Of a stretch of 64,000 nucleotides of DNA, positions 1-64,000 are shown piece by piece. Under the pieces are notes generated by a model. That model made no database searches. It had not been told where the DNA came from and was given only the letters and a program-made list of their open reading frames with translations. How positions within the stretch are numbered: position 1 is the first letter of the stretch; each line of letters starts with the position of its first letter. Position numbers and translations under genes: made by a program. The DNA comes from a virus, in the IMG/VR virus record IMGVR_UViG_3300028883_000003, positions 1-64,000 of that record, one strand, 5' to 3'.

Positions 1-145
1 ATAATAGTATTACAAACAAAAGTAACAAACTTGGCATATTTAACAGAGGAAAATAAACCTTAGTGCCTATATCATTGAGCCGGAAAATTACTGCTTTGTA
101 GGCAGTGTCATCTGTGCATATAATGTCAAGTTCAGTTATTTTCAT
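1..145 (-). CDS. FLF-family small protein, C-terminus cut by window edge
   Basis: Forty-eight codons are visible from an ATG at 145; the reading frame runs off the left edge. The N-terminal half is strand-like and the visible end reads NMPSLLLLFVILL, which matches the hydrophobic core of the small-protein family spread through both early arms (called FLF family here). The start overlaps the stop of the gene before it by four bases (ATGA), so the two are probably translationally coupled. Function unknown. Confidence 0.7.
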   Translation of the reverse strand, partial: MKITELDIICTDDTAYKAVIFRLNDIGTKVYFPLLNMPSLLLLFVILL

Positions 146-342
146 ATCATCCTCTGTAATCTCCTATTGGTATTCCCCGGACTTATCTGATGTAACATTG
201 TTGAAATAAAAACAACTAGTAAAGGGTTACTAATCTTGTGTAATTGTCTTAATCCCCATATCATTACTGATACTTCTTTACCATATATTTTTACACCAAC
301 GTGGTTTTTACGAACAAAGGAACGAAATATATGATATTTCAT
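142..342 (-). CDS. FLF-family small protein (66 aa)
   Basis: The core is SNPLLVVFISTML at residues 38-50, after a basic, strand-like N-terminal half with a VGVKIYGK stretch. The tail is short and arginine-rich. The start overlaps the stop of the RuvB-like gene (TAATG) and the stop overlaps the next member (ATGA), so it sits in a coupled chain. Function unknown. Confidence 0.75.
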   Translation of the reverse strand: MKYHIFRSFVRKNHVGVKIYGKEVSVMIWGLRQLHKISNPLLVVFISTMLHQISPGNTNRRLQRMI

Positions 343-1520
343 TATACTCTAATATTTCCTTTTTCTGTGGCAAAATAATGATCTACTGCTTTATCAGTTA
401 ATCTTCTTCCTCTGCTGCCCATAAATATCATATCTTGGTACAACAATGCAGGTTCATATAAAGTTTCCCAAACAGCTTTAGGTATTCCTAAAGAGGATGC
501 AATAGTTGTACTTCCAGCCCCTCCATTTTTCATAGCCTTCATTCGTTCTAGTATATGTTTCATTCCTTTTATATGTGTGTAATCTAGTCCAAACTCATCT
601 ACTCCCAATAATTTCATAATCGTTTCTATAGACTCTTTAGAAATTTCTGAGTTAATTGTTGCTCCATCTATTACATACTTTTTAGCTATTCTAGGAGTTC
701 CATGTGAAATTTTGGCAATTAAATCTAGTCCATTTTCAGTAATAGACAATTTCTGGTTAGCCACATACATTTTTATAATCTGCTTTATTTGGTCATTATT
801 ATATGGTTCCAATTTAATATTTAATCTAAACCTATCTCTGAACGGTTTTCTTAAGTCCCCTAATTGTGTAGTAGCTCCGGCAATAGTTACTTTCGGTAAA
901 TCTACTTTTTGATCTACCCCATTATATCTTACCATAATGTAACTATCTTGCATTAAAGAGTACATGGCTTCTTCAATTTCATCTTTTAGACCGTGGCACT
1001 CTTCTAAAAAAACAACATCGTCGTCTTGTAATTGACAAATCGGTTCAAAGAATATTGAAATTGGTTCTTTGCAGGACAAGCATTTTGTACTGCTAAAAGG
1101 GTTATGATATTCACATACAGGGCATTCCTTTTTAAAGAGCACACCAAATAAGTCCTTGGTGTTCTTAAGGTTAGCAGGAATTAGTTCAAAAAATCTTCCA
1201 CCCATTTCATGTGCTGTAGCTTTAATTAGGGTTGATTTTCCAAGTCCACCATTCCCCCATAAAACAACATGTGGAAGCGGCACATTATTTTCTTTGGACT
1301 TTTTAATGTGCCCTTTCAAATATTCAACACTTTTTTCTTGCCCTATGTAGTTTTTTAACGTTAAATATGTTTCAGTTAACTTAGGCTTCATATAATCCGG
1401 CTCATTATTAACTACTTCAACTTCACTAATAACCGCCGGTGCTTCTTTTGCTTCTGGTTTAAGAAGCACTATTAGCATAAAAATTAAAAATAAGATAAGA
1501 GGGATTATAATTAGTTCCAT
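342..1520 (-). CDS. RuvB-like AAA+ ATPase with N-terminal membrane anchor and inserted zinc ribbon
   Basis: This 392-residue protein has the RuvB branch-migration motor layout: Walker A GNGGLGKST (89-97), Walker B VVFLEE (159-164), sensor-1 AGATT (214-218), arginine finger in FRDRF (227-231), sensor-2 GTPRIAKK (274-281, close to the RuvB signature) and a winged-helix end with GRRLTDKAVDHY. Two features are odd. Residues 4-20 form a hydrophobic membrane segment, and a four-cysteine ribbon (C133, C136, C147, C150) is inserted between Walker A and Walker B. The usual DE of Walker B is EE. A RuvC-like resolvase is encoded at 37.3 kb, so a phage RuvBC-type system is possible, although a membrane-bound motor with a zinc ribbon may do something else. 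The ATPase assignment is strong; the substrate is inferred. Confidence 0.85.
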   Translation of the reverse strand: MELIIIPLILFLIFMLIVLLKPEAKEAPAVISEVEVVNNEPDYMKPKLTETYLTLKNYIGQEKSVEYLKGHIKKSKENNVPLPHVVLWGNGGLGKSTLIKATAHEMGGRFFELIPANLKNTKDLFGVLFKKECPVCEYHNPFSSTKCLSCKEPISIFFEPICQLQDDDVVFLEECHGLKDEIEEAMYSLMQDSYIMVRYNGVDQKVDLPKVTIAGATTQLGDLRKPFRDRFRLNIKLEPYNNDQIKQIIKMYVANQKLSITENGLDLIAKISHGTPRIAKKYVIDGATINSEISKESIETIMKLLGVDEFGLDYTHIKGMKHILERMKAMKNGGAGSTTIASSLGIPKAVWETLYEPALLYQDMIFMGSRGRRLTDKAVDHYFATEKGNIRV

Positions 1521-1521
1521 A

Positions 1522-1878
1522 TTATAACGTAGTCTTTTTGGTCCAAAGGTCTATAAATTCTTGTGGTATTGAATAGTTGCACTCTAACAAATTAAATTCT
1601 GTAGAGTTTATTTTGCCAACAAGCCTGTCAAATAGTTTTAGCCACTCTTCCCTTCTCATTAGTAATTCTGCATTAGGATGTTTTACACATGTTTCATTTC
1701 GTAGTGGGACAAATGATTCAGGGTAAAAGGTAAACAGTTTTTTGTGTGTTAGGTTTTTATATCGCAGTGTTTCCTCTTCTCGGTATAAAACAAACACTTT
1801 TGCATAATTGGGTTTATTTCCTGCGGTAAACAAATCCCCATCCTGCATTTCTTTGCCATCTAGATACAAATATTTCAT
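1522..1878 (-). CDS. hypothetical protein (118 aa)
   Basis: I do not recognise this soluble, charged protein. It begins MKYLYLDGKEMQDGDLF, a strand-rich start, and has a tryptophan-containing helical middle (RREEWLKLFDRLVG). It ends two bases before the RuvB-like start and overlaps the FLF member upstream by four bases, so it belongs to the same transcript. Confidence 0.7.
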   Translation of the reverse strand: MKYLYLDGKEMQDGDLFTAGNKPNYAKVFVLYREEETLRYKNLTHKKLFTFYPESFVPLRNETCVKHPNAELLMRREEWLKLFDRLVGKINSTEFNLLECNYSIPQEFIDLWTKKTTL

Positions 1879-2090
1879 TTTTTACTCCAGTAATTTATTA
1901 GGTTACCATATGCCATATTATACCAGTTTTTTTGGCAAGTTAGTAAACCACATAATACAAAAAATACAAATGTGCTATTCACATTTTTTATGTCTTTTAC
2001 ATAGAAGGCGGCAGTTCTAGGCTTTGTGGGATGAGTTGCCTCAATGTATGGTTTGTTTTGAAGATGGCGACGACATAATCTTATTTTCAT
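1875..2090 (-). CDS. FLF-family small protein (71 aa from internal start)
   Basis: I chose the ATG at 2090 because it overlaps the upstream stop as ATGA and gives the MKIRL start common in the family; a longer frame opens at 2147. The core is NVNSTFVFFVLCGLL (36-50). The same string, with one change each side, is in the next gene upstream (NVNSTFVLFLLCGLC), so the pair is a recent tandem duplication. Function unknown. Confidence 0.75.
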   Translation of the reverse strand: MKIRLCRRHLQNKPYIEATHPTKPRTAAFYVKDIKNVNSTFVFFVLCGLLTCQKNWYNMAYGNLINYWSKK

Positions 2091-2341
2091 TTTTTTACTG
2101 CATTTTTCATTTTGTTTGTTAGCTGGTTGAATACTATTCCGTTCCATAAATTTGTATTAAAACACAAGCCGCACAGCAAAAAAAGAACAAATGTGCTATT
2201 AACATTTTTTATATGCCTTACATAAATACCAATTACAAAATTGTCGGAGTGCATCGCTATATAATCATAGAAGGTGTCGCGGTTAGCCAAATTGTTATTT
2301 TTTAGGGTTATTTTTATTTGCTTCTGCATATAACTTTTCAT
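2087..2341 (-). CDS. FLF-family small protein (up to 84 aa)
   Basis: The core is NSTFVLFLLCGLC around residues 48-60, followed by a lysine-rich tail. The start is uncertain: ATG codons at 2341 and 2329 both lie inside the upstream gene. This protein and the one downstream share the run IKNVNSTFV, showing local duplication. Confidence 0.7.
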   Translation of the reverse strand: MKSYMQKQIKITLKNNNLANRDTFYDYIAMHSDNFVIGIYVRHIKNVNSTFVLFLLCGLCFNTNLWNGIVFNQLTNKMKNAVKK

Positions 2342-2537
2342 AAAGGTGGTTCAATAGTTTATATGTTTTACGTTTATCATCATGTTTGAGCCTTAAAAGA
2401 ATAGTAAATACTACAAACAGGGGATTATTTGCAGCAAACGCATACTTTACCCATATTCCTTGTCTTTTTAGGTATTTACCAGAACTAAGATAAATACATG
2501 TATGGCCATTATCTTTTGTTTGTGTTGTTATTATCAT
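2295..2537 (-). CDS. FLF-family small protein (80 aa)
   Basis: The core is NNPLFVVFTILLRL (37-50), after an N-terminal half with alternating polar and hydrophobic residues. A long basic helical tail follows (about 30 residues), longer than in most members. It starts just downstream of the VWA gene. Confidence 0.75.
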   Translation of the reverse strand: MIITTQTKDNGHTCIYLSSGKYLKRQGIWVKYAFAANNPLFVVFTILLRLKHDDKRKTYKLLNHLYEKLYAEANKNNPKK

Positions 2538-2538
2538 T

Positions 2539-3720
2539 TTACCAATACATAGTTTCTGATTCGGTTATGTCTTTCATCACAACAGACTTGCCCCTTTTTA
2601 TTTCTCGGTGATTAGGTGTTAATACCCAAAGAACAGAACCCCATCTGTCATATGTTAAATTATCACCTTCAGAATTATAACCGTCTGTCAGTATAATTAA
2701 GGCATCCGGCTTTTCTTCCATAGCCTTATCCATCACCGGTTGAAAACTAGTACCACCGTTATGCCGTTTGAATACTAGGTTATTCAACCCTTTGTACTCA
2801 AACATATCTTCAATAGTGCAGGTGAATTTAATAAACACAATTTCAGCAATTTTAGTTTTGTACATACTATCAACTTCTGAAATCATTTTTTTCCATTCTT
2901 TATCACTAACGGAACCTGATTCATCAACTGCTACCATAATTCTTAAGGTCTGTACCTTTTTTCTGCCTTGGTAATCTTCTCCAAATCTACGGTTTGGTCT
3001 TTTCCAAGTCTGCTCTCTCTTAACTTTGCTAGAGAATGAAACAAACTGTCTAAAAATAACATTCCACGGTATTTCAGAAGGGGACAATAAGAATCTTAAT
3101 AGCTTGCTAAACCCACTTCCGGTCGGAGAAAAGTTCTTATTAGATTCATCATAAGCATGTTGAACCATCTGTTTAACTTGCTGTTGCAGTTGACCATCCC
3201 CAACACTAGAAGTCATAAGGTCGTGGTTATCACAGCCATCTCTGCCATCTTGACCATCTTGTCCATTTTCATTATCTTTTTCTTCTTCATCGGGCAACAT
3301 GTTGTAGTATTGAAATGTAGCCAAATCTTCTTTAAACTGGTAATCTTTTGGCTTTTTAAACTGTGGCGGCAAGTTCTTTTGGTTCAAACCAGTATTAATA
3401 GCAAGGTCTTTAGCCGTTTCCATTTTTTGATTTTTATCATCAAAAACAGGATTGTTTAGATGGCCAAAAATTAAATGGTTTACAACATGTTTTATTGCCT
3501 CAACTACTTGGTCAGTTTCTAAAGAATCAACCCATTCTTGGCAATAAAGGAGGGATATAATCCCATCCTTTTCTTTTACAGAAATAGTTTTTACACTTTT
3601 ATCCATTTCCACACACATTTGTCCTACCATATGTGCGTAAAATGGGTCATTATGTAATAGCTTTTTTCTAGCCTCAAAAAAGTTATCTGAATAGTCGTTT
3701 AGAAAATCATATTTTTTCAT
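2539..3720 (-). CDS. VWA-like protein of the MoxR/VWA chaperone pair (DUF2201-like)
   Basis: The 393-residue protein has a C-terminal von Willebrand A-like domain with the MIDAS signature VDESGSVS at about 267-274 and the later acidic site ILTDGYNSEGD. The N-terminal part has the HxxxGH-like helix (NHLIFGHL) of the metallopeptidase-like domain seen in DUF2201 proteins, without the full HExxH, and an acidic linker rich in D, G and Q. The upstream gene is a MoxR ATPase whose stop overlaps this start, the classic pairing in which the ATPase remodels or loads a metal-bound target. Both are early genes here. The target cannot be told from the sequence. Confidence 0.85.
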   Translation of the reverse strand: MKKYDFLNDYSDNFFEARKKLLHNDPFYAHMVGQMCVEMDKSVKTISVKEKDGIISLLYCQEWVDSLETDQVVEAIKHVVNHLIFGHLNNPVFDDKNQKMETAKDLAINTGLNQKNLPPQFKKPKDYQFKEDLATFQYYNMLPDEEEKDNENGQDGQDGRDGCDNHDLMTSSVGDGQLQQQVKQMVQHAYDESNKNFSPTGSGFSKLLRFLLSPSEIPWNVIFRQFVSFSSKVKREQTWKRPNRRFGEDYQGRKKVQTLRIMVAVDESGSVSDKEWKKMISEVDSMYKTKIAEIVFIKFTCTIEDMFEYKGLNNLVFKRHNGGTSFQPVMDKAMEEKPDALIILTDGYNSEGDNLTYDRWGSVLWVLTPNHREIKRGKSVVMKDITESETMYW

Positions 3721-4946
3721 TATTTAACCTTTGTTTTTACACCATCTTCTAACTGGGCTTTAAGATTTTCAAGTTCTTTAACTGCTTCTAAAGATTCTTC
3801 TTTAGAAAACCCCATAGCCTCAATCATTTCAAGTGTCTGTTCATTTTTACTTTCAGGCATATAGGTTAGAATAACAGGAACGAAGTTCTTTTCAAGCAAA
3901 ACGCCCTTTTCAATAAACTTAATTCTCAAGTCTGCCGGTAACAACTGTAGGAAGTTGCTAATGTTTTCAGCTTGGAATTCAGTAGGTTCTTTCTTTTCTA
4001 TTTCCCCAAGAATATCAGTAAGTGTAACTTCGATTAATTCAAATCTATTTTTATCTTTGGACAAATATTTTTTGACCTTTTCCTCTACAAACTTGTCAAA
4101 GTTGCGGTTATTCATAACTTCTTTGGCAGTCAAAGGCCGAACTAAAGTTTCTTTCAGGTGCTGGTAACAAAGCATACCAACTTCTTCACCCAAAATACCA
4201 CTTATGGCTTCTAGACCAAACTGGTTAAATTGATCCTCATCAATAAACTTAAGAAGGTCATCAAGAAATTCATAAGAACGGGGAGTAGGCTCAACAATAA
4301 TTTGAAACTTCTCTTTCTTGCTAAGGGCATTTCCTGTAGCCTTTACAAACTTCCAAATTTCTTCATTTTTTAAATTCTTTTGTAGCCACTGCACGCTTAC
4401 TTCTTTCTTTACGTCAATCTTAACTTGAATAAAGCGATCCAACATGGCAGTGTCAATAGACTGAACTACATAATCTGCCGTATCAGGATTACCAGCACAC
4501 ACAATTGACCATCCTTCAGGTAATTCATGGGTATGCAATTTTCTGCGTCTAATCCCATTTTTATCTTTGTAACCAAGGACCAATTGGAACATGGCTTGAA
4601 TTACGTCATTGGTTCCTGCTCTGTTAAATTCATCCAAGAAGAGAATTCCATTAGTTCCTTCCAAGGGCCACCATTCCGGTTTCCCATATACGGTACGAAA
4701 TTCCTTTTCACCATTTGGAAGAGTAACTTCTTTCACTCTCGGAATACCAATCAAGTCACCAACTTCTTGGGTTCCCAACCGTAAGTCAATCAAGCCAAAA
4801 TTCTTATCACCGATCTTTTCAGCAATGTATCTAGCAGACTGAACAACTCCATCAGATTTACCAACACCTTTTGACCCCCAAAAGAAGGGAACCAGTTTGG
4901 ACTGATAACATGAAAATACGAATTCGGGCATCTGAACCAAGTGCAT
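3720..4946 (-). CDS. MoxR-type AAA+ ATPase
   Basis: This 408-residue protein has Walker A WGSKGVGKS (24-32), Walker B GILFLDEFNRAG and the sensor and arginine region CAGNPDTADY ... MLDRF, all typical of the MoxR clade. It partners the VWA gene directly downstream (one-base stop/start overlap). The C-terminal 80 residues (FLQLLPADLRIKFIEKGVL ... LEMIEAMGFSKEE) form a separate helical module. That module recurs as a stand-alone gene at 19034-19408, so it was probably duplicated and may be an adaptor or target-recognition piece. Confidence 0.9.
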   Translation of the reverse strand: MHLVQMPEFVFSCYQSKLVPFFWGSKGVGKSDGVVQSARYIAEKIGDKNFGLIDLRLGTQEVGDLIGIPRVKEVTLPNGEKEFRTVYGKPEWWPLEGTNGILFLDEFNRAGTNDVIQAMFQLVLGYKDKNGIRRRKLHTHELPEGWSIVCAGNPDTADYVVQSIDTAMLDRFIQVKIDVKKEVSVQWLQKNLKNEEIWKFVKATGNALSKKEKFQIIVEPTPRSYEFLDDLLKFIDEDQFNQFGLEAISGILGEEVGMLCYQHLKETLVRPLTAKEVMNNRNFDKFVEEKVKKYLSKDKNRFELIEVTLTDILGEIEKKEPTEFQAENISNFLQLLPADLRIKFIEKGVLLEKNFVPVILTYMPESKNEQTLEMIEAMGFSKEESLEAVKELENLKAQLEDGVKTKVK

Positions 4947-4947
4947 T

Positions 4948-5931
4948 TTAATTCTCCTTAAACTCTACTGGTTTGTTTGAATGTTGTGCGTTAATTATTC
5001 CTTTATAAATTATTTCGTACTCTAATCGTTTGTGCATTGCCCCTTTTATAGTTGTTAGTATCGGGTAAAGCACTTTAACCACTTTCTCAAATTCCTTCAT
5101 GTTTGTAGCTCTCACAATATATTTCTCGTTACCCCATTCAACTTTTGCAGAAAACTGTGTAAGTATTCTATATGCAATTCTTTCCCAACAAGTTAATGTT
5201 TTTTCCTTTTTATGGAAAACTTTGAAGAATTCAGTTAATTCTTTAGCATTGGTTGGTAAAACTAATTTTTTTATCAAATTTGCTCTGGTATTAACTAAGT
5301 ATCCTTTTACCTTTTTTAATGTAGTAAATACTTTTAGCCATTCTGTTATGTTGTTGCACGCTTGATCATTAAGGTTACTAAGAATTCTGCCCATTATCCA
5401 AGGCACGTCGTAATATACAATATCACGGTTATTCATTTTTTCTAGAGTTGCAATTATATCTTTAGTTTTTTCTTTTTTATTTGGTATTTTATTTATAACA
5501 CTCCTTACTTTTTCAAATTTTATGTCTGAATTAAGTAATTCTAATAAACTAAGCGTTATGTGTGATGGTTTTAAATTACCCACAAGATCACACACATTGA
5601 TATTAACATTACAAAGCAATTTTAAATTATTTAGATTAATTTCCATTTCTGTTTCTTTAATTGCGTCCGATTTAAAATTAGGAACCATATAATAGTGGTA
5701 TTTGCTCAGCACATTCCAAAAACTATATTCTGGTGTGGTGTTGTACTGTGTGTTGTTATAATAAAATTTTTGGCTAAATAATGTCTTATGAACAACAAGA
5801 GGGTCGATTTTACCAAAAGCATTGATTAGTGTGTGCATGGTATTTATTGCTTTTTGTCTTTTGCCCCTTAGTTGTCCTTGTATCCTTCCAAATAAATATG
5901 TCATAAAAATTACTTTGTGCACATCATGCAT
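4948..5931 (-). CDS. hypothetical protein (327 aa)
   Basis: No recognisable motif. The protein is basic and mostly helical (repeated KK/EK-rich stretches, NIKKLVLPTNAKELTEFF), with no membrane segment. It sits one base upstream of the MoxR gene, so it is likely co-expressed with the MoxR/VWA pair and could be its client or adaptor; that link rests on position only. Confidence 0.75.
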   Translation of the reverse strand: MHDVHKVIFMTYLFGRIQGQLRGKRQKAINTMHTLINAFGKIDPLVVHKTLFSQKFYYNNTQYNTTPEYSFWNVLSKYHYYMVPNFKSDAIKETEMEINLNNLKLLCNVNINVCDLVGNLKPSHITLSLLELLNSDIKFEKVRSVINKIPNKKEKTKDIIATLEKMNNRDIVYYDVPWIMGRILSNLNDQACNNITEWLKVFTTLKKVKGYLVNTRANLIKKLVLPTNAKELTEFFKVFHKKEKTLTCWERIAYRILTQFSAKVEWGNEKYIVRATNMKEFEKVVKVLYPILTTIKGAMHKRLEYEIIYKGIINAQHSNKPVEFKEN

Positions 5932-5933
5932 TT

Positions 5934-6248
5934 TTACTTCCCCAATATGTCATCAATGTTAAAATCAGATAAATTTATATCCCCACCAGAGGACATTTCG
6001 ATTGTAGTCTCAGCTAAAGAAGCGATTGCTGTTATTAGGTGTTTAGTGGACATGTTATCTTTATCTTTGGAAAGTAATTCCAAAAACGGTTTTCCGGTAG
6101 CAATTAAAGATAGTGTATGCAATTGCATAGCAGGATTATCCTTAGCCTTATCAACCAAAGTTAACATGATACTCATAAATGTTTTGGTATGTTTGGGATA
6201 TTCTTCTGCTGGCAACTGCAAAGAAACGTCGTTTACTGTTAATTTCAT
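5934..6248 (-). CDS. hypothetical protein (104 aa)
   Basis: A mainly helical, acidic protein with a strand-like start (MKLTVNDVSLQLPAEEY) and an end rich in D and S (SGGDINLSDFNIDDILGK). The DDILxK ending recurs in other accessory proteins of this phage (15646-16035 and 17761-18168). Its start overlaps the stop of a 31-codon gene (ATGA). Confidence 0.7.
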   Translation of the reverse strand: MKLTVNDVSLQLPAEEYPKHTKTFMSIMLTLVDKAKDNPAMQLHTLSLIATGKPFLELLSKDKDNMSTKHLITAIASLAETTIEMSSGGDINLSDFNIDDILGK

Positions 6249-6340
6249 CTTTTCTCCTCTTCCGGTTTGATATAGAGTAAAATCATGGTCAAAAATTTCA
6301 ATGCTTCTATATTGGCTATAAGAATATCATGTTTTGTCAT
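6245..6340 (-). CDS. 31-aa small protein
   Basis: This short frame starts MTKHDILIANIEALK and has a hydrophobic stretch LTMILLYI and a charged tail. Its start overlaps the upstream stop and its stop overlaps the downstream start, both as ATGA. Coupling at both ends is good evidence that it is a real gene despite its size. Function unknown. Confidence 0.65.
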   Translation of the reverse strand: MTKHDILIANIEALKFLTMILLYIKPEEEKR

Positions 6341-6849
6341 ATTGTAACCTCATCTGCTGTTGAGGCCCTTTGTTCTTTGCTTTGATCTATAGGAAAAACA
6401 CCTTCTTCTAATTTGTCATCATAAACAGCTAAATGTTTGCGAGCTTCAGCATAAACGAAAGACCAACTATTATAGTTGTCTATATTAAACAACTTGATTA
6501 AAGGAATGATAGTAGTTGGTTTAACAACTTCAAATCCTAATAAAAGTATGTTGGAAACTTTCTCACCACTTATCAAATACTGGTTTTCTACGGATACAGA
6601 CAACTCTAAATCTGCTGGATGAAATGTGTTGTCTACTTCTTTGTTGATAAATTCATTAATTTTTTCTATACTTTGCCCCATTAAGGAATCAAACATAGCC
6701 CCAATGTTTAAAGTATCTGTGGGGTTTGGAAATTTAGCTAAGATTTCGGTTGTCTCACTGTCATTGTTTCTATATATCAACATGACAGCAGACAATATTC
6801 CTTTGTAAATCTCTTCCCCTTCTTTTTCAATACTAACAATATATCTCAT
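6337..6849 (-). CDS. hypothetical protein (170 aa)
   Basis: The protein starts with a strand-rich MRYIVSIEKEGEEIYKG and contains mixed alpha/beta sequence with no familiar motif or membrane segment. A purine-rich ribosome site (GGAGATTGTAA) precedes the start. Function unknown. Confidence 0.7.
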   Translation of the reverse strand: MRYIVSIEKEGEEIYKGILSAVMLIYRNNDSETTEILAKFPNPTDTLNIGAMFDSLMGQSIEKINEFINKEVDNTFHPADLELSVSVENQYLISGEKVSNILLLGFEVVKPTTIIPLIKLFNIDNYNSWSFVYAEARKHLAVYDDKLEEGVFPIDQSKEQRASTADEVTI

Positions 6850-6860
6850 TTACAATCTCC

Positions 6861-7292
6861 TTAATGTTTATCCGGGTTTACAATTTCCCTGCTAACTTCT
6901 TCTAGGGTATTTTTAAAAGCAATTTCATTAGGTGGATTTCTATATATAGCTTCCACCCAAATCATACTACCCAAGTTACCTTTTGGTATTTTACCGGTAG
7001 CTTTTACATAATTGGTGTTGTTTTGTTGCAGCCCTAAATTTATTAGTTCTGTCGATATTTTTTGTAAAAACTTCATTGATTCTTCATTTCTAGGAGAAAC
7101 TTGGGTTATAAAAACCTTAGCATAATCCAGACTGTTTCCATTTTTACGCAATTCTTCTCGTACTAATCTTATAGTTTCTTTAAGGCTAATTCCTACATAT
7201 CTTAATGCTATAAAATAAAAGATAGGATAATGTTCGTCATACTCATCGTATGGGACTAATTCTTTGGCTTTTTGTATTTTATCAAAGTGCAC
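6861..7292 (-). CDS. hypothetical protein (143 aa)
   Basis: A helical N-terminal half (VPYDEYDEHYPIFYFIALRY) is followed by a strand-rich part with an asparagine cluster and the run GNLGSMIWVEAIYRNPP. No known motif. It overlaps the FLF gene upstream by 37 bases. Confidence 0.7.
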   Translation of the reverse strand: MHFDKIQKAKELVPYDEYDEHYPIFYFIALRYVGISLKETIRLVREELRKNGNSLDYAKVFITQVSPRNEESMKFLQKISTELINLGLQQNNTNYVKATGKIPKGNLGSMIWVEAIYRNPPNEIAFKNTLEEVSREIVNPDKH

Positions 7293-7495
7293 TTGTTTAG
7301 TTCCTTTATAAACTTTATAAATATTTTAAATTTACGCCAAGCAGCGTCGTTAGGGGTATAATTAAACTTATGATACAGTGTCATTATTAAAAGCACAAAA
7401 TATTTATTTTTTATGCTATACAACCATCTCCATCTATTAAAACCAGTTCTTCTTAATCCTTCTCGTATGCACTTATAATCAGCATCATATCTCAT
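7256..7495 (-). CDS. FLF-family small protein (79 aa)
   Basis: The core is IKNKYFVLLIMTLYHKFNY (28-46), then an aromatic and lysine-rich tail (WRKFKIFIKFIKEL). The HKFNY string after the core is shared with the next two genes upstream, so these three form a subfamily made by tandem duplication. Confidence 0.75.
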   Translation of the reverse strand: MRYDADYKCIREGLRRTGFNRWRWLYSIKNKYFVLLIMTLYHKFNYTPNDAAWRKFKIFIKFIKELNKCTLIKYKKPKN

Positions 7496-7763
7496 ATTTT
7501 GGTAACCCCATAACGCAGTTTATAAATTTACCCCAGTTTCTGGTATTTTTGGCGTAATTAAACTTATGAAATAACAACGCTAGTAAAAGAGTAACAAAAG
7601 AATTTTTTGCACCCAATATTTTGACTTTAGGTGGAAAATATAATTGGTGTGCACACAACGGGTGTATTGAAATCTCTGAACGATAATTTATCCGCTCTAT
7701 TATTCTTATTCCATAAGGTATAATTTCTAATGTTACGTATTTATTTAATTGTATATTACTCAT
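7485..7763 (-). CDS. FLF-family small protein, HKFNY subfamily (92 aa)
   Basis: The core is GAKNSFVTLLLALLFHKFNY (51-70), after a strand-like N-terminal part with YGIRIIERINYRSE. The tail carries RNWGKFINCV. It is nearly identical to the upstream neighbour in the core but differs elsewhere, as expected if the core is held by selection and the rest diversifies. Confidence 0.78.
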   Translation of the reverse strand: MSNIQLNKYVTLEIIPYGIRIIERINYRSEISIHPLCAHQLYFPPKVKILGAKNSFVTLLLALLFHKFNYAKNTRNWGKFINCVMGLPKYEI

Positions 7764-8047
7764 GTTAAAATCTTTTCAAGTTTAAGAGACAGTTTAGTGC
7801 TTGGTAAATACCTAACACATTCTATAAATCTGCCCCAGTTTTCAAGGGGGGCATAATTAAACTTATGAAATAATGACACCAGTAAAAGAGTAACAAAAGA
7901 ATTTTTTGCACCAAGTATTTTTGCTTCAATTGGTAAATATCTGGAACCAATCTCCCCAATTATTGAACACTGTCCCATTTTGTCTGCAACTCTTATTGCA
8001 TGACCCACAATTTTTACGGTTTTATTTGATTGCACACTTGACATCAT
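7760..8047 (-). CDS. FLF-family small protein, HKFNY subfamily (95 aa)
   Basis: The core GAKNSFVTLLLVSLFHKFNY (46-65) matches the downstream neighbour at all but two positions. The tail shares NWGRFIECV. Start codons at 8047 and 8044 are both possible. The stop overlaps the next start (ATGA). Confidence 0.78.
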   Translation of the reverse strand: MMSSVQSNKTVKIVGHAIRVADKMGQCSIIGEIGSRYLPIEAKILGAKNSFVTLLLVSLFHKFNYAPLENWGRFIECVRYLPSTKLSLKLEKILT

Positions 8048-8402
8048 ACCATCCAGTTATAATGCTCTTAATAGCCTTAACAGTAATAAATCCTCGCATT
8101 GGCAAATCAATAGTAAACTCTTTATTTGTAAACAGTACCATTAAATCATCCAGTCTATTTCCATCAAAATACCGATCATTAGGGTTTTTATACTTTGCCT
8201 TTAAACATCTACCAATAGCAATTTCCCTGCCTCTTTCTTTATTCCCATTATCTTTAGGACTTACAATTGACATCCCAACTGGCACAAGCTGGTCTTCATC
8301 TTCCCCCATACCATAGGCCATTGTTCCAACTAACACTGAGCCACAATAAAAATGCTTGATTCGTACATTTTCTTTTTTACAAATTTGTTCCCAGTTTTTC
8401 AT
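8022..8402 (-). CDS. hypothetical protein (126 aa)
   Basis: A mixed alpha/beta protein with a glycine-rich segment (SVLVGTMAYGMGEDEDQLVPVG) and many basic residues in the middle (KERGREIAIGRCLKAKYK). I do not recognise it. It overlaps the FLF gene downstream by 26 bases. Confidence 0.7.
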   Translation of the reverse strand: MKNWEQICKKENVRIKHFYCGSVLVGTMAYGMGEDEDQLVPVGMSIVSPKDNGNKERGREIAIGRCLKAKYKNPNDRYFDGNRLDDLMVLFTNKEFTIDLPMRGFITVKAIKSIITGWYDVKCAIK

Positions 8403-8740
8403 CTTTCTTTTCTCCTATTTAGTAGTTTCAATTTTTCATCCGTTTTTTTAGAAATCTTTTGTAAAGACTCTATATATGGTGTTAATTTTCGTTCTTTAAA
8501 TGCCTTCCAATAATATTCTGGCAATATTAGTGCCCCCTTTTCGGTTGTTTCTTTGGCAAAGATATTAATGTACTGAACAATTGACTTTAAATTATTACAC
8601 TGCTCTTTATTTATTTTGTTAGTTGTGTCTATTATATTTATTAGTTTAGAACATAAAGAAAGTGCCTTGTTACATTTATGGTGGTAATAAAATACCAAAA
8701 ACAATAGAAAAATTAGTACCCCATATATTATTATTATCAT
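8399..8740 (-). CDS. membrane-anchored helical protein (113 aa)
   Basis: Residues 1-18 (MIIIIYGVLIFLLFLVFY) form one membrane segment. The rest is a charged helical domain ending in KLKLLNRRKER, likely cytoplasmic. It is coupled to both neighbours by ATGA overlaps. Function unknown. Confidence 0.7.
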   Translation of the reverse strand: MIIIIYGVLIFLLFLVFYYHHKCNKALSLCSKLINIIDTTNKINKEQCNNLKSIVQYINIFAKETTEKGALILPEYYWKAFKERKLTPYIESLQKISKKTDEKLKLLNRRKER

Positions 8741-9042
8741 TGTGTTCCTTTATGTGTTAACTTGTTTAATATTTCTGGAAAAACTGTAGCTTGGTATAAT
8801 AATAGTTTTTCCTTAAACATTGTTAAAGTGTAATAATCAACGTTGCATAAATACATAAAATATTTTTCAACTTGCCCTTCTTTGGCCTCCTTTATATTTT
8901 CCACACCAAAAAATTCTTTACGAATTTTTGAAATTTCTTCTGGTTTGTAGCCCTTTTCAAAAAACCCACAATAGAATAATAAAATCTCAATGTAGGATTT
9001 GTTTAGTATGATATGACCAAAAAACAAAGTTTTTAAATTCAT
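8737..9042 (-). CDS. hypothetical protein (101 aa)
   Basis: The N-terminal part is aromatic and hydrophobic (NLKTLFFGHIILNKSYIEILLFYCGFF) and the rest helical. It could be a distant relative of the FLF proteins, but the diagnostic N-S/T/P-x-F core is not clear, so I keep it apart. Confidence 0.65.
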   Translation of the reverse strand: MNLKTLFFGHIILNKSYIEILLFYCGFFEKGYKPEEISKIRKEFFGVENIKEAKEGQVEKYFMYLCNVDYYTLTMFKEKLLLYQATVFPEILNKLTHKGTQ

Positions 9043-9242
9043 TTAACCCACTCAGGTTTGCAAAGTAAACATGCTCTTACATCAATTCCACTATTATAAA
9101 ACATAACTAAAAATAGTAAAAACACATTATTTTTTATGTTCATACATTCCAAATTTGAATGCCATACCTTGTTTCCATTTTTAATTATATCTATAGTTAG
9201 ATCTTTTTTGCCGTCATTTAAATACACTTTTATATTATTCAT
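9039..9242 (-). CDS. FLF-family small protein (67 aa)
   Basis: The core is MNIKNNVFLLFLVMFYNSG (34-52), after a strand-rich half (IKVYLNDGKKDLTIDII). A cysteine pair, CLLC, lies in the tail, and the next gene upstream has a matching CFLC, so these two are recent duplicates. Confidence 0.75.
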   Translation of the reverse strand: MNNIKVYLNDGKKDLTIDIIKNGNKVWHSNLECMNIKNNVFLLFLVMFYNSGIDVRACLLCKPEWVK

Positions 9243-9243
9243 A

Positions 9244-9456
9244 TTATCTTTTTACGCTATACATTAAATTACAAAGAAAACAATAATTGGTTATACCACA
9301 ATTACTATACAATATTACCAGAAACAACAAAAATAGGTTGTTTTTTATGTCAATTCTTTTTAAACCGCCATGGCTACCACTATTTGCTACATGAACCGTT
9401 AAACCACCAAATTTTGATACTTTTATTTTACTCACGATATAAAGATTCCCGAACAT
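9244..9456 (-). CDS. FLF-family small protein (70 aa)
   Basis: The core is DIKNNLFLLFLVILYSN (36-52), after strands with a glycine-rich turn (VHVANSGSHGGLKR). The tail has CFLC like its downstream neighbour. Function unknown. Confidence 0.75.
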   Translation of the reverse strand: MFGNLYIVSKIKVSKFGGLTVHVANSGSHGGLKRIDIKNNLFLLFLVILYSNCGITNYCFLCNLMYSVKR

Positions 9457-9658
9457 TTAATATGTTGTACAAGTGAAAAAGTATTAAAGAATGTTTAGTG
9501 TTTGCAAGTATAAAACAAAAAAGCACAAATAGGGTATTTTTACTTTTTTCACACAACTCTGTTGTAATAATCCTAATTGGTCCTAAATCAGTTCTTGCTA
9601 ATATTCTATTTTTGTATCCTGCTGTTATCCTAATCCGGTCAGTCTTTTTTTGTACCAT
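9428..9658 (-). CDS. FLF-family small protein (76 aa)
   Basis: The core is KSKNTLFVLFCFIL (38-51), after a basic, strand-rich half (DRIRITAGYKNRILART). It overlaps the RNA ligase gene upstream by 34 bases and its downstream neighbour by 29, so the family genes are packed very tightly here. Confidence 0.72.
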   Translation of the reverse strand: MVQKKTDRIRITAGYKNRILARTDLGPIRIITTELCEKSKNTLFVLFCFILANTKHSLILFHLYNILNVRESLYRE

Positions 9659-10515
9659 TCAGGTAAGCCTCTGATTATCCCATTTATAATATCTTTTCTA
9701 AAGTAAACAAACAATTTATTTTTAATTTCGTCTACACATTCTTCCATTAAGTCTTGTTCCACTTCTTTAATTAAGTTGCCTATATCTTTTGGCTCTTTTA
9801 AAAGTTTTCCTTTTTCTTCCAAATGCTGAATTGCTTTTACCCACCGTGCTTCAGTTTTATACTGGTCAACCAAAAGCTGAATTATATTTTTGCCGGTTTT
9901 GGGTGCAAATGCTTTTTTGTTCTGCTCTTTGAATTTTTCCGAAACAAATTTACCCATCATAACTTTTCCATCTCGACCAAACTTCTCATAATTCTTAAAC
10001 ACCACACCCTCAATAGTTGTCCCACCCAAAGCACTTGTTTTTAACAAAAATTCTTCAAGCTCTTCTAAAGTCGGGGCCTTAGATATCATTGTGAAAGTTT
10101 TCACACATTCCAAACCCAGTCTTTCAGCTTCTTCTTTCACATTACCCGGTGCTAAATAGTCCTCTTCCCCTCTATTTATATCAAACAAAATTATATTCTT
10201 TTTTGGTGTTCTATCATAAGTTAGTGTGCTGTGATGAGGTTTGCTTAAATATTCACTACGATAAGTCCAGCCGGGGTGCAATTCGTCTTTTAAAACACGT
10301 ACGGTTTCAACTGCTTTTGTAAACATCTGTTGTGGGTAATCTATATTCATTTCTACATAATGAGATTTAATTTTAAGTTCTCCGTCAATTAGTCCGAAAG
10401 AAAATTGGCTTCCGTCTATCTTTTCTTGCACAAAAATTACGCCACTATCAAATATTTCTTTGATGTTTGCATGGCCTAAGTTATATACTTTAGGATAATT
10501 ATGCCAACTTGTCAT
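9625..10515 (-). CDS. RNA ligase (T4 Rnl2-like family)
   Basis: The 296-residue protein has the nucleotidyltransferase signature EKIDGSQ with the adenylated lysine at K32, motif III near ILFDINRG, motif IV IEGVVFK (168-174) and motif V MGKFVSEKFK (187-196). This order and size fit the Rnl2 branch that seals nicked duplex RNA through an adenylated intermediate. In phages such enzymes repair tRNAs cut by host defence nucleases. The phage carries nine tRNAs, two of them within 7 kb of this gene, which fits that role. No end-healing kinase or phosphatase is next to it. Confidence 0.88.
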   Translation of the reverse strand: MTSWHNYPKVYNLGHANIKEIFDSGVIFVQEKIDGSQFSFGLIDGELKIKSHYVEMNIDYPQQMFTKAVETVRVLKDELHPGWTYRSEYLSKPHHSTLTYDRTPKKNIILFDINRGEEDYLAPGNVKEEAERLGLECVKTFTMISKAPTLEELEEFLLKTSALGGTTIEGVVFKNYEKFGRDGKVMMGKFVSEKFKEQNKKAFAPKTGKNIIQLLVDQYKTEARWVKAIQHLEEKGKLLKEPKDIGNLIKEVEQDLMEECVDEIKNKLFVYFRKDIINGIIRGLPEWYKKRLTGLG

Positions 10516-10518
10516 CTC

Positions 10519-10764
10519 CTATTTCCTTTCCGTTTCTTTTCTATTTAACCAGCCTATAGGGCTAAGATTTACTTTTTTTCCACTAACAAACCCACTGAGC
10601 ACCAGTAAAAACACTATAAAAACACTTGGCAAACGTTTAAACAATGTAGCTACAATAGTACCAGCACTGTCATTCCAAAGTATAAGGTCAGCAGCAAGGA
10701 GCAAGTTTCTAGCCTTACTAAAACGCAGCATTGCAAGGTTAGATCTTTTTATAATTTTAGTCAC
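10519..10764 (-). CDS. FLF-family small protein (81 aa)
   Basis: The core is KRLPSVFIVFLLVLSGF (43-59). The asparagine before the core is replaced by leucine-proline. The N-terminal half is more helical and hydrophobic than usual (ARNLLLAADLILW). Its stop is next to the RNA ligase start. Confidence 0.7.
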   Translation of the reverse strand: MTKIIKRSNLAMLRFSKARNLLLAADLILWNDSAGTIVATLFKRLPSVFIVFLLVLSGFVSGKKVNLSPIGWLNRKETERK

Positions 10765-10939
10765 GTATATGTCCTTTAAACAAAACCCATATAGTTAATT
10801 TTCTATTGTAGTTTTTTAGTGCCATTAAAAATACTAACACCAGTGGGTTACTCTCAAGAATAAGCTTAGTAGGAACACATATCCCATATGGTTTAATCTG
10901 ATACCATTTGTCATCTATTCTTTCAAATTCTATCTTCAT
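10757..10939 (-). CDS. FLF-family small protein (60 aa)
   Basis: The core is ESNPLVLVFLMALKNY (29-44), after a strand-rich half with a YQIKPYGICV segment. This is one of the shortest full members. It overlaps both neighbours by a few bases. Confidence 0.72.
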   Translation of the reverse strand: MKIEFERIDDKWYQIKPYGICVPTKLILESNPLVLVFLMALKNYNRKLTIWVLFKGHIRD

Positions 10940-11124
10940 CTTACATCAAATATAATAGAAAAATTTATTTTTGGGTTTCTTTCTTTTAAACAAATAATAA
11001 AATAAACTAATATAGCATTGTTTAAAAATTTACTTGGCATAAATGTAGTATACGTGTTTGACGATCTATGAAACGTTACCCCCATATCTCGTCCGTTATC
11101 TACTGTATGTATGCTGTTAATCAT
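10936..11124 (-). CDS. FLF-family small protein (62 aa)
   Basis: The core is FLNNAILVYFIICLKER (33-49), with an alanine-isoleucine in place of the usual S/T/P-x-F. The N-terminal half is polar with a strand (MGVTFHRSSNTYTTF). It ends with the tRNA-Leu gene close upstream of its start. Confidence 0.68.
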   Translation of the reverse strand: MINSIHTVDNGRDMGVTFHRSSNTYTTFMPSKFLNNAILVYFIICLKERNPKINFSIIFDVR

Positions 11125-11130
11125 ATTTAA

Positions 11131-11216
11131 TGGCCCTAGTAGGACTTGAACCTACACGATCATTTACGATCACAAGATTTTAAGTCTCGTGTGTCTACCA
11201 ATTCCACCATAGGGCC
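11131..11216 (-). tRNA. tRNA-Leu (UAA)
   Basis: On the minus strand the 86-base sequence runs from GGCCCTATGG to a paired TAGGGCC and a discriminator A. It has a long variable arm as expected for a type II tRNA, a T-arm with GGTTCAAGTCC, and an anticodon loop CTTAAAA that gives anticodon UAA. No CCA is encoded. It lies between two FLF genes and touches the stop of the one upstream. Confidence 0.93.
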
Positions 11217-11416
11217 TATTTATGTAGTTTTTGATATATTGTCGGGTAAAGTCTGTACTTTATAGCAAAACAAAAAAATAGGAAAATTCCGCTACACTTT
11301 TTTATCATCAATTCATCCAAATAATACCACTTAAAACCATTTATATAAACATCACAGATACTTACGTGCCCCTTTCTTGGGATTTGTTTTTCAAACTTTA
11401 TTTTTGGTTTATTCAT
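11216..11416 (-). CDS. FLF-family small protein (66 aa)
   Basis: The core is KKCSGIFLFFCFAIKYR (39-55), with the asparagine lost and a serine-glycine in place. The N-terminal half has clear strands (VSICDVYINGFKWYYL). Its stop codon abuts the 5' end of tRNA-Leu. Confidence 0.7.
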   Translation of the reverse strand: MNKPKIKFEKQIPRKGHVSICDVYINGFKWYYLDELMIKKCSGIFLFFCFAIKYRLYPTIYQKLHK

Positions 11417-11450
11417 TGGTCATCCCCCATAAGACCCCATTTTATATTTA

Positions 11451-11918
11451 TCATATTTCTAGCAAATCTTCATGTCTAAAGCTGTAGGAAATTTGTTTAG
11501 TTACTTTAGATAACGCCTCCAATTCATTTTCCCCATTGTCAACCAGCTGTCTATATTTTGCCTGCCTTATTTTATGTGGGAATTCCAGTATAATTCTAAA
11601 AACACCATTAGCATTTTCAGCCCAACTATTCAAAAAATTAGTATTTCTGCAACCAAATTTAGGCTCGGTTAATTCCAGTAGTTCTTTGTCAACTATATAA
11701 CAAAACATTTTAGAATTATTTCGGCCATCCATGGCTAAAACAATTCTATTTTGCCCGGATTCAAATATGAAACATTTGAATTTACGATACGTTCTTTTAG
11801 TTGCATTAATAGTGGTGTCAACTTTTAGTGCTACAACTTCAGCTTGCTTAGATTCTCCTATGGAAAGAATAGCATTTTCCATTTCTCTATGCTTTTCTAC
11901 TGGAGCTAGCATGTACAT
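11451..11918 (-). CDS. hypothetical protein (155 aa)
   Basis: A mixed alpha/beta protein with no known motif; the middle has strands (YRKFKCFIFESGQNRIVLAMDG) and the end is helical and basic. It starts inside the 3' end of the sigma factor gene, so the two may be coupled and this could be a partner of that factor. That is only a positional guess. Confidence 0.7.
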   Translation of the reverse strand: MYMLAPVEKHREMENAILSIGESKQAEVVALKVDTTINATKRTYRKFKCFIFESGQNRIVLAMDGRNNSKMFCYIVDKELLELTEPKFGCRNTNFLNSWAENANGVFRIILEFPHKIRQAKYRQLVDNGENELEALSKVTKQISYSFRHEDLLEI

Positions 11919-12439
11919 TTTATAAACTCCTCTATGGTTTGTTCTATCTGTTCTTCAATTTCAATCTTCTTAATAACTTTTAATCTAGCTCTGTGTATTT
12001 TTGTTTTAACAGTATTAATTGGTATATCTAATTTTTCAGCAATTTCTTGATATTCATAACCAAGATAGTACATGTTTAATATTCTTTTCCTCAAGTTATC
12101 CAGCTTTTGCACAGCCTTTTTAACTTTCCTCGCCCTATCATATTCTTTCTCTTGAATAGGGATATTTTCAAATAGTTCTGTGTAATAAACTATTGGGTTT
12201 TTTGTTTCTTTTTTATAGTCGTTTAGAGACATATTTCTCAAGATAGTTAAAAGCCATCCGGTGAAGTAATCCCCACTTGGCATTTGTTTATACAAGTGAA
12301 GTTTTTGCTTAGCTCTTATATATAAATTATGCACAATATCCTTGGCTTCTTTAATATCGTTTTGCACATACCTATTTGCATATGAGGCCAACATTGGGTA
12401 ACACTGCATAAATCTTTTGTCAAATTCTCGTACCGTCAT
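11906..12439 (-). CDS. ECF-like sigma-70 family factor
   Basis: The 177-residue protein has a region 2 (YANRYVQNDIKEAKDIVHN ... FTGWLLTILRNMSLNDYKK) and a region 4 helix-turn-helix (YLGYEYQEIAEKLDIPINTV KTKIHRARLKVIKK), with no region 1 or 3. That is the layout of extracytoplasmic-function sigma factors. It should direct host RNA polymerase to a phage promoter class. Its place inside the leftward early arm suggests an early-to-middle switch. I see no anti-sigma partner, unless the unknown gene downstream is one. Confidence 0.88.
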   Translation of the reverse strand: MTVREFDKRFMQCYPMLASYANRYVQNDIKEAKDIVHNLYIRAKQKLHLYKQMPSGDYFTGWLLTILRNMSLNDYKKETKNPIVYYTELFENIPIQEKEYDRARKVKKAVQKLDNLRKRILNMYYLGYEYQEIAEKLDIPINTVKTKIHRARLKVIKKIEIEEQIEQTIEEFIKCTC

Positions 12440-12638
12440 TCTTAGTGGCCTCCTCTATATAGTCGTTGTATGATGCCGTTAGTATGTTTTTCTTCGTAAA
12501 AGTATGATAACTAAGTACTAGTAAAAATAAAGTAAATACGGAGTTAGGATAAAATCTTTTAACAAAGCCCTTACCGATCATTCCAGTTCTCCCCACCCAA
12601 AGATCGTAATGCCCCCTGCGTATTTTAAAGTTCTTCAT
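12420..12638 (-). CDS. FLF-family small protein (72 aa)
   Basis: The core is YPNSVFTLFLLVLSYH (30-45), after a basic strand-rich half (KIRRGHYDLWVGRTGM). A polar tail of about 27 residues follows. It overlaps the sigma factor start by 20 bases. Confidence 0.75.
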   Translation of the reverse strand: MKNFKIRRGHYDLWVGRTGMIGKGFVKRFYPNSVFTLFLLVLSYHTFTKKNILTASYNDYIEEATKNDGTRI

Positions 12639-12925
12639 CTAGTCAATTCCGCAACAATGCACAATTCTGCCAATTCTAGAGTTATTGCGGTTTCTTCCTC
12701 ATCCACTATTTCTTTGGCTGCTTTTATAAATCCAATTATTGCTGTTTGGCTCCAAATGTTTGGGTTACACAGCACCCAATAAAATGTCATAATGTTTAAT
12801 TTTTTGAGTTTGGCATAATTATCTAGAGTCAATTCAAATTCTTTACCAACTGCCCGTTCAACAAGCTCTAGCCAATACTCAGGCCATCTTGCTTCTCTTA
12901 ATTCTTCAATTGTGAACTTTAGCAT
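12635..12925 (-). CDS. hypothetical helical protein, paralog of 14544-14912 and 19546-19866 (96 aa)
   Basis: The protein shares a pattern with two other accessory genes: a start like MLKFTIEELREA, a short helix, a segment FELTLDNYAKLKKLNI, then a helix with W and L (MTFYWVLCN) and a leucine-rich end. I know this pattern only as a recurrent phage hypothetical protein. Its start codon lies in one unit of a 33-base tandem repeat. Confidence 0.7.
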   Translation of the reverse strand: MLKFTIEELREARWPEYWLELVERAVGKEFELTLDNYAKLKKLNIMTFYWVLCNPNIWSQTAIIGFIKAAKEIVDEEETAITLELAELCIVAELTR

Positions 12926-13172
12926 TTTTAAACCTATTATTTATGTGAACTTTAGCATTGTTAAACCTATTATTTACGTGAAACAAAATATCTTTTCTTG
13001 GATCACGCCCAATATATCTAAACCAAATTATCATAAAAAGAATAAATACAGGGTTTTTAAATGTCTTTGGCACAAAAGTATAGTTTACCCTTTTGTTACC
13101 TTGCATTGTGCAAGTATAATAGACATTTCTAAATGTCATGTCTTTTATGCGTCTTATTTCTGTAATTTTCAT
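12906..13172 (-). CDS. FLF-family small protein with duplicated tail (88 aa)
   Basis: The core is FKNPVFILFMIIWFRYIGRD (38-57), after strands with VYYTCTMQGNKRVNYTF. The tail after DILFHV carries two copies of an 11-residue unit (NNRFNNAKVHI and NNRFKNAKVHN), made by a 33-base tandem duplication. RYIGRDPRKDILFHVN matches FIGRNKRKDILLFVN of the next member upstream. Confidence 0.75.
   Translation of the reverse strand: MKITEIRRIKDMTFRNVYYTCTMQGNKRVNYTFVPKTFKNPVFILFMIIWFRYIGRDPRKDILFHVNNRFNNAKVHINNRFKNAKVHN
12911..12976. repeat. 33-base tandem repeat, two units
   Basis: Positions 12911-12943 and 12944-12976 are identical but for one base. Each unit holds a copy of the ATG and first codons of the next leftward gene (12635-12925) and at the same time encodes the duplicated 11-residue tail of the FLF gene. 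Only the downstream copy continues into the next gene. Confidence 0.9.
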
Positions 13173-13202
13173 TATACGCTTATATTTATGTCATGTTTCA
13201 AA

Positions 13203-13433
13203 CTATTTATTATAATCATTTTTACTCAGCTGTTCGTTTACAAAAAGTAATATGTCTTTTCTTTTATTACGACCAATAAAATCCCACCACACTAAGAAAA
13301 ATAAAGAAAATACTGGATTTTTAACTATTTCTAACACAAGTGTGGCATTAAACTTATCTGTTTTAACAGAATAAGCAGGACCGTAGATAGAGTTAAATTT
13401 TGCGTAAATTTTTTCTATACCTTCAATTTTCAT
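13203..13433 (-). CDS. FLF-family small protein (76 aa)
   Basis: The core is IVKNPVFSLFFLVWWDFIGR (36-55). The tail KRKDILLFVNEQLSK matches the downstream neighbour, so the two are paralogs that arose locally. The N-terminal halves differ strongly. Confidence 0.77.
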   Translation of the reverse strand: MKIEGIEKIYAKFNSIYGPAYSVKTDKFNATLVLEIVKNPVFSLFFLVWWDFIGRNKRKDILLFVNEQLSKNDYNK

Positions 13434-13560
13434 GCGGTTTATAAATGTCCTTTTCTTCTTTTTGGCAAACCTTGCACAACTTATCTTCCGACCAAGATTT
13501 ATTTTTCTTGGTTAGTTCCTTGCCACAATATTGGCACTTTTGTATATTATATTTCTTCAT
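13423..13560 (-). CDS. zinc-ribbon mini-protein (45 aa)
   Basis: The frame starts MKKYNIQKCQYCGKEL and has a second pair CKVC about 20 residues on, giving a CxxC-CxxC ribbon. It overlaps the next gene by 11 bases. It is the first gene after the terminator at about 13.6 kb. It may bind nucleic acid or a protein partner; no further function can be read. Confidence 0.7.
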   Translation of the reverse strand: MKKYNIQKCQYCGKELTKKNKSWSEDKLCKVCQKEEKDIYKPHEN

Positions 13561-13576
13561 AATCTTTCACAACATA

Positions 13577-13631
13577 AAAAAGAAAGCACGGGGTTAGTAA
13601 GAACCATCCTAACCCCTATGTTTAGGAGGGG
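13577..13631 (-). terminator. leftward terminator T1 with leader hairpin
   Basis: On the minus strand a GGGGTTAG / CTAACCCC stem (13590-13597 with 13609-13616) is followed by a CTTTCTTTTTT tract. Just before it, CCCCT...AGGGG (13613-13631) can pair and would use the same G residues as the terminator stem, so the two hairpins exclude each other. Related elements lie at 19.5 and 23.4 kb. Confidence 0.75.
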
Positions 13632-13698
13632 AAACATTTCGTAGCACAATTACGCAAGTTTGGTCCATTGTGGGATACACCTACTATGCTTTCGCTTG

Positions 13699-13857
13699 TT
13701 ACTTTAGTTTAGGTATAGCTCTAAGTTCTGTAACCTGAACATTTTCTCCTAATGTTTCTTTGGCTTTTTCTTTAGCACCTTCCAAAGACAAGGCTTTGAG
13801 TTTGTGAACAGTGTTAAAGCCTTCAGGATTTGTGGATTGGATAAGATAAGTACGCAT
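13699..13857 (-). CDS. hypothetical protein (52 aa)
   Basis: The frame starts MRTYLIQSTNPEGFNTVHKL and has a helix with KAKE repeats and a final strand, so it looks like a tiny folded beta-alpha-beta domain. A strong AAGGAG site precedes the ATG. It is the last gene before terminator T1. Confidence 0.68.
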   Translation of the reverse strand: MRTYLIQSTNPEGFNTVHKLKALSLEGAKEKAKETLGENVQVTELRAIPKLK

Positions 13858-13868
13858 TTTATTTCTCC

Positions 13869-14132
13869 TTAAAAGGTTATATGTATTTCCTTAACATTTT
13901 TTGGTTCAATTGTTACCCAAGAACTTATTCCGTTTTGTTCCTGCGTAATTACATAATCGTCTACTGCATAAGTATTGCTAGTTCCTTGGTTTATTAGGCG
14001 TATTTTACATTCTTGGTAAAATAATGTATCATCGTTAAGAATTATCTCTGCTTTTGATACGTCAATATCACATTTGTTATTATTACAGCCTATAAAAAAT
14101 AGGCATAATACCAACATAAGTAATTTATACAT
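13869..14132 (-). CDS. predicted lipoprotein (87 aa)
   Basis: The N-terminus MYKLLMLVLCLFFIGCNNN is a type II signal with lipobox FIGC, so Cys16 would be lipidated. The mature part is strand-rich with no known motif. It would sit on the membrane, facing the periplasm, and could act in superinfection exclusion or surface change. Confidence 0.75.
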   Translation of the reverse strand: MYKLLMLVLCLFFIGCNNNKCDIDVSKAEIILNDDTLFYQECKIRLINQGTSNTYAVDDYVITQEQNGISSWVTIEPKNVKEIHITF

Positions 14133-14240
14133 TTATTTCTCCTTTAAGAGTTTTAATATTTTCCACAAAATTTTATCAGTTTTTTCTCCAGCCCTTTTTA
14201 ATCTGTCCCTTTCAGCTTTTGTCAATCTAATCGAAAACAT
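14133..14240 (-). CDS. ribbon-helix-helix-like mini-protein (35 aa)
   Basis: The frame starts MFSIRLTKAERDRLKRAGEK, a short strand followed by a charged helix, as in ribbon-helix-helix DNA-binding proteins, but it is shorter than a full RHH unit. Its start overlaps the gene upstream, and its stop touches the lipoprotein start. Confidence 0.55.
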   Translation of the reverse strand: MFSIRLTKAERDRLKRAGEKTDKILWKILKLLKEK

Positions 14241-14344
14241 GTGTTTACCAACTTTCGTATTGGTTTTATCTGGTACAACAAATAACAAGTACCAATAAAA
14301 GAGGTTAAACTTAGGAGATAAACTATAGCAGCTTTAATAATCAT
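14222..14344 (-). CDS. single-pass membrane mini-protein (40 aa)
   Basis: The frame starts MIIKAAIVYLLSLTSFIGTC, one membrane segment, followed by a basic tail (KPIRKLVN). The start overlaps the upstream stop as ATGA, which supports a real gene. Function unknown. Confidence 0.6.
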   Translation of the reverse strand: MIIKAAIVYLLSLTSFIGTCYLLYQIKPIRKLVNTCFRLD

Positions 14345-14547
14345 TTAAATCTTCTTAGACTATTTAGTGTTAACAAAATTGTTACGGGAATTTTTAAATT
14401 AAGGCAGAGTAAAAACATAATGAAATTACTGCTTTTACATAGAGATTTTTTAATATAAAACGGACTGGCGAAGGTATTTAGATCGTGGGTAATCCAGAAG
14501 ATAAAGTAATTCTGTTTTTGCTCCATATATTCTATTTTAATTTTCAC
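14341..14547 (-). CDS. FLF-family small protein (68 aa)
   Basis: The core is CKSSNFIMFLLCLNLK (37-52). The order of the serine and asparagine is swapped compared with most members. The N-terminal half has aromatic strands (QNYFIFWITHDL). It is coupled to both neighbours by ATGA overlaps. Confidence 0.7.
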   Translation of the reverse strand: MKIKIEYMEQKQNYFIFWITHDLNTFASPFYIKKSLCKSSNFIMFLLCLNLKIPVTILLTLNSLRRFK

Positions 14548-14912
14548 TTAAACACCACATTGTAATTTTTGCAGTACGGACAATATACTTCGTCTAAATA
14601 GTCAGCTAAGATTATTATTTCAACTCCTATGGATTGGTTAAACATAAATACTCGCTGCAATCCTACCTCATCGTCAAACATGGGCTTTCTTAACCCAAGT
14701 AGTTCCTCATAAACATTATAACGAAAGGTGTAGTTATTTATAAGACGATGTACACACGCATGTAGTGCTAATAGGGCGTCATCACCATATTTCAGTATTT
14801 TTTCTAAATTTGCAGGGGTTATTTCAACACCACTTGGGAATTTTTTAGCAAATTTTTCAAATTCCGGTTTTGGGTGAAAAAACGGTTTAAGTTGTTTTAG
14901 TGTAATTTTCAT
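14544..14912 (-). CDS. hypothetical helical protein, paralog of 12635 and 19546 genes (122 aa)
   Basis: It starts MKITLKQLKPFFHP and has FPSGVEITPANLEKILKY, then a helix with leucines and the run ILADYLDEVYCPYC. The 19546 gene has the matching KVKITPKNIEKAI and LLADYMDKE. The end carries one CPYC pair. Confidence 0.7.
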   Translation of the reverse strand: MKITLKQLKPFFHPKPEFEKFAKKFPSGVEITPANLEKILKYGDDALLALHACVHRLINNYTFRYNVYEELLGLRKPMFDDEVGLQRVFMFNQSIGVEIIILADYLDEVYCPYCKNYNVVFK

Positions 14913-14913
14913 T

Positions 14914-15177
14914 TTAATCCATTGCTACTAATTTTAGTCCTTTAGAATTATCCCTCTCATAATTATCAACCAAAGCAGAATTTTTAGGAACCTTAATTTT
15001 TTTGACAACAATAACCGATTTTGGCATACCACAATTTGGGCATTTTAAGGTTGGATCGGTTTCCCAACGTGCAAAACTACAAGTAAAGGTGTGGTGCACT
15101 ACCGGCTTTGTAGATGTTACTCTTTTGTTTCCACAATGACTGCAAGAAATATAACAGTTTGTATTAATTGTTGGCAT
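14914..15177 (-). CDS. zinc-ribbon protein (87 aa)
   Basis: Two cysteine pairs, CSHCG and CPNCG, separated by about 30 residues with additional H and C (HHTFTC), make a zinc ribbon. A lysine-rich strand (VIVVKKIKVPK) follows. The start has a good AGGAG site. Confidence 0.7.
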   Translation of the reverse strand: MPTINTNCYISCSHCGNKRVTSTKPVVHHTFTCSFARWETDPTLKCPNCGMPKSVIVVKKIKVPKNSALVDNYERDNSKGLKLVAMD

Positions 15178-15376
15178 TTTTTCTCCTGTTTATCTTTACT
15201 AAAAGTTCACTATCTAACAAAAAACAAAAGTATGTAAATAATGAATTTTTAAAAAACTCGTCTACTAAATAAAGACACTCCGTGTTATTACTATTATTAT
15301 CTGTAACAACTATAGCGTAGTTACTTCCCCATTTACTAGCACTACGTTTAAATCTTAACGGTGGTTTTAGTTTCAT
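15164..15376 (-). CDS. FLF-family small protein (70 aa)
   Basis: The core is FFKNSLFTYFCFLLDSELL (41-59), after a basic half with SNYAIVVTDNN. The tail is short and basic (KINRRKNANN). It is coupled to the gene upstream by ATGA. Confidence 0.75.
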   Translation of the reverse strand: MKLKPPLRFKRSASKWGSNYAIVVTDNNSNNTECLYLVDEFFKNSLFTYFCFLLDSELLVKINRRKNANN

Positions 15377-15645
15377 TTTAGAAAAGAAGTATCTTTAAAA
15401 AAGTTTTCCACCTTTAGCGGCACCCAAAATTTGTAAATAAATTCATCGTAATCTACGCTGTCAAACATTATAAAACGCCATTTCCAGTCCCTATTATTAC
15501 GTATATCTTCTCTTGACTTCTGATCAATAATTTTTAGCAGCTTTGACCTAAAAGTATACACATTATTGTTTCTGCATATCATTATCAGACAATAAAGTAC
15601 TGTTAAAACACACAAAGAAATCACTATTATTGGAATTGTGGCCAT
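15373..15645 (-). CDS. membrane-anchored protein (90 aa)
   Basis: Residues 3-23 (TIPIIVISLCVLTVLYCLIM) are a membrane segment; the rest is a basic soluble domain with several W and F (DWKWRFIMFDSVDYDEFIYKF). No known motif. It lies between two other membrane or FLF genes. Confidence 0.68.
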   Translation of the reverse strand: MATIPIIVISLCVLTVLYCLIMICRNNNVYTFRSKLLKIIDQKSREDIRNNRDWKWRFIMFDSVDYDEFIYKFWVPLKVENFFKDTSFLK

Positions 15646-16035
15646 TTATATTCTGCCTTTCTTTAGAATATCTTCTACAAATACATCGCTTTTTTCATTG
15701 TCTGGTCTATATTTATTTGATATTTTTGCATCTAGTGGAACTATAAGATGCTCAGTAATTTTACATTCAGTTTGTGTTCGTTTGTCTATAAAATAAAGTA
15801 TAGAGCCAAACTCATAATTAGTTATTTTACTAATTTTGCCACTGTAATAATAGTATAGTGTTTCCTTGTTGTTTTTGTTATACTTTTTTGTGCAATCCCC
15901 AAAATGTTCTGTGGTTTCTATTTCATCCCCTTTTTTCAAACCAAACTTTATACTTTTCTTCACTTTGCCGCTCATAAAACGAATAACATATAAAAACAAC
16001 AAAACATAAAGTAATGTGTAAATTAAATCCCACAT
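15646..16035 (-). CDS. membrane-anchored protein, paralog of 17761-18168 (129 aa)
   Basis: One membrane segment (residues 4-20) precedes a strand-rich domain with KKGDEIETTEHFG. The gene at 17761-18168 has the matching EVGDKIETNEEYA, and both end with a spacer (ISNKYRP / IPNQYRG) and a DDILKK-type tail. The pair are paralogs, one anchored and one soluble. Confidence 0.7.
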   Translation of the reverse strand: MWDLIYTLLYVLLFLYVIRFMSGKVKKSIKFGLKKGDEIETTEHFGDCTKKYNKNNKETLYYYYSGKISKITNYEFGSILYFIDKRTQTECKITEHLIVPLDAKISNKYRPDNEKSDVFVEDILKKGRI

Positions 16036-16043
16036 AATTTTAA

Positions 16044-16116
16044 TACCCCATCTAGGACTCGAACCTAGGACAGACGGATTAAAGGTCCGCTACTCTACCA
16101 ACTGAGTTAATGGGGC
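16044..16116 (-). tRNA. tRNA-Lys (UUU) with C33
   Basis: The 73-base minus-strand sequence starts GCCCCATTAACTCAGTTGG and ends with paired ATGGGG(T) and discriminator A. The anticodon stem GCGGA/TCCGT encloses the loop CCTTTAA, so the anticodon is UUU and position 33 is C instead of the near-universal U. The T-arm is normal (GGTTCGAGTCC). Its 5' end overlaps the stop of the FLF gene upstream by ten bases. Confidence 0.92.
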
Positions 16117-16331
16117 TTGCTTTCATAGCTTGGTATATATCCAATACCTTTATAACAAATGGCAAAAAACAAAACAAATACGCTATTATTAATTTCTTGA
16201 CGACTAAAAGGAACACCTAAAACCCATAGAGGATATTTTTGCATATTTTTAAGTTGAACATTTATTTTTTTCATATCATTGAATTTTAGGTAATCATTCT
16301 CAAATTGTGCAAATCGTTCTTTTGTAGTCAT
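16107..16331 (-). CDS. FLF-family small protein (74 aa)
   Basis: The core is INNSVFVLFFAICYKGIG (47-64). The N-terminal half is longer and more charged than usual; an internal start at 16274 (MKKINVQLK) would give a more typical length. The stop lies inside the tRNA-Lys gene. Confidence 0.73.
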   Translation of the reverse strand: MTTKERFAQFENDYLKFNDMKKINVQLKNMQKYPLWVLGVPFSRQEINNSVFVLFFAICYKGIGYIPSYESKPH

Positions 16332-16693
16332 TATTTATTCCTAACTGCTACATATTCACCCCAATACCATTCATCAATAGTATCTAGGGTTCCGTACTGA
16401 TGCCCTCTATGAATTACCCCATATGCTTTAATGCCATAAATATTGCCTGTAGATTTTTCTACCATATATTTACCAGAAGTTCCAACATCTATTTTGATAT
16501 ATTTGCTACCCGGTTTTATAGAAACTGCAAAATTATGTAATTTAGGATCAAATCCCTTTTTTATATATTCTGTCCTTGTTTCTTCTGCTATTTTATTTGC
16601 AAGATTTTTTATTTTGCAATCTTGACAAATATCGGGGTACATAGTAAACATATCATGGCAACTAGGACAACGATGTATTGTAATTTCAGACAT
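16331..16693 (-). CDS. zinc-ribbon protein (120 aa)
   Basis: An N-terminal ribbon (CPSC and CQDC at about 9-29) leads into a strand-rich domain (KYIKIDVGTSGKYMVEK ... YWGEYVAVR) that looks like a small beta-fold. No known family. It is coupled to both neighbours. Confidence 0.7.
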   Translation of the reverse strand: MSEITIHRCPSCHDMFTMYPDICQDCKIKNLANKIAEETRTEYIKKGFDPKLHNFAVSIKPGSKYIKIDVGTSGKYMVEKSTGNIYGIKAYGVIHRGHQYGTLDTIDEWYWGEYVAVRNK

Positions 16694-17058
16694 TATTTTA
16701 GCCCTATTATTTCAAACACTTTTTGTAGTGCATAATAATTGGGGTTTAAATTGAACATTATCAAATTATACAGCTTTACCGTAAATATTATTGAAAGCAT
16801 AAAGCTTGTTATACCACTAGCAACAGGCAAAATAAAATAATAATCTTCGTACCAATCATTCCTTTCCCCAATGATAACGCCAATTAATACACCAATTAAA
16901 CAAACCCCAAGTAAAGAACCAAACAATATGGTTTCAACATAGGGTTCTGTATAAGCCTGTCGATAAGCCATTTCCCATATTTCTGGTGCCACTTCTTGTA
17001 CCTTGGTAGATATTAAATCAACCTTGTCCAATAACCATACAACTGTCGTTGAGTCCAT
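16693..17058 (-). CDS. multi-pass membrane protein (121 aa)
   Basis: A soluble N-terminal helix with QEVAPEIWEMAYRQAYTEPY precedes two or three membrane segments (FGSLLGVCLIGVLIGVIIG and ILPVASGITSFMLSIIF). The RQAYxE pattern before the membrane is one I associate with unassigned phage inner-membrane proteins. Confidence 0.72.
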   Translation of the reverse strand: MDSTTVVWLLDKVDLISTKVQEVAPEIWEMAYRQAYTEPYVETILFGSLLGVCLIGVLIGVIIGERNDWYEDYYFILPVASGITSFMLSIIFTVKLYNLIMFNLNPNYYALQKVFEIIGLK

Positions 17059-17068
17059 AACTTTCTCC

Positions 17069-17239
17069 TTATCTTATAGTACAGTCAATTTTTATTAACG
17101 TATTCCCAACTTGACAAAAATATTCTTGTTTATATTCATCTATAATTATTTCTCCACCCTTATTTATGCAATCATAACAAGTATATTTAGGAGAACAAGA
17201 ACAACAAAAGAGTAAAAGTAACAGAAGTAGTTCTTTCAT
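17069..17239 (-). CDS. predicted small lipoprotein (56 aa)
   Basis: The N-terminus MKELLLLLLLFCCSCSPKY has a leucine-rich signal with a cysteine cluster that fits a lipobox (CCSC). The mature part has a CYDC pair and strands. Its start overlaps the upstream stop (ATGA). Confidence 0.65.
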   Translation of the reverse strand: MKELLLLLLLFCCSCSPKYTCYDCINKGGEIIIDEYKQEYFCQVGNTLIKIDCTIR

Positions 17240-17415
17240 GGCTTTATTCTAAAAAATTCCGGGTTACATGTAGCTTCTGCAAATCTTCCGTCTAAAGTTT
17301 CTTTTATTGTACACTGCCACTTGCCATTAAGTTTTACAACTGTTACTCTTTTGTCCGAGTAATTTTTTATGTCAACAGAATATCCCCGGCTTTCAAGTGT
17401 TTCTTTGAAACCCAT
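17236..17415 (-). CDS. hypothetical protein (59 aa)
   Basis: The frame starts MGFKETLESRGYSVDIKNYS and continues with two strand-like segments (KRVTVVKLNGKWQCTIKE). It is tightly coupled to the lipoprotein gene downstream. Function unknown. Confidence 0.62.
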   Translation of the reverse strand: MGFKETLESRGYSVDIKNYSDKRVTVVKLNGKWQCTIKETLDGRFAEATCNPEFFRIKP

Positions 17416-17420
17416 TTGGT

Positions 17421-17510
17421 TTACTTTTTATTTTTAATCTTTATGATAAAAGTAATAGCAAAAATTAGTATTGCCATAATATATAAACTTAAAAACAAAA
17501 GATCACTCAT
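17421..17510 (-). CDS. single-pass membrane mini-protein (29 aa)
   Basis: The frame MSDLLFLSLYIMAILIFAIT then a basic end (KIKNKK) is one membrane helix. It sits in the small gap between two real genes with gene-like spacing. Small size keeps confidence modest. Confidence 0.5.
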   Translation of the reverse strand: MSDLLFLSLYIMAILIFAITFIIKIKNKK

Positions 17511-17521
17511 TTTTTAGCCTT

Positions 17522-17749
17522 TTAGTCTGGTATTACACAAAATTCCCCAAATTCTGCAACATTAATATAGCCAACTATTATATTATCTCTGGCTCCATCC
17601 TTTACAGTAATAACACCAACTAAAACATCTTTATCTTTTGTTTTTATAATTTCGGTATCAATATAATAAGTACCTTTAGCTAACTTAGTCCTAAATTTAG
17701 CCGCTAATTTCAAAATTTTCTTTTTTCTATCCATTTTAGCAACACTCAA
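17522..17749 (-). CDS. hypothetical protein (75 aa)
   Basis: A basic N-terminal helix (DRKKKILKLAAKFRTKLAKG) precedes a strand-rich half (DVLVGVITVKDGARDNIIVG) and ends FGEFCVIPD. An internal ATG (MDRKKK) could be the true start. No known family. Confidence 0.65.
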   Translation of the reverse strand: MSVAKMDRKKKILKLAAKFRTKLAKGTYYIDTEIIKTKDKDVLVGVITVKDGARDNIIVGYINVAEFGEFCVIPD

Positions 17750-17760
17750 AAAATATGAAG

Positions 17761-18168
17761 TTATTTTTTATGCTTCTTCAAAATATCATCTATCGTTGTA
17801 TTACTCATTTTTGGCTTGTTGTTAAAAGCAGAATTAGAAACAGTTGGTCTTGATTCCTCATAGGTTTTACCACGATATTGATTTGGTATCTTTTCTTTTT
17901 CCGGTTGTACCCATGCCTCATCTATGGAAACTAATTGTCTGGTTTTTTCATTTTGGAATCTGATTAGAGAAGTTCTGTCATTTCTTGGCTCAACTAACAT
18001 TACTACCCCTTTCATATACACAGGCTTAGCAGGAAAAGGATTAGTAATTAATAACTTTTTAGCCAACGCTTCTTGTTCAATATTATGCATTATGGTCATA
18101 ATAGCATATTCTTCGTTGGTTTCTATTTTGTCACCAACTTCTAGTTTCCATAATTTGCTAGCCATCAT
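17761..18168 (-). CDS. hypothetical protein, soluble paralog of 15646-16035 (135 aa)
   Basis: The strand-rich N-terminal domain begins with LEVGDKIETNEEYAIMT and contains VYMKGVVMLVEPRNDRTSLI. A disordered linker leads to the ending TTIDDILKKHKK. It matches the anchored protein at 15646-16035 in the GDxIET motif, spacer and tail. The conserved tail may be a shared docking peptide. Confidence 0.7.
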   Translation of the reverse strand: MMASKLWKLEVGDKIETNEEYAIMTIMHNIEQEALAKKLLITNPFPAKPVYMKGVVMLVEPRNDRTSLIRFQNEKTRQLVSIDEAWVQPEKEKIPNQYRGKTYEESRPTVSNSAFNNKPKMSNTTIDDILKKHKK

Positions 18169-18617
18169 TTTCCTCCATTATTTTGGTAATGCTTTTCAAA
18201 CAAATAATAAATTTCGTCTACTAGTTCACCAGCTTGTTCTTTCGACAAATGCAAACTCCTGAACTTATCTGGGGTTTCATCTATATACAATCTAATTGCT
18301 GGTTGATCGGCTAAACTAGATTCGCACAAATGAAAAGTAGTGCCATTTAAATCCGTTTTTTTCTGGCCTTGTTTAAATCCCCTATTAGACTTTGTGAACT
18401 TTGCTTTCTTTTTATCAGCACAACAACATTTTTTGTACTTAAGTTCTTCTAGCACTATTTTAATACTTGTAGTACATAAACAAATTAAGACAATAATAAA
18501 TACAAGATTAAATACAAAATACCACCAAGACGCCCCATCTCCGCGATGTACCATATTTAACATCATCCAAATAGCGAATAGAAAATACCATACTGAAAAG
18601 AAAATATCAGCAAACAT
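18165..18617 (-). CDS. membrane protein with soluble C-terminal domain (150 aa)
   Basis: Two membrane segments near the N-terminus (FSVWYFLFAIWMMLNMV and WWYFVFNLVFIIVLICLC) are followed by a cysteine pair (CCCADKKK) and a soluble domain of about 80 residues. Function unknown. Confidence 0.7.
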   Translation of the reverse strand: MFADIFFSVWYFLFAIWMMLNMVHRGDGASWWYFVFNLVFIIVLICLCTTSIKIVLEELKYKKCCCADKKKAKFTKSNRGFKQGQKKTDLNGTTFHLCESSLADQPAIRLYIDETPDKFRSLHLSKEQAGELVDEIYYLFEKHYQNNGGK

Positions 18618-18637
18618 TTTACGCCTCTACTACATAT

Positions 18638-18772
18638 TTATGATTTCTGTTTTTCCACACTTTTTACATTTGCATTATTGCAAAGTACAGAATGTTTTCC
18701 ATTGGTTCTGCCAAATATATAGCCCATAACAAAACAGAAAATGCACACAAGAATAAAAATAGTAGTAATCAT
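18638..18772 (-). CDS. single-pass membrane mini-protein (44 aa)
   Basis: The frame starts MITTIFILVCIFCFVMGYIF, one membrane helix, and has a polar tail. The start overlaps the upstream stop as ATGA. Confidence 0.58.
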   Translation of the reverse strand: MITTIFILVCIFCFVMGYIFGRTNGKHSVLCNNANVKSVEKQKS

Positions 18773-19041
18773 AAATTACCCCTCTGTGTCTCTCTACATT
18801 CTTTACACATTCCATGTGACTCAAATTTATTATATTCTACTTCACTCAGTTTTCTCAGTACATTACCATGACTATCATAAGTGCTTTTACACCAAGCACA
18901 TACATGTTCTGTATTATCTTCTCTCAGTAAATAATCTAGGCCCTTTCTAACTGCCGGAATTCTGTACAACAAACTAGCTATACACAAACCAATCAAAACA
19001 ACAGTAGCAAAAACAGCTATTAAGAATATGTTTTCAAACAT
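18769..19041 (-). CDS. membrane-anchored zinc-ribbon protein (90 aa)
   Basis: One membrane segment (FLIAVFATVVLIGLCIASLL) is followed by a cytoplasmic ribbon made of CAWC and CKEC about 30 residues apart. It is coupled to the MoxR-tail paralog upstream. Confidence 0.7.
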   Translation of the reverse strand: MFENIFLIAVFATVVLIGLCIASLLYRIPAVRKGLDYLLREDNTEHVCAWCKSTYDSHGNVLRKLSEVEYNKFESHGMCKECRETQRGNL

Positions 19042-19408
19042 TGTTATTACTCTGATTATTTTCTAGTTCTGCAATTGATTTTTTTACTTCTTCCTTATTA
19101 AACCCCATAGCTTCAATTATTTCAAGCACTAATTCTTCATACTTTGGTGCCATAAACCCCAACATAATATTATGAAAATTTTCTTCAAAAAGAACACCCT
19201 TTTGAAGAAATTCCAATTGAAGCTGCACGGGGTATAATTGCAAAAATGCCACTATATTATTTCCCTGTTCTTTTGTAACACCATTATTACTGATGTGCTC
19301 AATAAGTTGGTCTAACAATTCATCAACAACTATTCCATCCTTTTTAATATCTTCAATCAATTCAATAATATTAGGATGATTTATAATTTTGTCTACAGTA
19401 ATTTCCAT
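19034..19408 (-). CDS. stand-alone paralog of the MoxR C-terminal module (124 aa)
   Basis: Residues about 45-115 align with the end of the MoxR ATPase at 3720-4946: FLQLYPVQLQLEFLQKGVLF against FLQLLPADLRIKFIEKGVLL, and LEIIEAMGFNKEEVKKSIAE against LEMIEAMGFSKEESLEAVKE. There is no ATPase part. It probably competes with or substitutes for the MoxR tail in binding a common partner. A good AGGAG site precedes the start, and a stable hairpin lies just upstream of it. Confidence 0.8.
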   Translation of the reverse strand: MEITVDKIINHPNIIELIEDIKKDGIVVDELLDQLIEHISNNGVTKEQGNNIVAFLQLYPVQLQLEFLQKGVLFEENFHNIMLGFMAPKYEELVLEIIEAMGFNKEEVKKSIAELENNQSNNNV

Positions 19409-19427
19409 CTTTTTCTCCTTAATAAAT

Positions 19428-19447
19428 AGGGGGTATTTCTACCCCCT
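19428..19447 (-). promoter_or_regulatory. hairpin in front of the MoxR-tail paralog
   Basis: AGGGGGTA and TACCCCCT form a perfect eight-base stem with a TTTC (plus strand) loop. On the minus strand no U-tract follows, but the AAGGAG ribosome site of the next gene does, six to seven bases on. It may protect the 5' end of a processed transcript or tune translation. Confidence 0.55.
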
Positions 19448-19487
19448 ACCGTGCGTATTGCGGTATATGTCCGACTTCATATTTTTA

Positions 19488-19530
19488 GGAAAGGGAGACA
19501 GGAAAATTATCCCCATCTCCCTATAGGGCA
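19488..19530 (-). terminator. leftward terminator T2 with conserved leader
   Basis: On the minus strand GGGAGA pairs with TCTCCC (19516-19521 with 19493-19498) around a G-rich and C-rich loop, followed by TTTCC. The sequence before it, CTCCATTGCTGCCCTATAGGG, is nearly the same as at T3, and CCCTATAGGG can form a competing hairpin. Confidence 0.6.
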
Positions 19531-19545
19531 GCAATGGAGGTAACA

Positions 19546-19866
19546 TTAAATTTTTATTTTCTCTTTGTCCATATAATCGGCCAATAACATTAAAACAGTT
19601 CCATCTATTTCTCTAAAAGTATATATACGCCTTCCCCAATTGTATAGTTTATTTATTTCCCTAACTACACTATTATCTTCGTGGCTACGGCAATATAGTT
19701 TCCATTTAAGCTTAGAAACTAGCCAAAATAAACCAAAATCAAAACTTATGGCCTTTTCAATATTTTTGGGGGTAATTTTAACCTTTTCACCAAATACTTT
19801 ACGAAATCTACTGATCGCATTTGGGCAGGCATGATTTTTTTTTAGAAAATTAGCAGTAATGTACAT
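19546..19866 (-). CDS. hypothetical helical protein, paralog of 12635 and 14544 genes (106 aa)
   Basis: It starts MYITANFLKKNHACPNAI and continues FGEKVKITPKNIEKAISF, FWLVSKLKWKLY and LLADYMDKEKI. The order of these blocks matches the two other paralogs. No known function. Confidence 0.7.
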   Translation of the reverse strand: MYITANFLKKNHACPNAISRFRKVFGEKVKITPKNIEKAISFDFGLFWLVSKLKWKLYCRSHEDNSVVREINKLYNWGRRIYTFREIDGTVLMLLADYMDKEKIKI

Positions 19867-19869
19867 ATT

Positions 19870-20286
19870 TTACTCTACTTTAGTTTTCCCACATTTTTTA
19901 CAGTACTTAAATTTATGGTTTTCTTCTTCCACTACCATATCTAACCAACTTGTCCATTTATGAAAACACCAAAAAGTAGGTTTAAAATTTAGCACCATAT
20001 GTTTTACTTTATTTTCTACGTGGTGTGCGATTTCTTTATGTGTAGGCATATTATAAAACTCCTTCTCTTTTTTCTCTAGCCATTTATTTAAAAATATATA
20101 TGAACCAAAAGTTATTCCAAGAATAAATTCGAGTCGTACAAAACTAAATGTAAAGGATGACCAACCTATTTCGTTAGGTCTGGGCCCTGTTATAAACAAA
20201 AAGCAGAGCCAAAAACCTAAAAGAGTTAAAAGTATGTTTGCCACAAACCATATGGTAGCAATTATTACAGTAGCTTTTTCTGTCAT
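19870..20286 (-). CDS. membrane protein with cytoplasmic cysteine ribbon (138 aa)
   Basis: Two membrane segments (IWFVANILLTLLGFWLCFLF and FVRLEFILGITFGSYIFL) precede a soluble part with HHVENKVKHMV and a C-terminal C...YCKKCGK ribbon. Function unknown. Confidence 0.7.
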   Translation of the reverse strand: MTEKATVIIATIWFVANILLTLLGFWLCFLFITGPRPNEIGWSSFTFSFVRLEFILGITFGSYIFLNKWLEKKEKEFYNMPTHKEIAHHVENKVKHMVLNFKPTFWCFHKWTSWLDMVVEEENHKFKYCKKCGKTKVE

Positions 20287-20288
20287 TA

Positions 20289-20381
20289 TTAGTCTTCCCT
20301 TTTAGTTCCACAATATGGGCAACAGATATAATCTGGCCAATACCAGACAACCCCACAAGAACATATGGTTTTTATTCTCAT
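20289..20381 (-). CDS. zinc-ribbon mini-protein (30 aa)
   Basis: The frame MRIKTICSCGVVWYWPDYIC then CPYCGTKRED has CSC and CCPYC pairs, a minimal rubredoxin-like knuckle. Its ATG overlaps the stop of the gene upstream. Its size keeps confidence moderate. Confidence 0.6.
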   Translation of the reverse strand: MRIKTICSCGVVWYWPDYICCPYCGTKRED

Positions 20382-20746
20382 GGGCGGTTTAGAAATTTGC
20401 TTAATTGAGTTATAGGAACACTTGTTGCTTTTTTAGGTGTGTAATCCCAATAACCATTTCCTAATGTAGTATCAATGCCTGCATCTTTAATTATTTTCTG
20501 CACTTTATCATAGTCAAATTCTAAATCCTCTATAAAACTATCCATGAAAAATGTTCCATGAGGATGATTCATTAAATCAATGCAAACATCTGCTAATTCC
20601 TCGTCAGAAAGCTTTTCTATTTCTGCCACTAGAGGATTTACATCCATTACTTCATGAGGCCCTTTATCGTAATAGTTATACTCCCCAAAAAGTTTCAGGG
20701 CTTCCTCAATTTTCTCAGTTATCTTTTTGCTAAATTCATGTCTCAT
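20378..20746 (-). CDS. hypothetical protein (122 aa)
   Basis: An acidic, helical protein (ITEKIEEALKLFGEY ... LSDEELADVCIDLMNHPHG) with no membrane segment or known motif. Confidence 0.7.
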   Translation of the reverse strand: MRHEFSKKITEKIEEALKLFGEYNYYDKGPHEVMDVNPLVAEIEKLSDEELADVCIDLMNHPHGTFFMDSFIEDLEFDYDKVQKIIKDAGIDTTLGNGYWDYTPKKATSVPITQLSKFLNRP

Positions 20747-20750
20747 AATT

Positions 20751-21188
20751 TTAGAAAAGATTATTTATGTGTTCTTTGGTCCAACCACACTTCAATAAAT
20801 GGTCCTGTACTTCTTTCTGTGTAACTTCTTTTATCTTTGAGATTACATATATTGTGCACTCATGTTTTTCAGAATACATTATTTTTCCTGTGGTTTTCAA
20901 ATATACATGTTTCCACTTTTTTCCATTTGTATATTCTTGGTCCCATGATTCAAATATGGCTTCTACTGTTCCATCTTCTGCCAAAAATTCTCCGTATAAA
21001 TCACTGTCAGCTACATCACAATCATGTAGCAAGCCATTATATCTGCCTTCAGAATCTTCTGTGCCAGTATAGGCATTAGCATATGTTGCTGGTATAATAA
21101 AAATGTATTCATCTGGCCCACCCATATTAGTTTGGCACCACGAGTGCCCATCTGAAAAGTGTTCGTCAAACACTTCTTGCATTGTCAT
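20751..21188 (-). CDS. hypothetical protein (145 aa)
   Basis: An acidic mixed protein with strands around GGPDEYIFIIPATYANAY and a D-rich middle (LLHDCDVADSDLYGEF). The end is helical. I do not recognise it. Confidence 0.68.
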   Translation of the reverse strand: MTMQEVFDEHFSDGHSWCQTNMGGPDEYIFIIPATYANAYTGTEDSEGRYNGLLHDCDVADSDLYGEFLAEDGTVEAIFESWDQEYTNGKKWKHVYLKTTGKIMYSEKHECTIYVISKIKEVTQKEVQDHLLKCGWTKEHINNLF

Positions 21189-21202
21189 TTTTATTCCCCT
21201 TG

Positions 21203-21547
21203 TTACAAATACTCAATTTTTAGGTTTTCTGGTTTCATTTCTTCATCCACTTTTCGTTGTATTTTTTCTTCTTGCTCTTTAGTAAGGGTCATTTCCCCTA
21301 TTTTTATTTTTAACCATGTTTGAAACTTCGTGGACTTTATCAGCCGTCTAAATGCTGCTTTTTTATTCTGGTGCTGATGTCTGCTATCTCTTGCTTCACC
21401 TACTGCCTTCGATTCTCTGTGTATAATTCTCACACCAGTATCCCTTTTATTCTGGTTTTGTCCACCCTTACCACCAGACCTAAAAGTTTGGATATCAAAA
21501 TCTTTTTTAGTTACACGAAATAAAAGCTCTTTTTTCATCTTGTCCAC
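21203..21547 (-). CDS. GGQ-domain release-factor-like protein (ArfB/RF-H type)
   Basis: The 114-residue protein is essentially one RF-1 catalytic domain: FRSGGKGGQNQNKRDTGVR at about 22-40 holds the GGQ tripeptide that hydrolyses peptidyl-tRNA in the ribosome. There is no codon-recognition domain. That matches the rescue factor ArfB in size and in its basic C-terminal tail, though RF-H-like proteins are also possible. In a phage it could free ribosomes stalled on cut mRNA or help stop codon handling. It overlaps the macro-domain gene upstream. Confidence 0.82.
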   Translation of the reverse strand: MDKMKKELLFRVTKKDFDIQTFRSGGKGGQNQNKRDTGVRIIHRESKAVGEARDSRHQHQNKKAAFRRLIKSTKFQTWLKIKIGEMTLTKEQEEKIQRKVDEEMKPENLKIEYL

Positions 21548-21981
21548 ACATGAACATTATCTGGCAATTTTTGTATGATGGGTAATACGTCCTTGTATTT
21601 CAACCCACCATAACCAATCCCCGGAAAGTTTAGATCAAATCTACATTCAGGAAATTCAATACTTGCATAACGTTCTAATTTTCCGGTGGATTGGTGTATA
21701 AGAGCTAATTCTGCTTTATTTTTAAAATGATATTTTACTTGGAAAGCACCAATGGATGTACTAGGTAAACCTATTAGAGCAATAGCCAACCCATAATATC
21801 CAAGATGTTCTATTTGCCCACGAAAACCACTTGGCACTTTTGGAAACTTCTTTTTCACTTCCAAAGCCATACCCCTACCCATTACCAATTCATTTCTGAT
21901 ATTGAGAAAGGAATTAGCAGTAAAAAAGAAGAAGTCGGTCTTTTCAAAAATAGACCACATGTCACCTTTTTCTAGTATCAT
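21535..21981 (-). CDS. macro-domain-like ADP-ribose-binding protein
   Basis: The order of segments EKGDMW, FFFTANSFLNIRNELVMGRG and the final NFPGIGYGGLKYKDVL ... VHVW follows the macro-domain fold that binds ADP-ribose or its 1''-phosphate. Macro proteins remove ADP-ribose marks or process by-products of tRNA repair; both would fit a phage with an RNA ligase or facing ADP-ribosylating defences. The catalytic residues are not certain from the sequence alone. Confidence 0.72.
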   Translation of the reverse strand: MILEKGDMWSIFEKTDFFFFTANSFLNIRNELVMGRGMALEVKKKFPKVPSGFRGQIEHLGYYGLAIALIGLPSTSIGAFQVKYHFKNKAELALIHQSTGKLERYASIEFPECRFDLNFPGIGYGGLKYKDVLPIIQKLPDNVHVWTR

Positions 21982-22038
21982 ATCTCAATTATCTTTTCTG
22001 AATTATGGTCATATTCGTGTTTTGTGTCAACTTTACCA

Positions 22039-22248
22039 CTATTTCACCTTTACAATTATCCCATCTTTAGCAGTACAAGTAGCATACCATGTATGGGGCT
22101 TTGGGTAATGAGGACCTTCTACACAGAAAGTACCATCTTTAGGTTCATTCCCACCAAAAGGTCCGGGTTGGTAATAGGTTATTTTTCTGCCTTCATTTAC
22201 TGCTGCCTTTAGTTCTTTTTTGGTTTTGAAATTGATGTGCGTATACAT
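22039..22248 (-). CDS. conserved phage hypothetical protein (69 aa)
   Basis: The sequence MYTHINFKTKKELKAAVNEG then YQPGPFGGN and GPHYPKPHTWYA follows a pattern I recall from many unrelated phage and prophage hypotheticals: a KTKKEL start, a glycine-rich loop and a HxW motif. Role unknown. It is the first gene after the two structured RNAs. Confidence 0.78.
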   Translation of the reverse strand: MYTHINFKTKKELKAAVNEGRKITYYQPGPFGGNEPKDGTFCVEGPHYPKPHTWYATCTAKDGIIVKVK

Positions 22249-22271
22249 TTATTTACCTCCTTATTGTTTAT

Positions 22272-22350
22272 AAAAAAAGCCAGCTAAAATATAATCAAGT
22301 AAATTCTAAATTCCCACAAAAAAAATCTACTCAACTAATTCTAGCTGGCT
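22272..22350 (-). ncRNA. structured RNA element, copy A
   Basis: On the minus strand AGCCAGCTA (22350-22342) pairs with TAGCTGGCT (22286-22278), and inside it TTGAGTAGATT pairs with AATTTACTTGA (11 pairs with some G-U). The element ends in a seven-T tract. A second copy lies 40 bases upstream. The outer stem differs by one co-varying pair between copies (C-G here, T-A there), which supports a real RNA structure. It lies between two genes and could be a small RNA with its own terminator, or a processed leader. Confidence 0.65.
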
Positions 22351-22383
22351 CTGAACACTAACTAAGAAAGCAACTATGTATCA

Positions 22384-22459
22384 TAAAAAAAGCCAGTTAA
22401 AACATAGTCAAATAAACTAAAACCATATAAAACATTTATTTGATTACTCCTAACTGGCT
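22384..22459 (-). ncRNA. structured RNA element, copy B
   Basis: On the minus strand AGCCAGTTA (22459-22451) pairs with TAACTGGCT (22399-22391), and an inner TCAAATAAA pairs with TTTATTTGA. A seven-T tract follows. The inner stem sequence differs from copy A but keeps pairing. On the plus strand the outer stem is also followed by T residues, so it could end transcription both ways. Confidence 0.65.
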
Positions 22460-22556
22460 TTTTGGCAATATTAATTTTTTTTAATTTTAGTGTTACATGA
22501 TACACTCTCCTTTTAACACTTTATAATTATCCAAATTTTTTCCTAATACTTCGTCC

Positions 22557-22877
22557 TTAGATTTCCTCACAATATTTTGTAGTCTGTGCAGGCTTAACTT
22601 CCCCTTTAGGGAATACCCAAGTAAAGTCATACCCGGTTTTACTTTGGACTAAATAATAATCACCTGCATCAATAGCAAATTTTTCCTCCCCAACGTTAAA
22701 CTGAAAACTGTACCAGTTCTGCCCCCAACGGTCTTTATCCTCTGGAATTGCTAGGATTTTAATTTTTACGATTTTCATGTTTGTTTCCTTTTCTTTGAAT
22801 AATTCGTTTTCCAGTTCTTTAACCCACTCACCCAAAATTTTGAGGGCCCTTTGTTCAGTTTGTTCTTTTTTAGTCAT
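22557..22877 (-). CDS. hypothetical protein (106 aa)
   Basis: A helical charged start (QRALKILGEWVKELENELF) precedes a strand-rich half with KIVKIKILAIPEDKDRW and YSFQFNVGEEKFAID. An internal start (MKIVKIKIL) would leave only the strand-rich domain. No known family. Confidence 0.68.
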   Translation of the reverse strand: MTKKEQTEQRALKILGEWVKELENELFKEKETNMKIVKIKILAIPEDKDRWGQNWYSFQFNVGEEKFAIDAGDYYLVQSKTGYDFTWVFPKGEVKPAQTTKYCEEI

Positions 22878-23157
22878 AATTTACCTCTACTTTATCAATC
22901 TCACCAAAAAATGGATCAAATAAAGTTGAAATTACACTATCAAAATTCTCGGTCCACAAAGAATACCCACATATGTGCCTACATCCTTCATCTTCTGGAA
23001 ATTTTTGTTCATCATTTTCTTTAAAATAGAATTTGAATCCACCATGTTTGTACCAAATTAAAACATAAGGTATTTTCAATCTTTTTAATTCCGCTATTAT
23101 CTCTGGCAAATTTTCTTGATTCCCGGATGGTAAACCTCTTGCATATAGCTTAGTCAT
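22870..23157 (-). CDS. hypothetical protein (95 aa)
   Basis: A mixed alpha/beta protein (LPEIIAELKRLKIPYVLIWY ... FKFYFKENDEQKF) with no membrane segment or known motif. It overlaps the next gene by eight bases. Confidence 0.7.
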   Translation of the reverse strand: MTKLYARGLPSGNQENLPEIIAELKRLKIPYVLIWYKHGGFKFYFKENDEQKFPEDEGCRHICGYSLWTENFDSVISTLFDPFFGEIDKVEVNYD

Positions 23158-23160
23158 AAT

Positions 23161-23250
23161 TTACCTCATAAATACATCAATTCTGCATACAAACAGAACG
23201 AGTATGACTAGCAATGATAGGCCAGTAATTATTTTTTCACACTTTGTCAT
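23161..23250 (-). CDS. single-pass membrane mini-protein (29 aa)
   Basis: The frame MTKCEKIITGLSLLVILVLF then VCRIDVFMR is one membrane helix with a short charged end. A GGTAGGAAAATG start context supports it. Confidence 0.5.
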   Translation of the reverse strand: MTKCEKIITGLSLLVILVLFVCRIDVFMR

Positions 23251-23365
23251 TTTCCTACCCCAATTGCTCATTGATAATTTTTAGACACTTTTCTGGCATT
23301 ATATTTATAATAAATGCCTGCCTTGTGTATAAGATTAAGTGTACTTTTTTACCACTCTCCTGTAC

Positions 23366-23415
23366 AAAGAAAAGGGGACCAACAATTAAGTTGATCCCCT
23401 ATAGGGCAGAACATG
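23366..23415 (-). terminator. leftward terminator T3 with conserved leader
   Basis: On the minus strand GGGGATCAAC (23399-23390) pairs with GTTGGTCCCC (23383-23374), closed by a TTAATT-type loop and followed by TTTTCTTT. It is the strongest of the three leftward terminators. The preceding bases CTCCATGTTCTGCCCTATA match the leader of T2, and CCCTATAGGG could pair instead of the terminator arm. Confidence 0.8.
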
Positions 23416-23438
23416 GAGGAAAGTGTAGGGTAACGAGA

Positions 23439-23690
23439 TTACGAATTATTAAGTTGGTACTCAATCTGCACCTTTTGAGCAGTACAGTTGAGTATAGTTT
23501 GTTCAATAATATCAAGGAATTCTGAATACTTTTTCTCCAGAAAGTCTACCCCCTTAATTTGAGCTGCTTTATAAAGGCCCTCAACAATACACCTTTCAGT
23601 GGAGAACTCTCTAAGCGTGGTTTCAAGTTCCCTTTTTTTAGCAAGTAGCTTATTTTTTTTCTTAAGTCTATTTCTAACTTCGTCGTTCAT
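23439..23690 (-). CDS. coiled-coil protein (83 aa)
   Basis: The sequence (RNRLKKKNKLLAKKRELETT ... EKKYSEFLDIIEQTILN) is basic, leucine-rich and almost certainly an extended helix or coiled coil. Possibly binds nucleic acid or a protein partner. It is the last gene before T3. Confidence 0.7.
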   Translation of the reverse strand: MNDEVRNRLKKKNKLLAKKRELETTLREFSTERCIVEGLYKAAQIKGVDFLEKKYSEFLDIIEQTILNCTAQKVQIEYQLNNS

Positions 23691-23710
23691 TTTCTCCTCC
23701 TACCTAACTA

Positions 23711-23851
23711 CTACTTAAAATCTCTTACCTTTTCCTTCCAGATATGTTTCGGGCAGTATTTATACAGCCCACTTTTCACCAACTCCTTGGCCTTTTCATC
23801 AGAAGTTCTAAAAGGGGTTGAGCCTTTTTCTTTGGCAATTACTGTTTTCAT
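23711..23851 (-). CDS. small basic protein (46 aa)
   Basis: The frame MKTVIAKEKGSTPFRTSDEK then AKELVKSGLYKYCPKHIWKE is preceded by a strong TAGGAGGAAAAC site. Such short basic proteins are typical early phage genes. No known family. Confidence 0.68.
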   Translation of the reverse strand: MKTVIAKEKGSTPFRTSDEKAKELVKSGLYKYCPKHIWKEKVRDFK

Positions 23852-23881
23852 GTTTTCCTCCTAAAAATCTCTGGCCATTTT

Positions 23882-24103
23882 TTAGTTCGCAGATTCACTT
23901 ATTTGTTTTTGCTGCCTCTCCCAAAAGTTAGGTTGTTTATTCACAGCATTATTTGCTATTTGAATAATTTCTGCGTATGAATAACCATAATCAGGGGAAC
24001 AAAGTTCAGAAATCAAATCCATATAAAGCTCATGTTCTGATTGAATAGATGGGCTTTCATCTAAAAGAGCTATATAATCTTCATAGGTTAAATCTGTTGG
24101 CAT
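23882..24103 (-). CDS. hypothetical acidic protein (73 aa)
   Basis: An acidic helical protein (EDYIALLDESPSIQSEHEL ... YAEIIQIANNAVN) ending QKQISESAN. It resembles the C-terminal half of the 25061 gene (YEEYMELIAECC ... AEDTANEV), and its last codons match those of the 24149 gene, so these three share ancestry or a duplicated end. Confidence 0.7.
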   Translation of the reverse strand: MPTDLTYEDYIALLDESPSIQSEHELYMDLISELCSPDYGYSYAEIIQIANNAVNKQPNFWERQQKQISESAN

Positions 24104-24148
24104 AATTACATATCCATAAATGGGTTTACTACTTTTTTGTCATCTTCT

Positions 24149-24325
24149 TCAGTTAGCAGATTCACCATTTTGCAAAGAAACATAAGACTGAGCTATTGTT
24201 CTACTTTCCTGTAGACTGTACCCTTTCTGGAAATAATAACTCTTAACTTTCCAAAAGGTCTTAGGTGGGCTAAACTTCTTGTTTTCAAATGCCCACTTAG
24301 CAATTTGAGTGCATTTATTTTTCAT
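24149..24325 (-). CDS. hypothetical protein (58 aa)
   Basis: The frame starts MKNKCTQIAKWAFENKKFSP and ends QNGESAN. The end matches the 23882 gene at the DNA level as well. A helical WxF pattern (FWKVKSYYFQKGYSLQES) is shared more weakly. Function unknown. Confidence 0.65.
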   Translation of the reverse strand: MKNKCTQIAKWAFENKKFSPPKTFWKVKSYYFQKGYSLQESRTIAQSYVSLQNGESAN

Positions 24326-24326
24326 A

Positions 24327-25049
24327 CTACCACACTAACTCTATGGGGTTATTAGACTTAACTTCACCAGTCAATTTATCCAAATGAAGTATCCATTCCT
24401 CAGATACAGTAATAAGTTCCTCTAATTGATCCCCAGTAAGCTCTGCACCTGTCTTTTCAGCCCAGTTTTGCAATCTCTCCCTATTAAGCCCCTGTCCCCA
24501 GTCTGTGTACTGCCATATTATCTTTACTCCCCCTTGTCTGTCCTTCCCTGAACAAATTACAGAACCACTTTTAATTACAGTATTAGTTTGGTCCGTCTCA
24601 AAATATCTTGGCTTTCTGTAATATTCAGGTTTAGTTGTGAAATTAAAGGACAAAGGCTTAACTTTATGATTCCAGCCTTTCTTTTTGTACCGTTCTGTGT
24701 CAATCAGTTTATGCCCCTGTCCTAAAATCTCACCTTCAGGAGTCTCATATAGGGTTATCTCAAACTCTACCTGATCCTCTTTTATCTTACCACTTTTCAA
24801 GTTTTTGCGATGTACAGCAAAAGTTGTGAAGGTATAAAGCTTGGTCATTATCGGCTTACCAGATATAGGAATCTCTCGTTTACCTTCTGTTTCAGTTATA
24901 GGATAATACTTTTTCTGTTTCCTGCTATAACCTACCCTTCCAGTAAAGTTGTTGTTATCATCATAAGTACCACGTTGGGAGACAACAGATATAGTTTGTG
25001 TTCTATCTTCCCAACTCATGCCATTCTCAAGAAATTCCACTACACACAT
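24327..25049 (-). CDS. hypothetical protein (240 aa), unusual codon use
   Basis: A strand-rich protein (TQTISVVSQRGTYDD, IPISGKPIMTKLYTFTTF, KSGSVICSGKDRQGGVKIIW) with a helical end. I do not recognise it. Its codons are clearly less AT-rich than the neighbours beyond 24 kb, similar to the other genes next to the control region, which may reflect a recent origin or strong expression. Confidence 0.72.
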   Translation of the reverse strand: MCVVEFLENGMSWEDRTQTISVVSQRGTYDDNNNFTGRVGYSRKQKKYYPITETEGKREIPISGKPIMTKLYTFTTFAVHRKNLKSGKIKEDQVEFEITLYETPEGEILGQGHKLIDTERYKKKGWNHKVKPLSFNFTTKPEYYRKPRYFETDQTNTVIKSGSVICSGKDRQGGVKIIWQYTDWGQGLNRERLQNWAEKTGAELTGDQLEELITVSEEWILHLDKLTGEVKSNNPIELVW

Positions 25050-25060
25050 ATTAGACCTCG

Positions 25061-25459
25061 TTATTCAGCTCTGCCCCACTCAAACACTTCATTAGCAGTA
25101 TCTTCAGCTTCAGTTAGAGAATCTCCACGTATACAGCACTCAGCTATGAGTTCCATATACTCCTCATATTCAGCTTCTACACTTAACATCTTCTGCTCTC
25201 CTGCTATGTGTTTAAGGTTGCTGTGGCCGCCGTCCATGCTCAAAGTATCGGCAAACGGACCACTTGGCAAGGCCCTCAAAAAACTTTTTTCACAACCGAC
25301 TGTCCCGCAACGAGTTACGAAGATGGACCAGGCTGTCCACAATTGCCAAAAATCGGCATTTTCACAAATTGACTCAGCTAACTCGCTGTCCGGCAAGGGG
25401 TTATGAAACGGATACAAAGCAGTCCACGTTTGTACCAAACGCAGGTCGTTTAGGTCCAT
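25061..25459 (-). CDS. hypothetical protein, first leftward gene (132 aa), repeat-bearing N-terminus
   Basis: The C-terminal 40 residues (YEEYMELIAECCIRGDSLTE) resemble the 23882 protein. The N-terminal 60 residues contain two related 29-residue units (WTALYPFHN... and WTAWSIFVT...), the product of 87-base DNA repeats that continue upstream of the start. An ATG at 25189 would give only the conserved end, so the true start is uncertain. Confidence 0.55.
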   Translation of the reverse strand: MDLNDLRLVQTWTALYPFHNPLPDSELAESICENADFWQLWTAWSIFVTRCGTVGCEKSFLRALPSGPFADTLSMDGGHSNLKHIAGEQKMLSVEAEYEEYMELIAECCIRGDSLTEAEDTANEVFEWGRAE

Positions 25460-25497
25460 AATCGGCCAATCCGTTGTCGTTCAACGAGTTACAAAAA
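25300..25497. repeat. imperfect direct repeats, about 87-base period, three copies
   Basis: CTGTCCCGCAACGAGTTACG (from 25300), CTGTCCGGCAAGGGGTTATG (from 25386) and a more diverged TTCAACGAGTTACAAA (to about 25497) recur with a period near 87 bases. The period is a multiple of three, and two copies lie in the 25061 frame, but the third is outside it. They could be binding sites at the edge of the control region. Confidence 0.6.
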
Positions 25498-26531
25498 ACA
25501 CATCATGGGTCGGTTCGGTCCACGATGCACACCAGAACAGAAACTAATACCTTTAATCTATACATATAAATTCCTAGCACTTTTTAAAAGTTCCTATTCA
25601 TAAACATCTGCCCCTCTATGCTGTGCCAATCCAAATATAACAGGGACCGGCAGAACGAACTAACAAACAACCAATAACAATTTATATACCTTGCTCTTAT
25701 GATTGATTGATAATTCTATTTTTTCAGGCCATAAGTATAAAGCTCTATTCAATAAGGTTAAACTTCTGCCATACCCAGGCTAAAGCATTGGGTGACAAAG
25801 GTTTAGCAATTCCATATCCCTATTATGCTATTATCACTACCCTATTATAGCAATCCCTATTTTGTTATTCCCTGAACCCTTTTCCCAGATTTTCCTACCC
25901 CTTATCTAAATCCCATATTCCTCATAGAGTTCTAGGTGCTTAGTTCTAGAGTGTAAAAAAGTTGAATCATGGACCAACAATACCAATGTTATCCTGTTTA
26001 TAATGGACCGATGAAATCCACATTTAACATACTTGTTATAGACCTATAACGTCCATGATAGAAAATAAATTAAAAAAGACCTTTTTAGTCTTATTTAAAC
26101 TAGGATAAAAAAGGTCTTATTATCTATTTTACTTTCTAAACAAGACCAGGATTATCCATTTTAGACTTGATCTAAACCTTTAAATAAAACAATATTGATC
26201 CTATTATCTATTTTTATCGGTCTGTATAAAAGGTAATAATGGAGTAAATTAGTCTATAATGAAAAAAGGAAACATAGACCTACTATATAGACGATCCATT
26301 TAGTCTATTTTTGTATGTTGTTGTTAGGTAACAGGTTAGCTAATAATGGACAACCAGGATCAAGTTATCGACGTTTAAGTCTATGTATAGCAATAGGTTA
26401 TAAAAGTAAAAATAATTGAAAAAAATAATAAATTTTGCTTGACAACAAACCGATATATTGATATATAAGTACTGTAATTAGTCTGTTCTTTGTCAACTTA
26501 ATAGTTTGCTAGGTAGAAAAGGACATAATAT
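25460..26531. promoter_or_regulatory. divergent control region, possible origin
   Basis: This 1.07 kb has no convincing gene. It holds CCCTATTATG-type repeats at about 25838-25885, many copies in both directions of TAATGGAC/GTCCATTA-like (about 25975, 26005, 26050, 26155, 26238, 26293, 26343) and TTAGTCTAT-like motifs (about 26086, 26250, 26298, 26377), an inverted repeat GACCTTTTT / AAAAAGGTC (26077-26122), and the rightward promoter near 26440. Clustered short repeats in AT-rich DNA between divergent early operons are typical of phage replication origins or regulator-binding arrays. Confidence 0.6.
26439..26467 (+). promoter_or_regulatory. sigma70-type early promoter
   Basis: A perfect -35 hexamer TTGACA (26439-26444), a 17-base spacer and a -10 TATATA (26462-26467) stand about 65 bases ahead of the gene at 26532. 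This should be read by unmodified host RNA polymerase immediately after infection. Confidence 0.8.
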
Positions 26532-27149
26532 ATGTCAGATACTACCTATTTGCTTCCTGCTACGGTGGAAACCGTTTTTCCGAATAATGATAAAGCTAGT
26601 ACGGTTCAAAAGGTACAAGCTATTATCGTCCGCATTGCAAACAGTCTCTTGTCTGTTGCCATGCTTAACGTCGGGACTAACTACAAATCCGGCGAATTCG
26701 AGTATAGCGAATCTAACTTTATGAACGTCGGCAAGGCATCGTCCGAAGATGCCGCTGATAACTTTCTGAAAGCTTGTCAGAAAGCTTACAATAAGTCCGA
26801 CAAGGTGCCGACGGGCAAAGTATCGGGAAAGCATTGGCTGATCGGCGAACGTTCTAACCGATACGGAAACCGTACTAATCTGAAGATCGGCAATGGGCAT
26901 ATATATATTATGTATGATGCCTGTTTCGATTCAGACGGAAACGCTAAGCCGATCAAAAACGGCGATAGAGCCGGAGAGCTTCCGTTGAAAGCATCTGTCA
27001 AGACTAGTCTGGCAGACGTTTCCGGTTTCAAATCTCTGGACAGTCTCAAAATCAAAGGGGAGCTGGCCGAGGCCTACCAGGCGTATTTCGAAAGCTTGCC
27101 CGCCGACGATAAGAAACAGTCAACTTCCAACTTTGGTCTGAGCTTCTAA
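26532..27149 (+). CDS. hypothetical early protein (205 aa), distinct composition
   Basis: I do not recognise this soluble protein. It begins MSDTTYLLPATVETVFPNND, has a helical region (VQAIIVRIANSLLSVAML), a basic middle (VSGKHWLIGERSNRYGNRTN) and a strand (LKIGNGHIYIMYDACFD). Its DNA is markedly richer in G and C, with codons such as CGT, CCG and GGC that the AT-rich neighbours avoid. It has its own strong promoter and a strong terminator, so it is a monocistronic, probably abundant, first-expressed protein. A single-strand DNA- or host-binding role is possible but unproven. Confidence 0.85.
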   Translation: MSDTTYLLPATVETVFPNNDKASTVQKVQAIIVRIANSLLSVAMLNVGTNYKSGEFEYSESNFMNVGKASSEDAADNFLKACQKAYNKSDKVPTGKVSGKHWLIGERSNRYGNRTNLKIGNGHIYIMYDACFDSDGNAKPIKNGDRAGELPLKASVKTSLADVSGFKSLDSLKIKGELAEAYQAYFESLPADDKKQSTSNFGLSF

Positions 27150-27224
27150 ACTCAGACTAAACGGCTTTCAATAGTAAAGACAAAAACCAAAACCAAAAGC
27201 TAATCCTAGCAAGCTATTAAGTGA

Positions 27225-27256
27225 ATATCCGGTCCTAGTGACCGGATATTTTTTTA
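27225..27256 (+). terminator. strong rho-independent terminator
   Basis: ATATCCGGTC (27225-27234) and GACCGGATAT (27240-27249) form a perfect ten-base stem with a five-base loop, followed by eight T residues. It closes the 26532 gene. Confidence 0.93.
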
Positions 27257-27334
27257 TCTCAATCCGGCCCCTATATAATGTAATTAAAGACCTATTATTC
27301 AATTTATACCGTACCAGGTTAAATCAAACCTAGG

Positions 27335-27372
27335 TGTGTCAAATTTGACACAGGTGTGTCAATTTGGACACA
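27335..27372. promoter_or_regulatory. two operator-like palindromes
   Basis: TGTGTCAAATTTGACACA (27335-27352) is a perfect 18-base palindrome. TGTGTCAATTTGGACACA (27355-27372) is a near-perfect second copy. Their centres are 20 bases apart, about two helical turns, as expected for two dimers of a repressor or activator bound side by side. They lie ahead of the rightward FLF cluster. Confidence 0.7.
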
Positions 27373-27633
27373 GATGTATGATAATATGTATTATCAAACC
27401 CACAATAGCAAACAAAACCAATAAGACCGGTATTGTCCGGTATGGGGCGTATGTTATTAAGACAAAACAAGTTAGGTTTACCAAAGGGTATAAGCGTTAG
27501 GGCTTGTAAACCCCCTGCAATTTTTTTATTCAAAAAATCCCCCAAAATAAAAAAACTTTTCTCACTTTTTGCCCGGAAGCGGGAACCTTTGTCACTTTTT
27601 TGGGGTTCTGGTGATGAATGAAAGGAAAAAGGT
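27373..27633. promoter_or_regulatory. non-coding leader of the rightward FLF cluster
   Basis: A further dyad TGATAAT-ATGT-ATTATCA (27379-27396) follows the palindromes, then G- and C-rich stretches and A/T runs. Short frames exist on both strands but have no family features or ribosome sites, so I call no gene here. A promoter for the next operon is likely but none is clear. Confidence 0.5.
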
Positions 27634-27885
27634 GTGGAAAAGTCAAAAAACGTACGTAAAAACATAGTAATACACGTAAATAATACCAAAAAAGAGATAC
27701 TTTATGTATATCTACGCCACTGTACACATGAAGATGACCTTAAGGACCATACAGAAAATATGCTAGAAATGTATGAATCTACTATAACAAATAATAAACC
27801 ATTAACCTTTATATCTGAAGGTAATTATGCTATAATACCTCTATCTTCAATATATTGCACCAACACCGTATTTATTATGTTTTAG
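27634..27885 (+). CDS. FLF-family protein, truncated in the core (83 aa)
   Basis: A GTG start is preceded by AAAGGAAAAAG. The long N-terminal half is strand-rich, and the protein ends YCTNTVFIMF, the beginning of an FLF core cut by a stop. It looks like a member that lost its second half. Confidence 0.62.
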   Translation: MEKSKNVRKNIVIHVNNTKKEILYVYLRHCTHEDDLKDHTENMLEMYESTITNNKPLTFISEGNYAIIPLSSIYCTNTVFIMF

Positions 27886-27914
27886 CTATTAATTTTATTA
27901 AGGAAAGTAAATAA

Positions 27915-28145
27915 ATGATACAAAATATAGAACTACATATTGATTGTAAAACCAATAAATTTGTCCAAATAAAGAAAGCAGGGGGTTTTGATCTTAAACA
28001 GTGTTTAATAGCACGCGGGTATTATTATAGTCAAAATTTTAGGCAGCTTATGAGGGCTGCTGTTGTTGATTTATTTGAGTACAACAATACCTTATTTACG
28101 TTATTTTGGCTGTTGCTGGAGCTAAAGAAACGAGAGGATTTTTAA
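27915..28145 (+). CDS. FLF-family small protein (76 aa)
   Basis: The core is EYNNTLFTLFWLLLELKKRE (55-74), close to the C-terminus. The N-terminal half is longer than average with strands and a basic helix. A TTAAGGAAAG site precedes the ATG. Confidence 0.75.
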   Translation: MIQNIELHIDCKTNKFVQIKKAGGFDLKQCLIARGYYYSQNFRQLMRAAVVDLFEYNNTLFTLFWLLLELKKREDF

Positions 28146-28146
28146 A

Positions 28147-28425
28147 GTGACTAAAATATTAGTTAAAAAAATAAATGATTACCCTATTTATATAACTGAT
28201 TATTGGGGTGGTCTAAATTTAACGGCAATGATTAAGAGAAAGTCTGGTTTCCACATCGAACGAATAGTTCCATTAAAAAAACCTTTATTTAGTTTATTCC
28301 TACTGTTATTAAAAATAAGGTTTACACAAAAGCTAGTACCTATAGGGAAGGCACAAAATATTATAGAAAAACAAAATTATTATTCATCTGGCAAATTTTT
28401 TAATGAGGTAGAACATGAAATTTAA
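28147..28425 (+). CDS. FLF-family small protein (92 aa)
   Basis: The start is GTG one base after the previous stop. The core is LKKPLFSLFLLLLKIR (43-58), with lysine in place of the asparagine. The tail is 35 residues long. Confidence 0.73.
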   Translation: MTKILVKKINDYPIYITDYWGGLNLTAMIKRKSGFHIERIVPLKKPLFSLFLLLLKIRFTQKLVPIGKAQNIIEKQNYYSSGKFFNEVEHEI

Positions 28426-28522
28426 TTCAGTACCATTACAAATAAAAAATACAAAATTTAATACTCTATTTGTAATTTGTGTGAACATTCTAAATATCCA
28501 ACAGCTTTTGATGGTTATATGA
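28415..28522 (+). CDS. FLF-like mini-protein or remnant (35 aa)
   Basis: The frame starts MKFNSVPLQIKNTKFNTLFV and continues with ICVNIL, a core without most of the N-terminal half and without a tail. It overlaps the gene before by 11 bases. It may be a decaying member or a minimal one. Confidence 0.5.
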   Translation: MKFNSVPLQIKNTKFNTLFVICVNILNIQQLLMVI

Positions 28523-28540
28523 CAAAGTTTCTGATTAAAT

Positions 28541-28810
28541 ATGGGGGTAGCAATGGAATTTTATGAAGCCAAACTACAAACAAGAATAAATAAACATATA
28601 TTAACCGCAGAAATACGCGACGGTAAACTTTCTACCCTAGAGTATATAAAGTGTTATAATACCGGCTCAATTGCTGCTTTTACAGATGAAACACCTTCAT
28701 TATTTGTTGTATTTTTGGTTTTACTTGAATACAGCATAAAAAAACATAAAAAGTGTAATAATGACTTCTTTGCTTATCTCATGGACAAAATGTGTGATCA
28801 GAAAGGATAA
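28541..28810 (+). CDS. FLF-family small protein (89 aa)
   Basis: The core is ETPSLFVVFLVLLEYSIKK (50-68). The N-terminal RINKHIL ... STLEYIKCYN closely matches the next gene (RVNKHIL ... YQLEYISAF), so the two are tandem duplicates. A second ATG at 28553 may be the true start. Confidence 0.75.
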   Translation: MGVAMEFYEAKLQTRINKHILTAEIRDGKLSTLEYIKCYNTGSIAAFTDETPSLFVVFLVLLEYSIKKHKKCNNDFFAYLMDKMCDQKG

Positions 28811-28813
28811 TTA

Positions 28814-29089
28814 ATGCAATTAAATACAAGAGTAAATAAACATATATTGCACCTAAATAAACCGTACAACGGCGAACCTTACCAATTGGAGTATATAAGT
28901 GCTTTTTCTCTTCGTGGTGGTTCTTGCCCTTTAACAAAAGAGACATCTTCTACATTCTGTTTATTTGTTTGTTTTTTAGAAGCGTTTTTGTACAAACAAA
29001 TTAAAAATAATAATGATGAATATTACGAAAATATGACTGAATTTTTGTATGAATTAGACAGTAGGTTACATGATGATTACGAAGATTAA
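28814..29089 (+). CDS. FLF-family small protein, duplicate of the preceding gene (91 aa)
   Basis: The core is KETSSTFCLFVCFLEAFL (42-59), followed by an acidic tail (NNDEYYENMTEFLYELDS). Its N-terminal segment is shared with the previous gene while the core has drifted, the reverse of the HKFNY subfamily. Confidence 0.75.
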   Translation: MQLNTRVNKHILHLNKPYNGEPYQLEYISAFSLRGGSCPLTKETSSTFCLFVCFLEAFLYKQIKNNNDEYYENMTEFLYELDSRLHDDYED

Positions 29090-29130
29090 AAATAAATGTA
29101 TAAAATAAAAATAAAACAAAAGAAGAAAAA

Positions 29131-29343
29131 ATGATTATTGTTAAGACTGTAAACTACAATAAAGATATAGTGCTAATAGAAATAAACAAGAAAAACCACT
29201 TTCATTCGTGGATACCTGTTAGGTTGCTTAACCAATATAGTACTTTATTTTGTTTTTTCTTGAGTATACTAAAGGTAAAGATGATTGACCATCCTATAGA
29301 ATATATATATTTTTATGATAATTACACAAAGGAGAAAAAATGA
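29131..29343 (+). CDS. FLF-family small protein (70 aa)
   Basis: The core is LNQYSTLFCFFLSILKVK (33-50), after strands (DIVLIEINKKNHFHSW). It ends with a lysine-rich tail and overlaps the next gene by four bases. Confidence 0.73.
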   Translation: MIIVKTVNYNKDIVLIEINKKNHFHSWIPVRLLNQYSTLFCFFLSILKVKMIDHPIEYIYFYDNYTKEKK

Positions 29344-29654
29344 ACGGAAAAACTATTTATTTTATGGTTGGGTTTGTAATTGTCGTATTGATTGCTATTG
29401 TTATTTTTGGTTTTTATCATCAGGAAAAACCAGCTACCCCGGCACAGGTTGTCAATTTAATCAATAAGGCATATGTGGCAGGTATTAAAGAAGGAGCGTG
29501 TAATATTGTTGATTTTGTAAAAACTGGTAAAAAATCAAAACTAACCACCTTTTTGAACAAATATTGTGATACTACTTGGAACTTTGACGAATGGAAAAGT
29601 GTTGCAAAGATGAATAAGATATTGGATTCGGTACTTTATGGAGATTCTTTATGA
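29340..29654 (+). CDS. membrane-anchored protein (104 aa)
   Basis: One membrane segment (YFMVGFVIVVLIAIVIFGFY) is followed by a soluble helical domain with two cysteines (C-x39-C type spacing). It may face the periplasm. It sits inside the FLF cluster and is coupled on both sides. Confidence 0.72.
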   Translation: MNGKTIYFMVGFVIVVLIAIVIFGFYHQEKPATPAQVVNLINKAYVAGIKEGACNIVDFVKTGKKSKLTTFLNKYCDTTWNFDEWKSVAKMNKILDSVLYGDSL

Positions 29655-29866
29655 TAGATGGTATGAAAATTAAAAGAAATAGCTGGTGGGTTTTTTTGAC
29701 AAAGGGGCAGTATAATTTTTATTCGAGTAACGTAAAAGCGGAATTAAGTTATAAAGCTATAAAAAAATTAAAAAACTCGTACCTAATTTTGTTTTTTCTT
29801 TTATTGCAAACTAGAGTAGGTCTTCGAGGACCACTAGTTACACCAATGAAATTTGGGATATTTTAA
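29651..29866 (+). CDS. FLF-family small protein (71 aa)
   Basis: The core is KLKNSYLILFFLLLQTR (39-55), with tyrosine-leucine in the place of x-F. The first 38 residues are basic with tryptophans (KRNSWWVFLTKGQYNFY). Its start overlaps the anchored gene before it. Confidence 0.75.
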   Translation: MIDGMKIKRNSWWVFLTKGQYNFYSSNVKAELSYKAIKKLKNSYLILFFLLLQTRVGLRGPLVTPMKFGIF

Positions 29867-30070
29867 ATGCGTGTAAAATTAATGGGTAGTTTTTTGGTAC
29901 TATTGCCAAACGGTACAGACGAACTATGTGCACTAATTGGGGAAATTAGCCAAGCACAGGTAAAGAGAATAACTAATTCTATGTTTATACTTTTTTTCTT
30001 GTGCTTACAAAGAAACCACAAATGTCAAGTACCCACTATAAGGGAACTTAAATATGTTGGAAGAATATAA
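29867..30070 (+). CDS. FLF-family small protein (67 aa)
   Basis: The core is RITNSMFILFFLCLQRN (35-51), with a typical N-S-x-F form. The N-terminal half is hydrophobic (MGSFLVLLPNGTDELC). It begins directly after the stop of its neighbour. Confidence 0.76.
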   Translation: MRVKLMGSFLVLLPNGTDELCALIGEISQAQVKRITNSMFILFFLCLQRNHKCQVPTIRELKYVGRI

Positions 30071-30088
30071 CAAAAAGGATGTGTTTTC

Positions 30089-30709
30089 ATGAGAATATCG
30101 CAGACGTTCAAAAACATTACAGATCAAATCAAAAATGAAGATTTCAAAAAAGCAGTCATTTTACTAATGAATGAATCACCAGAATATATTCTAATTACCC
30201 CTTCGTCTAGTTCTGGTAAATACCACCCCAAAGATGAAATTAACGAAAATGGTATGATTCTTCATATAAATAGGTGTGCTGTTATAGCCGATGAAATAGT
30301 CAGAATGTATGATTGGGGTGACAGAGAAAGGGATATTTTGTTAGCTTCTTGTGTTTTACATGATATTTTCAAACAAGGGCCGGAAACTGACAAAATTAAT
30401 AAAAACGGTATTAAGTTGCCTAAAATCAGGCATACTACTCCTTATCATCCTACTTATATATTTAAACGTATTGCGACTATAGCTGAAGGGTGGCCTGAAG
30501 ATGAGGTTAAACAACAGTTGTATGATTTGGCCCATTGTTGCTTGTTTCATGAGGGGCGGTGGACAATTGATGTATCGAGGGAAATAGCAAAAATAGACAA
30601 AATAAATGACAAAACACGGGAACTTTGTAAGGCTATGCATGTTGTAGATTATGTGGCTTCGAGGAGAAGCATTGCGGATGCTTTTCAGTATAAGGAGAAA
30701 ACGTGCTGA
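30089..30709 (+). CDS. HD-domain phosphohydrolase
   Basis: The 206-residue protein has the HD-fold metal ligands in order: a first histidine in MILHINRC, the HD pair in VLHDIFKQG, later histidines in HTTPYHPTY and LFHEGRW, and a final aspartate in AMHVVDYVA. Such proteins cleave nucleotide phosphates or second messengers such as cyclic oligonucleotides. In a phage early operon, destroying a defence signal is one attractive option; dNTP metabolism is another. The sequence does not tell which. Confidence 0.8.
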   Translation: MRISQTFKNITDQIKNEDFKKAVILLMNESPEYILITPSSSSGKYHPKDEINENGMILHINRCAVIADEIVRMYDWGDRERDILLASCVLHDIFKQGPETDKINKNGIKLPKIRHTTPYHPTYIFKRIATIAEGWPEDEVKQQLYDLAHCCLFHEGRWTIDVSREIAKIDKINDKTRELCKAMHVVDYVASRRSIADAFQYKEKTC

Positions 30710-30840
30710 AGGTAAAAAATGCGAGTAAACAATTTTGTGTATTAAAATATATAAAGAGTGGTGATGACAATTTTAAAAAATTTCAAAAGATTTATAACAC
30801 CTATATTTTTTGTTTAAACAAATTTTCTAAAGGAACTTAA
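30703..30840 (+). CDS. hypothetical mini-protein (45 aa)
   Basis: The GTG start overlaps the HD gene stop, and the stop abuts the next gene's ATG. The sequence is basic and aromatic (SGDDNFKKFQKIYNTYIF). Small size and GTG start keep confidence low. Confidence 0.45.
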   Translation: MLKVKNASKQFCVLKYIKSGDDNFKKFQKIYNTYIFCLNKFSKGT

Positions 30841-31110
30841 ATGTTAGACCTAACTAAAGAAGAGCGTACTTTATTATCAGCCATGGAAAATACGGAAACT
30901 TTTGTTTCTAGGCAGGCTGAAGATTTTTCACTAATCAAAAATGGATTTTATGTGTGCAAATTAGATACTAATATATGCAAACATTTGATAGAATTACATT
31001 GTTTAGTGGAAGTTGGGATAAATGACCAGTCAGATGATACTATTTGGTTGTATAAGGCAGACCCTGTTATATTTGCCCCTAATTTTGAAATAGGGGAAGA
31101 TAATGTTTAA
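30841..31110 (+). CDS. hypothetical protein (89 aa)
   Basis: An acidic mixed protein (KEERTLLSAMENTETFVSRQ ... HLIELHCLVEVGIND) that could be a small winged-helix type fold by its pattern. An AGGAACTTAA site precedes the ATG. No clear family. Confidence 0.68.
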   Translation: MLDLTKEERTLLSAMENTETFVSRQAEDFSLIKNGFYVCKLDTNICKHLIELHCLVEVGINDQSDDTIWLYKADPVIFAPNFEIGEDNV

Positions 31111-31210
31111 TACATATACAGCTAAATATTCGTCCAGTAATAAACTGACAACAACTGCTACTATAAATGGCAGTATGATAGTTGTATTTAATATTACTGG
31201 GCTATTTTAG
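31103..31210 (+). CDS. possible FLF-like remnant (35 aa)
   Basis: The frame MFNTYTAKYSSSNKLTTTAT then INGSMIVVFNITGLF overlaps the preceding stop. The end weakly recalls the FLF core (N-G-S-M-I-V-V-F). It may be a decayed member; the match is weak. Confidence 0.35.
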   Translation: MFNTYTAKYSSSNKLTTTATINGSMIVVFNITGLF

Positions 31211-31263
31211 AGACAGTAAACGAGAAACACTAGACGAAATTTTTAATACAAAAAAGGAAAAAA

Positions 31264-31476
31264 ATGAAGATAATAGATAAGGGTTATAGAATAGAACTTC
31301 TAAATATGTGGGTTTATAGCATATCCAAAAAATATGCAGCTTATTTGGAGTCTTCTTATCTACTATTATTGGCTTGTTTAGTAGACAATGTTGTCCTGAA
31401 ATACAGCAACACAAGCAAGAGAGAGTTATTTGTCATGTTGGTAGAAGAAAGTTTTAAAAAGAAAGGTGTTTTATGA
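31264..31476 (+). CDS. FLF-family small protein (70 aa)
   Basis: The core is YLESSYLLLLACLVDNV (27-43), diverged with leucines for phenylalanines. The tail is long and charged (KRELFVMLVEESFKKKG). An AAAGGAAAAAA site precedes the start. Confidence 0.65.
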   Translation: MKIIDKGYRIELLNMWVYSISKKYAAYLESSYLLLLACLVDNVVLKYSNTSKRELFVMLVEESFKKKGVL

Positions 31477-31826
31477 AATTTGGAATTATGTTAGGAAAGT
31501 CAAACTTTGAGTTTTCGGTCATCACAACAGTCATAGTATTGTTTTGTGTAGCCGTTTTGGTTAGTACAACAATATGTATTACAGACGAATTAAAAAATAG
31601 GCCAAGTGAAGAGAACTTATCCTATTACAAATTCAAGTCTAACCAGTATCAGGGTATTTTGCATAACTTAGTCAGCCAACTCAAAGAAAGTAAACCAGAG
31701 GTCTACAATAACTTTGCGGTGGCTTTAAATGAAATTAATAAAGCCGCATTAAAAGTAGGAGAGCCAATTGATGGCGATCAGGGTGCATTAATTCAATACG
31801 AGGTAGATACAATTGGTACGAAATAA
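31473..31826 (+). CDS. membrane-anchored protein (117 aa)
   Basis: One membrane segment (FSVITTVIVLFCVAVLVSTT) precedes a helical soluble domain (YQGILHNLVSQLKESKPEVY). This layout resembles spanin or holin-associated helpers only in outline; no lysis genes are adjacent, so I leave it unassigned. Confidence 0.68.
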   Translation: MKFGIMLGKSNFEFSVITTVIVLFCVAVLVSTTICITDELKNRPSEENLSYYKFKSNQYQGILHNLVSQLKESKPEVYNNFAVALNEINKAALKVGEPIDGDQGALIQYEVDTIGTK

Positions 31827-32058
31827 TTTAGGCGATTACAATAGTTATGTCATACAGAACTTTATAAGAACTACTCTTTGTGCTAAGTATGCCAAAAAGA
31901 TAACCAAAAGAGGAAAACTATTGGATGTGTATTTTGGTGATGTTCCTTTAGTTTTGCCAAATTTAAATAATTCATTATTTGTACTAATGTTAATAGCATT
32001 AGGCTATGGTAGTTTTCCGGAAATAACTAAATATCTAGCCAAGAAAGCTGTAGAGTGA
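31813..32058 (+). CDS. FLF-family small protein (81 aa)
   Basis: The core is PNLNNSLFVLMLIALGYGS (49-67), after a basic N-terminal half. The called start is TTG at 31813, inside the previous gene; no better start is seen downstream before the strand-rich part. The stop overlaps the next GTG. Confidence 0.68.
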   Translation: MVRNNLGDYNSYVIQNFIRTTLCAKYAKKITKRGKLLDVYFGDVPLVLPNLNNSLFVLMLIALGYGSFPEITKYLAKKAVE

Positions 32059-32216
32059 AAGAATTAGAAAAACGAATTAAACTTTTGGAAAAATTGTTGG
32101 AACAATCATTGAATTATTTGGGTTTAGAGGTAGTAGGCTCTGATGATCAATTTCATAAAGAGTTTATACATGAATTTTTGGAAAGAGGAAGGAAGGTTTT
32201 AAAAAATGACAAGTGA
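32055..32216 (+). CDS. coiled-coil mini-protein (53 aa)
   Basis: A GTG start overlaps the previous stop. The sequence (KELEKRIKLLEKLLEQSLNY) has a clear heptad pattern of leucines, then an acidic and aromatic helix. The stop lies inside the next gene's start region. Confidence 0.62.
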   Translation: MKELEKRIKLLEKLLEQSLNYLGLEVVGSDDQFHKEFIHEFLERGRKVLKNDK

Positions 32217-32412
32217 AGCAAAATGGTTTGCGTTATATTTTTACCCATTGATTGGTGTTGTTGTATTGGGGTTTTTATTTAGTTGCTTAATAAATAATAC
32301 AGTACCATTTATAATCTGTTTGGTAATAGCGTTTTTAGGTATGCCAATGTGGGCAATATATACAGTAAATAGAGAACAGAAAGAAGAGCGTAATAAGCAT
32401 AATAAAAGATAA
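32206..32412 (+). CDS. small membrane protein (68 aa)
   Basis: Two membrane segments (WFALYFYPLIGVVVLGFLF and TVPFIICLVIAFLGMPMWAI) end in a basic tail (REQKEERNKHNKR). Its stop touches the 5' end of tRNA-Gln. Confidence 0.68.
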   Translation: MTSEAKWFALYFYPLIGVVVLGFLFSCLINNTVPFIICLVIAFLGMPMWAIYTVNREQKEERNKHNKR

Positions 32413-32482
32413 GCCCCATGATGTAATAGTAGCATAGCAGGCTTTGAACCTGTTAGTTTTGGTGCAAGTCCAGATGGGGCTG
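32412..32482 (+). tRNA. tRNA-Gln (UUG)
   Basis: The 71-base sequence pairs AGCCCCA with TGGGGCT and has the anticodon loop CTTTGAA, giving anticodon UUG. The T-arm GGTGCAAGTCC departs from the usual TTCRA loop. No CCA is encoded. Confidence 0.87.
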
Positions 32483-32487
32483 TAAAT

Positions 32488-32916
32488 TTGAAAGGAATGG
32501 TTATGAAAGTACCACAGTTGACAGAGAAAGAAAAAGAAATATTTCAGTTGGCATTGGAAGGGAAACAACTCTTATATAATAGTTCCTTAGATATTAAAGA
32601 TGAAATAGAAAACGCAGCTACTGATATTATTACTCCGGAGTCTATTAAAAATAACACAATTTCTAAAACGCTTAAACAAAAAATAAGACGACAGGTTTTA
32701 AATATTATAACGGTGTATTTTTTAAATGACGGTTTTTGTTATGATAAAGGTAATGATTTTTGTGAAGTAAAATACATAAAAACCCTCGATTTAGACAAGT
32801 TCAATATGGAAGTAAGCAAAGGTATTGAATCTGTAATTGGATATAGGTTACGAACTTTGGTAGCACAAAAAGAAGGAAAAAAAGTGTGCCCTACTTGTGG
32901 GCAAACTATTAAATAA
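32488..32916 (+). CDS. hypothetical protein with C-terminal CxxC (142 aa)
   Basis: A helical charged protein (LTEKEKEIFQLALEGKQLLY) ending CPTCGQTIK, half of a ribbon that would need a partner or dimer. The true start could be the second or third ATG (MVMKVPQL or MKVPQL). It lies between two tRNA genes. Confidence 0.68.
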   Translation: MKGMVMKVPQLTEKEKEIFQLALEGKQLLYNSSLDIKDEIENAATDIITPESIKNNTISKTLKQKIRRQVLNIITVYFLNDGFCYDKGNDFCEVKYIKTLDLDKFNMEVSKGIESVIGYRLRTLVAQKEGKKVCPTCGQTIK

Positions 32917-32921
32917 ATAAC

Positions 32922-32994
32922 GGGCCGGTAGCTCAATTGGGAGAGCGTTGGCCTTGCAAGCCAGAGGTTCAGGGTTCGATCCCCTGCCGGTCCA
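32922..32994 (+). tRNA. tRNA-Ala (UGC)
   Basis: A standard 73-base cloverleaf: GGGCCGG pairs with CCGGTCC, D-arm GCTCAATTGGGAGAGC, anticodon loop CTTGCAA (anticodon UGC) and T-arm GGGTTCGATCCCC. Discriminator A. Confidence 0.96.
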
Positions 32995-33014
32995 AAAACT
33001 AATAGGAGTAAACC

Positions 33015-33155
33015 GTGGAAGAAAAGTTAAGAGACAAAGGAAAGATATACAAATCTGTTAAAAAAGGAACAACTATTGATATGCTCTCTTCTTTCAAAGT
33101 TGTGCAGTCACTAATTAAAAAAGTATCAAATATTTTTAAAAAGGAGAAAAAATGA
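33015..33155 (+). CDS. small basic protein (46 aa)
   Basis: A GTG start with a good AATAGGAGTAAACC site leads MEEKLRDKGKIYKSVKKGTT and a basic helix. Its stop overlaps the next gene. Function unknown. Confidence 0.6.
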   Translation: MEEKLRDKGKIYKSVKKGTTIDMLSSFKVVQSLIKKVSNIFKKEKK

Positions 33156-33568
33156 AGAAAACCTTAATCACCCTGTTTTTTGTAGTAGCCTTAATGGGGA
33201 CAGCTTTTGCCGAAGATGTAACTGTTGAATGGACTGCTGTTCATGAAGATGGGAATACTGGTGGTCCAGCTACTGGTTATGTTCTTTGCTATGGTCCAGA
33301 CAGTACAGCTATTATAAATTCGAGTGTAGTAGACGGTTTTGCTGTAGCAGATTCATTAACAACTATTGTGGAACAAGACAATGTACCCGGCAATGTAGGA
33401 GACACGCTGCAATACACGGTTAGTGGATTAGTTAGTGGAATTAAATATTACTTCACCATGAAGGCTTTTGATGATGTAGACAATTATTCTGATTTAGGGA
33501 ACATTGTCAGTCATGTTGTTGTTGATGTAATAAAGCCGGGTGTTGTGGACATTATTAAGTTGTATTAA
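33152..33568 (+). CDS. secreted fibronectin type III-like protein (138 aa)
   Basis: Residues 1-20 (MKKTLITLFFVVALMGTAFA) are a classic signal peptide with an AFA-type cleavage site. The mature part has a single FN3-like beta-sandwich pattern: VTVEWTA, a glycine-rich loop, YVLCYG, TVSGLVSGIKYYFTMKAFDD and LGNIVSHVV. It should be exported to the periplasm or surface. A phage protein of this type outside the structural genes may coat the cell or modify the envelope during infection. Confidence 0.78.
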   Translation: MKKTLITLFFVVALMGTAFAEDVTVEWTAVHEDGNTGGPATGYVLCYGPDSTAIINSSVVDGFAVADSLTTIVEQDNVPGNVGDTLQYTVSGLVSGIKYYFTMKAFDDVDNYSDLGNIVSHVVVDVIKPGVVDIIKLY

Positions 33569-33579
33569 AAGGAGTTAAT

Positions 33580-33750
33580 ATGGAAAAGCACTATGATGTT
33601 AAGTTAAATTCAGACAATAAGTTTGATATTTACGAAGTTAGTACTGGGGATGTTTTTTGTACGTGTGACACGGTGGACAAAGCTTCCCAAGTAGCTAGGG
33701 CTTTGGAATTGGCTTATGCAATGAAAATTGTAATGCAGTTAATATTTTAA
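33580..33750 (+). CDS. hypothetical protein (56 aa)
   Basis: The frame MEKHYDVKLNSDNKFDIYEV then STGDVFCTCDTVDKASQVAR has an AAGGAG site and an alpha/beta pattern. No known family. Confidence 0.65.
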   Translation: MEKHYDVKLNSDNKFDIYEVSTGDVFCTCDTVDKASQVARALELAYAMKIVMQLIF

Positions 33751-33755
33751 CTAAT

Positions 33756-33828
33756 GGGGCCATCGTTTAATTGGTTAGGATGTGGGACTTTCATTCCCTC
33801 GATGTCGGTTCGATCCCGGCTGGCCCTA
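33756..33828 (+). tRNA. tRNA-Glu (UUC)
   Basis: GGGGCCA pairs with TGGCCCT (one G-U), the anticodon loop is CTTTCAT (anticodon UUC) and the T-arm is CGGTTCGATCCCG. 73 bases, discriminator A. Confidence 0.94.
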
Positions 33829-33856
33829 CTAAATTTGTAATAAATTTAGGTTGTTT

Positions 33857-33929
33857 GCCCCTGTAACTCAATTGGTAGAGTAGCTGACCTGTAATCAGCT
33901 TGTTCTAGGTTCGAGTCCTAGCGGGGGCT
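33857..33929 (+). tRNA. tRNA-Thr (UGU) with C33
   Basis: GCCCCTG pairs with CGGGGGC (one G-U). The anticodon stem GCTGA/TCAGC encloses CCTGTAA, so the anticodon is UGU and position 33 is C, as in the tRNA-Lys of this phage. The discriminator is U. Confidence 0.92.
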
Positions 33930-33950
33930 AAAATAAAGGAAACAAAAACA

Positions 33951-34274
33951 GTGAAAGATAAAACTTATACAGAAGCTGATCTTGTTAAGATAAGAAAAGA
34001 TTATCTTGCAAAGAGAAAAGAGGAGGAGGAGGCGAAAAGAAAGGAATTCGAAGAAATAACTACTAAAAGACAAAAGTGTAACCACGAATATAAACTTTTA
34101 CACGAAGTAGACGACCAAAATGCGTCAGGTTACATTAGTCGTTATAAAACATTTGAGTGCTCTAAATGTGGAAATATTAGTATGATTAATTTGTTAACAC
34201 CAGAAGAAGAAGCGGGAAACAGGGATACTATTTCTATTGAAAACCAAACGTATGGTTTACGCATAAAACAATAA
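33951..34274 (+). CDS. zinc-ribbon protein with charged N-terminus (107 aa)
   Basis: A GTG start leads a very charged helix (KDYLAKRKEEEEAKRKEFEE) and then a CNHEY...CSKCG ribbon with strands between (SRYKTFECSKCGNISMI). The cluster of tRNAs around it suggests an RNA-related role but does not prove it. Confidence 0.72.
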   Translation: MKDKTYTEADLVKIRKDYLAKRKEEEEAKRKEFEEITTKRQKCNHEYKLLHEVDDQNASGYISRYKTFECSKCGNISMINLLTPEEEAGNRDTISIENQTYGLRIKQ

Positions 34275-34285
34275 GGAGACAAAAA

Positions 34286-34648
34286 ATGACTGAATGGTTT
34301 AGTACCCCAAGGTACACATCAATAGGTGCTGTTACACCTGAGATTAATATGTTTAGAAAAAATGGCGTAATTACTATTGAAGCTAAAGTTCCGGGTTTTT
34401 CAAAAGAGGAATTAGGTGTCAATATCAAGGATAATGTTCTTACCATACGCGGCACTAAAAACCAAGGCAGAGGTTCTGAAAGTGCCGTTTTTGAAGAATT
34501 TGAACATATTGACTTCAATCGTTCGTTTAGTATACCTAACGAAATTAATTTGGATACAGTCAAATCCTCATTAAAAGATGGCATACTTACTATTACTATG
34601 GAGCTTAGTGATAAAGAGGCTGAAGGTAAAACTGTGGAGATTGAATAG
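34286..34648 (+). CDS. Hsp20-like small heat-shock protein
   Basis: The 120-residue protein has the alpha-crystallin domain: INMFRKNGVITIEAKVPGFS, KEELGVNIKDNVLTIRGTKN, F-x-R-S-F (NRSFSIP) and LKDGILTITMEL. These are the hallmarks of the ATP-independent holdase family. Phage Hsp20s could protect assembling virion proteins; here the gene is early and amid tRNAs. Confidence 0.9.
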   Translation: MTEWFSTPRYTSIGAVTPEINMFRKNGVITIEAKVPGFSKEELGVNIKDNVLTIRGTKNQGRGSESAVFEEFEHIDFNRSFSIPNEINLDTVKSSLKDGILTITMELSDKEAEGKTVEIE

Positions 34649-34833
34649 TGAACAAAGGAACTATTGACAGCAAACCGGGTGGGCCGGGCTGTGCAGCCTA
34701 TTGTAATTGTATGCTTTGTAGACACGATAGAAAAGACAAATTTACAATAAGATTTTTACACAAATGGCATCGTAGACAAGGTAAAAAAATAATTGAAAAG
34801 GAATTAGAAAACATAATGGGTGGTGGAAAATAG
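34648..34833 (+). CDS. hypothetical cysteine-rich basic protein (61 aa)
   Basis: The frame starts with GTG overlapping the Hsp20 stop. A CAAYCNCMLC cluster is followed by a basic helix (FTIRFLHKWHRRQGKKIIEK). It may bind a metal and nucleic acid. Confidence 0.62.
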   Translation: MNKGTIDSKPGGPGCAAYCNCMLCRHDRKDKFTIRFLHKWHRRQGKKIIEKELENIMGGGK

Positions 34834-34839
34834 ACACAC

Positions 34840-34995
34840 ATTCAGAGATGGACACGTACCTCCGTGGCGGTTGTGGGTTTCCAAGACCCCGGTAAAATAT
34901 CAAGCACTCTTGAGGCTGGTGAGTAAATTATCCCTACAACTTCAACAGCGGAAGGTCGGAATCGTGTCGTGCTAAGGTGAGAGTCCTTAGCCCCA
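34840..34995 (+). ncRNA. structured RNA candidate in the tRNA cluster
   Basis: Between a gene and tRNA-Gly lies sequence that folds as nested helices: GACACG (34851-34856) with CGTGTC (34963-34968), ACCTCCG (34858-34864) with CGGAAGGT (34949-34956), GTTGT (34870-34874) with ACAAC (34936-34940). Inside are hairpins GGGT-TTCCAAG-ACCC and TCAAG-CACT-CTTGA. A separate 3' hairpin CTAAGG-TGAGAGT-CCTTAG (34972-34990) looks like a tRNA T-arm (compare GGTGCAAGTCC of tRNA-Gln). I cannot assign it to a known class; it is not a normal tRNA and lacks a U-tract. It may be tRNA-like or ribozyme-like. Confidence 0.6.
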
Positions 34996-35006
34996 TTATA
35001 TAATTT

Positions 35007-35077
35007 GCCCTAATGGTGTAATGATAGCATCTTTGGCTTCCAACCAAACGGTTTGGGTTTGAATCCCAATTAGGGCT
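35007..35077 (+). tRNA. tRNA-Gly (UCC)
   Basis: A 71-base cloverleaf pairs GCCCTAA with TTAGGGC and has the anticodon loop CTTCCAA (anticodon UCC) and T-arm GGGTTTGAATCCC. Discriminator U. Confidence 0.94.
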
Positions 35078-35120
35078 AAAAGATAGAAGAGCCTGTAGTA
35101 GATAGAAAGAGAGAAAGACA

Positions 35121-35435
35121 ATGTTTTTAAAGATTATTTATGGAATAGGAACTCCAACGGTTTCTAACACGCCAGATGACTGGCCAGCCCGAAATGAACA
35201 AATAACAATAAAAGAATGTAAAGAGATTGATTCTGATTATTGTTACTCCAAAACCGATAAATGTGAAAAAGGAGAACGGGAAGAACACTTGTTTATAAGT
35301 GTGGATAACGGATCACAATATTTTAAAGTTCCAACTGGTAAAATAATTACTAAAGGTGGGGCTAAAAGTGAACCCAGCGGTAATAGTATATATGTTATGA
35401 GCGACGAAGGTAAAACAATAGATAGATTATTATAA
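35121..35435 (+). CDS. hypothetical protein (104 aa)
   Basis: A polar strand-rich protein (MFLKIIYGIGTPTVSNTPDD ... HLFISVDNGSQYFKVPTGK) with no known family. The nearby AGAGCCTGTA / TACAGGCTCT inverted repeat (35087-35096 and 35445-35455) flanks it. Confidence 0.65.
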   Translation: MFLKIIYGIGTPTVSNTPDDWPARNEQITIKECKEIDSDYCYSKTDKCEKGEREEHLFISVDNGSQYFKVPTGKIITKGGAKSEPSGNSIYVMSDEGKTIDRLL

Positions 35436-35462
35436 ACCAATCTTTACAGGCTCTTCTAAATT

Positions 35463-35654
35463 ATGACAAAACATTTTAACAAAAAACAAACAATTATTGG
35501 TACATGCAAATGTGGTGGACCAATAACAAAAAATGAATTTGATGGTTTAACTTCATGCTTATCTTTAACAAAGATATACTGTTTAAAATGCTTTAAGGAG
35601 TACAACGACCAATGCCAACTCCCAAAAAGAATGAAACTAAAAAAGAATTCATAA
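35463..35654 (+). CDS. zinc-ribbon protein (63 aa)
   Basis: Cysteine pairs CKCGG and CLKC, about 25 residues apart, form a ribbon. Its end overlaps the next gene in another frame. Function unknown. Confidence 0.66.
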   Translation: MTKHFNKKQTIIGTCKCGGPITKNEFDGLTSCLSLTKIYCLKCFKEYNDQCQLPKRMKLKKNS

Positions 35655-35761
35655 AGCGATGTATGGCTTATCCTGATCTTCAAGATAAGAAACCAGATCA
35701 AAGATATGCAATCTGCCAATCAATGTGGAAGGAGCGTAAAAAAGGTGAGACCGAGAAATAA
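35612..35761 (+). CDS. conserved phage hypothetical protein (49 aa)
   Basis: MPTPKKNETKKEFIKRCMAY then DQRYAICQSMWKE matches a pattern I recall from many phages: a P-x-P-K start, F-x-x-R-C-M, and a final A-I-C-x-S-x-W. An AAGGAG site precedes it. Role unknown. Confidence 0.72.
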   Translation: MPTPKKNETKKEFIKRCMAYPDLQDKKPDQRYAICQSMWKERKKGETEK

Positions 35762-36011
35762 GCAAGAGAGAAAAAGAATTGGGCTGAAAAAAGCTAAAAA
35801 AGCGTATAGAGTGTACCAGTTTGATAGCGTTGACCAAGATAAGAGACTTTTAGGAATCTATAGTAAAACTAGAACGTTCTGTTCTAATCCAGATTGTTGT
35901 GGCAATCCAAGAAAAAGCAAAAGGGGTGGGAATAGGCTAACACAACAAGAAATAGCTGCTGAATTAAAGTTAGCAGAGGAACTAGAAGAAATCGAGGAAA
36001 CTATTGAATAA
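35745..36011 (+). CDS. conserved phage zinc-binding protein (about 88 aa)
   Basis: I prefer a GTG start at 35745 (after GAAGGAGCG) to a longer frame from 35706. The protein is basic (RPRNKQERKRIGLKKAKK), then has TFCSNPDCCGNPRKSKRG, a cysteine cluster with GNPR known from a common phage protein of unknown role, and ends as an acidic helix. Confidence 0.72.
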   Translation: MRPRNKQERKRIGLKKAKKAYRVYQFDSVDQDKRLLGIYSKTRTFCSNPDCCGNPRKSKRGGNRLTQQEIAAELKLAEELEEIEETIE

Positions 36012-36570
36012 ACCAAAAGGCTATCCCCCGTATGTTACATACAATCCTAAGTATAAAAGATTTTTGGTTACTGTTCCGAAAGAGAAAATAGATAAGATAA
36101 ATAAATTTGCTGTGAAGTTAGCAAAAAAGAAAATGGAGGAAGCACATTACAAAGTAGACGGTAATAGTTTGGTTAAGCGTTTAGTAACAGGCTTGACTGG
36201 AGAAGCGGCGGTAGAAGAGTTACTAGGTATAAAGATCATTGATTGGACAATTGGAAACTCGCGTAAATATAACGTAGCCGATATACAAGAATTAGGGATT
36301 GGAGTTAAGACTGTTGAATATGGTCTTCATCCATTAGTTCCTATTAATCCAGCTATGCCCCAAATCATTTGTGTAAAGATGTCTGAGAATGAAGTTATTA
36401 TTTGTGGGCTAGCTTCTATTAAAGTGTTGAAGAAATATCAGGATTTTAGTTTAGTTAGAGCAAAAGGGGCTAGGATTAGGGGAACTAAGTCAGGCTTTTT
36501 CGGGTTCAAGTATTTAGATATGTTTAGTTCGTTGAAACAGTTAAAAAAGATTTTGAATAGCAGGGTGTAG
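36004..36570 (+). CDS. PD-(D/E)xK-like nuclease candidate (188 aa)
   Basis: From a TTG start, the middle has a helix with a conserved-looking glutamate (GLTGEAAVEELLG), then YNVADIQELGIGVKTVEYG, which has the form D ... (I/V)xK-T of restriction-like nucleases, and a basic region. The fold is a guess from spacing only. The stop codon lies inside the tRNA-Pro gene. Confidence 0.62.
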   Translation: MNKPKGYPPYVTYNPKYKRFLVTVPKEKIDKINKFAVKLAKKKMEEAHYKVDGNSLVKRLVTGLTGEAAVEELLGIKIIDWTIGNSRKYNVADIQELGIGVKTVEYGLHPLVPINPAMPQIICVKMSENEVIICGLASIKVLKKYQDFSLVRAKGARIRGTKSGFFGFKYLDMFSSLKQLKKILNSRV

Positions 36571-36633
36571 CTCAATTGGTGGAGTTCTCGGTTTGGGGCC
36601 GAGAGGTTGAAGGTTCGAGTCCTTCCATCCTGA
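36561..36633 (+). tRNA. tRNA-Pro (UGG)
   Basis: CAGGGTG pairs with CATCCTG, the anticodon loop is TTTGGGG (anticodon UGG) and the T-arm is AGGTTCGAGTCCT. Its first ten bases overlap the 3' end of the preceding coding region. Confidence 0.93.
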
Positions 36634-36640
36634 TAAAACT

Positions 36641-36713
36641 TGGGCAGAAGCTTAAGTGGATAAGCCATGTCCTTATAAGACATAGATAGAGAGTTCGAGT
36701 CTCTCCTGCCCGA
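36641..36713 (+). tRNA. tRNA-Ile (UAU)
   Basis: TGGGCAG pairs with CTGCCCG (with one U-G at the end), D-stem GCTT/AAGC, anticodon loop CTTATAA (anticodon UAU) and T-arm GAGAGTTCGAGTCTCTC. It reads AUA, a codon common in this AT-rich genome. Confidence 0.9.
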
Positions 36714-36731
36714 TTATAAAAGGACTAAAAG

Positions 36732-36902
36732 ATGTGCAAACACGATTATACATGTGACAGTAATAGATTAGGTGGAGGGGAAGAATACACATGTAAAAAA
36801 TGTGGTAAAAAATTGTTACTAAGTACTAACACACACCCATTTTGGGTCGAAATACCAAGGAGCATCAATGCATTTAAAAAGACGATCACTAGACACGACT
36901 AA
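36732..36902 (+). CDS. zinc-ribbon protein (56 aa)
   Basis: MCKHDYTCDSNRLGGGEEYT then CKKCGKKL has a CxxxC...CxxC ribbon. Its end overlaps the next gene in a different frame. Function unknown. Confidence 0.66.
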   Translation: MCKHDYTCDSNRLGGGEEYTCKKCGKKLLLSTNTHPFWVEIPRSINAFKKTITRHD

Positions 36903-37062
36903 AAAGCAAATTACAAACATGCACAAGCTTAGAGATTTGACACCAGAAAAGTTGACGGATAAACTAAATCAATTGTTCAAAGGAGATGTTTTGTACAGAA
37001 CTAGAAATGGCAGCGTGGTAGATTTTAGTGGGAAAACAAATAACAAGGTAAGGAGTTTTTAA
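36868..37062 (+). CDS. small basic protein (64 aa)
   Basis: A CAAGGAG site precedes the ATG. The sequence (KKQITNMHKLRDLTPEKLTD ... KTNNKVRSF) is basic and short. It overlaps its neighbour by 35 bases. Function unknown. Confidence 0.62.
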   Translation: MHLKRRSLDTTKKQITNMHKLRDLTPEKLTDKLNQLFKGDVLYRTRNGSVVDFSGKTNNKVRSF

Positions 37063-37343
37063 TGCCATATATTACTGAGGAAGAAAAAAATTTTTTGGAA
37101 GCCAAGATTAAAGCATTGTCAGAAGACATTCATAAGGGTGGTCCGGGGGTATTAAATTATGTAATGACTCAACTAATTACATTATATCTAGTAGATGGAA
37201 TGTTTGGTTACAACTACGTCGATTTAAATGAAATTATGGGCGTATTAGAATCAGTTAAAGCAGAGTTCTACCGCAGAGTAGTTGTTCCATATGAGGAAAA
37301 GAAAAAGAATGAAAATGGAGATGTTTATAAATTACCTTCATAG
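37062..37343 (+). CDS. conserved phage protein (DUF6899-like, 93 aa)
   Basis: The pattern MPYITEEEKNFLEAKI ... LNYVMTQLITLYL ... LNEIMGVLESVKAEFYRRVV and VPYEEKKKNENGDVY is one I recognise from many tailed phages as a conserved protein of unknown function. Its end overlaps the converging ruvC by 19 bases. Confidence 0.82.
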   Translation: MPYITEEEKNFLEAKIKALSEDIHKGGPGVLNYVMTQLITLYLVDGMFGYNYVDLNEIMGVLESVKAEFYRRVVVPYEEKKKNENGDVYKLPS

Positions 37344-37804
37344 CTCATAAAAGCCATGCCTATGGCATCGGCTTCATGGTCATGTCTAGGTAATATCCCC
37401 CTCTTTTTACATTCAGCAATCATATCTTTTTTAGAGGCTCCACCATCTCCGGTGAAGCTTTTTTTAATGGCTGTTGGTGATATTAGAAACACTTTGTGGG
37501 GTTCGGCTACATAACTTAGGGCGATTAAGTAAACACCTTTAAGCTCAACTAATTTTCTACCATTACCAATTGTGTGCCCAATACAATCTTCCAACACAAT
37601 AGTCCCAGTAATGTTGTTTTCTTTAAAATGCCTGATAAGACGATCATGGTACAGGCGGTATCTTTCAACCGGTAAATGTTTTGGAGCAAGTTTAAAAGGG
37701 TCGTTGTATTCACTACCAAAATGTTCTTTGTACAAGACTTTACCATTATCATCTAATGTCACCACTGCTGTTACTTTTAATCCGGGGTCGATTCCTGTGT
37801 GCAT
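37325..37804 (-). CDS. ruvC: RuvC-like Holliday junction resolvase
   Basis: The 159-residue protein has the RNase-H fold acid residues: D6 in GIDPGLK, E72 in IVLEDC, and the pair in HDHEADAIG (144-146). It also has the GDGGASKKDM region of RuvC that touches DNA. It should cut branched DNA during replication, recombination or packaging. It pairs logically with the RuvB-like ATPase at 342-1520 though they are in separate operons. Its 3' end overlaps the converging gene. Confidence 0.87.
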   Translation of the reverse strand: MHTGIDPGLKVTAVVTLDDNGKVLYKEHFGSEYNDPFKLAPKHLPVERYRLYHDRLIRHFKENNITGTIVLEDCIGHTIGNGRKLVELKGVYLIALSYVAEPHKVFLISPTAIKKSFTGDGGASKKDMIAECKKRGILPRHDHEADAIGMAFMSYEGNL

Positions 37805-38139
37805 TCATCTTCCTTTGTTAGGTCTCTTATATCTGCTTGAATTTTTGTATTGTATCTAAATTTAGGGATAAGACAGGGAGGAATATATCTAGAGTGCTTT
37901 TCTTGTGTGTGTTTCATATACACGGGCATAACCCTGCTTTTTCTTCTGAATAAAGTAAATGCACCAAATTTTGGAATTCTAACTTCTTCTTTTCTATACA
38001 GATGTACCTTAATAGATGCAAAGACTATTTGTATAATTTCATGAGCTTGTTTTACTGAGATATCCGCTGCATGAGCAACATCATGAGCCAAATCATACGC
38101 ACGAACGATGTTTACCGCTCCATTACTTCCTTTTTGCAT
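37777..38139 (-). CDS. HU/IHF-like DNA-binding protein
   Basis: The middle (LAHDVAHAADISVKQAHEII ... FASIKVHLYRKEEVRIPKFG then AFTLFRRKSR) follows the HU dimer fold, with the turn between helices and the basic arm start. The usual C-terminal arm is changed and extended (PPCLIPKFRYN). It should bend DNA and may organise replicating phage DNA. It overlaps ruvC by 28 bases. Confidence 0.78.
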   Translation of the reverse strand: MQKGSNGAVNIVRAYDLAHDVAHAADISVKQAHEIIQIVFASIKVHLYRKEEVRIPKFGAFTLFRRKSRVMPVYMKHTQEKHSRYIPPCLIPKFRYNTKIQADIRDLTKEDECTQESTPD

Positions 38140-38158
38140 AATTACCTCTTTTAAATTA

Positions 38159-38174
38159 GGGGCCCGAAGGCCCC
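38159..38174. promoter_or_regulatory. stable UUCG-loop hairpin
   Basis: On the minus strand GGGGCC and GGCCCC form a six-pair stem closed by TTCG, the most stable tetraloop. It lies just before the HU-like gene's ribosome site. There is no T-tract, so it is more likely a transcript-end protector or pause than a full terminator. Confidence 0.6.
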
Positions 38175-38194
38175 CTTTCCCGTCCAGAATTACA

Positions 38195-38755
38195 CTAAAA
38201 TATTAGTGAAAAATCAAATTGAACAGCAAATGTACTAGCCTCTCCATTACGTGGGATAATATGGCCACCAGTATTTAACTGCAAACCACTAATGGGCTGT
38301 ATATTGTAACCAACATAATAACCATCAGCTACACCGTCTTTTATAGTGCTCTCTTCACTTGTTGCTCGAAGATGCCACAAGGTAACTCCAGCCTCAAAAT
38401 AAGAGCTAAGAACACCTAATGACTTACGAACTTTGGTAACAATTAATTCACCCTCAAGCTCTTGATACTTATCAAATTTGAAATTGCTGTAAACTGTTAT
38501 TGCCTCAGTCAACACTTCAAAAGTAACAGTGGTATCACTAACAACTACACCGGACGCATTGGTTGTAGAGGAAATTGATTTTGAATTAACTCCCCAAGGA
38601 AATCGTCCTTTAATCAAGTAACCAAAGGAAGGATGTTTGCCCTTCTCCATGATAAACATACTGCCACCACCAAATCCCACATCCGAGATAGCAGAAGCCG
38701 ATCCTGTAAATACAAAAATCAGCAATAAACAAATTGCAATTAATTTAGAAGTCAT
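38195..38755 (-). CDS. outer-membrane-barrel-like secreted protein (186 aa)
   Basis: Residues 1-22 (MTSKLIAICLLLIFVFTGSA) are a signal peptide cut at ASA. The mature part has alternating strands (GFGGGSMFIMEKGKHPSFGY, FEVLTEAITVYSNFKF, FAVQFDFSLIF) and ends in phenylalanine, the signature recognised by outer membrane assembly machinery. I read it as a small beta-barrel. A phage gene for such a protein would change the host surface, for example to block superinfection or adsorption to debris. Confidence 0.72.
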   Translation of the reverse strand: MTSKLIAICLLLIFVFTGSASAISDVGFGGGSMFIMEKGKHPSFGYLIKGRFPWGVNSKSISSTTNASGVVVSDTTVTFEVLTEAITVYSNFKFDKYQELEGELIVTKVRKSLGVLSSYFEAGVTLWHLRATSEESTIKDGVADGYYVGYNIQPISGLQLNTGGHIIPRNGEASTFAVQFDFSLIF

Positions 38756-39400
38756 TTAACTTCTCCTTTTAAAAAGTTTGTCAGGATGTAGAAACATATC
38801 CCCATGTTCTGTTTGCGTATCGGGAGTGTCTACACCTGCTCTGTGTAATATGTTTTTAATTTGTTTCCATTGCACCAAACCAATTGTATCAATATTTACC
38901 AACTTAAAATCGTTAGGGTGGTAAACAGCATATTTAACTGTGTTAATTGACTCCCTTTCTGGATTAAACGGCATAATAGCATGACTTTCAGCTTCAATTC
39001 TAACACATGGTATTGTTCCTAAACCAAATTTGGTTTTAATGGAATAATGATAAATTGTAGCTAAGTCATAACCACCATGAAGTTTAGACCACCTTATACA
39101 GAAAGATTCGGTGTCATAAGTATGGGAATCTAGTTTTCTAATAAAACCAAGCTTGGAACTGCTCCAATCAAACGGATGAAAAACCATATAGAAAGCATAA
39201 AAGTAATCATTGTCTTCACTCATTCTGAAGTAAAGAGATGGGGTGTTAATAGCCCATACTAAATTAGCTTCCATGGTCTTTTCTTCATCAAATATCAAAC
39301 TAGTAGGAAAATCTTTAATAGATTTCCATTCTTGATAAATGAAGGGCTGGAACCTTCTAGCAAGATTCTCAGCCCTTGTCACGTCTTTAACTAGTTCCAT
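38756..39400 (-). CDS. hypothetical protein (214 aa), weak Vps62-like pattern
   Basis: A soluble protein with FYAFYMVFHPFDWSSS, SHTYDTESFCIRWSKLHGG and RIEAESHAIMPFNP. The spacing of H-x-x-D-x-E and S-H-A recalls the Vps62/DUF946-like lineage, but the match is weak. It is coupled to the holin-like gene upstream by overlapping coding. Confidence 0.65.
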   Translation of the reverse strand: MELVKDVTRAENLARRFQPFIYQEWKSIKDFPTSLIFDEEKTMEANLVWAINTPSLYFRMSEDNDYFYAFYMVFHPFDWSSSKLGFIRKLDSHTYDTESFCIRWSKLHGGYDLATIYHYSIKTKFGLGTIPCVRIEAESHAIMPFNPERESINTVKYAVYHPNDFKLVNIDTIGLVQWKQIKNILHRAGVDTPDTQTEHGDMFLHPDKLFKRRS

Positions 39401-39767
39401 TAGCCTTTATTGCCCTTCTATCTTGAACTACCTTTACACCAGTTCTAGCAACTATCCATCCTTGTACAGCATACAAGGAGTCAGCTGGCATGTCTGGAAA
39501 AACGGTAACCAATAAAGAATAAACAATAGTCAGCCAAAATTCAGATGTTTGCCAAGCAGGTTTTCCCGAAACCGGGTCAACAAAACCAAACATCTTTTGT
39601 CCGCTTCTGGCTACAACCCAAGTTGCAATCGCAAAGAATGCATCTTTTGGAAAATCTGGCCACACTACCAATAAAATTGTGGATATTACACCAACCCACA
39701 ACTCGGTAGTCTTTACACCAGCTTTTACCGCTGTAACAGCACCATTTGTTTTAACTTCTTCTGGCAT
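39387..39767 (-). CDS. duplicated-domain membrane protein, holin-like (126 aa)
   Basis: Two copies of one unit stand in tandem: TTELWVGVISTILLVVWPDF and TSEFWLTIVYSLLVTVFPDM, each followed by a second helix and VARxGxK. Each unit is two short membrane helices, so the protein is likely a four-helix membrane protein. Phage proteins of this sort are sometimes listed as holins. No endolysin is next to it, so the role is uncertain. Confidence 0.7.
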   Translation of the reverse strand: MPEEVKTNGAVTAVKAGVKTTELWVGVISTILLVVWPDFPKDAFFAIATWVVARSGQKMFGFVDPVSGKPAWQTSEFWLTIVYSLLVTVFPDMPADSLYAVQGWIVARTGVKVVQDRRAIKANGTS

Positions 39768-39771
39768 GTTA

Positions 39772-40416
39772 TTATAACACTCCTTTTTCTTTCAGCGTTC
39801 TTTTTAACATTTCAATACCCTCCCTTTTTATTTTATATAACCACCCTGCCTCACTACTAAATCCATATTGAACAGATAGTTCTTGAATAGACTGTCTTAG
39901 GATATAATACCCCAAAATAACAGTTAAGCAAGCTTCTGGTAATTTAGCTAAGGATTCAACTATTTCATACCCATTTTCATAACGGGATAGATCAAGCATT
40001 AAATCTTCTATTTGACAGTTAGTTAACCCCAATTTTTCAACTTCCAAACTTATCTGCTGTTGTGGCAAGTCCACCATTGAGCGTATTTTAGAAGCAAAAA
40101 TTTCTATTGCAAACTCATTATCCGGCTCTTGTCTTTTTAATATATTACCAATGTGGTCTTTCATAAAACCAGTAATGCGAGGAGTTAAATAAGTAGATAA
40201 TTTATATCCTTTGCACGGTTTAAACTTATTATTAACTACCTCAATCATTTCTACATAGCAGTCCTGCTTCATATCTTCAAGATCTTCTTTAGACAAAAAA
40301 GCCTTTAATCTGTGGGTATGCACAAACGAATTAAATAATTTATTAACTATTACAATACCTTCTTGGATAAGGTTATTCTTCTGACACTGGTTCGCCATAT
40401 ACATCATCGGACTCAT
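39772..40416 (-). CDS. sigma-70 family factor (phage late or middle)
   Basis: A region 2-like segment (LSKEDLEDMKQDCYVEMIEV then KGYKLSTYLTPRITGFMKDH) and a region 4-like end (LAKLPEACLTVILGYYILRQ then SIQELSVQYGFS) fit a reduced sigma factor without region 1. It is distinct from the ECF-like factor at 11.9 kb. Because it sits in the replication block, it may switch on late genes such as those from 59 kb. It overlaps the next gene by 44 bases. Confidence 0.82.
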   Translation of the reverse strand: MSPMMYMANQCQKNNLIQEGIVIVNKLFNSFVHTHRLKAFLSKEDLEDMKQDCYVEMIEVVNNKFKPCKGYKLSTYLTPRITGFMKDHIGNILKRQEPDNEFAIEIFASKIRSMVDLPQQQISLEVEKLGLTNCQIEDLMLDLSRYENGYEIVESLAKLPEACLTVILGYYILRQSIQELSVQYGFSSEAGWLYKIKREGIEMLKRTLKEKGVL

Positions 40417-40672
40417 TTTGCATTATTCTGATCTCTCCAGTCTGTTCAAAGAAGGCTACCCTATCTTCAGAATCTAAAATATAATTATTATCTAATAAAA
40501 AATCATTTAAAAGTGTGCTCCTTTTAGACATTATTTTTGCTATAGCTTTTTTGCTTTGTGCCATAATAACATGATTTACAATAAGGTCTGATTGTAGGCC
40601 ACACAGGTCGGCATAGGTTTTATCCTCTTTGCTAATTTGAAAAGATCGTTTCAATTTTAAAGCCATAGACAA
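40373..40672 (-). CDS. hypothetical protein (99 aa)
   Basis: A helical, charged protein (LKLKRSFQISKEDKTYADLC ... MSKRSTLLNDFLLDNNYILD) with no known motif. An AGGAGGAC-type site precedes it. It could be a partner of the adjacent sigma factor, on position only. Confidence 0.68.
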   Translation of the reverse strand: MSMALKLKRSFQISKEDKTYADLCGLQSDLIVNHVIMAQSKKAIAKIMSKRSTLLNDFLLDNNYILDSEDRVAFFEQTGEIRIMQNESDDVYGEPVSEE

Positions 40673-40713
40673 GTCCTCCTTTATTTATTATCGGCTTTTT
40701 GGGTCAATTTTGT

Positions 40714-41247
40714 CTACGGATTTCTAGGTATTTTTATAAAATTATGGTTGTCCTTATTCTGAATTGTTCTAACTAATTGGGACACTTGAGGATAGCAATC
40801 TTTACATATTTTCAAGCTATGCTCATTTTTTAGTCCTTTTCTTAGTCTGCCACAAAAAGAGCAGGTAGGATGGTATTTTTTCATAAATTCTTGTAATTCA
40901 GCAACACTATAACAAATTGGTATCCCGTGCTTTTTAGCACAATCATGCTCTTTTATAGCTCCTTTTGATTCTTGCCAATTAGTAAGCATCAGCATTATAT
41001 CTACTTTTTGCATAAAATCCAAATCAGCCTGAAGAATTGTGTCATAAGGCTCTGTTTTAAATACACTTAGAAGTTCTTTCTGGTTTCTCCATGGGCTGTT
41101 TAAATGAGGGAGAAATACATATATTCCGGGTATTCCCCAAACCTTTAAGGCTACTTGTCTAGCATGTTCAATATTCTTATTTTCTTCTTTTTGAGGAGAC
41201 TTCCCACCATTGGCAATTTTACCTGAAATATAAACTAGTTTTCTCAT
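40714..41247 (-). CDS. DUF4406-like nucleoside deoxyribosyltransferase-fold protein with zinc ribbon (177 aa)
   Basis: The first 110 residues have the pattern of the deoxyribosyltransferase-like DUF4406 group: VYISGKI at the start, HARQVA, a PHLN segment, then D-x-x-x-M with DIMLMLTNWQESKGAIKEHD. A C-terminal CSFCGRL ... CKDC ribbon is added. It may act in nucleotide salvage, or bind a nucleotide. It precedes the polymerase block. Confidence 0.75.
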   Translation of the reverse strand: MRKLVYISGKIANGGKSPQKEENKNIEHARQVALKVWGIPGIYVFLPHLNSPWRNQKELLSVFKTEPYDTILQADLDFMQKVDIMLMLTNWQESKGAIKEHDCAKKHGIPICYSVAELQEFMKKYHPTCSFCGRLRKGLKNEHSLKICKDCYPQVSQLVRTIQNKDNHNFIKIPRNP

Positions 41248-41627
41248 TTTACTCCCTTACGTTTTGCTTCCAGCCTTTTAAAACTTTGTTCAACAGCTAA
41301 ATCCATTCCTAATGGAAGCTCGTCAAGATCAGTAGTCTCATAGACCTTACCTGTTGGACTTATAAAACTATAACCGTAAACACCCTCCTCTAAATCCCAA
41401 ATTATGCCATATTGACATTTCCAACCTGAAACCAAAGCATTTCGTAAAACTTTGTGTGTGTAGTCTTTTTTCATTAAATCCAAGCTAATACATGTTAAGT
41501 CTTCTCGAATTTCAAGTTCATCAAGATAATCTTTAATCTCTCTAAACAACATCAGTGTATTAGTATCAGTACCTTTATACATGTCTGAGTATGCAACTAA
41601 TTTAGCCTTTAGTGTTTTGGTGTCCAT
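41244..41627 (-). CDS. hypothetical protein (127 aa)
   Basis: A helical and strand-rich acidic protein (LFREIKDYLDELEIREDLTC ... YSFISPTGKVYETTDLD) between the polymerase and the DUF4406 gene. Not recognised. Confidence 0.68.
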   Translation of the reverse strand: MDTKTLKAKLVAYSDMYKGTDTNTLMLFREIKDYLDELEIREDLTCISLDLMKKDYTHKVLRNALVSGWKCQYGIIWDLEEGVYGYSFISPTGKVYETTDLDELPLGMDLAVEQSFKRLEAKRKGVK

Positions 41628-43492
41628 TACTTCTTTACCTTTGCGAAATTCTTTTTTACTTCAATATCTACGGGCAATAGTACATTGTCTATTGTTACAT
41701 TCATACAAGACAACAAAATATCTTTGACCTGTTCTTCTAAACCTTCTTTAGCTTCCACAACAACCGAGTCATGAGTTGTGGTTATTAAATGTGCATCTAA
41801 GTTTAGTTCAGCAAATTTACGCGTTATTTTAACCATGGAATACTTAAGTAAGTCAGCAGATGTCCCTTGTATAATATGATTAGTTAATTCTCTAACGGCT
41901 CCTTCCCATTTCCACTTCTCCCTCATTTCAGGATATATGTTGTAGGGAAGATACCTACGCCTGCCATAAAACGTTTTAGTATACCCATTTTTAATAATGT
42001 CCTTTTCTACTCTTTGTTTCCATTTGAGTACTCCGGGATAAACCCTAAAGAACATGTTGAGGTATTCTTTGGCTCTTTCTTTAGAACAATTCAATGTTTT
42101 TGAAATGCTGTATTCAGTAGCCCCATATATAATTGAGAAATTAATGGTTTTACCTATATGTCTGATAACGTTCATAGCATCAGCAGTTGTAGTATGTAGA
42201 TCAGCATGCCTTGGGTCATTAATAAAAGCATCTAACATTTTTTTATCTTTAGACGCAATAGCAACCATTCTTAATTCACAACCAGACCAATCAGCCTCAA
42301 TGAAATTATAGCCTTCTCTAGCAACAAACCCCTTACGGATGCTGATGATGTTGTTGTCTCTAGTTATATTCTGTATATTAGGGGAACTAGACAAACGACC
42401 ACTATTTTTAATTTGATCAAAGTTGGTGTGTAAGATGTATTCGATCTTTTCATCATCTAAAAAGTGTTGATGAGCAACTTTAGGGTATTTATCAATATAA
42501 GTGGTTAACGCTTTGTTTATACCACGATGGAACAGAATATGTCCGGCTAATTTGTGTAATTTTTTGTTTTTGGTTCTACGCTGAATAGTTTGCAGGGCCT
42601 CTACGTCAGTTTGCACTAGATTTGTTCTAGTATACATTAGCTCATTATTAGCAGCATATTTTTTTAATAGCTCGCCTACTTGCTTTGGGGAAGCCACATT
42701 AGTTTTGTATTTAGTTTCAAATATCTCAGTCATTTTGTCACGACACTTAACAAGAGGTATCTTTGCCTTTTCGTAAAAATCAACATCTATCATAATACCC
42801 CTCATCTCCATTTGAGCTAAAATAGGGGTTAATAAAGCTTCAGCATTATAAAATAAGTCTCTATATTGCTTATCTATTTGTGGTTTCATACCTTTGTACA
42901 GATAATAAGTGTAGATAACGTCATCAATACAATAACTACCAAATTGTACAGGGTCTTGTTCGGCAGCGTTTTCTTGTGAAGCGTCTTTAAAGGTTTTAAT
43001 TAATTTAGTATATGGGATATCAACATATTGTTTAATAACATCTTTAAGTTTAGCTGTTTGTTTAGTGTCCCCATTCAACATTTTTATAGCAATCATGGTA
43101 TCCCAAAAATTTGGGTATAAATATATTCCAGCTTGCCACAAGAACTTGTAGTCAAACTTAGAATTATGCATCAGCCAAACTCCGCCGGTAGACACCACTG
43201 AGTTTAACTTGTCCACAATTAAGTTTAAAGGAAGTTGCTCTTTTCGTAATATCCCCTTTTTGGTGTGTTTTATAGGAATATAATAACCCTCATCAATACC
43301 CAAGGCAATACCAATACCTAACAGCCAACCATGATACGGATCAAGACCAGACTTATCCGTAACACCAGTAGTCTCTACATCAATGGCTATTGGCTTATCG
43401 TTACTAATATTTTCTTGTATTAGTTGGCATAGCAAATCTAATCGTTCTTTTGTGTCAACCAATTTATATGTAGGTTCTTTCCAAATAAACAT
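41627..43492 (-). CDS. polA: DNA polymerase I (family A) with 3'-5' exonuclease
   Basis: The 621-residue enzyme has exonuclease motifs AIDVETTG (D38, E40), WLMHNSKFDYKF (D114) and YCIDD (Y187, D191), so proofreading looks intact. The polymerase has motif A DWSGCELR (421-428), motif B R464-x3-K468-x3-F472 in RHIGKTINFSIIYG and motif C THDSVVVE (591-600). The tripeptide of motif C is HDS where most relatives have HDE, and the glycine of motif B NFG is serine. There is no 5'-3' exonuclease domain. It is the likely replicative polymerase. Confidence 0.95.
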   Translation of the reverse strand: MFIWKEPTYKLVDTKERLDLLCQLIQENISNDKPIAIDVETTGVTDKSGLDPYHGWLLGIGIALGIDEGYYIPIKHTKKGILRKEQLPLNLIVDKLNSVVSTGGVWLMHNSKFDYKFLWQAGIYLYPNFWDTMIAIKMLNGDTKQTAKLKDVIKQYVDIPYTKLIKTFKDASQENAAEQDPVQFGSYCIDDVIYTYYLYKGMKPQIDKQYRDLFYNAEALLTPILAQMEMRGIMIDVDFYEKAKIPLVKCRDKMTEIFETKYKTNVASPKQVGELLKKYAANNELMYTRTNLVQTDVEALQTIQRRTKNKKLHKLAGHILFHRGINKALTTYIDKYPKVAHQHFLDDEKIEYILHTNFDQIKNSGRLSSSPNIQNITRDNNIISIRKGFVAREGYNFIEADWSGCELRMVAIASKDKKMLDAFINDPRHADLHTTTADAMNVIRHIGKTINFSIIYGATEYSISKTLNCSKERAKEYLNMFFRVYPGVLKWKQRVEKDIIKNGYTKTFYGRRRYLPYNIYPEMREKWKWEGAVRELTNHIIQGTSADLLKYSMVKITRKFAELNLDAHLITTTHDSVVVEAKEGLEEQVKDILLSCMNVTIDNVLLPVDIEVKKNFAKVKK

Positions 43493-43510
43493 AATTTTTC
43501 TTTTTTAGTA

Positions 43511-43535
43511 GGGGTAGGGTTTATCACCCCACCCC
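43511..43535 (-). terminator. G-rich hairpin before the polymerase gene
   Basis: On the minus strand GGGGTGGGG and CCCTACCCC pair around TGATAAA, followed by an A-rich stretch rather than T. It probably marks an operon end weakly or pauses transcription between SSB and polymerase. Confidence 0.45.
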
Positions 43536-43564
43536 GTTCAAACAAACCGCTATGGAATAGGTTG

Positions 43565-43954
43565 TTAAAATGGCAAATCATCTGAAGGAACTGTGGGCTC
43601 AGATGAGTCACCATTATCTTCTACTGGCAGTTCAGTTTTCTGTCTTTGTGGACGCTGAATCAATTGGGCCTTTTGGCCGATCACATTAAGGTACTTTTTG
43701 CCTTCGTATTCACGCTGGTTAAGTTTCCCAACAACTAGAACAGTATCACCAGTTTTAATTCCGGCTTTTTCAATTCTGGCACACACGGGGCCAAAAAAGA
43801 TAACATCTACCCAAACAGTATTTTCGATCCATTCGTCAGGTGCTTCTTTTTTAGTATATGACTCATTACAAGCCACAGCAATATATGTACTTTTTTCATT
43901 GGTTGTAATTTTGCCAACGTTACCAATAATTCTAACTTCGTTCAATCGTTCCAT
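43565..43954 (-). CDS. ssb: single-stranded DNA-binding protein
   Basis: The 129-residue protein starts MERLNEVRIIGNVGK, has an OB-fold with WVDVIFFGPVCARIEKAG and GDTVLVVGKLNQREYEGKKY, and ends in an acidic tail DDLPF, the partner-binding tip of bacterial-type SSB. It would protect phage single strands and bring in replication partners. The next leftward gene is the polymerase. Confidence 0.95.
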   Translation of the reverse strand: MERLNEVRIIGNVGKITTNEKSTYIAVACNESYTKKEAPDEWIENTVWVDVIFFGPVCARIEKAGIKTGDTVLVVGKLNQREYEGKKYLNVIGQKAQLIQRPQRQKTELPVEDNGDSSEPTVPSDDLPF

Positions 43955-43962
43955 AATAGCTC

Positions 43963-44202
43963 CTAAATTAGTGGTTTGTAAACAACGAGCACTGTCATTA
44001 CCTCATTATTTATTGTGTATGTTTCTTTAACACTGGCTCGAAAGTCTACAGGTATTACATTTCTTAATTTTTCATTCCAAATAGTTTCAATAGCATTTCT
44101 AAACGTTAACAATTCTAAACTTTTTGAGCATCCTGAAGGAATTCTGCACTTATATTCTTCACTGTATTCCTTACGCGGGTCAAAATTAGGGCAATGGTCC
44201 AA
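43963..44202 (-). CDS. hypothetical protein (79 aa)
   Basis: A small mixed protein with cysteines (CPNFDP, YKCRIPSGC) and a strand end (NEVMTVLVVYKPLI). It overlaps the ribbon gene upstream by 17 bases. Not recognised. Confidence 0.62.
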   Translation of the reverse strand: MDHCPNFDPRKEYSEEYKCRIPSGCSKSLELLTFRNAIETIWNEKLRNVIPVDFRASVKETYTINNEVMTVLVVYKPLI

Positions 44203-44515
44203 GATAATCTTTATCTCCTATTTTAGGTCCAATTTTTCTTTTATAGTCTTTGTCTCCGGGAACTTCTCCAAAAGGAATTCCACCATCTAACGGTCTATCC
44301 TCTGGTTTTAACTTTTGTATTTCTTTCACCCTTTTATCATAGGGGCTTTGAAATTTGTTGTTCTTTCCTTTCACTTTAATGGCTGGTGCACCAAAAAACT
44401 TTCTTCTAAATGCTATACTATTACAACAAGGAGAGGTTATGCGAAGTTCCCAAAATTTAGCAAATTCTTCAAATATTTTCTTACATTCTGAGCATTGAAA
44501 TGTATATAATGGCAT
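44186..44515 (-). CDS. FmdB-like zinc-ribbon protein (109 aa)
   Basis: The N-terminus MPLYTFQCSECKKIFEEFAK with CCNS later has the FmdB ribbon form (P-x-Y-x-[Y/F]-x-C-x-x-C). The rest is basic and probably disordered. Role unknown; it begins directly after the isomerase gene. Confidence 0.72.
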   Translation of the reverse strand: MPLYTFQCSECKKIFEEFAKFWELRITSPCCNSIAFRRKFFGAPAIKVKGKNNKFQSPYDKRVKEIQKLKPEDRPLDGGIPFGEVPGDKDYKRKIGPKIGDKDYLGPLP

Positions 44516-45040
44516 TTAAACCCTTCTTTCTATTGCAATTTGGTCACAAACACTCAAAAGCCACGCCTCATGAACAAGCTCAATAATATTGTATTCTTTA
44601 GATGGGACCCAAAAATTAAGACTACCTAGTTGTCGCAAAGGGTTGTTACTATTGAAACCCGTTAAGGTAACAGTATATATTCCATGCTCATTAGCTTTTT
44701 TACACCCATTAATAATGTTTGGTGAAGTACCACTGCTACTAATAAAAATACCAACAGTATTTTTTTCAGAATATAATTGTATTGCCTGTTCTACCCATTT
44801 ATCCCAACCATAGTCATTGGCTAAACAAGACATTAGTGAAACATCGTTGTATGTTTTCATGCAAACTCCGGCTACTTTGGTAAAGTCTTCAGCAACATGA
44901 CTGGCTATCGCCGCACTCCCGCCATTACCAACAATAAAAGCGGGTCTAGTTATGGTCTTTAAATTAGCAATAAGACTTTTTGTTTCTTCTTCTGGGTACA
45001 TTGATAATTTTTCAATTAAGTCATCATAAAACGTTTTCAT
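44516..45040 (-). CDS. SIS-domain sugar-phosphate isomerase (GmhA-like)
   Basis: I start the protein at the ATG at 45040 that overlaps the upstream stop (174 aa); an ATG at 45097 inside the neighbour is less likely. It has the SIS motifs of sedoheptulose 7-phosphate isomerase: VGNGGSAAIASHVAEDFTK and FISSSGTSPNI. GmhA makes the heptose 7-phosphate that the next enzyme in the cassette would phosphorylate, so the pair fits the heptose pathway. A helix-rich C-terminus follows. Confidence 0.82.
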   Translation of the reverse strand: MKTFYDDLIEKLSMYPEEETKSLIANLKTITRPAFIVGNGGSAAIASHVAEDFTKVAGVCMKTYNDVSLMSCLANDYGWDKWVEQAIQLYSEKNTVGIFISSSGTSPNIINGCKKANEHGIYTVTLTGFNSNNPLRQLGSLNFWVPSKEYNIIELVHEAWLLSVCDQIAIERRV

Positions 45041-46353
45041 AAAATTGCTTTTCCCATCTTTTTCATTACAAAAGGGGTTAACGCATCTTGGGTGCACAAG
45101 TGCTGTGTGTTAGCTGCCGCTGCTAACGATGCCAAAAATAAAACCTCTTCCGGTTTGTATTGCAAATAATAAGCTAAAGATGCAATAGTAAAAAATGCAT
45201 CTCCGGCACCAATAGAATCAACAATATTATTTACTGCTAGAGCCGGAAATTCCACGTAACAATCATTTTTGTCAAAATAAACACTTCCATATTTATGCAT
45301 TGTTAAAATAACGGCTTCAGTATTTAATTTTTGATATATAGTATTCATTAATTCTTTGTCAAATTTCTCTATTTGCCAGCCAAGTAATAATGATGCTTCT
45401 GTTCTGTCTAAACAAACTAATTTTGATTTATACTTGTTCCATTTATTAGCTTTATTATACCCAAAGTTAGATGAATTTGTTTGAACCATCAAATAAATAT
45501 TGTCCACCAATTCTTTGTTATCAAACAAACCGTGGCCAAAGTCGGCTATTAAAAGCAACTCGGTGTTAGATGATATCTCGTGCAGCATTTGTTTAAATAG
45601 TGCTTCGTCTATATTTATTTTATGTTTATATTTAATTTCCAAATGTTTTTGTCCGTTATGATAATCTAAAAACCTTTTTTTAATAACTGCATGCATTTTA
45701 TAATTAGGAAACATGTTATATTTTTTGCAAAAATTTTGTACATGTCTTAATACATAGTGTGCTCCACCAAGTTGTGTTATCTCATCTTCTTGTGTTGTAA
45801 AGCTGGGACAATATGATTTTGCCGATTGACCATCTAATATAACCTTTTGAAAAATATCAATAATTGGTTCTCCGATTATACCAACGTAAAGATTAGAACA
45901 ATCCTCAATAAACCTACGTATAACAGATTGATTTAATTCTATTTTTAGATTTAAAAATGGTCCGTTTTGATTTCTTAATTTGGTTGACGAATAAACCACA
46001 TCAGGATCTATGATAACCAAAGCACCACCAAACGATTCAACTTTTTCTTTTTCAATATCTAAAACTTTGTCCCCATTTAGATAATCAGAACCCTTAATAA
46101 GAAAATTAGGCTTGAATTTATCTATTGCTGGTAAACCAGTCTTGTCATTACAAATATACACTTCATCTACCCAAGGTAATAACTCTAACGTTTGTTTTCT
46201 AATATCTTGGGTAAATACTGGGGGTTCTGGTAAGTATGGGTCTGCCGTGATAACAACAACTAAATAATCACCATATTTTTTAGCCTCTTTTAAATGATAC
46301 AAATGGCCAGTGTGCAAAACGTCAAACTTGCCTAAACACATAACTGTTTTCAT
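45037..46353 (-). CDS. bifunctional nucleotidyltransferase-sugar kinase, HldE-like with swapped domain order
   Basis: Residues 1-135 form a cytidylyltransferase-like domain with GKFDVLHTGH (8-17) and a YSSTKLR end (121-127). Residues 150-438 form a PfkB-type kinase with the sugar-binding LGGAHYVLRHV (195-205) and the catalytic DSIGAGD (379-385). HldE of bacteria, which makes ADP-heptose, has the kinase first and transferase second; here the order is reversed. With the GmhA-like gene next to it, an activated heptose or related sugar is a reasonable product. Confidence 0.85.
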   Translation of the reverse strand: MKTVMCLGKFDVLHTGHLYHLKEAKKYGDYLVVVITADPYLPEPPVFTQDIRKQTLELLPWVDEVYICNDKTGLPAIDKFKPNFLIKGSDYLNGDKVLDIEKEKVESFGGALVIIDPDVVYSSTKLRNQNGPFLNLKIELNQSVIRRFIEDCSNLYVGIIGEPIIDIFQKVILDGQSAKSYCPSFTTQEDEITQLGGAHYVLRHVQNFCKKYNMFPNYKMHAVIKKRFLDYHNGQKHLEIKYKHKINIDEALFKQMLHEISSNTELLLIADFGHGLFDNKELVDNIYLMVQTNSSNFGYNKANKWNKYKSKLVCLDRTEASLLLGWQIEKFDKELMNTIYQKLNTEAVILTMHKYGSVYFDKNDCYVEFPALAVNNIVDSIGAGDAFFTIASLAYYLQYKPEEVLFLASLAAAANTQHLCTQDALTPFVMKKMGKAIL

Positions 46354-47330
46354 TAATTACCCTTTAGTACCAATATATTATTGTATTTTGGAGTTTTATA
46401 ATGCTGAAAAAAACCATAGTTCATTACATTCTTTAATTCCTCAATTGCATCGTCCACAGTAAAAAATGGGTATTTGCTGTAGAGGGGGCCAAAACCTAAT
46501 TCTTTTTCAATTTTTTTGGAACAAATATGGTAATCTCTAACATCTTTTGTAGGTTTTACAATAATTGGAACATAAAAATGTTTGTTTACTTTATGTGCCA
46601 ACTCCAAAATTGTAGAATTTTCCCACCCAGCATTAAACACCTGTTGGTTAATTCTATCACTAGAAATAGTTAAAAGCAACAAATAAATACTTAACATATT
46701 TTCCATTGTTAAGTTGGGGCGTCTTTGGTCTCCACCATAAACTGTTATTACATCATCAAAATATGCACTACCACATAACGCATTAACAGCTAAATCAAAT
46801 CGTTGTCTTGGGCTGACCCCACAAATTGTGGCTGGGCGTATTGCTACAGTAACAAAACCTTGTTGCCCTAAAACCATCTGTTCTGCTTCTAATTTTGTTT
46901 TTGAATAAACGGTAATGGGTTTCGGTATAGTTTCTTCTGTTACGTTTTCACTTGGTTGAATTCCAAATACACTACTTGATGAAGCGTATACAAATCTTTT
47001 AATCCCAGATTTGTTACACTCTTTCAATAAAACTTCTGTTCCACCACTATTTACGTCTATGGTAGTTTGTGGATTTAAATCTCCGGTAGGATCGTTGGAT
47101 ATGGCGGCTAAGTGATACACAACATCAATATTTTGTAGTGCCTTGTTCACATCTTTTTTAGACCTAATATCCCCTTGAATAATTGTAATCGAAGAATCTG
47201 ATTTAAAATCTTTAATAGCACACCCATAAGTAAGTGTATCCAAAACTACTACGTTATGTTTATGCTTAGTCAATTTTTGAACTAACCTAGTTCCAACATA
47301 CCCGGCACCACCAGTTACCAAAATATTCAT
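46353..47330 (-). CDS. NAD-dependent nucleotide-sugar epimerase/dehydratase
   Basis: The 325-residue SDR-family enzyme begins MNILVTGGAGYVGTRLVQ with the GxxGxxG NAD site and has the active-site VYSKTK (YxxxK). It should change a nucleotide-linked sugar, for example C4 or C6 epimerisation. It belongs between kinase-transferase and glycosyltransferases in the cassette. Confidence 0.88.
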   Translation of the reverse strand: MNILVTGGAGYVGTRLVQKLTKHKHNVVVLDTLTYGCAIKDFKSDSSITIIQGDIRSKKDVNKALQNIDVVYHLAAISNDPTGDLNPQTTIDVNSGGTEVLLKECNKSGIKRFVYASSSSVFGIQPSENVTEETIPKPITVYSKTKLEAEQMVLGQQGFVTVAIRPATICGVSPRQRFDLAVNALCGSAYFDDVITVYGGDQRRPNLTMENMLSIYLLLLTISSDRINQQVFNAGWENSTILELAHKVNKHFYVPIIVKPTKDVRDYHICSKKIEKELGFGPLYSKYPFFTVDDAIEELKNVMNYGFFQHYKTPKYNNILVLKGN

Positions 47331-48049
47331 TTACAAACCTTTCTAAAATGATCATAGCCAGCCTCTAGTTCTTCAACTACATTAAACAAGCCCTCATATT
47401 CGATACTAAATGATTTAGTATAGCAAAATAGATCAGTAACTAAACTATCAAATAATTTTCCTTTTCCAAAAGAACATAGTTCAATCCCTGAATACCCCTT
47501 TAAATGCACATGTTTAATGTATTCCCCTGTTTCTTTTAACATTTTGTGTGGGTCATTTCCATCTAAGATAATGTTGACAGGATCAAAAACAATACCTACA
47601 TTAGTTCTGTTAATTGACACCATCAAATCCCGTACACCAACAGGGTGTGTACCAATTCCTTTATGTGTTTCAAATAAAAAATTGGTACTTGGATAAGCAT
47701 CAGCAAACAACTGTATATTATAAACAATATTGAATATTTGTTTATCCGATAATTCATTATAACATAAAGGAGTAAAGAATAACCTAATATTACTTATCTT
47801 TAGTTTTGTTATAATATTTAACTGTTTGGATATTTCCATAATTTGATTTTTTGCAAAATCACACCATCCACCATCAGCAATACTAATATTAAGGGGTACT
47901 AACTCGTCAAACACTTTTGATACATCCATTTTGTCTTCAACAAAGTATTTAAGATGTAGTTCAGGCGTTCTGTTGGTGCGTTTGGAATAATCAAGCATTT
48001 CATCGAAAGTAAATGCCTTAGTTACAAAAAATGGTGTTATACTACTCAT
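47327..48049 (-). CDS. xylose-isomerase-like TIM-barrel sugar enzyme
   Basis: I start at 48049 (MSSITPFFV), just past the previous gene; an ATG at 48076 lies within it. The barrel carries acidic and histidine metal ligands in FLFETHKG, VGIVFDPVN, IKHVHLKGY and SIEYEG. This is the AP-endonuclease-2/xylose isomerase fold, common in sugar epimerases and isomerases. It would supply or convert a precursor sugar. Confidence 0.8.
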   Translation of the reverse strand: MSSITPFFVTKAFTFDEMLDYSKRTNRTPELHLKYFVEDKMDVSKVFDELVPLNISIADGGWCDFAKNQIMEISKQLNIITKLKISNIRLFFTPLCYNELSDKQIFNIVYNIQLFADAYPSTNFLFETHKGIGTHPVGVRDLMVSINRTNVGIVFDPVNIILDGNDPHKMLKETGEYIKHVHLKGYSGIELCSFGKGKLFDSLVTDLFCYTKSFSIEYEGLFNVVEELEAGYDHFRKVCK

Positions 48050-48926
48050 AATAATATTTAAAGCTCTCATGTGCATGCATATGAACTGGGTGCTGTTCCT
48101 TTTTTAAATTCACAACTGATAATTCAAATGTCCAACGTTGTTGAATTTCAGAACTTAATCTATAGGCTAAGTTTTTCGGTTTTGTTCTGATTAAATCTCT
48201 AGCTTTTATAAACTCATCAGACCATTCTCTTGGAACCTGCTCAACTCTCATAGTAAAATACTTATCAGGTCGCACCCACTCATAATGAAAAGTTCTAAAA
48301 TCGTGGATTGGTAAAATCTTACAATACTCTGGTTCCCATAAAAACTTTTCCATAACTTGTTTGTAGAAACTACCATCACCATATCTAAACGCAACTTTTC
48401 TACCAAACCTAATAATCTTTTGGACTTTAGGGGACTCAAAGAAATTTAAATAAGAACTACCAAATCCTCTATTTGGAGGTAAGAGGTCAATTAGATTATT
48501 ACATTTAATGGCTTGTTCTTTAGTAAAAAACATATCTGCTTCAGATGGGATAATTATATCGTCCGGGCCAACTTCTACCAACCCGTTAATAAAAAAGGTA
48601 AATAATTCATAATAAGTTTTATCGGTGGTTTGTCCAGTTGGATAAGACATCTCTATTAAATGAAATTCTGTGTTAGGATATTCAACTTTACATTTCTCTA
48701 TCTCTTGTTTCAATTCTTCAAAATCAAAGGAACGAACACCATCAAGAGTGTATTTATTAACAAAAGCATTGTATGCTTTTTTGTCCATTTTGTTCTCAGG
48801 GCCTGCTGGAAATATGCCCTCTGCAATAATATATACATCAGGTTTAAAATAATCACATAAATTTCTTATATGCAGTTTTTCCATATGTACTTCATTGAAA
48901 CATGGTTCAATAACTATTCTTTTCAT
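48042..48926 (-). CDS. glycosyltransferase, GT17-like or related GT-A fold (294 aa)
   Basis: The start MKRIVIEPCFNEVHMEKLHI has the F-N-E motif seen in N-acetylglucosaminyl-type transferases. SEADMFFTKEQA holds the nucleotide-sugar acid pair. It lies in the middle of the sugar cassette. The donor and acceptor are unknown. Confidence 0.72.
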   Translation of the reverse strand: MKRIVIEPCFNEVHMEKLHIRNLCDYFKPDVYIIAEGIFPAGPENKMDKKAYNAFVNKYTLDGVRSFDFEELKQEIEKCKVEYPNTEFHLIEMSYPTGQTTDKTYYELFTFFINGLVEVGPDDIIIPSEADMFFTKEQAIKCNNLIDLLPPNRGFGSSYLNFFESPKVQKIIRFGRKVAFRYGDGSFYKQVMEKFLWEPEYCKILPIHDFRTFHYEWVRPDKYFTMRVEQVPREWSDEFIKARDLIRTKPKNLAYRLSSEIQQRWTFELSVVNLKKEQHPVHMHAHESFKYYYE

Positions 48927-50216
48927 TTAAAACCTTTCCTCAACTAATTCATAGGCAGATTGAACGGTTTCGGGCATTCCAATATATCTAAATTCAGCGT
49001 GACGACCACAATGAATTATCGTCGGCCAGTACTTTTTGCTCTTTTCAAGTATCTGCTGGTATCTTTGTAACCCCTTTTCTGATTGCTGGGCGTATGCTTT
49101 TTTAGCATATAAGTTATTTGTTTTGGCATAACTGGTGACGTTCTCTGGAAAAGTCTCATCATTTATTAAGGAAGTAATAGGAACCTCAATCAGCATTAGT
49201 CTACCACCGTTGTTATATTTAGTAATTTGAGACATGTCTGTAACTCTAGTTTGAAACTCTTTACCAGAAAAATGAAAAGATTCAGCATTATTTGGAAATA
49301 AAGAATTGGTATGGTCAGGCATTAGCATTGGAATCATTATACGACCAGTATAAGGAAGACTATCACCTACAGGATCAATAAAGTCATCAATATCTAAAGT
49401 AGAAATAACATAATAATAGTCTTTTATACTTATTGTGTGCTGATACCCTTTAGTGTCCATATAAAAGATTTTATTATAAGTTTGTGATAAACCCCGTACA
49501 GTACCTTTTATGACTGTAGCTGCCTCTGTCATTTTGCTCCAAACAACATTCCATCCATTTTTCGGATATATCTGAAAAGATAAATCTTGCCCCAGCGTAT
49601 GGTCTTCAAATTTAACTGGGTCGTATCCTATTTTGCCTTTTTCATTTTCTCCTCTATCATAATTACTCTTAATTCTATCTGCCCAAACCATAGATGTTTG
49701 CAATTCCGACGGGTGTATATTCCACATCTTCCATGAATAGTCCTTCATAAATTTATTAAACAATGGCTTTCCAACCACGGCATTAAAGTACTCTTCAAAT
49801 GTGCACTTACCAATAATTGGTAATTCTTTTTCTTTTAATTTAAGTGCAGCATCACGATTCTTTTTCAAAAATTGGAGACATAGTTCTTTATCCGGCATAT
49901 CTTTTATGTCGTCAAAGTGTATTGGATATCGGTAATACGCATTATCGGATTCAATATAACTATAAAGTCTTCTATCAATATGATAGAGATTGTTATTAGT
50001 TAATTCTCTAATTATATCATTAATTGGCGATGGGTCAGGCCAAAACCAAATATGTGGGCCAAACTCATAAGGATGGCCAGAATAATAACAAGTTCTAGCC
50101 AAACCACCCAAGCCCTGTTTTTCAATCAGGGTTACTTTATACCCCTTTTTTTGTAAAAAATAAGCCAAAGAACAACCAGCTACACCGCCACCAAGAACTA
50201 ATACTTTTTTGGTCAT
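48927..50216 (-). CDS. UDP-galactopyranose mutase-like FAD enzyme
   Basis: The 429-residue protein starts with the FAD-binding LVLGGGVAGCSLAYFLQKKG and GGLARTCYYSGHPYEFGPHI, which matches the Glf family of galactopyranose-to-galactofuranose mutases (the usual G-P-H-I-F-H is GPHIWFW here). It is larger than simple Glf. A furanose sugar in the phage-made glycan is likely. The flanks are glycosyltransferases. Confidence 0.82.
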   Translation of the reverse strand: MTKKVLVLGGGVAGCSLAYFLQKKGYKVTLIEKQGLGGLARTCYYSGHPYEFGPHIWFWPDPSPINDIIRELTNNNLYHIDRRLYSYIESDNAYYRYPIHFDDIKDMPDKELCLQFLKKNRDAALKLKEKELPIIGKCTFEEYFNAVVGKPLFNKFMKDYSWKMWNIHPSELQTSMVWADRIKSNYDRGENEKGKIGYDPVKFEDHTLGQDLSFQIYPKNGWNVVWSKMTEAATVIKGTVRGLSQTYNKIFYMDTKGYQHTISIKDYYYVISTLDIDDFIDPVGDSLPYTGRIMIPMLMPDHTNSLFPNNAESFHFSGKEFQTRVTDMSQITKYNNGGRLMLIEVPITSLINDETFPENVTSYAKTNNLYAKKAYAQQSEKGLQRYQQILEKSKKYWPTIIHCGRHAEFRYIGMPETVQSAYELVEERF

Positions 50217-50217
50217 T

Positions 50218-51306
50218 CTATATTCCTATTTCTTTTACTCTATCAATTATTTGTTTGGCGTTAACAGAAGATGGTGTCACATTCGTGTCCCCACGCATAA
50301 AAGCTTCAATGGTTTTATTTTCCGCTAATGATTGGCCAACTGGTTTTATAATTTCAGCATCTATCGTTTCCGCCATTTCTTCTATTTGGTTATGTTGAAA
50401 AATTGGAAAAAATGTAGTTTTATAATCATCTTTGTTAAATGCAAAATTATACCTCATAAATTTATCAAAATCTGGTAAATCATCTGTGGGCTGATTTTCA
50501 ATCACAATTGGAAATGATCCTAACAAAGCAGCCTCAATAGGCGGCATGGCCCCCATTGCAAAAACAAATAATTTTGATCTCATCATTTCATAATATCTGG
50601 ACCAACCCCATTTGGAACCCATAATTTCCAAGGTCACGTTAGGATTTGTAACTTTTTGTTTAATTACCTCAAGCATTGGGCCATCACCAATAATTGCCCA
50701 TGTTACTTTTGTTTGCACTTGATTCATTACTTGAATCAGCAAATCATATCGTTTAATTGAGGTAGCTCTGGATACAGTTAAAATTCTATTCTCAATATGT
50801 TTAGGACTATACATATTTTTTGCTTTATTAATTGAGGTTACATCAATAGAGGGGTAACGTAAAGGAATATCTTCAGTTATATTTAGAAGTTTTTTATGGT
50901 AATCAATTCTAGAATGGTTGCTCAATGTTTTTATTGCAGCATTTTTCCAAGCTTTACCAACCCTTTCGTAATAAGGAATGGTATAATTTAACTGTTGTTG
51001 AGAAATCTCAGGATCATTTTCAGTTAGGCCATAATTAAAAAAATCTATATTACGTTTTATACGCCAAGGGGGAATAGTTTCTAAATGTGAAACTAAAGGA
51101 ATGCACAATTTTTGTGCAGCAGCTTCACCTACAAATAAAGCTGTCTCGTATGGTGCCCAAACAAAATCAAATTTTTTGGCTGGAACATCGTCTAGCGTTT
51201 CAATAATTGTAACATTGTGACCTAACATTTCTAATTCTCTAGCTACGGCATCACTTGGGGTACTTACCCAATCATAACCTTGCATTCTTGCATACAGTAT
51301 ATTCAT
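50218..51306 (-). CDS. glycosyltransferase (GT4-like GT-B fold)
   Basis: The 362-residue protein shows the two Rossmann domains of GT-B enzymes. A GT4-type donor site is seen in VSRATSIKRYDLLIQVMN and IEAALLGSFPIVIENQPTDD. It would add one sugar of the cassette's glycan. Confidence 0.8.
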   Translation of the reverse strand: MNILYARMQGYDWVSTPSDAVARELEMLGHNVTIIETLDDVPAKKFDFVWAPYETALFVGEAAAQKLCIPLVSHLETIPPWRIKRNIDFFNYGLTENDPEISQQQLNYTIPYYERVGKAWKNAAIKTLSNHSRIDYHKKLLNITEDIPLRYPSIDVTSINKAKNMYSPKHIENRILTVSRATSIKRYDLLIQVMNQVQTKVTWAIIGDGPMLEVIKQKVTNPNVTLEIMGSKWGWSRYYEMMRSKLFVFAMGAMPPIEAALLGSFPIVIENQPTDDLPDFDKFMRYNFAFNKDDYKTTFFPIFQHNQIEEMAETIDAEIIKPVGQSLAENKTIEAFMRGDTNVTPSSVNAKQIIDRVKEIGI

Positions 51307-51662
51307 TAGTGTTCCCTTATTTCTATAGATGTGTTATCTTTAGGAAAATAAGCCATCCATTTTAAATTTTTATTTTTGTCAAAAGACTTTATGCTTCTAT
51401 ACAATGTGCTATCTTTTGGAGAAACTATCCATGCTAACTCAATATTTTCACCAATTAGTGTATCGCACTGATGAAATGTTGAATAAAAAATCCAAGTATC
51501 CACAGTATCCACCACAGGTTCTTGCCAATTTACAATTACCGTGTCCATAATTATTTCTTTACTAATTTTTATTGGTATGGCATTTGGAAAAAGCAAATTA
51601 GCCCCAACGACCAAAATAATAAGAATTGCTATAAATAAAGTAACACAATATTTGTCTTTCAT
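51306..51662 (-). CDS. membrane-anchored periplasmic protein (118 aa)
   Basis: A membrane segment (LFIAILIILVVGANLLF) precedes a strand-rich domain with many threonines and W (DTVIVNWQEPVVDTVDTWIF). It may be a periplasmic FN3-like or Ig-like fold and could be the acceptor or a helper for the sugar machinery. It overlaps the transferase by one base. Confidence 0.65.
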   Translation of the reverse strand: MKDKYCVTLFIAILIILVVGANLLFPNAIPIKISKEIIMDTVIVNWQEPVVDTVDTWIFYSTFHQCDTLIGENIELAWIVSPKDSTLYRSIKSFDKNKNLKWMAYFPKDNTSIEIREH

Positions 51663-51716
51663 AAATTCTCCTATTTAATATTATTTTCCGCTATCCACTT
51701 GAAACTATGTAAATGT

Positions 51717-52259
51717 TCATACCTTAACTCCTTGTACACCTAAATCAAAATAGTAAGCATTCTCTCTTGGCTCATTACCAACAATTTTAAATCCATTCAT
51801 CTCTAACAAAATAGTTAACCGTTCTTTGTCATACGCAGCACGATGTAAATTAACCAACTCAGCCAAATCATCATCAGATTTTTCTATACCCGGCTGATTT
51901 TCATAAGATTGAGCACCAAAGATTAAAGCACTAAACCTCTCAATGGTTATTTGTCCCATTGTGTATGCCTTTGCAATCTTTTCAGCATCAGGACAATAAA
52001 CACGCAATAATCCAGATGGAATTAAAATACGACGCCACTCTCCTATTGCAGCATCAACTTTGTCAGGATGAATGTGCTCAATGATATGAGAAGCCCTTAT
52101 TTCTTCAACTGATTCATCTTCAACGGGAACATGTGTGGAGACATCACACACTAGTTCAACACCTTCAATCTTTCGGATATCAGCATGTGTAAACCCAACT
52201 AATGGAGATGAACCTTCTCCACCTTCAAATTGTTCATTACCACCTAAATTTAATTTCAA
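51717..52259 (-). CDS. SAM-dependent methyltransferase (180 aa)
   Basis: LNLGGNEQFEGGEGSS with the acidic follow-up and IRASHIIEHIHPDK are the SAM-binding and post-I motifs of small class I methyltransferases, near the kind that cap sugar or lipid substrates (IxxSHxxEH). It likely methylates a sugar of the cassette product. Confidence 0.8.
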   Translation of the reverse strand: MKLNLGGNEQFEGGEGSSPLVGFTHADIRKIEGVELVCDVSTHVPVEDESVEEIRASHIIEHIHPDKVDAAIGEWRRILIPSGLLRVYCPDAEKIAKAYTMGQITIERFSALIFGAQSYENQPGIEKSDDDLAELVNLHRAAYDKERLTILLEMNGFKIVGNEPRENAYYFDLGVQGVKV

Positions 52260-52444
52260 AACAACCCTTTCTTTACTTCTACAACATAGCGTGGGTTAAC
52301 ATCCCGGCCAGCAAATTGGAATAAATCAGATTCATCAACACAATTAGTAACACAAGCATAATCTTCGTCACGTTCTTCTTGTGTAGCGTATTTTTCTGTT
52401 AAAACTGTATTATCATACAACCTTATTGATACAAACCAATTCAT
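52256..52444 (-). CDS. hypothetical protein (62 aa)
   Basis: I start at 52444 because GGAGATATAAAG lies just before it; a longer frame opens at 52528. The protein (MNWFVSIRLYDNTVLTEKYA ... VDESDLFQFAG) is strand-rich. Not recognised. Confidence 0.66.
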   Translation of the reverse strand: MNWFVSIRLYDNTVLTEKYATQEERDEDYACVTNCVDESDLFQFAGRDVNPRYVVEVKKGLF

Positions 52445-52571
52445 TTTTATCTTTATATCTCCTTTTTCGCAACATATATTCAGCTTTAATAGAAGCTGTA
52501 ATAATACCTGTGGCTTTATCTGAATCAACTCCAGCTTTACGAAGTATCTTACGAAATCGTTTAGATGTCAT
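52413..52571 (-). CDS. small basic protein (52 aa)
   Basis: The frame MTSKRFRKILRKAGVDSDKA then TGIITASIKAEYMLRKRRYK is basic and overlaps the next gene by 32 bases. Function unknown. Confidence 0.58.
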   Translation of the reverse strand: MTSKRFRKILRKAGVDSDKATGIITASIKAEYMLRKRRYKDKNELVCINKVV

Positions 52572-52582
52572 AAAACGATAAG

Positions 52583-52879
52583 TCAATTTTTTTCCTTTTC
52601 CCTATGGTAAATCATCATTGCATAATTTGCAACATCAACCATTCGTCCTTCATCCATTGCAATTTGCATATCAGCTTTAAATTGTTTTACTTCATTTTCA
52701 GATTGCTTTAAGGGATCAATTGAGCCGGGTCGATGCCAACCACCTTTACCTTTTTGTCTGCATTCAGTTAATCGTTGATTCATAGCGAATGAGAAGGAAA
52801 GAATGCCTAAAACATCGGCTTGTTCATCTGTTAATTTTGGTGTAATTTCCGCACACTCTAAATATTTTTGTTCACTCAT
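52583..52879 (-). CDS. DUF550-like protein (98 aa)
   Basis: The pattern GKGGWHRPGS and VDVANYAMM near the end is one I associate with the DUF550/dATP-dGTP pyrophosphohydrolase N-terminal type proteins found in phages. It may take part in dNTP control; only a partial fold is visible. Confidence 0.68.
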   Translation of the reverse strand: MSEQKYLECAEITPKLTDEQADVLGILSFSFAMNQRLTECRQKGKGGWHRPGSIDPLKQSENEVKQFKADMQIAMDEGRMVDVANYAMMIYHREKEKN

Positions 52880-52893
52880 TTTTTACCTCTTTA

Positions 52894-53100
52894 CTATCCA
52901 TTATTTATTCTCCTTACTGCATATCTGCTAGTTACAACAGTAAACCCATCCACAAACTCTACAAGTATTGAATTCATACGACCACGAACAATAACACGAC
53001 ACGGCTGACCTTTACGCTCAGGTAATTTGCTACGCCAGAACCATATATGATCAAACTTCGCGTCAGTCATTTCTTTTTTCTTTTTAAATTGTTTGAGCAT
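52894..53100 (-). CDS. conserved phage basic protein (68 aa)
   Basis: KFDHIWFWRSKLPERKGQPC then RVIVRGRMNSILVEFVDGF and VVTSRYAVR is a small SH3-like strand protein known to me as a repeated phage hypothetical. The true start may be the ATG in MTDAKFD at 53070. Confidence 0.75.
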   Translation of the reverse strand: MLKQFKKKKEMTDAKFDHIWFWRSKLPERKGQPCRVIVRGRMNSILVEFVDGFTVVTSRYAVRRINNG

Positions 53101-53246
53101 TTTGTTGAGGTCAACAAAATGGTTAGTTCTTCCTCACTTATTTTTTTCAATCGTCCATTTTTGTCGGTAGGATGTGGAATAACATCTGGCCATTCTTTAA
53201 CAATACCCGGAGCTAAACCTCTTTCTTGTGCTATATAAAAATCCAT
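53067..53246 (-). CDS. small hypothetical protein (59 aa)
   Basis: The frame MDFYIAQERGLAPGIVKEWP then IPHPTDKNGRLKKISEEELT overlaps the next gene by 34 bases. Helical with a basic end. Function unknown. Confidence 0.6.
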   Translation of the reverse strand: MDFYIAQERGLAPGIVKEWPDVIPHPTDKNGRLKKISEEELTILLTSTKCSNNLKRKKK

Positions 53247-53250
53247 TTAG

Positions 53251-54096
53251 TTACTCCTTTGTAACAACAGCTAACAAATCCAAACAATTGTCATTATTTA
53301 TTAACCCAACATTAAACATATAAGTTCCATATTTTTTTTCATTGAACCCAACTAATGTCCAGAAAATTCTTCTGAGGTCCTTTCGTAACTTAGGCCCCCT
53401 TACCCTATTATACTCTATCTTTGTCACTTTAGTGGTTCCAGTTAGCCCATACATTTTAATTGTTTTAAACTGCAAAGATAATAATTTATTTAAACTCTTG
53501 TAATTATATTCGCGTATATGATCTTTATTCCATGGTTTTTGGTTGTCTTTTAATCTGTAGGTTCTATTTATAGTTGCAACAAATGCAACACCACCAACTT
53601 TTAAAATGCGATTCAAGTGAGTGACAAAAGATTTATCGTCAGGCATATGTTCCACCGTTTGAAAACACAAAACAAAGTCATAAGTGTTGCTAGGCTCGTC
53701 TTCAATTAGCCCATGCTCAAAAGTAATTAAAGGAGAAGTATATTTAAGTCTGGCCAAATCAATAATTGTTGCTGCTTCTCTACGAACCCCTATCTCTGCA
53801 TCAGTAGCTCTGATTGGTTTTCGTAACTTGTCAACTAAAATTTGTGTTCCATACCCAATACCACATCCTATTTCAAGAATACTAGGAGTATGTGAGTTAG
53901 TTGGCAGTTTAGCTGATATGTAATCAGCAACAAATTCATACATTTTTTGAAAGCGTAAATACAATAAATAATCTTCCTTAGTAACAATGTTACCGGGAAT
54001 ACTTCTTTTACTTATCCATATTTGTCCTTTAATTGCACGATATAATAGCAGACCTAAAAAACAAACAAAGATAACAAAACAAAATAAATTAATCAT
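53251..54096 (-). CDS. membrane-anchored SAM-dependent methyltransferase (281 aa)
   Basis: A membrane segment (FCFVIFVCFLGLLLYRAI) is followed by a class I methyltransferase: ILEIGCGIGYGTQIL (SAM motif), then FDFVLCFQTVEHMPD-like motif and GGVAFVATINR. It is tied to the membrane, so it may methylate a lipid-linked sugar. It overlaps the large glycosyltransferase by eight bases. Confidence 0.8.
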   Translation of the reverse strand: MINLFCFVIFVCFLGLLLYRAIKGQIWISKRSIPGNIVTKEDYLLYLRFQKMYEFVADYISAKLPTNSHTPSILEIGCGIGYGTQILVDKLRKPIRATDAEIGVRREAATIIDLARLKYTSPLITFEHGLIEDEPSNTYDFVLCFQTVEHMPDDKSFVTHLNRILKVGGVAFVATINRTYRLKDNQKPWNKDHIREYNYKSLNKLLSLQFKTIKMYGLTGTTKVTKIEYNRVRGPKLRKDLRRIFWTLVGFNEKKYGTYMFNVGLINNDNCLDLLAVVTKE

Positions 54097-56215
54097 CTAA
54101 AATCCTTTTTAATGCATGAGACAACGTATATTTTTCTAAATACAGTTTTAAACCTTGTTCTGATATATATTTTCTCTTTTTATCATTTTTCAACAATTCA
54201 TTAATCTGTTCTAAACATTGTTGTTCAGTAGCAAAAAACACCATATGTTTTCCATCAGTAAACATATCTTCTAAATTGGGAACATATTGGTTTAGCCCTA
54301 CTCCGCCAACAGCCATGGCTTGCAAATAACGATCAGAAAAGTACAATGGAACATCATTAACAATGTTGGTATTCAAAATAATTTTTGCCCTATTTAAAAC
54401 TTTAACATGGTCAGCATTAAATACACCATCTTTTGCATATGGTTTAAGTTTGTCAGGCCAAGCACCATTACCAAATATTTTTATTTTTACCCCATTATCA
54501 ACCAAATACTCAAGTAATTTTAGTCTTGGTTCACTGTGTGGTGTGCCAACAAAAACTACGTCAATATCCTTTTCAATTTCAGGAATTGGTTTATATGTGT
54601 TTGGATCAGGAGCAATAATACCAAATTCACAAGGTCGTTGGGTTTGTGCAAAAACTCTAGATAAAAGCTCTGGTGCCCCGGTATGCCAAAATGATTTATG
54701 ACAAACCCTGCTTAATTCAGCAAACCACTGTTCTACTTGTCTTCGGTTATCAACATACCAACAAGCCAATTTAATCTTAGGCATAAGTTGGTTAATACTA
54801 TTTAAAACTTGAGGATGAATATTTTGTCCACCACATATCAAAACCATCTCCGGTTCATTGTGTAGGGTGTCATTAACCAATTTATAAGTAGCTTCAATTG
54901 GGTTGTTGTTGCACTTCTTCAAAGTAACACGATAGTCATGAGTTAAGACTTTGTATCCAAAATCCTTTTCTAATGTTCTTTTTATAAAGTGTTCATTTCT
55001 AAATGCTCCTAATGGGCCACTACTATCAAAAGAACCCACTAAAAGAATTCTTTTCTTTTTAGGGTTTTTGTCAGCAAAGAAAATTTCGTTGTAAACTTCC
55101 TGTGCTGTATGATAGGCCATACATTCGCAGTTATTAAATTTTTCTGTATATTGGCAAGGAGAACATGGCATTCTTTTGTTTAAAATGGTGACATCTTTAC
55201 CTAATGGTAAATTCTTTGCAACCATCGTCGGAGCAAAAATAGCATAAGTTTTAGCTCCTACTGAAGACGCGATATGCGTGGGGCCAGTATCATTGCCAAT
55301 ATACATTTTGCAATTTTGTAAAACAGTAGCTAATTGAGGAATAGAAAGTTTACCCATTAAACCAAGCTCAACATTAGGTGGCCATTCCTTTTCTTTAGCT
55401 TCTTTATAATCTTCTTCATCTCCAATCATCACTATTTTGTAATGGGAGAATTTCTTGTTAATCAACTCTGCCAACTCAACGTAGTGTGGCCAACGCTTAA
55501 CATCCCACGTTCCATTACCAAGACGCAAAGCAGTATCACCAAACACAATGTAAGGAGCATATTTAGCTTTATCAACATTGCCCATCTCTTGAATTGGTCT
55601 TTTGTACAAGTCAAGTTTCTCCATTAGAAGCTGGAGCTTATCTAATTCTTCATCCTTAGCTGTTTCACAATGAGTAGGTGGTAAATCTCCACTGCAATCA
55701 AGAAAATCATTAATACCCATATGCTGTAAAGACTCATGAAACATTTTAAACTCAGCTGTAATAATAGCTTTTGAATATTGAGTTAACAATTGACCATATT
55801 GGTTTAAAGTGTTAGCACTCCAAATAGTGGCATAGACTAAATCATAATGTTTGTAATCAAAATCAGTTATTACATTGTCAACGCATTCCCAACCACGGAT
55901 TACGCTCGCCGCCGGTTCTTTACACCAAACTGTGATCTTAAGCAACGGATGTTCATGTTTCAAACTACGGATGGCAGGAGTAAGCATAACCATGTTACCA
56001 ATGCCTTCTTCCATAATTATTAACAGCGAACTAACTTTAGTATTTTGGTACAAAGAATATAAATTCTGACTAAGCATGTTAGCCAAATTAATACCTTGAG
56101 ATTCTAATTCATGTCTTTTCTCAGGAGAAATCGACAGATATTGTTTTAACAAATCTCCGGTCAGCTTGTCAACTTGTTCTTTTACTGCAAAAGATAATTT
56201 TATTTGTTTTCCCAT
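54089..56215 (-). CDS. large fused glycosyltransferase: GT9 (heptosyltransferase-like) plus CgeB-like
   Basis: The 708-residue protein has an N-terminal GT9 part (heptosyltransferase type) with YIGNDTGPTHIASSVGAKTY and a CSPCQYTEKFNNCECM cysteine cluster, then from about residue 390 a second transferase with LVGSFDSSGPLGAFRNEH and VVFVGTPHSEPRLKLLEYLV and YLQAMAVGG, which resembles CgeB. A single chain would thus add two sugars. GT9 use of activated heptose fits the GmhA- and HldE-like enzymes in the same cassette. Confidence 0.82.
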   Translation of the reverse strand: MGKQIKLSFAVKEQVDKLTGDLLKQYLSISPEKRHELESQGINLANMLSQNLYSLYQNTKVSSLLIIMEEGIGNMVMLTPAIRSLKHEHPLLKITVWCKEPAASVIRGWECVDNVITDFDYKHYDLVYATIWSANTLNQYGQLLTQYSKAIITAEFKMFHESLQHMGINDFLDCSGDLPPTHCETAKDEELDKLQLLMEKLDLYKRPIQEMGNVDKAKYAPYIVFGDTALRLGNGTWDVKRWPHYVELAELINKKFSHYKIVMIGDEEDYKEAKEKEWPPNVELGLMGKLSIPQLATVLQNCKMYIGNDTGPTHIASSVGAKTYAIFAPTMVAKNLPLGKDVTILNKRMPCSPCQYTEKFNNCECMAYHTAQEVYNEIFFADKNPKKKRILLVGSFDSSGPLGAFRNEHFIKRTLEKDFGYKVLTHDYRVTLKKCNNNPIEATYKLVNDTLHNEPEMVLICGGQNIHPQVLNSINQLMPKIKLACWYVDNRRQVEQWFAELSRVCHKSFWHTGAPELLSRVFAQTQRPCEFGIIAPDPNTYKPIPEIEKDIDVVFVGTPHSEPRLKLLEYLVDNGVKIKIFGNGAWPDKLKPYAKDGVFNADHVKVLNRAKIILNTNIVNDVPLYFSDRYLQAMAVGGVGLNQYVPNLEDMFTDGKHMVFFATEQQCLEQINELLKNDKKRKYISEQGLKLYLEKYTLSHALKRILDD

Positions 56216-56505
56216 TATTTACCTAGATTTTTTAAAAGTTCGCGATTCAAATGCCACTCTAATGCTTCATTCCATCTAAAGTCTGTCTTTTTTAATAACG
56301 GACTTAGTATGTCTATATTAGAAATCTTATTCATTGAAACCAAATGATGGTGTCGTTGGCACAAACAAATTAGGTTCCATGGTTCATCCGGCCCTCCCTG
56401 TCCTTTTGGCACAATGTGGTGTACTTCAACGTTCAATCTGGAACCACAACCAAACACTCTACACTGATGTTTATCTAATTTTCTTACCTCTGTGTAAACG
56501 CTCAT
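56215..56505 (-). CDS. HNH endonuclease
   Basis: The 96-residue protein has a HNH motif with EVHHIVPKGQGGPDEPWN and LICLCQRHHH, and CRVFGC plus CLC cysteines that would hold a structural zinc. It is a free-standing small HNH of the type found beside terminase or as homing nuclease. It begins between the dNMP kinase and the glycosyltransferase. Confidence 0.85.
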   Translation of the reverse strand: MSVYTEVRKLDKHQCRVFGCGSRLNVEVHHIVPKGQGGPDEPWNLICLCQRHHHLVSMNKISNIDILSPLLKKTDFRWNEALEWHLNRELLKNLGK

Positions 56506-57278
56506 ACTTTGATATTAAAAGATTTTAAGTCATCATCTGTAAAAAAGTTAACACTCTTTAGTTTCCTAATTAAATTTGAGCCGGAAAGCAATAACAATTC
56601 TTTCCAATCTGACTTATGTTCATTCACCACTGTAAAAAACCAATCGTCCGTTACATCTAAATCAACTTCGGAAACATGGCCTTCTCCTGCCTCAATGGTT
56701 GGCTTGTCAATACGAACAATTTTTACAGCTTTGCCATTGTTGCTTTCAATAAACTCTTTTTCATTTTTGAATCTTACGTCTGTTATAATATAAATAGAGT
56801 CATCCGTAATTTGTTTAGCAGCATAATTAATCCAAATGTTTTGATCTATTCCACCTGATACTTCAACAAATTCTTGAGTCTTTTCAGAGAACATATTGAA
56901 GATACCATTAAAAACTTGTTTGTTATATTTTAGTTTTCGTTTTAGATTAACTTCCTCAATACCAAACTCAGACACTGCTATCTTTTCAACCCAAACAGGA
57001 AACCCGGAATCTCCAATTAATTTTCTCTCATCATCTGTCAGGTTTGCAACAGTTGTTATACAATTACGAACGCTACTACCAATACCTTGAAGAATCATTC
57101 TCGATGTTTTTGTTTTCGTTTCATAGCATTCCTCATGGCCTAATTCAAAATACTTCATTCCAAAATGCTTTACTTTATCTGCGAATGATAAATGTTTGAA
57201 CCCATAAGTTTCTTTTAAAACTTTAAAGAATTCATCTTTACCGGATCGTGCTTTACCATGGAGTCCAATTAATCTCAT
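56502..57278 (-). CDS. deoxynucleoside monophosphate kinase (T4 gp1-like)
   Basis: The P-loop GLHGKARSGKDEFF at residues 5-18, then KHLSFADKVKHFGMKYF and a lid region, follow the T4 gene 1-type dNMP kinase with 258 residues. It should phosphorylate dNMPs from degraded host DNA for phage replication. Confidence 0.78.
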   Translation of the reverse strand: MRLIGLHGKARSGKDEFFKVLKETYGFKHLSFADKVKHFGMKYFELGHEECYETKTKTSRMILQGIGSSVRNCITTVANLTDDERKLIGDSGFPVWVEKIAVSEFGIEEVNLKRKLKYNKQVFNGIFNMFSEKTQEFVEVSGGIDQNIWINYAAKQITDDSIYIITDVRFKNEKEFIESNNGKAVKIVRIDKPTIEAGEGHVSEVDLDVTDDWFFTVVNEHKSDWKELLLLSGSNLIRKLKSVNFFTDDDLKSFNIKV

Positions 57279-57634
57279 TACCTATTATCTCCTTCACTTT
57301 TAATAACTCCACGTTTTTGTCGATCTTGCAATTTGGCAATGTTACTAACAGCGATGTTGTCTAATGATATTTTAAATTCTTTTGCAACAGCTTGGATATA
57401 CCAAAGAACATCACCAAGTTCCTTTTTAATCTCTTCTATGTCCTGTAACGTATAGTTGCCCTTTTTGTTCCTGATTATTTTTTTTATTTTTTCAGCAACT
57501 TCTCCAGCTTCACCAACCAACCCAAGAACTGGGTATAAATAATTGGCTTCGGTGTCTTTGTCGCCAGCATCAACTAAGATAATCGGATATTCAACTGTTT
57601 CTTGTGCTTTCTTTTCATACTCATCAAATGTCAT
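57278..57634 (-). CDS. MazG-like nucleotide pyrophosphohydrolase
   Basis: The 118-residue protein has the helical MazG core: GLVGEAGEVAEKIKKI and EIKKELGDVLWYIQAVA, with metal-binding E-x-x-E and E-x-x-D sites. It should hydrolyse nucleoside triphosphates or alarmone-like nucleotides, perhaps to manage the stress response or dNTP pools. Confidence 0.85.
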   Translation of the reverse strand: MTFDEYEKKAQETVEYPIILVDAGDKDTEANYLYPVLGLVGEAGEVAEKIKKIIRNKKGNYTLQDIEEIKKELGDVLWYIQAVAKEFKISLDNIAVSNIAKLQDRQKRGVIKSEGDNR

Positions 57635-57641
57635 GTTTACC

Positions 57642-57857
57642 TCAACTTTGGTTTAACTTGTTTAGTTTCAAAGAGATAGCATTAGCTAATTCTTTATTTG
57701 TTTTCACAATTCCCTTCAAAATCCTAGGGGGCTGAACTGCGTAGTGTTTAATCCTATGAGCCAGTTTATTTGCTTTGTGCTTTAGTCTTCTTCCCTCGGC
57801 TCGATACGATGTGTATCTTGTTTTTCTTTGTTTGCTTGTCGCTCTCTTCTTTGCCAT
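57642..57857 (-). CDS. small very basic protein (71 aa), dual-coded with neighbour
   Basis: MAKKRATSKQRKTRYTSYRA and a repeated basic pattern suggest nucleic acid binding. Its first 31 codons share 92 bases with the end of the next gene upstream in another frame. The overlap is long for a phage and both frames look real. Confidence 0.66.
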   Translation of the reverse strand: MAKKRATSKQRKTRYTSYRAEGRRLKHKANKLAHRIKHYAVQPPRILKGIVKTNKELANAISLKLNKLNQS

Positions 57858-58140
57858 TTTTTTCCTCTAAGCTAAAGTCAATTAATTCAGTTGCACCAGA
57901 ACGCATTAAGTAATCAATCAAGGTTTTTGGATCAACCGTTGCCTTGTGGTAGTAAAGCTGATCATATTTTTTAGTTGGGACTGGAATATCCTCAATTTTT
58001 GTCCCATATTTAACTACCCGAATCTTAAAAAGGTCTGGATATTTTGACAAGGTAATATATCGTTTTCGCATTTTTGCCAAAACTTCCCGACTTGAAAGAT
58101 CTGTGTTATGTATAGCTAATATCCGAATCACTTGATCCAC
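57766..58140 (-). CDS. hypothetical protein with basic tail (124 aa)
   Basis: The first 90 residues (QVIRILAIHNTDLSSREVLA ... KKYDQLYYHKATVDPKTLID) form a likely winged-helix-like pattern; the tail is lysine-rich (KQTKKNKIHIVSSRGKKTKA) and lies in the overlap. It may bind DNA. Not assigned. Confidence 0.65.
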   Translation of the reverse strand: MDQVIRILAIHNTDLSSREVLAKMRKRYITLSKYPDLFKIRVVKYGTKIEDIPVPTKKYDQLYYHKATVDPKTLIDYLMRSGATELIDFSLEEKNGKEESDKQTKKNKIHIVSSRGKKTKAQSK

Positions 58141-58588
58141 CTCGCATAAGTTTAGCAGTTTCAGCCTTCATAATACTCTGGATTATTGTTACTCTTTTGT
58201 CTAACTTTTCAGCAGCATTTGCCAAATAGGATACAATTTGAGTTTGGCGAATCGTCATAGTTTGAGTGTATAGTTTTCGATCAGCCTCAGACAAGCCTTG
58301 ACTCTTTTTTGTGTGATGCAAAGCTTGAAATATTTGCAGGTGGGTTTTAGCGTCAGATAAATACTGTCCCACCGTATAGGAAATAGTTGAATACTCAGAC
58401 ATAAGCTCAGGCAAGAGCCCTAAGTCGTTGTCAATTGGTATCTTAATCTTCTCGGCCACAGTTTTTAACAAGGGCTCGGCGGCGGCTAGAAACTCTTTGA
58501 AGTTTACTTCGATCTCATCTTGCTGGTCTTTGAGCATTTTTTGAATTGAGAATATATTCTCATCAACTGCTAGTGGTAACTTAATCAT
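58106..58588 (-). CDS. helical hypothetical protein (160 aa), first gene of the leftward middle operon
   Basis: A helical protein (MLKDQQDEIEVNFKEFLAAA ... QTQIVSYLANAAEKLDKRVT) with no known motif; the start follows the AT-rich gap. It is the first gene on this side, so its promoter must lie in the gap. Confidence 0.7.
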   Translation of the reverse strand: MIKLPLAVDENIFSIQKMLKDQQDEIEVNFKEFLAAAEPLLKTVAEKIKIPIDNDLGLLPELMSEYSTISYTVGQYLSDAKTHLQIFQALHHTKKSQGLSEADRKLYTQTMTIRQTQIVSYLANAAEKLDKRVTIIQSIMKAETAKLMRGGSSDSDISYT

Positions 58589-59010
58589 ATTTTCTTTAAC
58601 TCCAAAAGGTAGGGTATTGTTCCCGAAAGATCGACTTTTTTTGAAAAAATTTTAAATTTCGCGATAATTATTAATTCTTGAATACAGTTAGTAATATAAT
58701 ATATTTAAATCTAGAATACAGTAATTATAATAATATTATATATATAATAATATATTAATATATATATATATATATATAATTATATTATCTAGTATTTAAT
58801 ACTAACAGTATTATAATATTATTAGTATTAAGATAAGGGGTATTAAGTAATAATTTTTTGTTTTTTGACATAACAACAATTTAAAAATTAAAAAGTTCCC
58901 GAAAAAAATAATTTTTTTGCTTTTTTTAAAAAAAATTTAAAAAAGTTGATTTTTTTAGTACAAAATTCCTCCAAAGGGCCGATATATACTTAGGACGAAG
59001 GGAGATGTAA
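58589..59010. promoter_or_regulatory. AT-rich divergent control region
   Basis: This 422-base gap has no gene. It is nearly pure A and T with a long TA run (about 58741-58790) and long A and T tracts (58905-58965). GTTCCCGAAA occurs near both ends (58618 and 58891). A TTGACA at 58865 has no good -10 partner, so late transcription may use a phage sigma factor. The region could also be an origin or unwinding element. Confidence 0.55.
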
Positions 59011-59832
59011 ATGGAAAAGAAGGTTTTATTTCGTATCAAGGACAACGATGCTAATGGTTTTTTGAGGGTCTTAGAAGACTTTTACCGGTTTTACAAAAAT
59101 AAACCAGAAGTGGAGGCTAAGTCTTTAGCAGCAGCCGGATTTGCTAACCTTATATCGGGGAATGACTTAGATGGCAAAAAGATTACCAATCCAAATTTGG
59201 TGTATTTTGACGAAATTTTATCCGTTGTTACCGAGAATTACTATACCCCATCACAAACAGCCAGATACCGTTACAAAAAGGCCAGTCGTTCAACTTTTGG
59301 CAGGCCGAAGAAAACAACAAAAACATCGACACAAATACTTTCTCCTGAAGAAAGTAAAGAAACCGAAAAGAAAATAGACAGAATCAAACATAACCTTTTG
59401 ACGGAATATCCTACTCTGGATAGGATAGATTTAGAAGAAAATATTGATAATTATTGCAAGTTGATTGTCAAAATAAATGAGTTAATGTCTGAGGCTGCGG
59501 CAGATAACACTATGGCAATCAAGAACTTAACTGATACACAAATTAAATTAGGTAGTTTTTTGGGAATTGACGAGGGAGAAAAGGCAAAGCAAAAATCAAT
59601 CGACGATCAGCAAAGTGTTGCCTCTTTGTCCTCCAAGTTCCAGAGAACCATTGATGAATTTCCAGAAATAATGGACAGAATGCGGTATAAGGAACTAAGG
59701 ATTTTATTGGAAAAGTATGATAGGCAAGAGATTAGCAGGGAACTTTTTGAAAACAGTGCTTACGCCGGTGTCACAGTAGATGCTGCTAGGGAGTTTATTA
59801 AGAAGCGTGAAGCAAAGTATGAGGCTAGTTAA
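59011..59832 (+). CDS. terminase-associated protein, possible small subunit (273 aa)
   Basis: A helical, basic protein (VLEDFYRFYKNKPEVEAKSL ... KKTTKTSTQILSPEESKETE) with an end in KYEAS. It lies directly ahead of the large terminase with a two-base gap, the usual place of the small subunit. It is longer than typical small subunits and has no clear HTH, so the assignment is mainly by position. GAAGGGAG precedes the ATG. Confidence 0.62.
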   Translation: MEKKVLFRIKDNDANGFLRVLEDFYRFYKNKPEVEAKSLAAAGFANLISGNDLDGKKITNPNLVYFDEILSVVTENYYTPSQTARYRYKKASRSTFGRPKKTTKTSTQILSPEESKETEKKIDRIKHNLLTEYPTLDRIDLEENIDNYCKLIVKINELMSEAAADNTMAIKNLTDTQIKLGSFLGIDEGEKAKQKSIDDQQSVASLSSKFQRTIDEFPEIMDRMRYKELRILLEKYDRQEISRELFENSAYAGVTVDAAREFIKKREAKYEAS

Positions 59833-59834
59833 TT

Positions 59835-61646
59835 TTGGCAAAACCACAGTTTACAGCACGGGAACTAACTGATCGACTGTTCCCAATTTATTGGTATCGA
59901 AAGCATTTAGATGTTGCTTGTCGTGATTTATTGGGACTAGAATTAAGCCCACACCATTCCCTTATTTTGCGTGATTGGGGAAGGGGCAAACCTGTTAACC
60001 TATTATTTTCAAGTCGTGGTATGGGTAAATCGGTTTTAATGGCTATATTTTATCTTTTGATGGCTGTGCTATACCCAAATTTGAAAATGATTGCTGTAGC
60101 TGGTCAGGGTTATCGTGGCAGTAAATTTATTTTGATGGAATGTGAAAGAATTATTGAAGGCTATTTATCTGGGCAAAAAAGAGTAAAGTATATAAAAAAA
60201 TCGTTAAGGGATCGTACCAGAATAATTTTTAAAGACCCGGCTTATTGGTCAATTCAATTTTCTAATGGTTCAATAATTTATGGTATTCCTTTGGGGGCTA
60301 GTACTGATGGTTCTAATATTCGTGGTTTACGTGCACACATAATTGGTCAGGATGAGGCATTTTTGATTCCAACCAAACTTTATCAATCTGTTCTTGATCC
60401 TATGTCCAATGTTTTGTATGATCCCACTAAACCTGCTGATAAACAACAGATTAAAAATATGACGTTGGCCGTTTCAACTGCTGATTATTCGTTCAGAGAT
60501 TTTTATTTACAGTACGAATATTACAAATCAGTACTTGAGACCGAAGAACAAGTTGAAGTTGGTTTGAAAAAGCTAACTAAAGAAGACATATCAGTTTTTG
60601 AGTTCAACATTGATGACGCATACTATACGAGAAATGGAGAAAGAGTTCCTACGTGGGGTTTAGATTATGACCGAATGTTGAAGAAAAGAAATTCTCCAAC
60701 GACTGATATTAATTTATGGAATGCTGAAAATAAAAATATACCCCTTAACTTACAAGGTGGTTATTTTCCATTTGAATCAATTGAAGCAGGACAGAATGTA
60801 GTTTTAAAAACAGCTACTGAACAATATCCAGAGGCTTTAGATTCTTGTTCGGGGCAATGTATACTTGGAATTGATACCGCTCCAAGTGGTGACAACACAG
60901 CATTTGTTGTGATAAAAGCTGGCCCTTACAACTATGTGGACAAAGACGTAGAAAAATGTAAGACAGCAAATATGGGTAAACCTTGTCCGATCTTAGGAGT
61001 GGGGAGAGGCTGTACATTAACCTCCCATGCCCAAGTTATATTTGCCTACGAAGAGAACAAGATGAGCCAGCAGGATAGAATCAAGCTTATTTATGAATTG
61101 ATGAGTCGATACAACATCATATCAATCGCTATGGATGCCCGTGGCGGTGGGCTTGAACTATCCGATTTGTTAGCGGACCCGGAGTTTATTAAACAGTCTA
61201 TTCATTTTGATGCTAAACCGATCTTCGATCCGGAACGAAGACCAGAAGGAAAAGGCATGCCAATCCTTACTTTGTATAGCACCACTCAAGAACAGAACAT
61301 GTTGTTTAATGGCTATCTGAAGGGCATTATAACAAATCAGGTTCTTCTTTTCCCTAAGCCTTTGCGAGACCGGCCAGACAATCCAAGAATTTTAGAGATT
61401 GCTGGCCATGTGGAAACACTTACTAATCAAGTTGCCAGAATTAAAGCAATACCGTCTGGCAAAGGGATTAAATTTGACATAGAGAGTATAGACCCAAATA
61501 CCGGACGACGTGTGCCGGGTAAAAAAGATTTATATAGTGCGTTGTTGTACGCTTGTGGTAAGATGAGAGATTTGGTAGAGGTTCAATTAAGTCAAAGTGA
61601 CTTTTCCGTTGATGACCTACCATTACCAGCTGCTTTTAACATGTAA
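59835..61646 (+). CDS. terL: terminase large subunit
   Basis: The 603-residue motor starts at TTG. Its ATPase has Walker A SSRGMGKS (59-66) and Walker B HIIGQDEA (168-175, D173 E174). The nuclease has ILGIDTAPSGDN with D347 and a later MDARGGGLELSDLL. It packages DNA into proheads and cuts the concatemer. It anchors the late region. Confidence 0.93.
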   Translation: MAKPQFTARELTDRLFPIYWYRKHLDVACRDLLGLELSPHHSLILRDWGRGKPVNLLFSSRGMGKSVLMAIFYLLMAVLYPNLKMIAVAGQGYRGSKFILMECERIIEGYLSGQKRVKYIKKSLRDRTRIIFKDPAYWSIQFSNGSIIYGIPLGASTDGSNIRGLRAHIIGQDEAFLIPTKLYQSVLDPMSNVLYDPTKPADKQQIKNMTLAVSTADYSFRDFYLQYEYYKSVLETEEQVEVGLKKLTKEDISVFEFNIDDAYYTRNGERVPTWGLDYDRMLKKRNSPTTDINLWNAENKNIPLNLQGGYFPFESIEAGQNVVLKTATEQYPEALDSCSGQCILGIDTAPSGDNTAFVVIKAGPYNYVDKDVEKCKTANMGKPCPILGVGRGCTLTSHAQVIFAYEENKMSQQDRIKLIYELMSRYNIISIAMDARGGGLELSDLLADPEFIKQSIHFDAKPIFDPERRPEGKGMPILTLYSTTQEQNMLFNGYLKGIITNQVLLFPKPLRDRPDNPRILEIAGHVETLTNQVARIKAIPSGKGIKFDIESIDPNTGRRVPGKKDLYSALLYACGKMRDLVEVQLSQSDFSVDDLPLPAAFNM

Positions 61647-61655
61647 GGATTTATT

Positions 61656-63797
61656 GTGGCTTTATACGGGAATCGAACCAGATATAAGACTGGAAAAAAA
61701 CATAAAACTATTATTCGTTCATCCAAGCCAGTAAAAAACGTTGTTGCTGATGTAGATAAAAATATAGCTAATGCTGTAGCTATTCATACAGTTGTTAATT
61801 CGCGTACTGCTACGTCTGTTTTGACAACAGTTAATGATTATCAAAATCCTGACCTAAACAACAGAACAACAGTTGTTAATTTGTCCAGACAGTTGCGTTC
61901 TATTGAGGGCATATGTGCTTCAGTAGCAGACCTGTTGGCAGATTTTGGTGTGACCAAAGGTGCCTATTATTCTGACAGCGAAGAATTAAAACTTATGTTA
62001 AACAAGTGGGCTAATTTTGTAAATGGTCCAATTGCTTTGTCCAAACAAAAAGGAGTGGTTTTTCCTGTTCCCGGAATAAGATCATTGTCACGTAAAATTT
62101 TTGATGATTATATTACGGATGGTGATGCTGTCTTTACTTTGTTTTGGAAAAATGGTGTGAAGATGGACCCTAATGACACAGAGTCTTATTTCATACCTGT
62201 GTCCATAAAAACATTAGACACCGCTTCTTTGACAATTGATCCTGATTTAGCTAGTCTTGGTGTTGAGCGAATTGAGTTAAAATTCAGCAACGACACTTTA
62301 AAGCGTATTAAAGAACCTACTACGGATGCCGATAAGTTTTTAAGGGATAGTTTGCCTAAAGAGTGGTTAAAATTTATCAATAGTGGTGAGTCAATTATTT
62401 TGGATGCAAACGTAACTTATCATTTAAAGCGTAATGGGAAAGATTGGAAGGCATGGGGAGAGCCTTTATTCTTAAAGGCATTTAGTGCTGTTGCAGCTAA
62501 ACGAAGATTACAAGCCGTAGACGATGCAACTATTGATGGTCTTATTAATCGTTTTACTGTTTTTAAGTTAGGTCTTGAAGATAAAGATAAAAATCCGGCT
62601 TATCACATTCCTTCTAATGCTCGTACTCAAGCACTAATTGAAATTTTAACTAGTTCAAAAAGAACTAATGCTATCGTTTGGCCGGGTCCAGATTTGGATA
62701 TTATGGATATTGGTCCAGACGGTAAAATTTTGGAGTTTGACCAAAAGTATAAACAAGCTGATATTGATATCTTAAGAGCCCTGCACGTATCTCCTCTTTT
62801 GATTGATGGAGGTTCTACTGGACAATCTGCCAGAGACTGGGCTGCTTTTGTGAGTACTGAAGTTGGACTTGATGCTATTCGCAATGAATTAGAGCAGACC
62901 TTTACACAAATCGGTAAAGAAATAGCATTGGCCAATAAAATGGATTATGAGCAGCTTTATTACAAATTTGATACCCAAATGTTGAAGGATGAAAAAGCCG
63001 TAAGAGACTTTGCATTAAAAGTTTTTGAGCTTGGTGGTTTATCTGTGGAAACATTTGTTCGCACCATGGGGTATGATTTTAACACCGAGAAAACACTCAA
63101 AGAACGAGAGCAGTCAAGTGGTGTTTCTGATTTGTTTGTTAATCCTAATGTTCCGGGGTTTACTGGAAAAACACCAGATGGCGGCGATGGTCGTCCGCCG
63201 GGGAGTACTGATGACGAACCAAGGGAAGATAAAGATAAGTCTGCTGCTTCTAACCCGTTGGATAATGTTACTGTTTTTTATGGGATGTACAAACGAACAT
63301 TTGATTCTGTTATAAAAAACGTTAACTATCACTTGGCCATTAACCAAAAAAACATGGCCACTATGACTCTTATAGCAGGCTTTAACCAATTTAAACTTTT
63401 GGTTGATTCACAATTAAACAATACATTTTTGAAATATTCTGGTGGTAATGTAACGGGGTATTTGGAAAAGTTATTGCAGTGGAATGAAAATTATATTACT
63501 CGTTTTTATCAACAGGCAGCAACGGCTTTAGAAACAAGTCAAGAAGATTTCAATTTGTTGGCTAAAAAAAGCGATGAGCGTATTTTGATGTATGCACAGG
63601 AAAGTTTTAGAAAGGCCAAGTGGGTTGGTTTGATGGCATTGGCTAAACTAGAAGGCAAAACCAAAGCTATTTGGTCTTGTGATAACCCGCAAAATATAAC
63701 ATGTGTTGAAAACAATGGAAAATCTTTTGATTTGGATATTTTGGTTGGCATGTTTCCAAGTCATCCTAATTGCAAGTGCACATTGGAGTTTATGTAA
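61656..63797 (+). CDS. portal protein fused to a MuF-like domain
   Basis: From a GTG start, residues 1 to about 490 form a portal (YKQADIDILRALHVSPLLID and AFVSTEVGLDAIRNELEQTF). A polar linker rich in G, D and K (about 500-540) leads to a C-terminal domain ending in MFPSHPNCKCTLEFM, the P-x-C-x-C mark of the Mu F/SPP1 gp7-type minor head protein. In many phages these are two genes; here they are one 713-residue chain. Confidence 0.88.
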   Translation: MALYGNRTRYKTGKKHKTIIRSSKPVKNVVADVDKNIANAVAIHTVVNSRTATSVLTTVNDYQNPDLNNRTTVVNLSRQLRSIEGICASVADLLADFGVTKGAYYSDSEELKLMLNKWANFVNGPIALSKQKGVVFPVPGIRSLSRKIFDDYITDGDAVFTLFWKNGVKMDPNDTESYFIPVSIKTLDTASLTIDPDLASLGVERIELKFSNDTLKRIKEPTTDADKFLRDSLPKEWLKFINSGESIILDANVTYHLKRNGKDWKAWGEPLFLKAFSAVAAKRRLQAVDDATIDGLINRFTVFKLGLEDKDKNPAYHIPSNARTQALIEILTSSKRTNAIVWPGPDLDIMDIGPDGKILEFDQKYKQADIDILRALHVSPLLIDGGSTGQSARDWAAFVSTEVGLDAIRNELEQTFTQIGKEIALANKMDYEQLYYKFDTQMLKDEKAVRDFALKVFELGGLSVETFVRTMGYDFNTEKTLKEREQSSGVSDLFVNPNVPGFTGKTPDGGDGRPPGSTDDEPREDKDKSAASNPLDNVTVFYGMYKRTFDSVIKNVNYHLAINQKNMATMTLIAGFNQFKLLVDSQLNNTFLKYSGGNVTGYLEKLLQWNENYITRFYQQAATALETSQEDFNLLAKKSDERILMYAQESFRKAKWVGLMALAKLEGKTKAIWSCDNPQNITCVENNGKSFDLDILVGMFPSHPNCKCTLEFM

Positions 63798-64000
63798 TGG
63801 AATTAGATCATACTAAAAGAGAGCAAGCAATACAGGAGTTAGAAAATATCAGTTTTGTTCGAGAGTCTGGCCAATACCAGATGTCCACTGGACATATTAT
63901 AACTAGGCTTTTACCAAATCTTTTAACATCCTCTTATTGCCAAATATTTGAATCAGTTTACAATGAGTATAGTAATAAACCGAATGGAATGCCTGTTCAT
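63797..64000 (+). CDS. hypothetical late protein, cut by right edge
   Basis: The ATG overlaps the portal stop (TAATG). The visible 68 codons begin MELDHTKREQAIQELENISF and are mixed polar. The rest is outside the window. By its place after portal-MuF it is likely a head-morphogenesis or protease gene. Confidence 0.6.
   Translation, partial: MELDHTKREQAIQELENISFVRESGQYQMSTGHIITRLLPNLLTSSYCQIFESVYNEYSNKPNGMPVH

Follow-up and report, generated by a model that had tools for sequence, protein, structure and literature searches.

Organization of the locus

The virus examined here is IMG/VR record IMGVR_UViG_3300028883_000003, which is 118,180 bases in length, and whose terminase leads us to read it as a tailed phage; the window, i.e., the whole stretch of DNA analyzed, is its first 64 kb (positions 1 to 64,000). 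From 19546 to 25459 every called gene lies on the minus strand, and within this leftward series a gap of 308 bases (22249-22556) separates a gene encoding 106 aa from one encoding 69 aa. Read along the minus strand, the gap contains a hairpin (A), a run of seven U residues, a linker, a second hairpin (B), a second run of seven U residues, the Shine-Dalgarno sequence of the 69-aa gene and its ATG at 22248 (Table 1), with only about 8-9 nt between the U run of B and the Shine-Dalgarno sequence. An earlier, sequence-only reading of this region had described two elements 40 nt apart in a 308-base gap, each with a nine-pair outer stem (AGCCAG[C/T]TA with TA[G/A]CTGGCT), and on re-reading the sequence we found these coordinates, stems and distances to be as claimed.

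Table 1. Features of the gap between the 106-aa and 69-aa genes and of its flanks
Feature	Position	Strand	Description
Upstream gene, 106 aa	22557..22877	-	Open reading frame with Shine-Dalgarno sequence
Hairpin A	22391..22459 (69 nt)	-	Basal stem of 12 bp, followed after single-base offsets by 3 bp and 10 bp; loop of 16 nt
Seven-T run after hairpin A	22385..22391	-	First T paired in the stem
Linker segment, ATACAT + TTGCTTTCTTA	22363..22381	-	Can pair with start codon and Shine-Dalgarno sequence of the 69-aa gene
Hairpin B	22278..22350 (73 nt)	-	29 bp and a single bulged base; loop of 14 nt
Seven-T run after hairpin B	22272..22278	-	First T paired in the stem
Shine-Dalgarno sequence and start of the 69-aa gene	22243..22263	-	TAAGGAGGTAA (22263-22253) and ATGTAT (22248-22243); target of linker pairing
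Downstream gene, 69 aa	22039..22248	-	Assigned to phrog_37117 (function unknown); viral contigs contain 38 homologues
Sigma-70-like promoter match	22002..22030	-	TTGACA-17-CATAAT; 11/12 consensus positions; just past the 69-aa gene

The 106-aa gene has no Pfam or PHROG match and no relative in viral contigs. Three further features of this region were observed. Upstream of hairpin A, at 22493-22512, an AAGGAG Shine-Dalgarno sequence stands 8 nt before an ATG followed immediately by TAA, forming a start-stop mini-ORF that may be due to chance. At 21203-21547, the same leftward operon encodes a small protein that carries an RF-1 (GGQ) release-factor domain (Pfam PF00472, phrog_3122), and on the minus strand at 23373-23400 a short, strong terminator (11 bp with a T-rich tail) lies within a 281-base gap between 23157 and 23439.

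Our scan for promoters, which covered the sigma-70 type only, found no match on the minus strand of the gap. The match located just past the 69-aa gene might start transcription anew for the remaining genes of the operon, and is weak in that matches of this kind are about as frequent in shuffled sequence. The phage encodes two sigma-like proteins, at 11906-12439 and 39772-40416 (Sigma70 r2/r4, ECF-like, and Sigma70 r2 only, respectively), which suggests phage-specific promoters, and promoters of other types could therefore lie in the gap. A search for a phage promoter motif by way of enriched words gave nothing clear.

Structure and stability of hairpins A and B

Folded as minus-strand RNA, hairpin A reaches -22.7 kcal/mol alone and -26.9 kcal/mol with its flanks (z = -5.6), and hairpin B reaches -31.3 and -33.3 kcal/mol (z = -8.8), with 0 shuffles folding as well in either case. 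The plus strand of B folds much worse than the minus strand (-14.1 versus -33.3 kcal/mol), since several G-U pairs of the minus strand turn into A-C when the other strand is read; as these G-U pairs are only sensible on the minus strand, this is the strand that has been kept paired. When every 80-nt window of either strand of the 118-kb record was ranked by folding, corrected for G+C content, B came first and A sixth, and not one of 2000 shuffled versions of the gap contained a pair of U-tailed hairpins that scored positive as terminators. The seven-T runs reported in the sequence-only reading are present on the minus strand (22385-22391 and 22272-22278), although the first T of each is also the last paired base of the stem.

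Two other structures were considered and rejected. The span of 69-73 nt prompted the idea of a tRNA-like element or tRNA remnant; each element is one long hairpin, and ARAGORN gives no tRNA there. A pseudoknot between the upstream flank and the loop of A or B was judged by inspection to be chance, with a 7-bp, A+T-rich match for A and none for B.

Hairpins A and B are sister copies

Alignment of A with B shows 58 of 77 gap-free columns to be identical, with a single 4-base indel located in the loop (identity counted from this alignment), demonstrating that the two hairpins arose by duplication; no further copy is present anywhere in the genome. The change from T-A to C-G in the outer stem, put forward earlier as co-variation, is a true double change, but it is one event between two copies, and thus thinner than it had been worded. 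The accompanying statement that the inner stem keeps pairing stands for one compensatory pair (A-U to G-C); a further two double changes form pairs in B and not in A.

We compared the pairs kept between the copies with a null in which the same substitutions were placed at random, using the fold of B as the reference. Going from A to B, 29 of 29 pairs are kept (null mean 20.5, reached in 0 of 20,000 trials); going from B to A, 24 of 29 are kept against a null of 22.7 (p 0.26), which is not significant. With two sequences alone, covariation between A and B is supportive of the paired structures and not a proof of them.

Comparative searches

The A/B region has no blastn match among phage records, and a search of Rfam returned no family at the gathering cut-off, only microRNA hairpin models below threshold. 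Patterns made from the 3' half of A/B and from the 5' half found no match in viral contigs and in genome contigs, respectively. With a covariance model of A and B, only A and B themselves were strong in 709 kb of loci, and the best other match (28.1 bits) was a Lactiplantibacillus hairpin with the outer stem only. Searches with flanking proteins or DNA found no relatives for either the 106-aa or the 240-aa gene. Homologues of the 69-aa gene, 38 in all, sit in other contexts, and no such hairpins are present in the 260 nt upstream of their starts. Just one near relative shares long synteny (G001, terminase 66% identical); it was considered as a source of the orthologous region and discarded, as its 54-kb fragment stops short of this part of the operon.

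Probable tandem terminators upstream of the 69-aa gene

Both hairpins combine a stable structure on the transcribed strand with an immediate 3' run of seven U residues and a terminator score above threshold, as expected of an intrinsic terminator. Using a d'Aubenton-Carafa-type score, with a threshold of 0 and energies taken from ViennaRNA, B scores 13.5 and A scores 5.0, the fifth and eighth of nine positives in 118 kb. Shuffled genomes give 2-7 positives, long ones included, so that in this A+T-rich phage the score alone is weak, and it is the occurrence of a pair at one place that counts. Like intrinsic terminators, A and B have a G+C-containing stem base directly followed by U7, and they are intergenic, on the right strand and in tandem; unlike them, they have stems of 25-29 bp and long loops of 14-16 nt, and the U run of B adjoins the next Shine-Dalgarno sequence. 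As a point against the terminator reading, the other best-scoring terminators of this phage are 20-26 nt in all, i.e., shorter than A and B, and something may therefore select for a long duplex. Among the options that had been raised earlier for these elements, terminators with extended stems fits best, given the direction of transcription, the G+C-containing stem base, the U run, the positive scores and the intergenic position.

Taken with the duplication, these features make it probable, in our assessment, that A and B are tandem intrinsic (Rho-independent) terminators that attenuate the 69-aa gene. A polymerase moving leftward from the 106-aa gene would transcribe a long hairpin and seven U residues and then release, and those transcripts that escape A would run into B. 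The 69-aa gene would then be carried by read-through RNA only, making the A/B pair an attenuator in its leader, since the U run of B is so near the Shine-Dalgarno sequence that a conventional promoter has no room. Termination by A and B would by itself be ordinary. If this reading is right, a double stop stands directly before the start of a small gene that has homologues in many otherwise different phages, a gene that may stay silent until read-through occurs.

The same long stems could have a different use, in which they are RNase III-type processing sites or stabilizing hairpins, with the duplexes being cut or protecting the ends of polycistronic RNA and the U runs incidental. Stems of 25-29 bp suffice for RNase III and exceed what a terminator needs, and the hairpins lie between genes of one leftward operon, much as hairpins between the early genes of T7 are cut or protect RNA ends. 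We nevertheless think this unlikely because U7 is found exactly at the stem base in both copies, where a terminator needs it and processing does not.

Predicted pairing of the linker with the start site of the 69-aa gene

The linker segment between the hairpins is predicted to form a duplex with the start site of the 69-aa gene (6 + 11 bp, -15.0 kcal/mol; p 0.02 against shuffled linkers, and 0.004 with the whole leader folded). In the fold of the whole leader, B is stacked inside this pairing, and among 37 genes that start at an ATG behind a Shine-Dalgarno sequence, the 69-aa gene has the Shine-Dalgarno sequence predicted to be least accessible. Such putative occlusion is predicted from a single sequence, and was noticed after looking. 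Were the pairing to form in the read-through RNA, the linker would cover both the Shine-Dalgarno sequence and the start codon, and the 69-aa gene would be poorly translated as well as rarely transcribed past both terminators. A second candidate, an 8-nt upstream complement to the linker (TGTATCAT/ATGATACA), would arise by chance at about 0.07 by a hand estimate, and was set aside.

Start sites are hidden in this way in phage T4, in genes e, soc, 49 and I-TevI (PMC3014915). As in the translation-inhibiting leaders of T4, the start site of the 69-aa gene pairs with an upstream segment (PMC3014915); unlike in those leaders, a U-tailed hairpin is stacked within the pairing, and the phage has no recognizable T4-like late promoter system. 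In control of the gene e type, the structure would mainly serve to hide the Shine-Dalgarno sequence as long as early transcripts are long, and a short promoter located between B and the Shine-Dalgarno sequence, TATAAACA (22272-22265), would give a well-translated late transcript that lacks the 5' strand. The linker pairing, the lowest accessibility among the 37 genes, the two sigma-like proteins and the T4 precedents with their late promoter TATAAATA (PMC3014915) speak for such an arrangement. However, TATAAACA differs from TATAAATA, T4-like late boxes, i.e., TATAAATA-like words, are not enriched before genes, and hairpin A with its U run is left unexplained, so that we hold this form of control to be quite improbable.

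By predicted energy, the arms of A and B could also swap partners, resembling attenuators of the trp-leader style (1:2 / 2:3 / 3:4). Pairing of the 3' arm of A with the 5' arm of B reaches -23.6 kcal/mol, versus -24.9 for A, and is the predicted fold until the 3' arm of B has been made; the C-G change in B weakens this exchange. No leader peptide or ligand site was identified for A/B, and arm exchange is expected of any tandem hairpin duplicate, and is therefore no evidence of regulation. The hairpins, linker and Shine-Dalgarno sequence could conceivably make up one RNA switch, in which the arms exchange during transcription, the linker ties translation of the 69-aa gene to termination, and a phage or host factor sets read-through and start-site access at once; we regard this as distinctly doubtful.

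Small RNAs or absence of function as unlikely alternatives

The sequence-only reading had also offered phage small RNAs, sponges or decoys. Such trans-acting RNAs could come from promoters of their own, or remain as stable 3' ends after termination. In being compact, stable and related, and in ending in U runs, the two RNAs do have the shape of many bacterial small RNAs. Against this, neither A nor B has a sigma-70-type promoter on the minus strand of the gap, their loops diverge, and neither an Rfam match nor a homologue elsewhere in the collections searched was found. These options are thus unsupported, and we consider them very unlikely. That the hairpins have no function, being due to chance or to a recent neutral duplication of one terminator, would agree with there being just two copies without orthologues and with the non-significant pairing test from B to A, yet it is hardly credible beside G+C-corrected genome ranks of 1 and 6, stems kept despite divergence, and none of 2000 shuffles yielding such a pair.

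Other RNA elements

Searching viral contigs with a pattern of the outer stem followed by T5 matched 14 contigs. In 13 of these (L043 and L045-L056, with L050 the most divergent; for example, L045:3107-3232), the match appears to be a distinct U-tailed RNA with an apical hairpin, inner and outer stems (the outer one AGCCAGTTAC/GTAACTGGCT), and a strand farther upstream that pairs with the loop as a pseudoknot. These loci were rejected as homologues of A and B, as all that is common to both is the outer stem imposed by the pattern; model R1 gives them 15.6-20.1 bits (E 0.5-5). Among ten distinct sequences of the pseudoknot RNA, 15 of 28 pairs are changed on both sides, a number reached by 0 of 500 shuffles, and the pseudoknot helix alone contains five pairs with double changes. 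There is no match to this RNA in Rfam 15. In L045, L049 and L055 it lies roughly 0.9-1.2 kb before a putative phage exonuclease gene (read by eye), and in several contigs its place is within a long stretch without coding sequence, ahead of genes for replication or recombination. This phage RNA family, pseudoknotted and without a counterpart in Rfam, may matter more than the hairpins themselves.

Other single elements were noticed as well. In a Lactiplantibacillus locus (L067), the same outer stem with T5 is located 12 nt past a stop codon, and looks like an ordinary terminator. A 91-nt plus-strand element at L060:1432-1522 (genome 85432-85522) has an outer stem AGGGGGTTG/CAACCCTCT and T6, and overlaps the end of an ORF; through the sequence AAGAGG-CGATAC-CCTCTT-AAA-GTATCG that it contains, it could fold into an H-type pseudoknot, or else have two copies of CCCTCT competing for the 5' strand. 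In the bacterial leader at L071:4340-4440 (Lactiplantibacillus plajomi), two competing hairpins (AGCCAGCTAGAC/GTCTAGCTGG and GCCAGTTAGATTC/GAATCTAGCTGGC) precede a long ORF in an attenuator-like arrangement.
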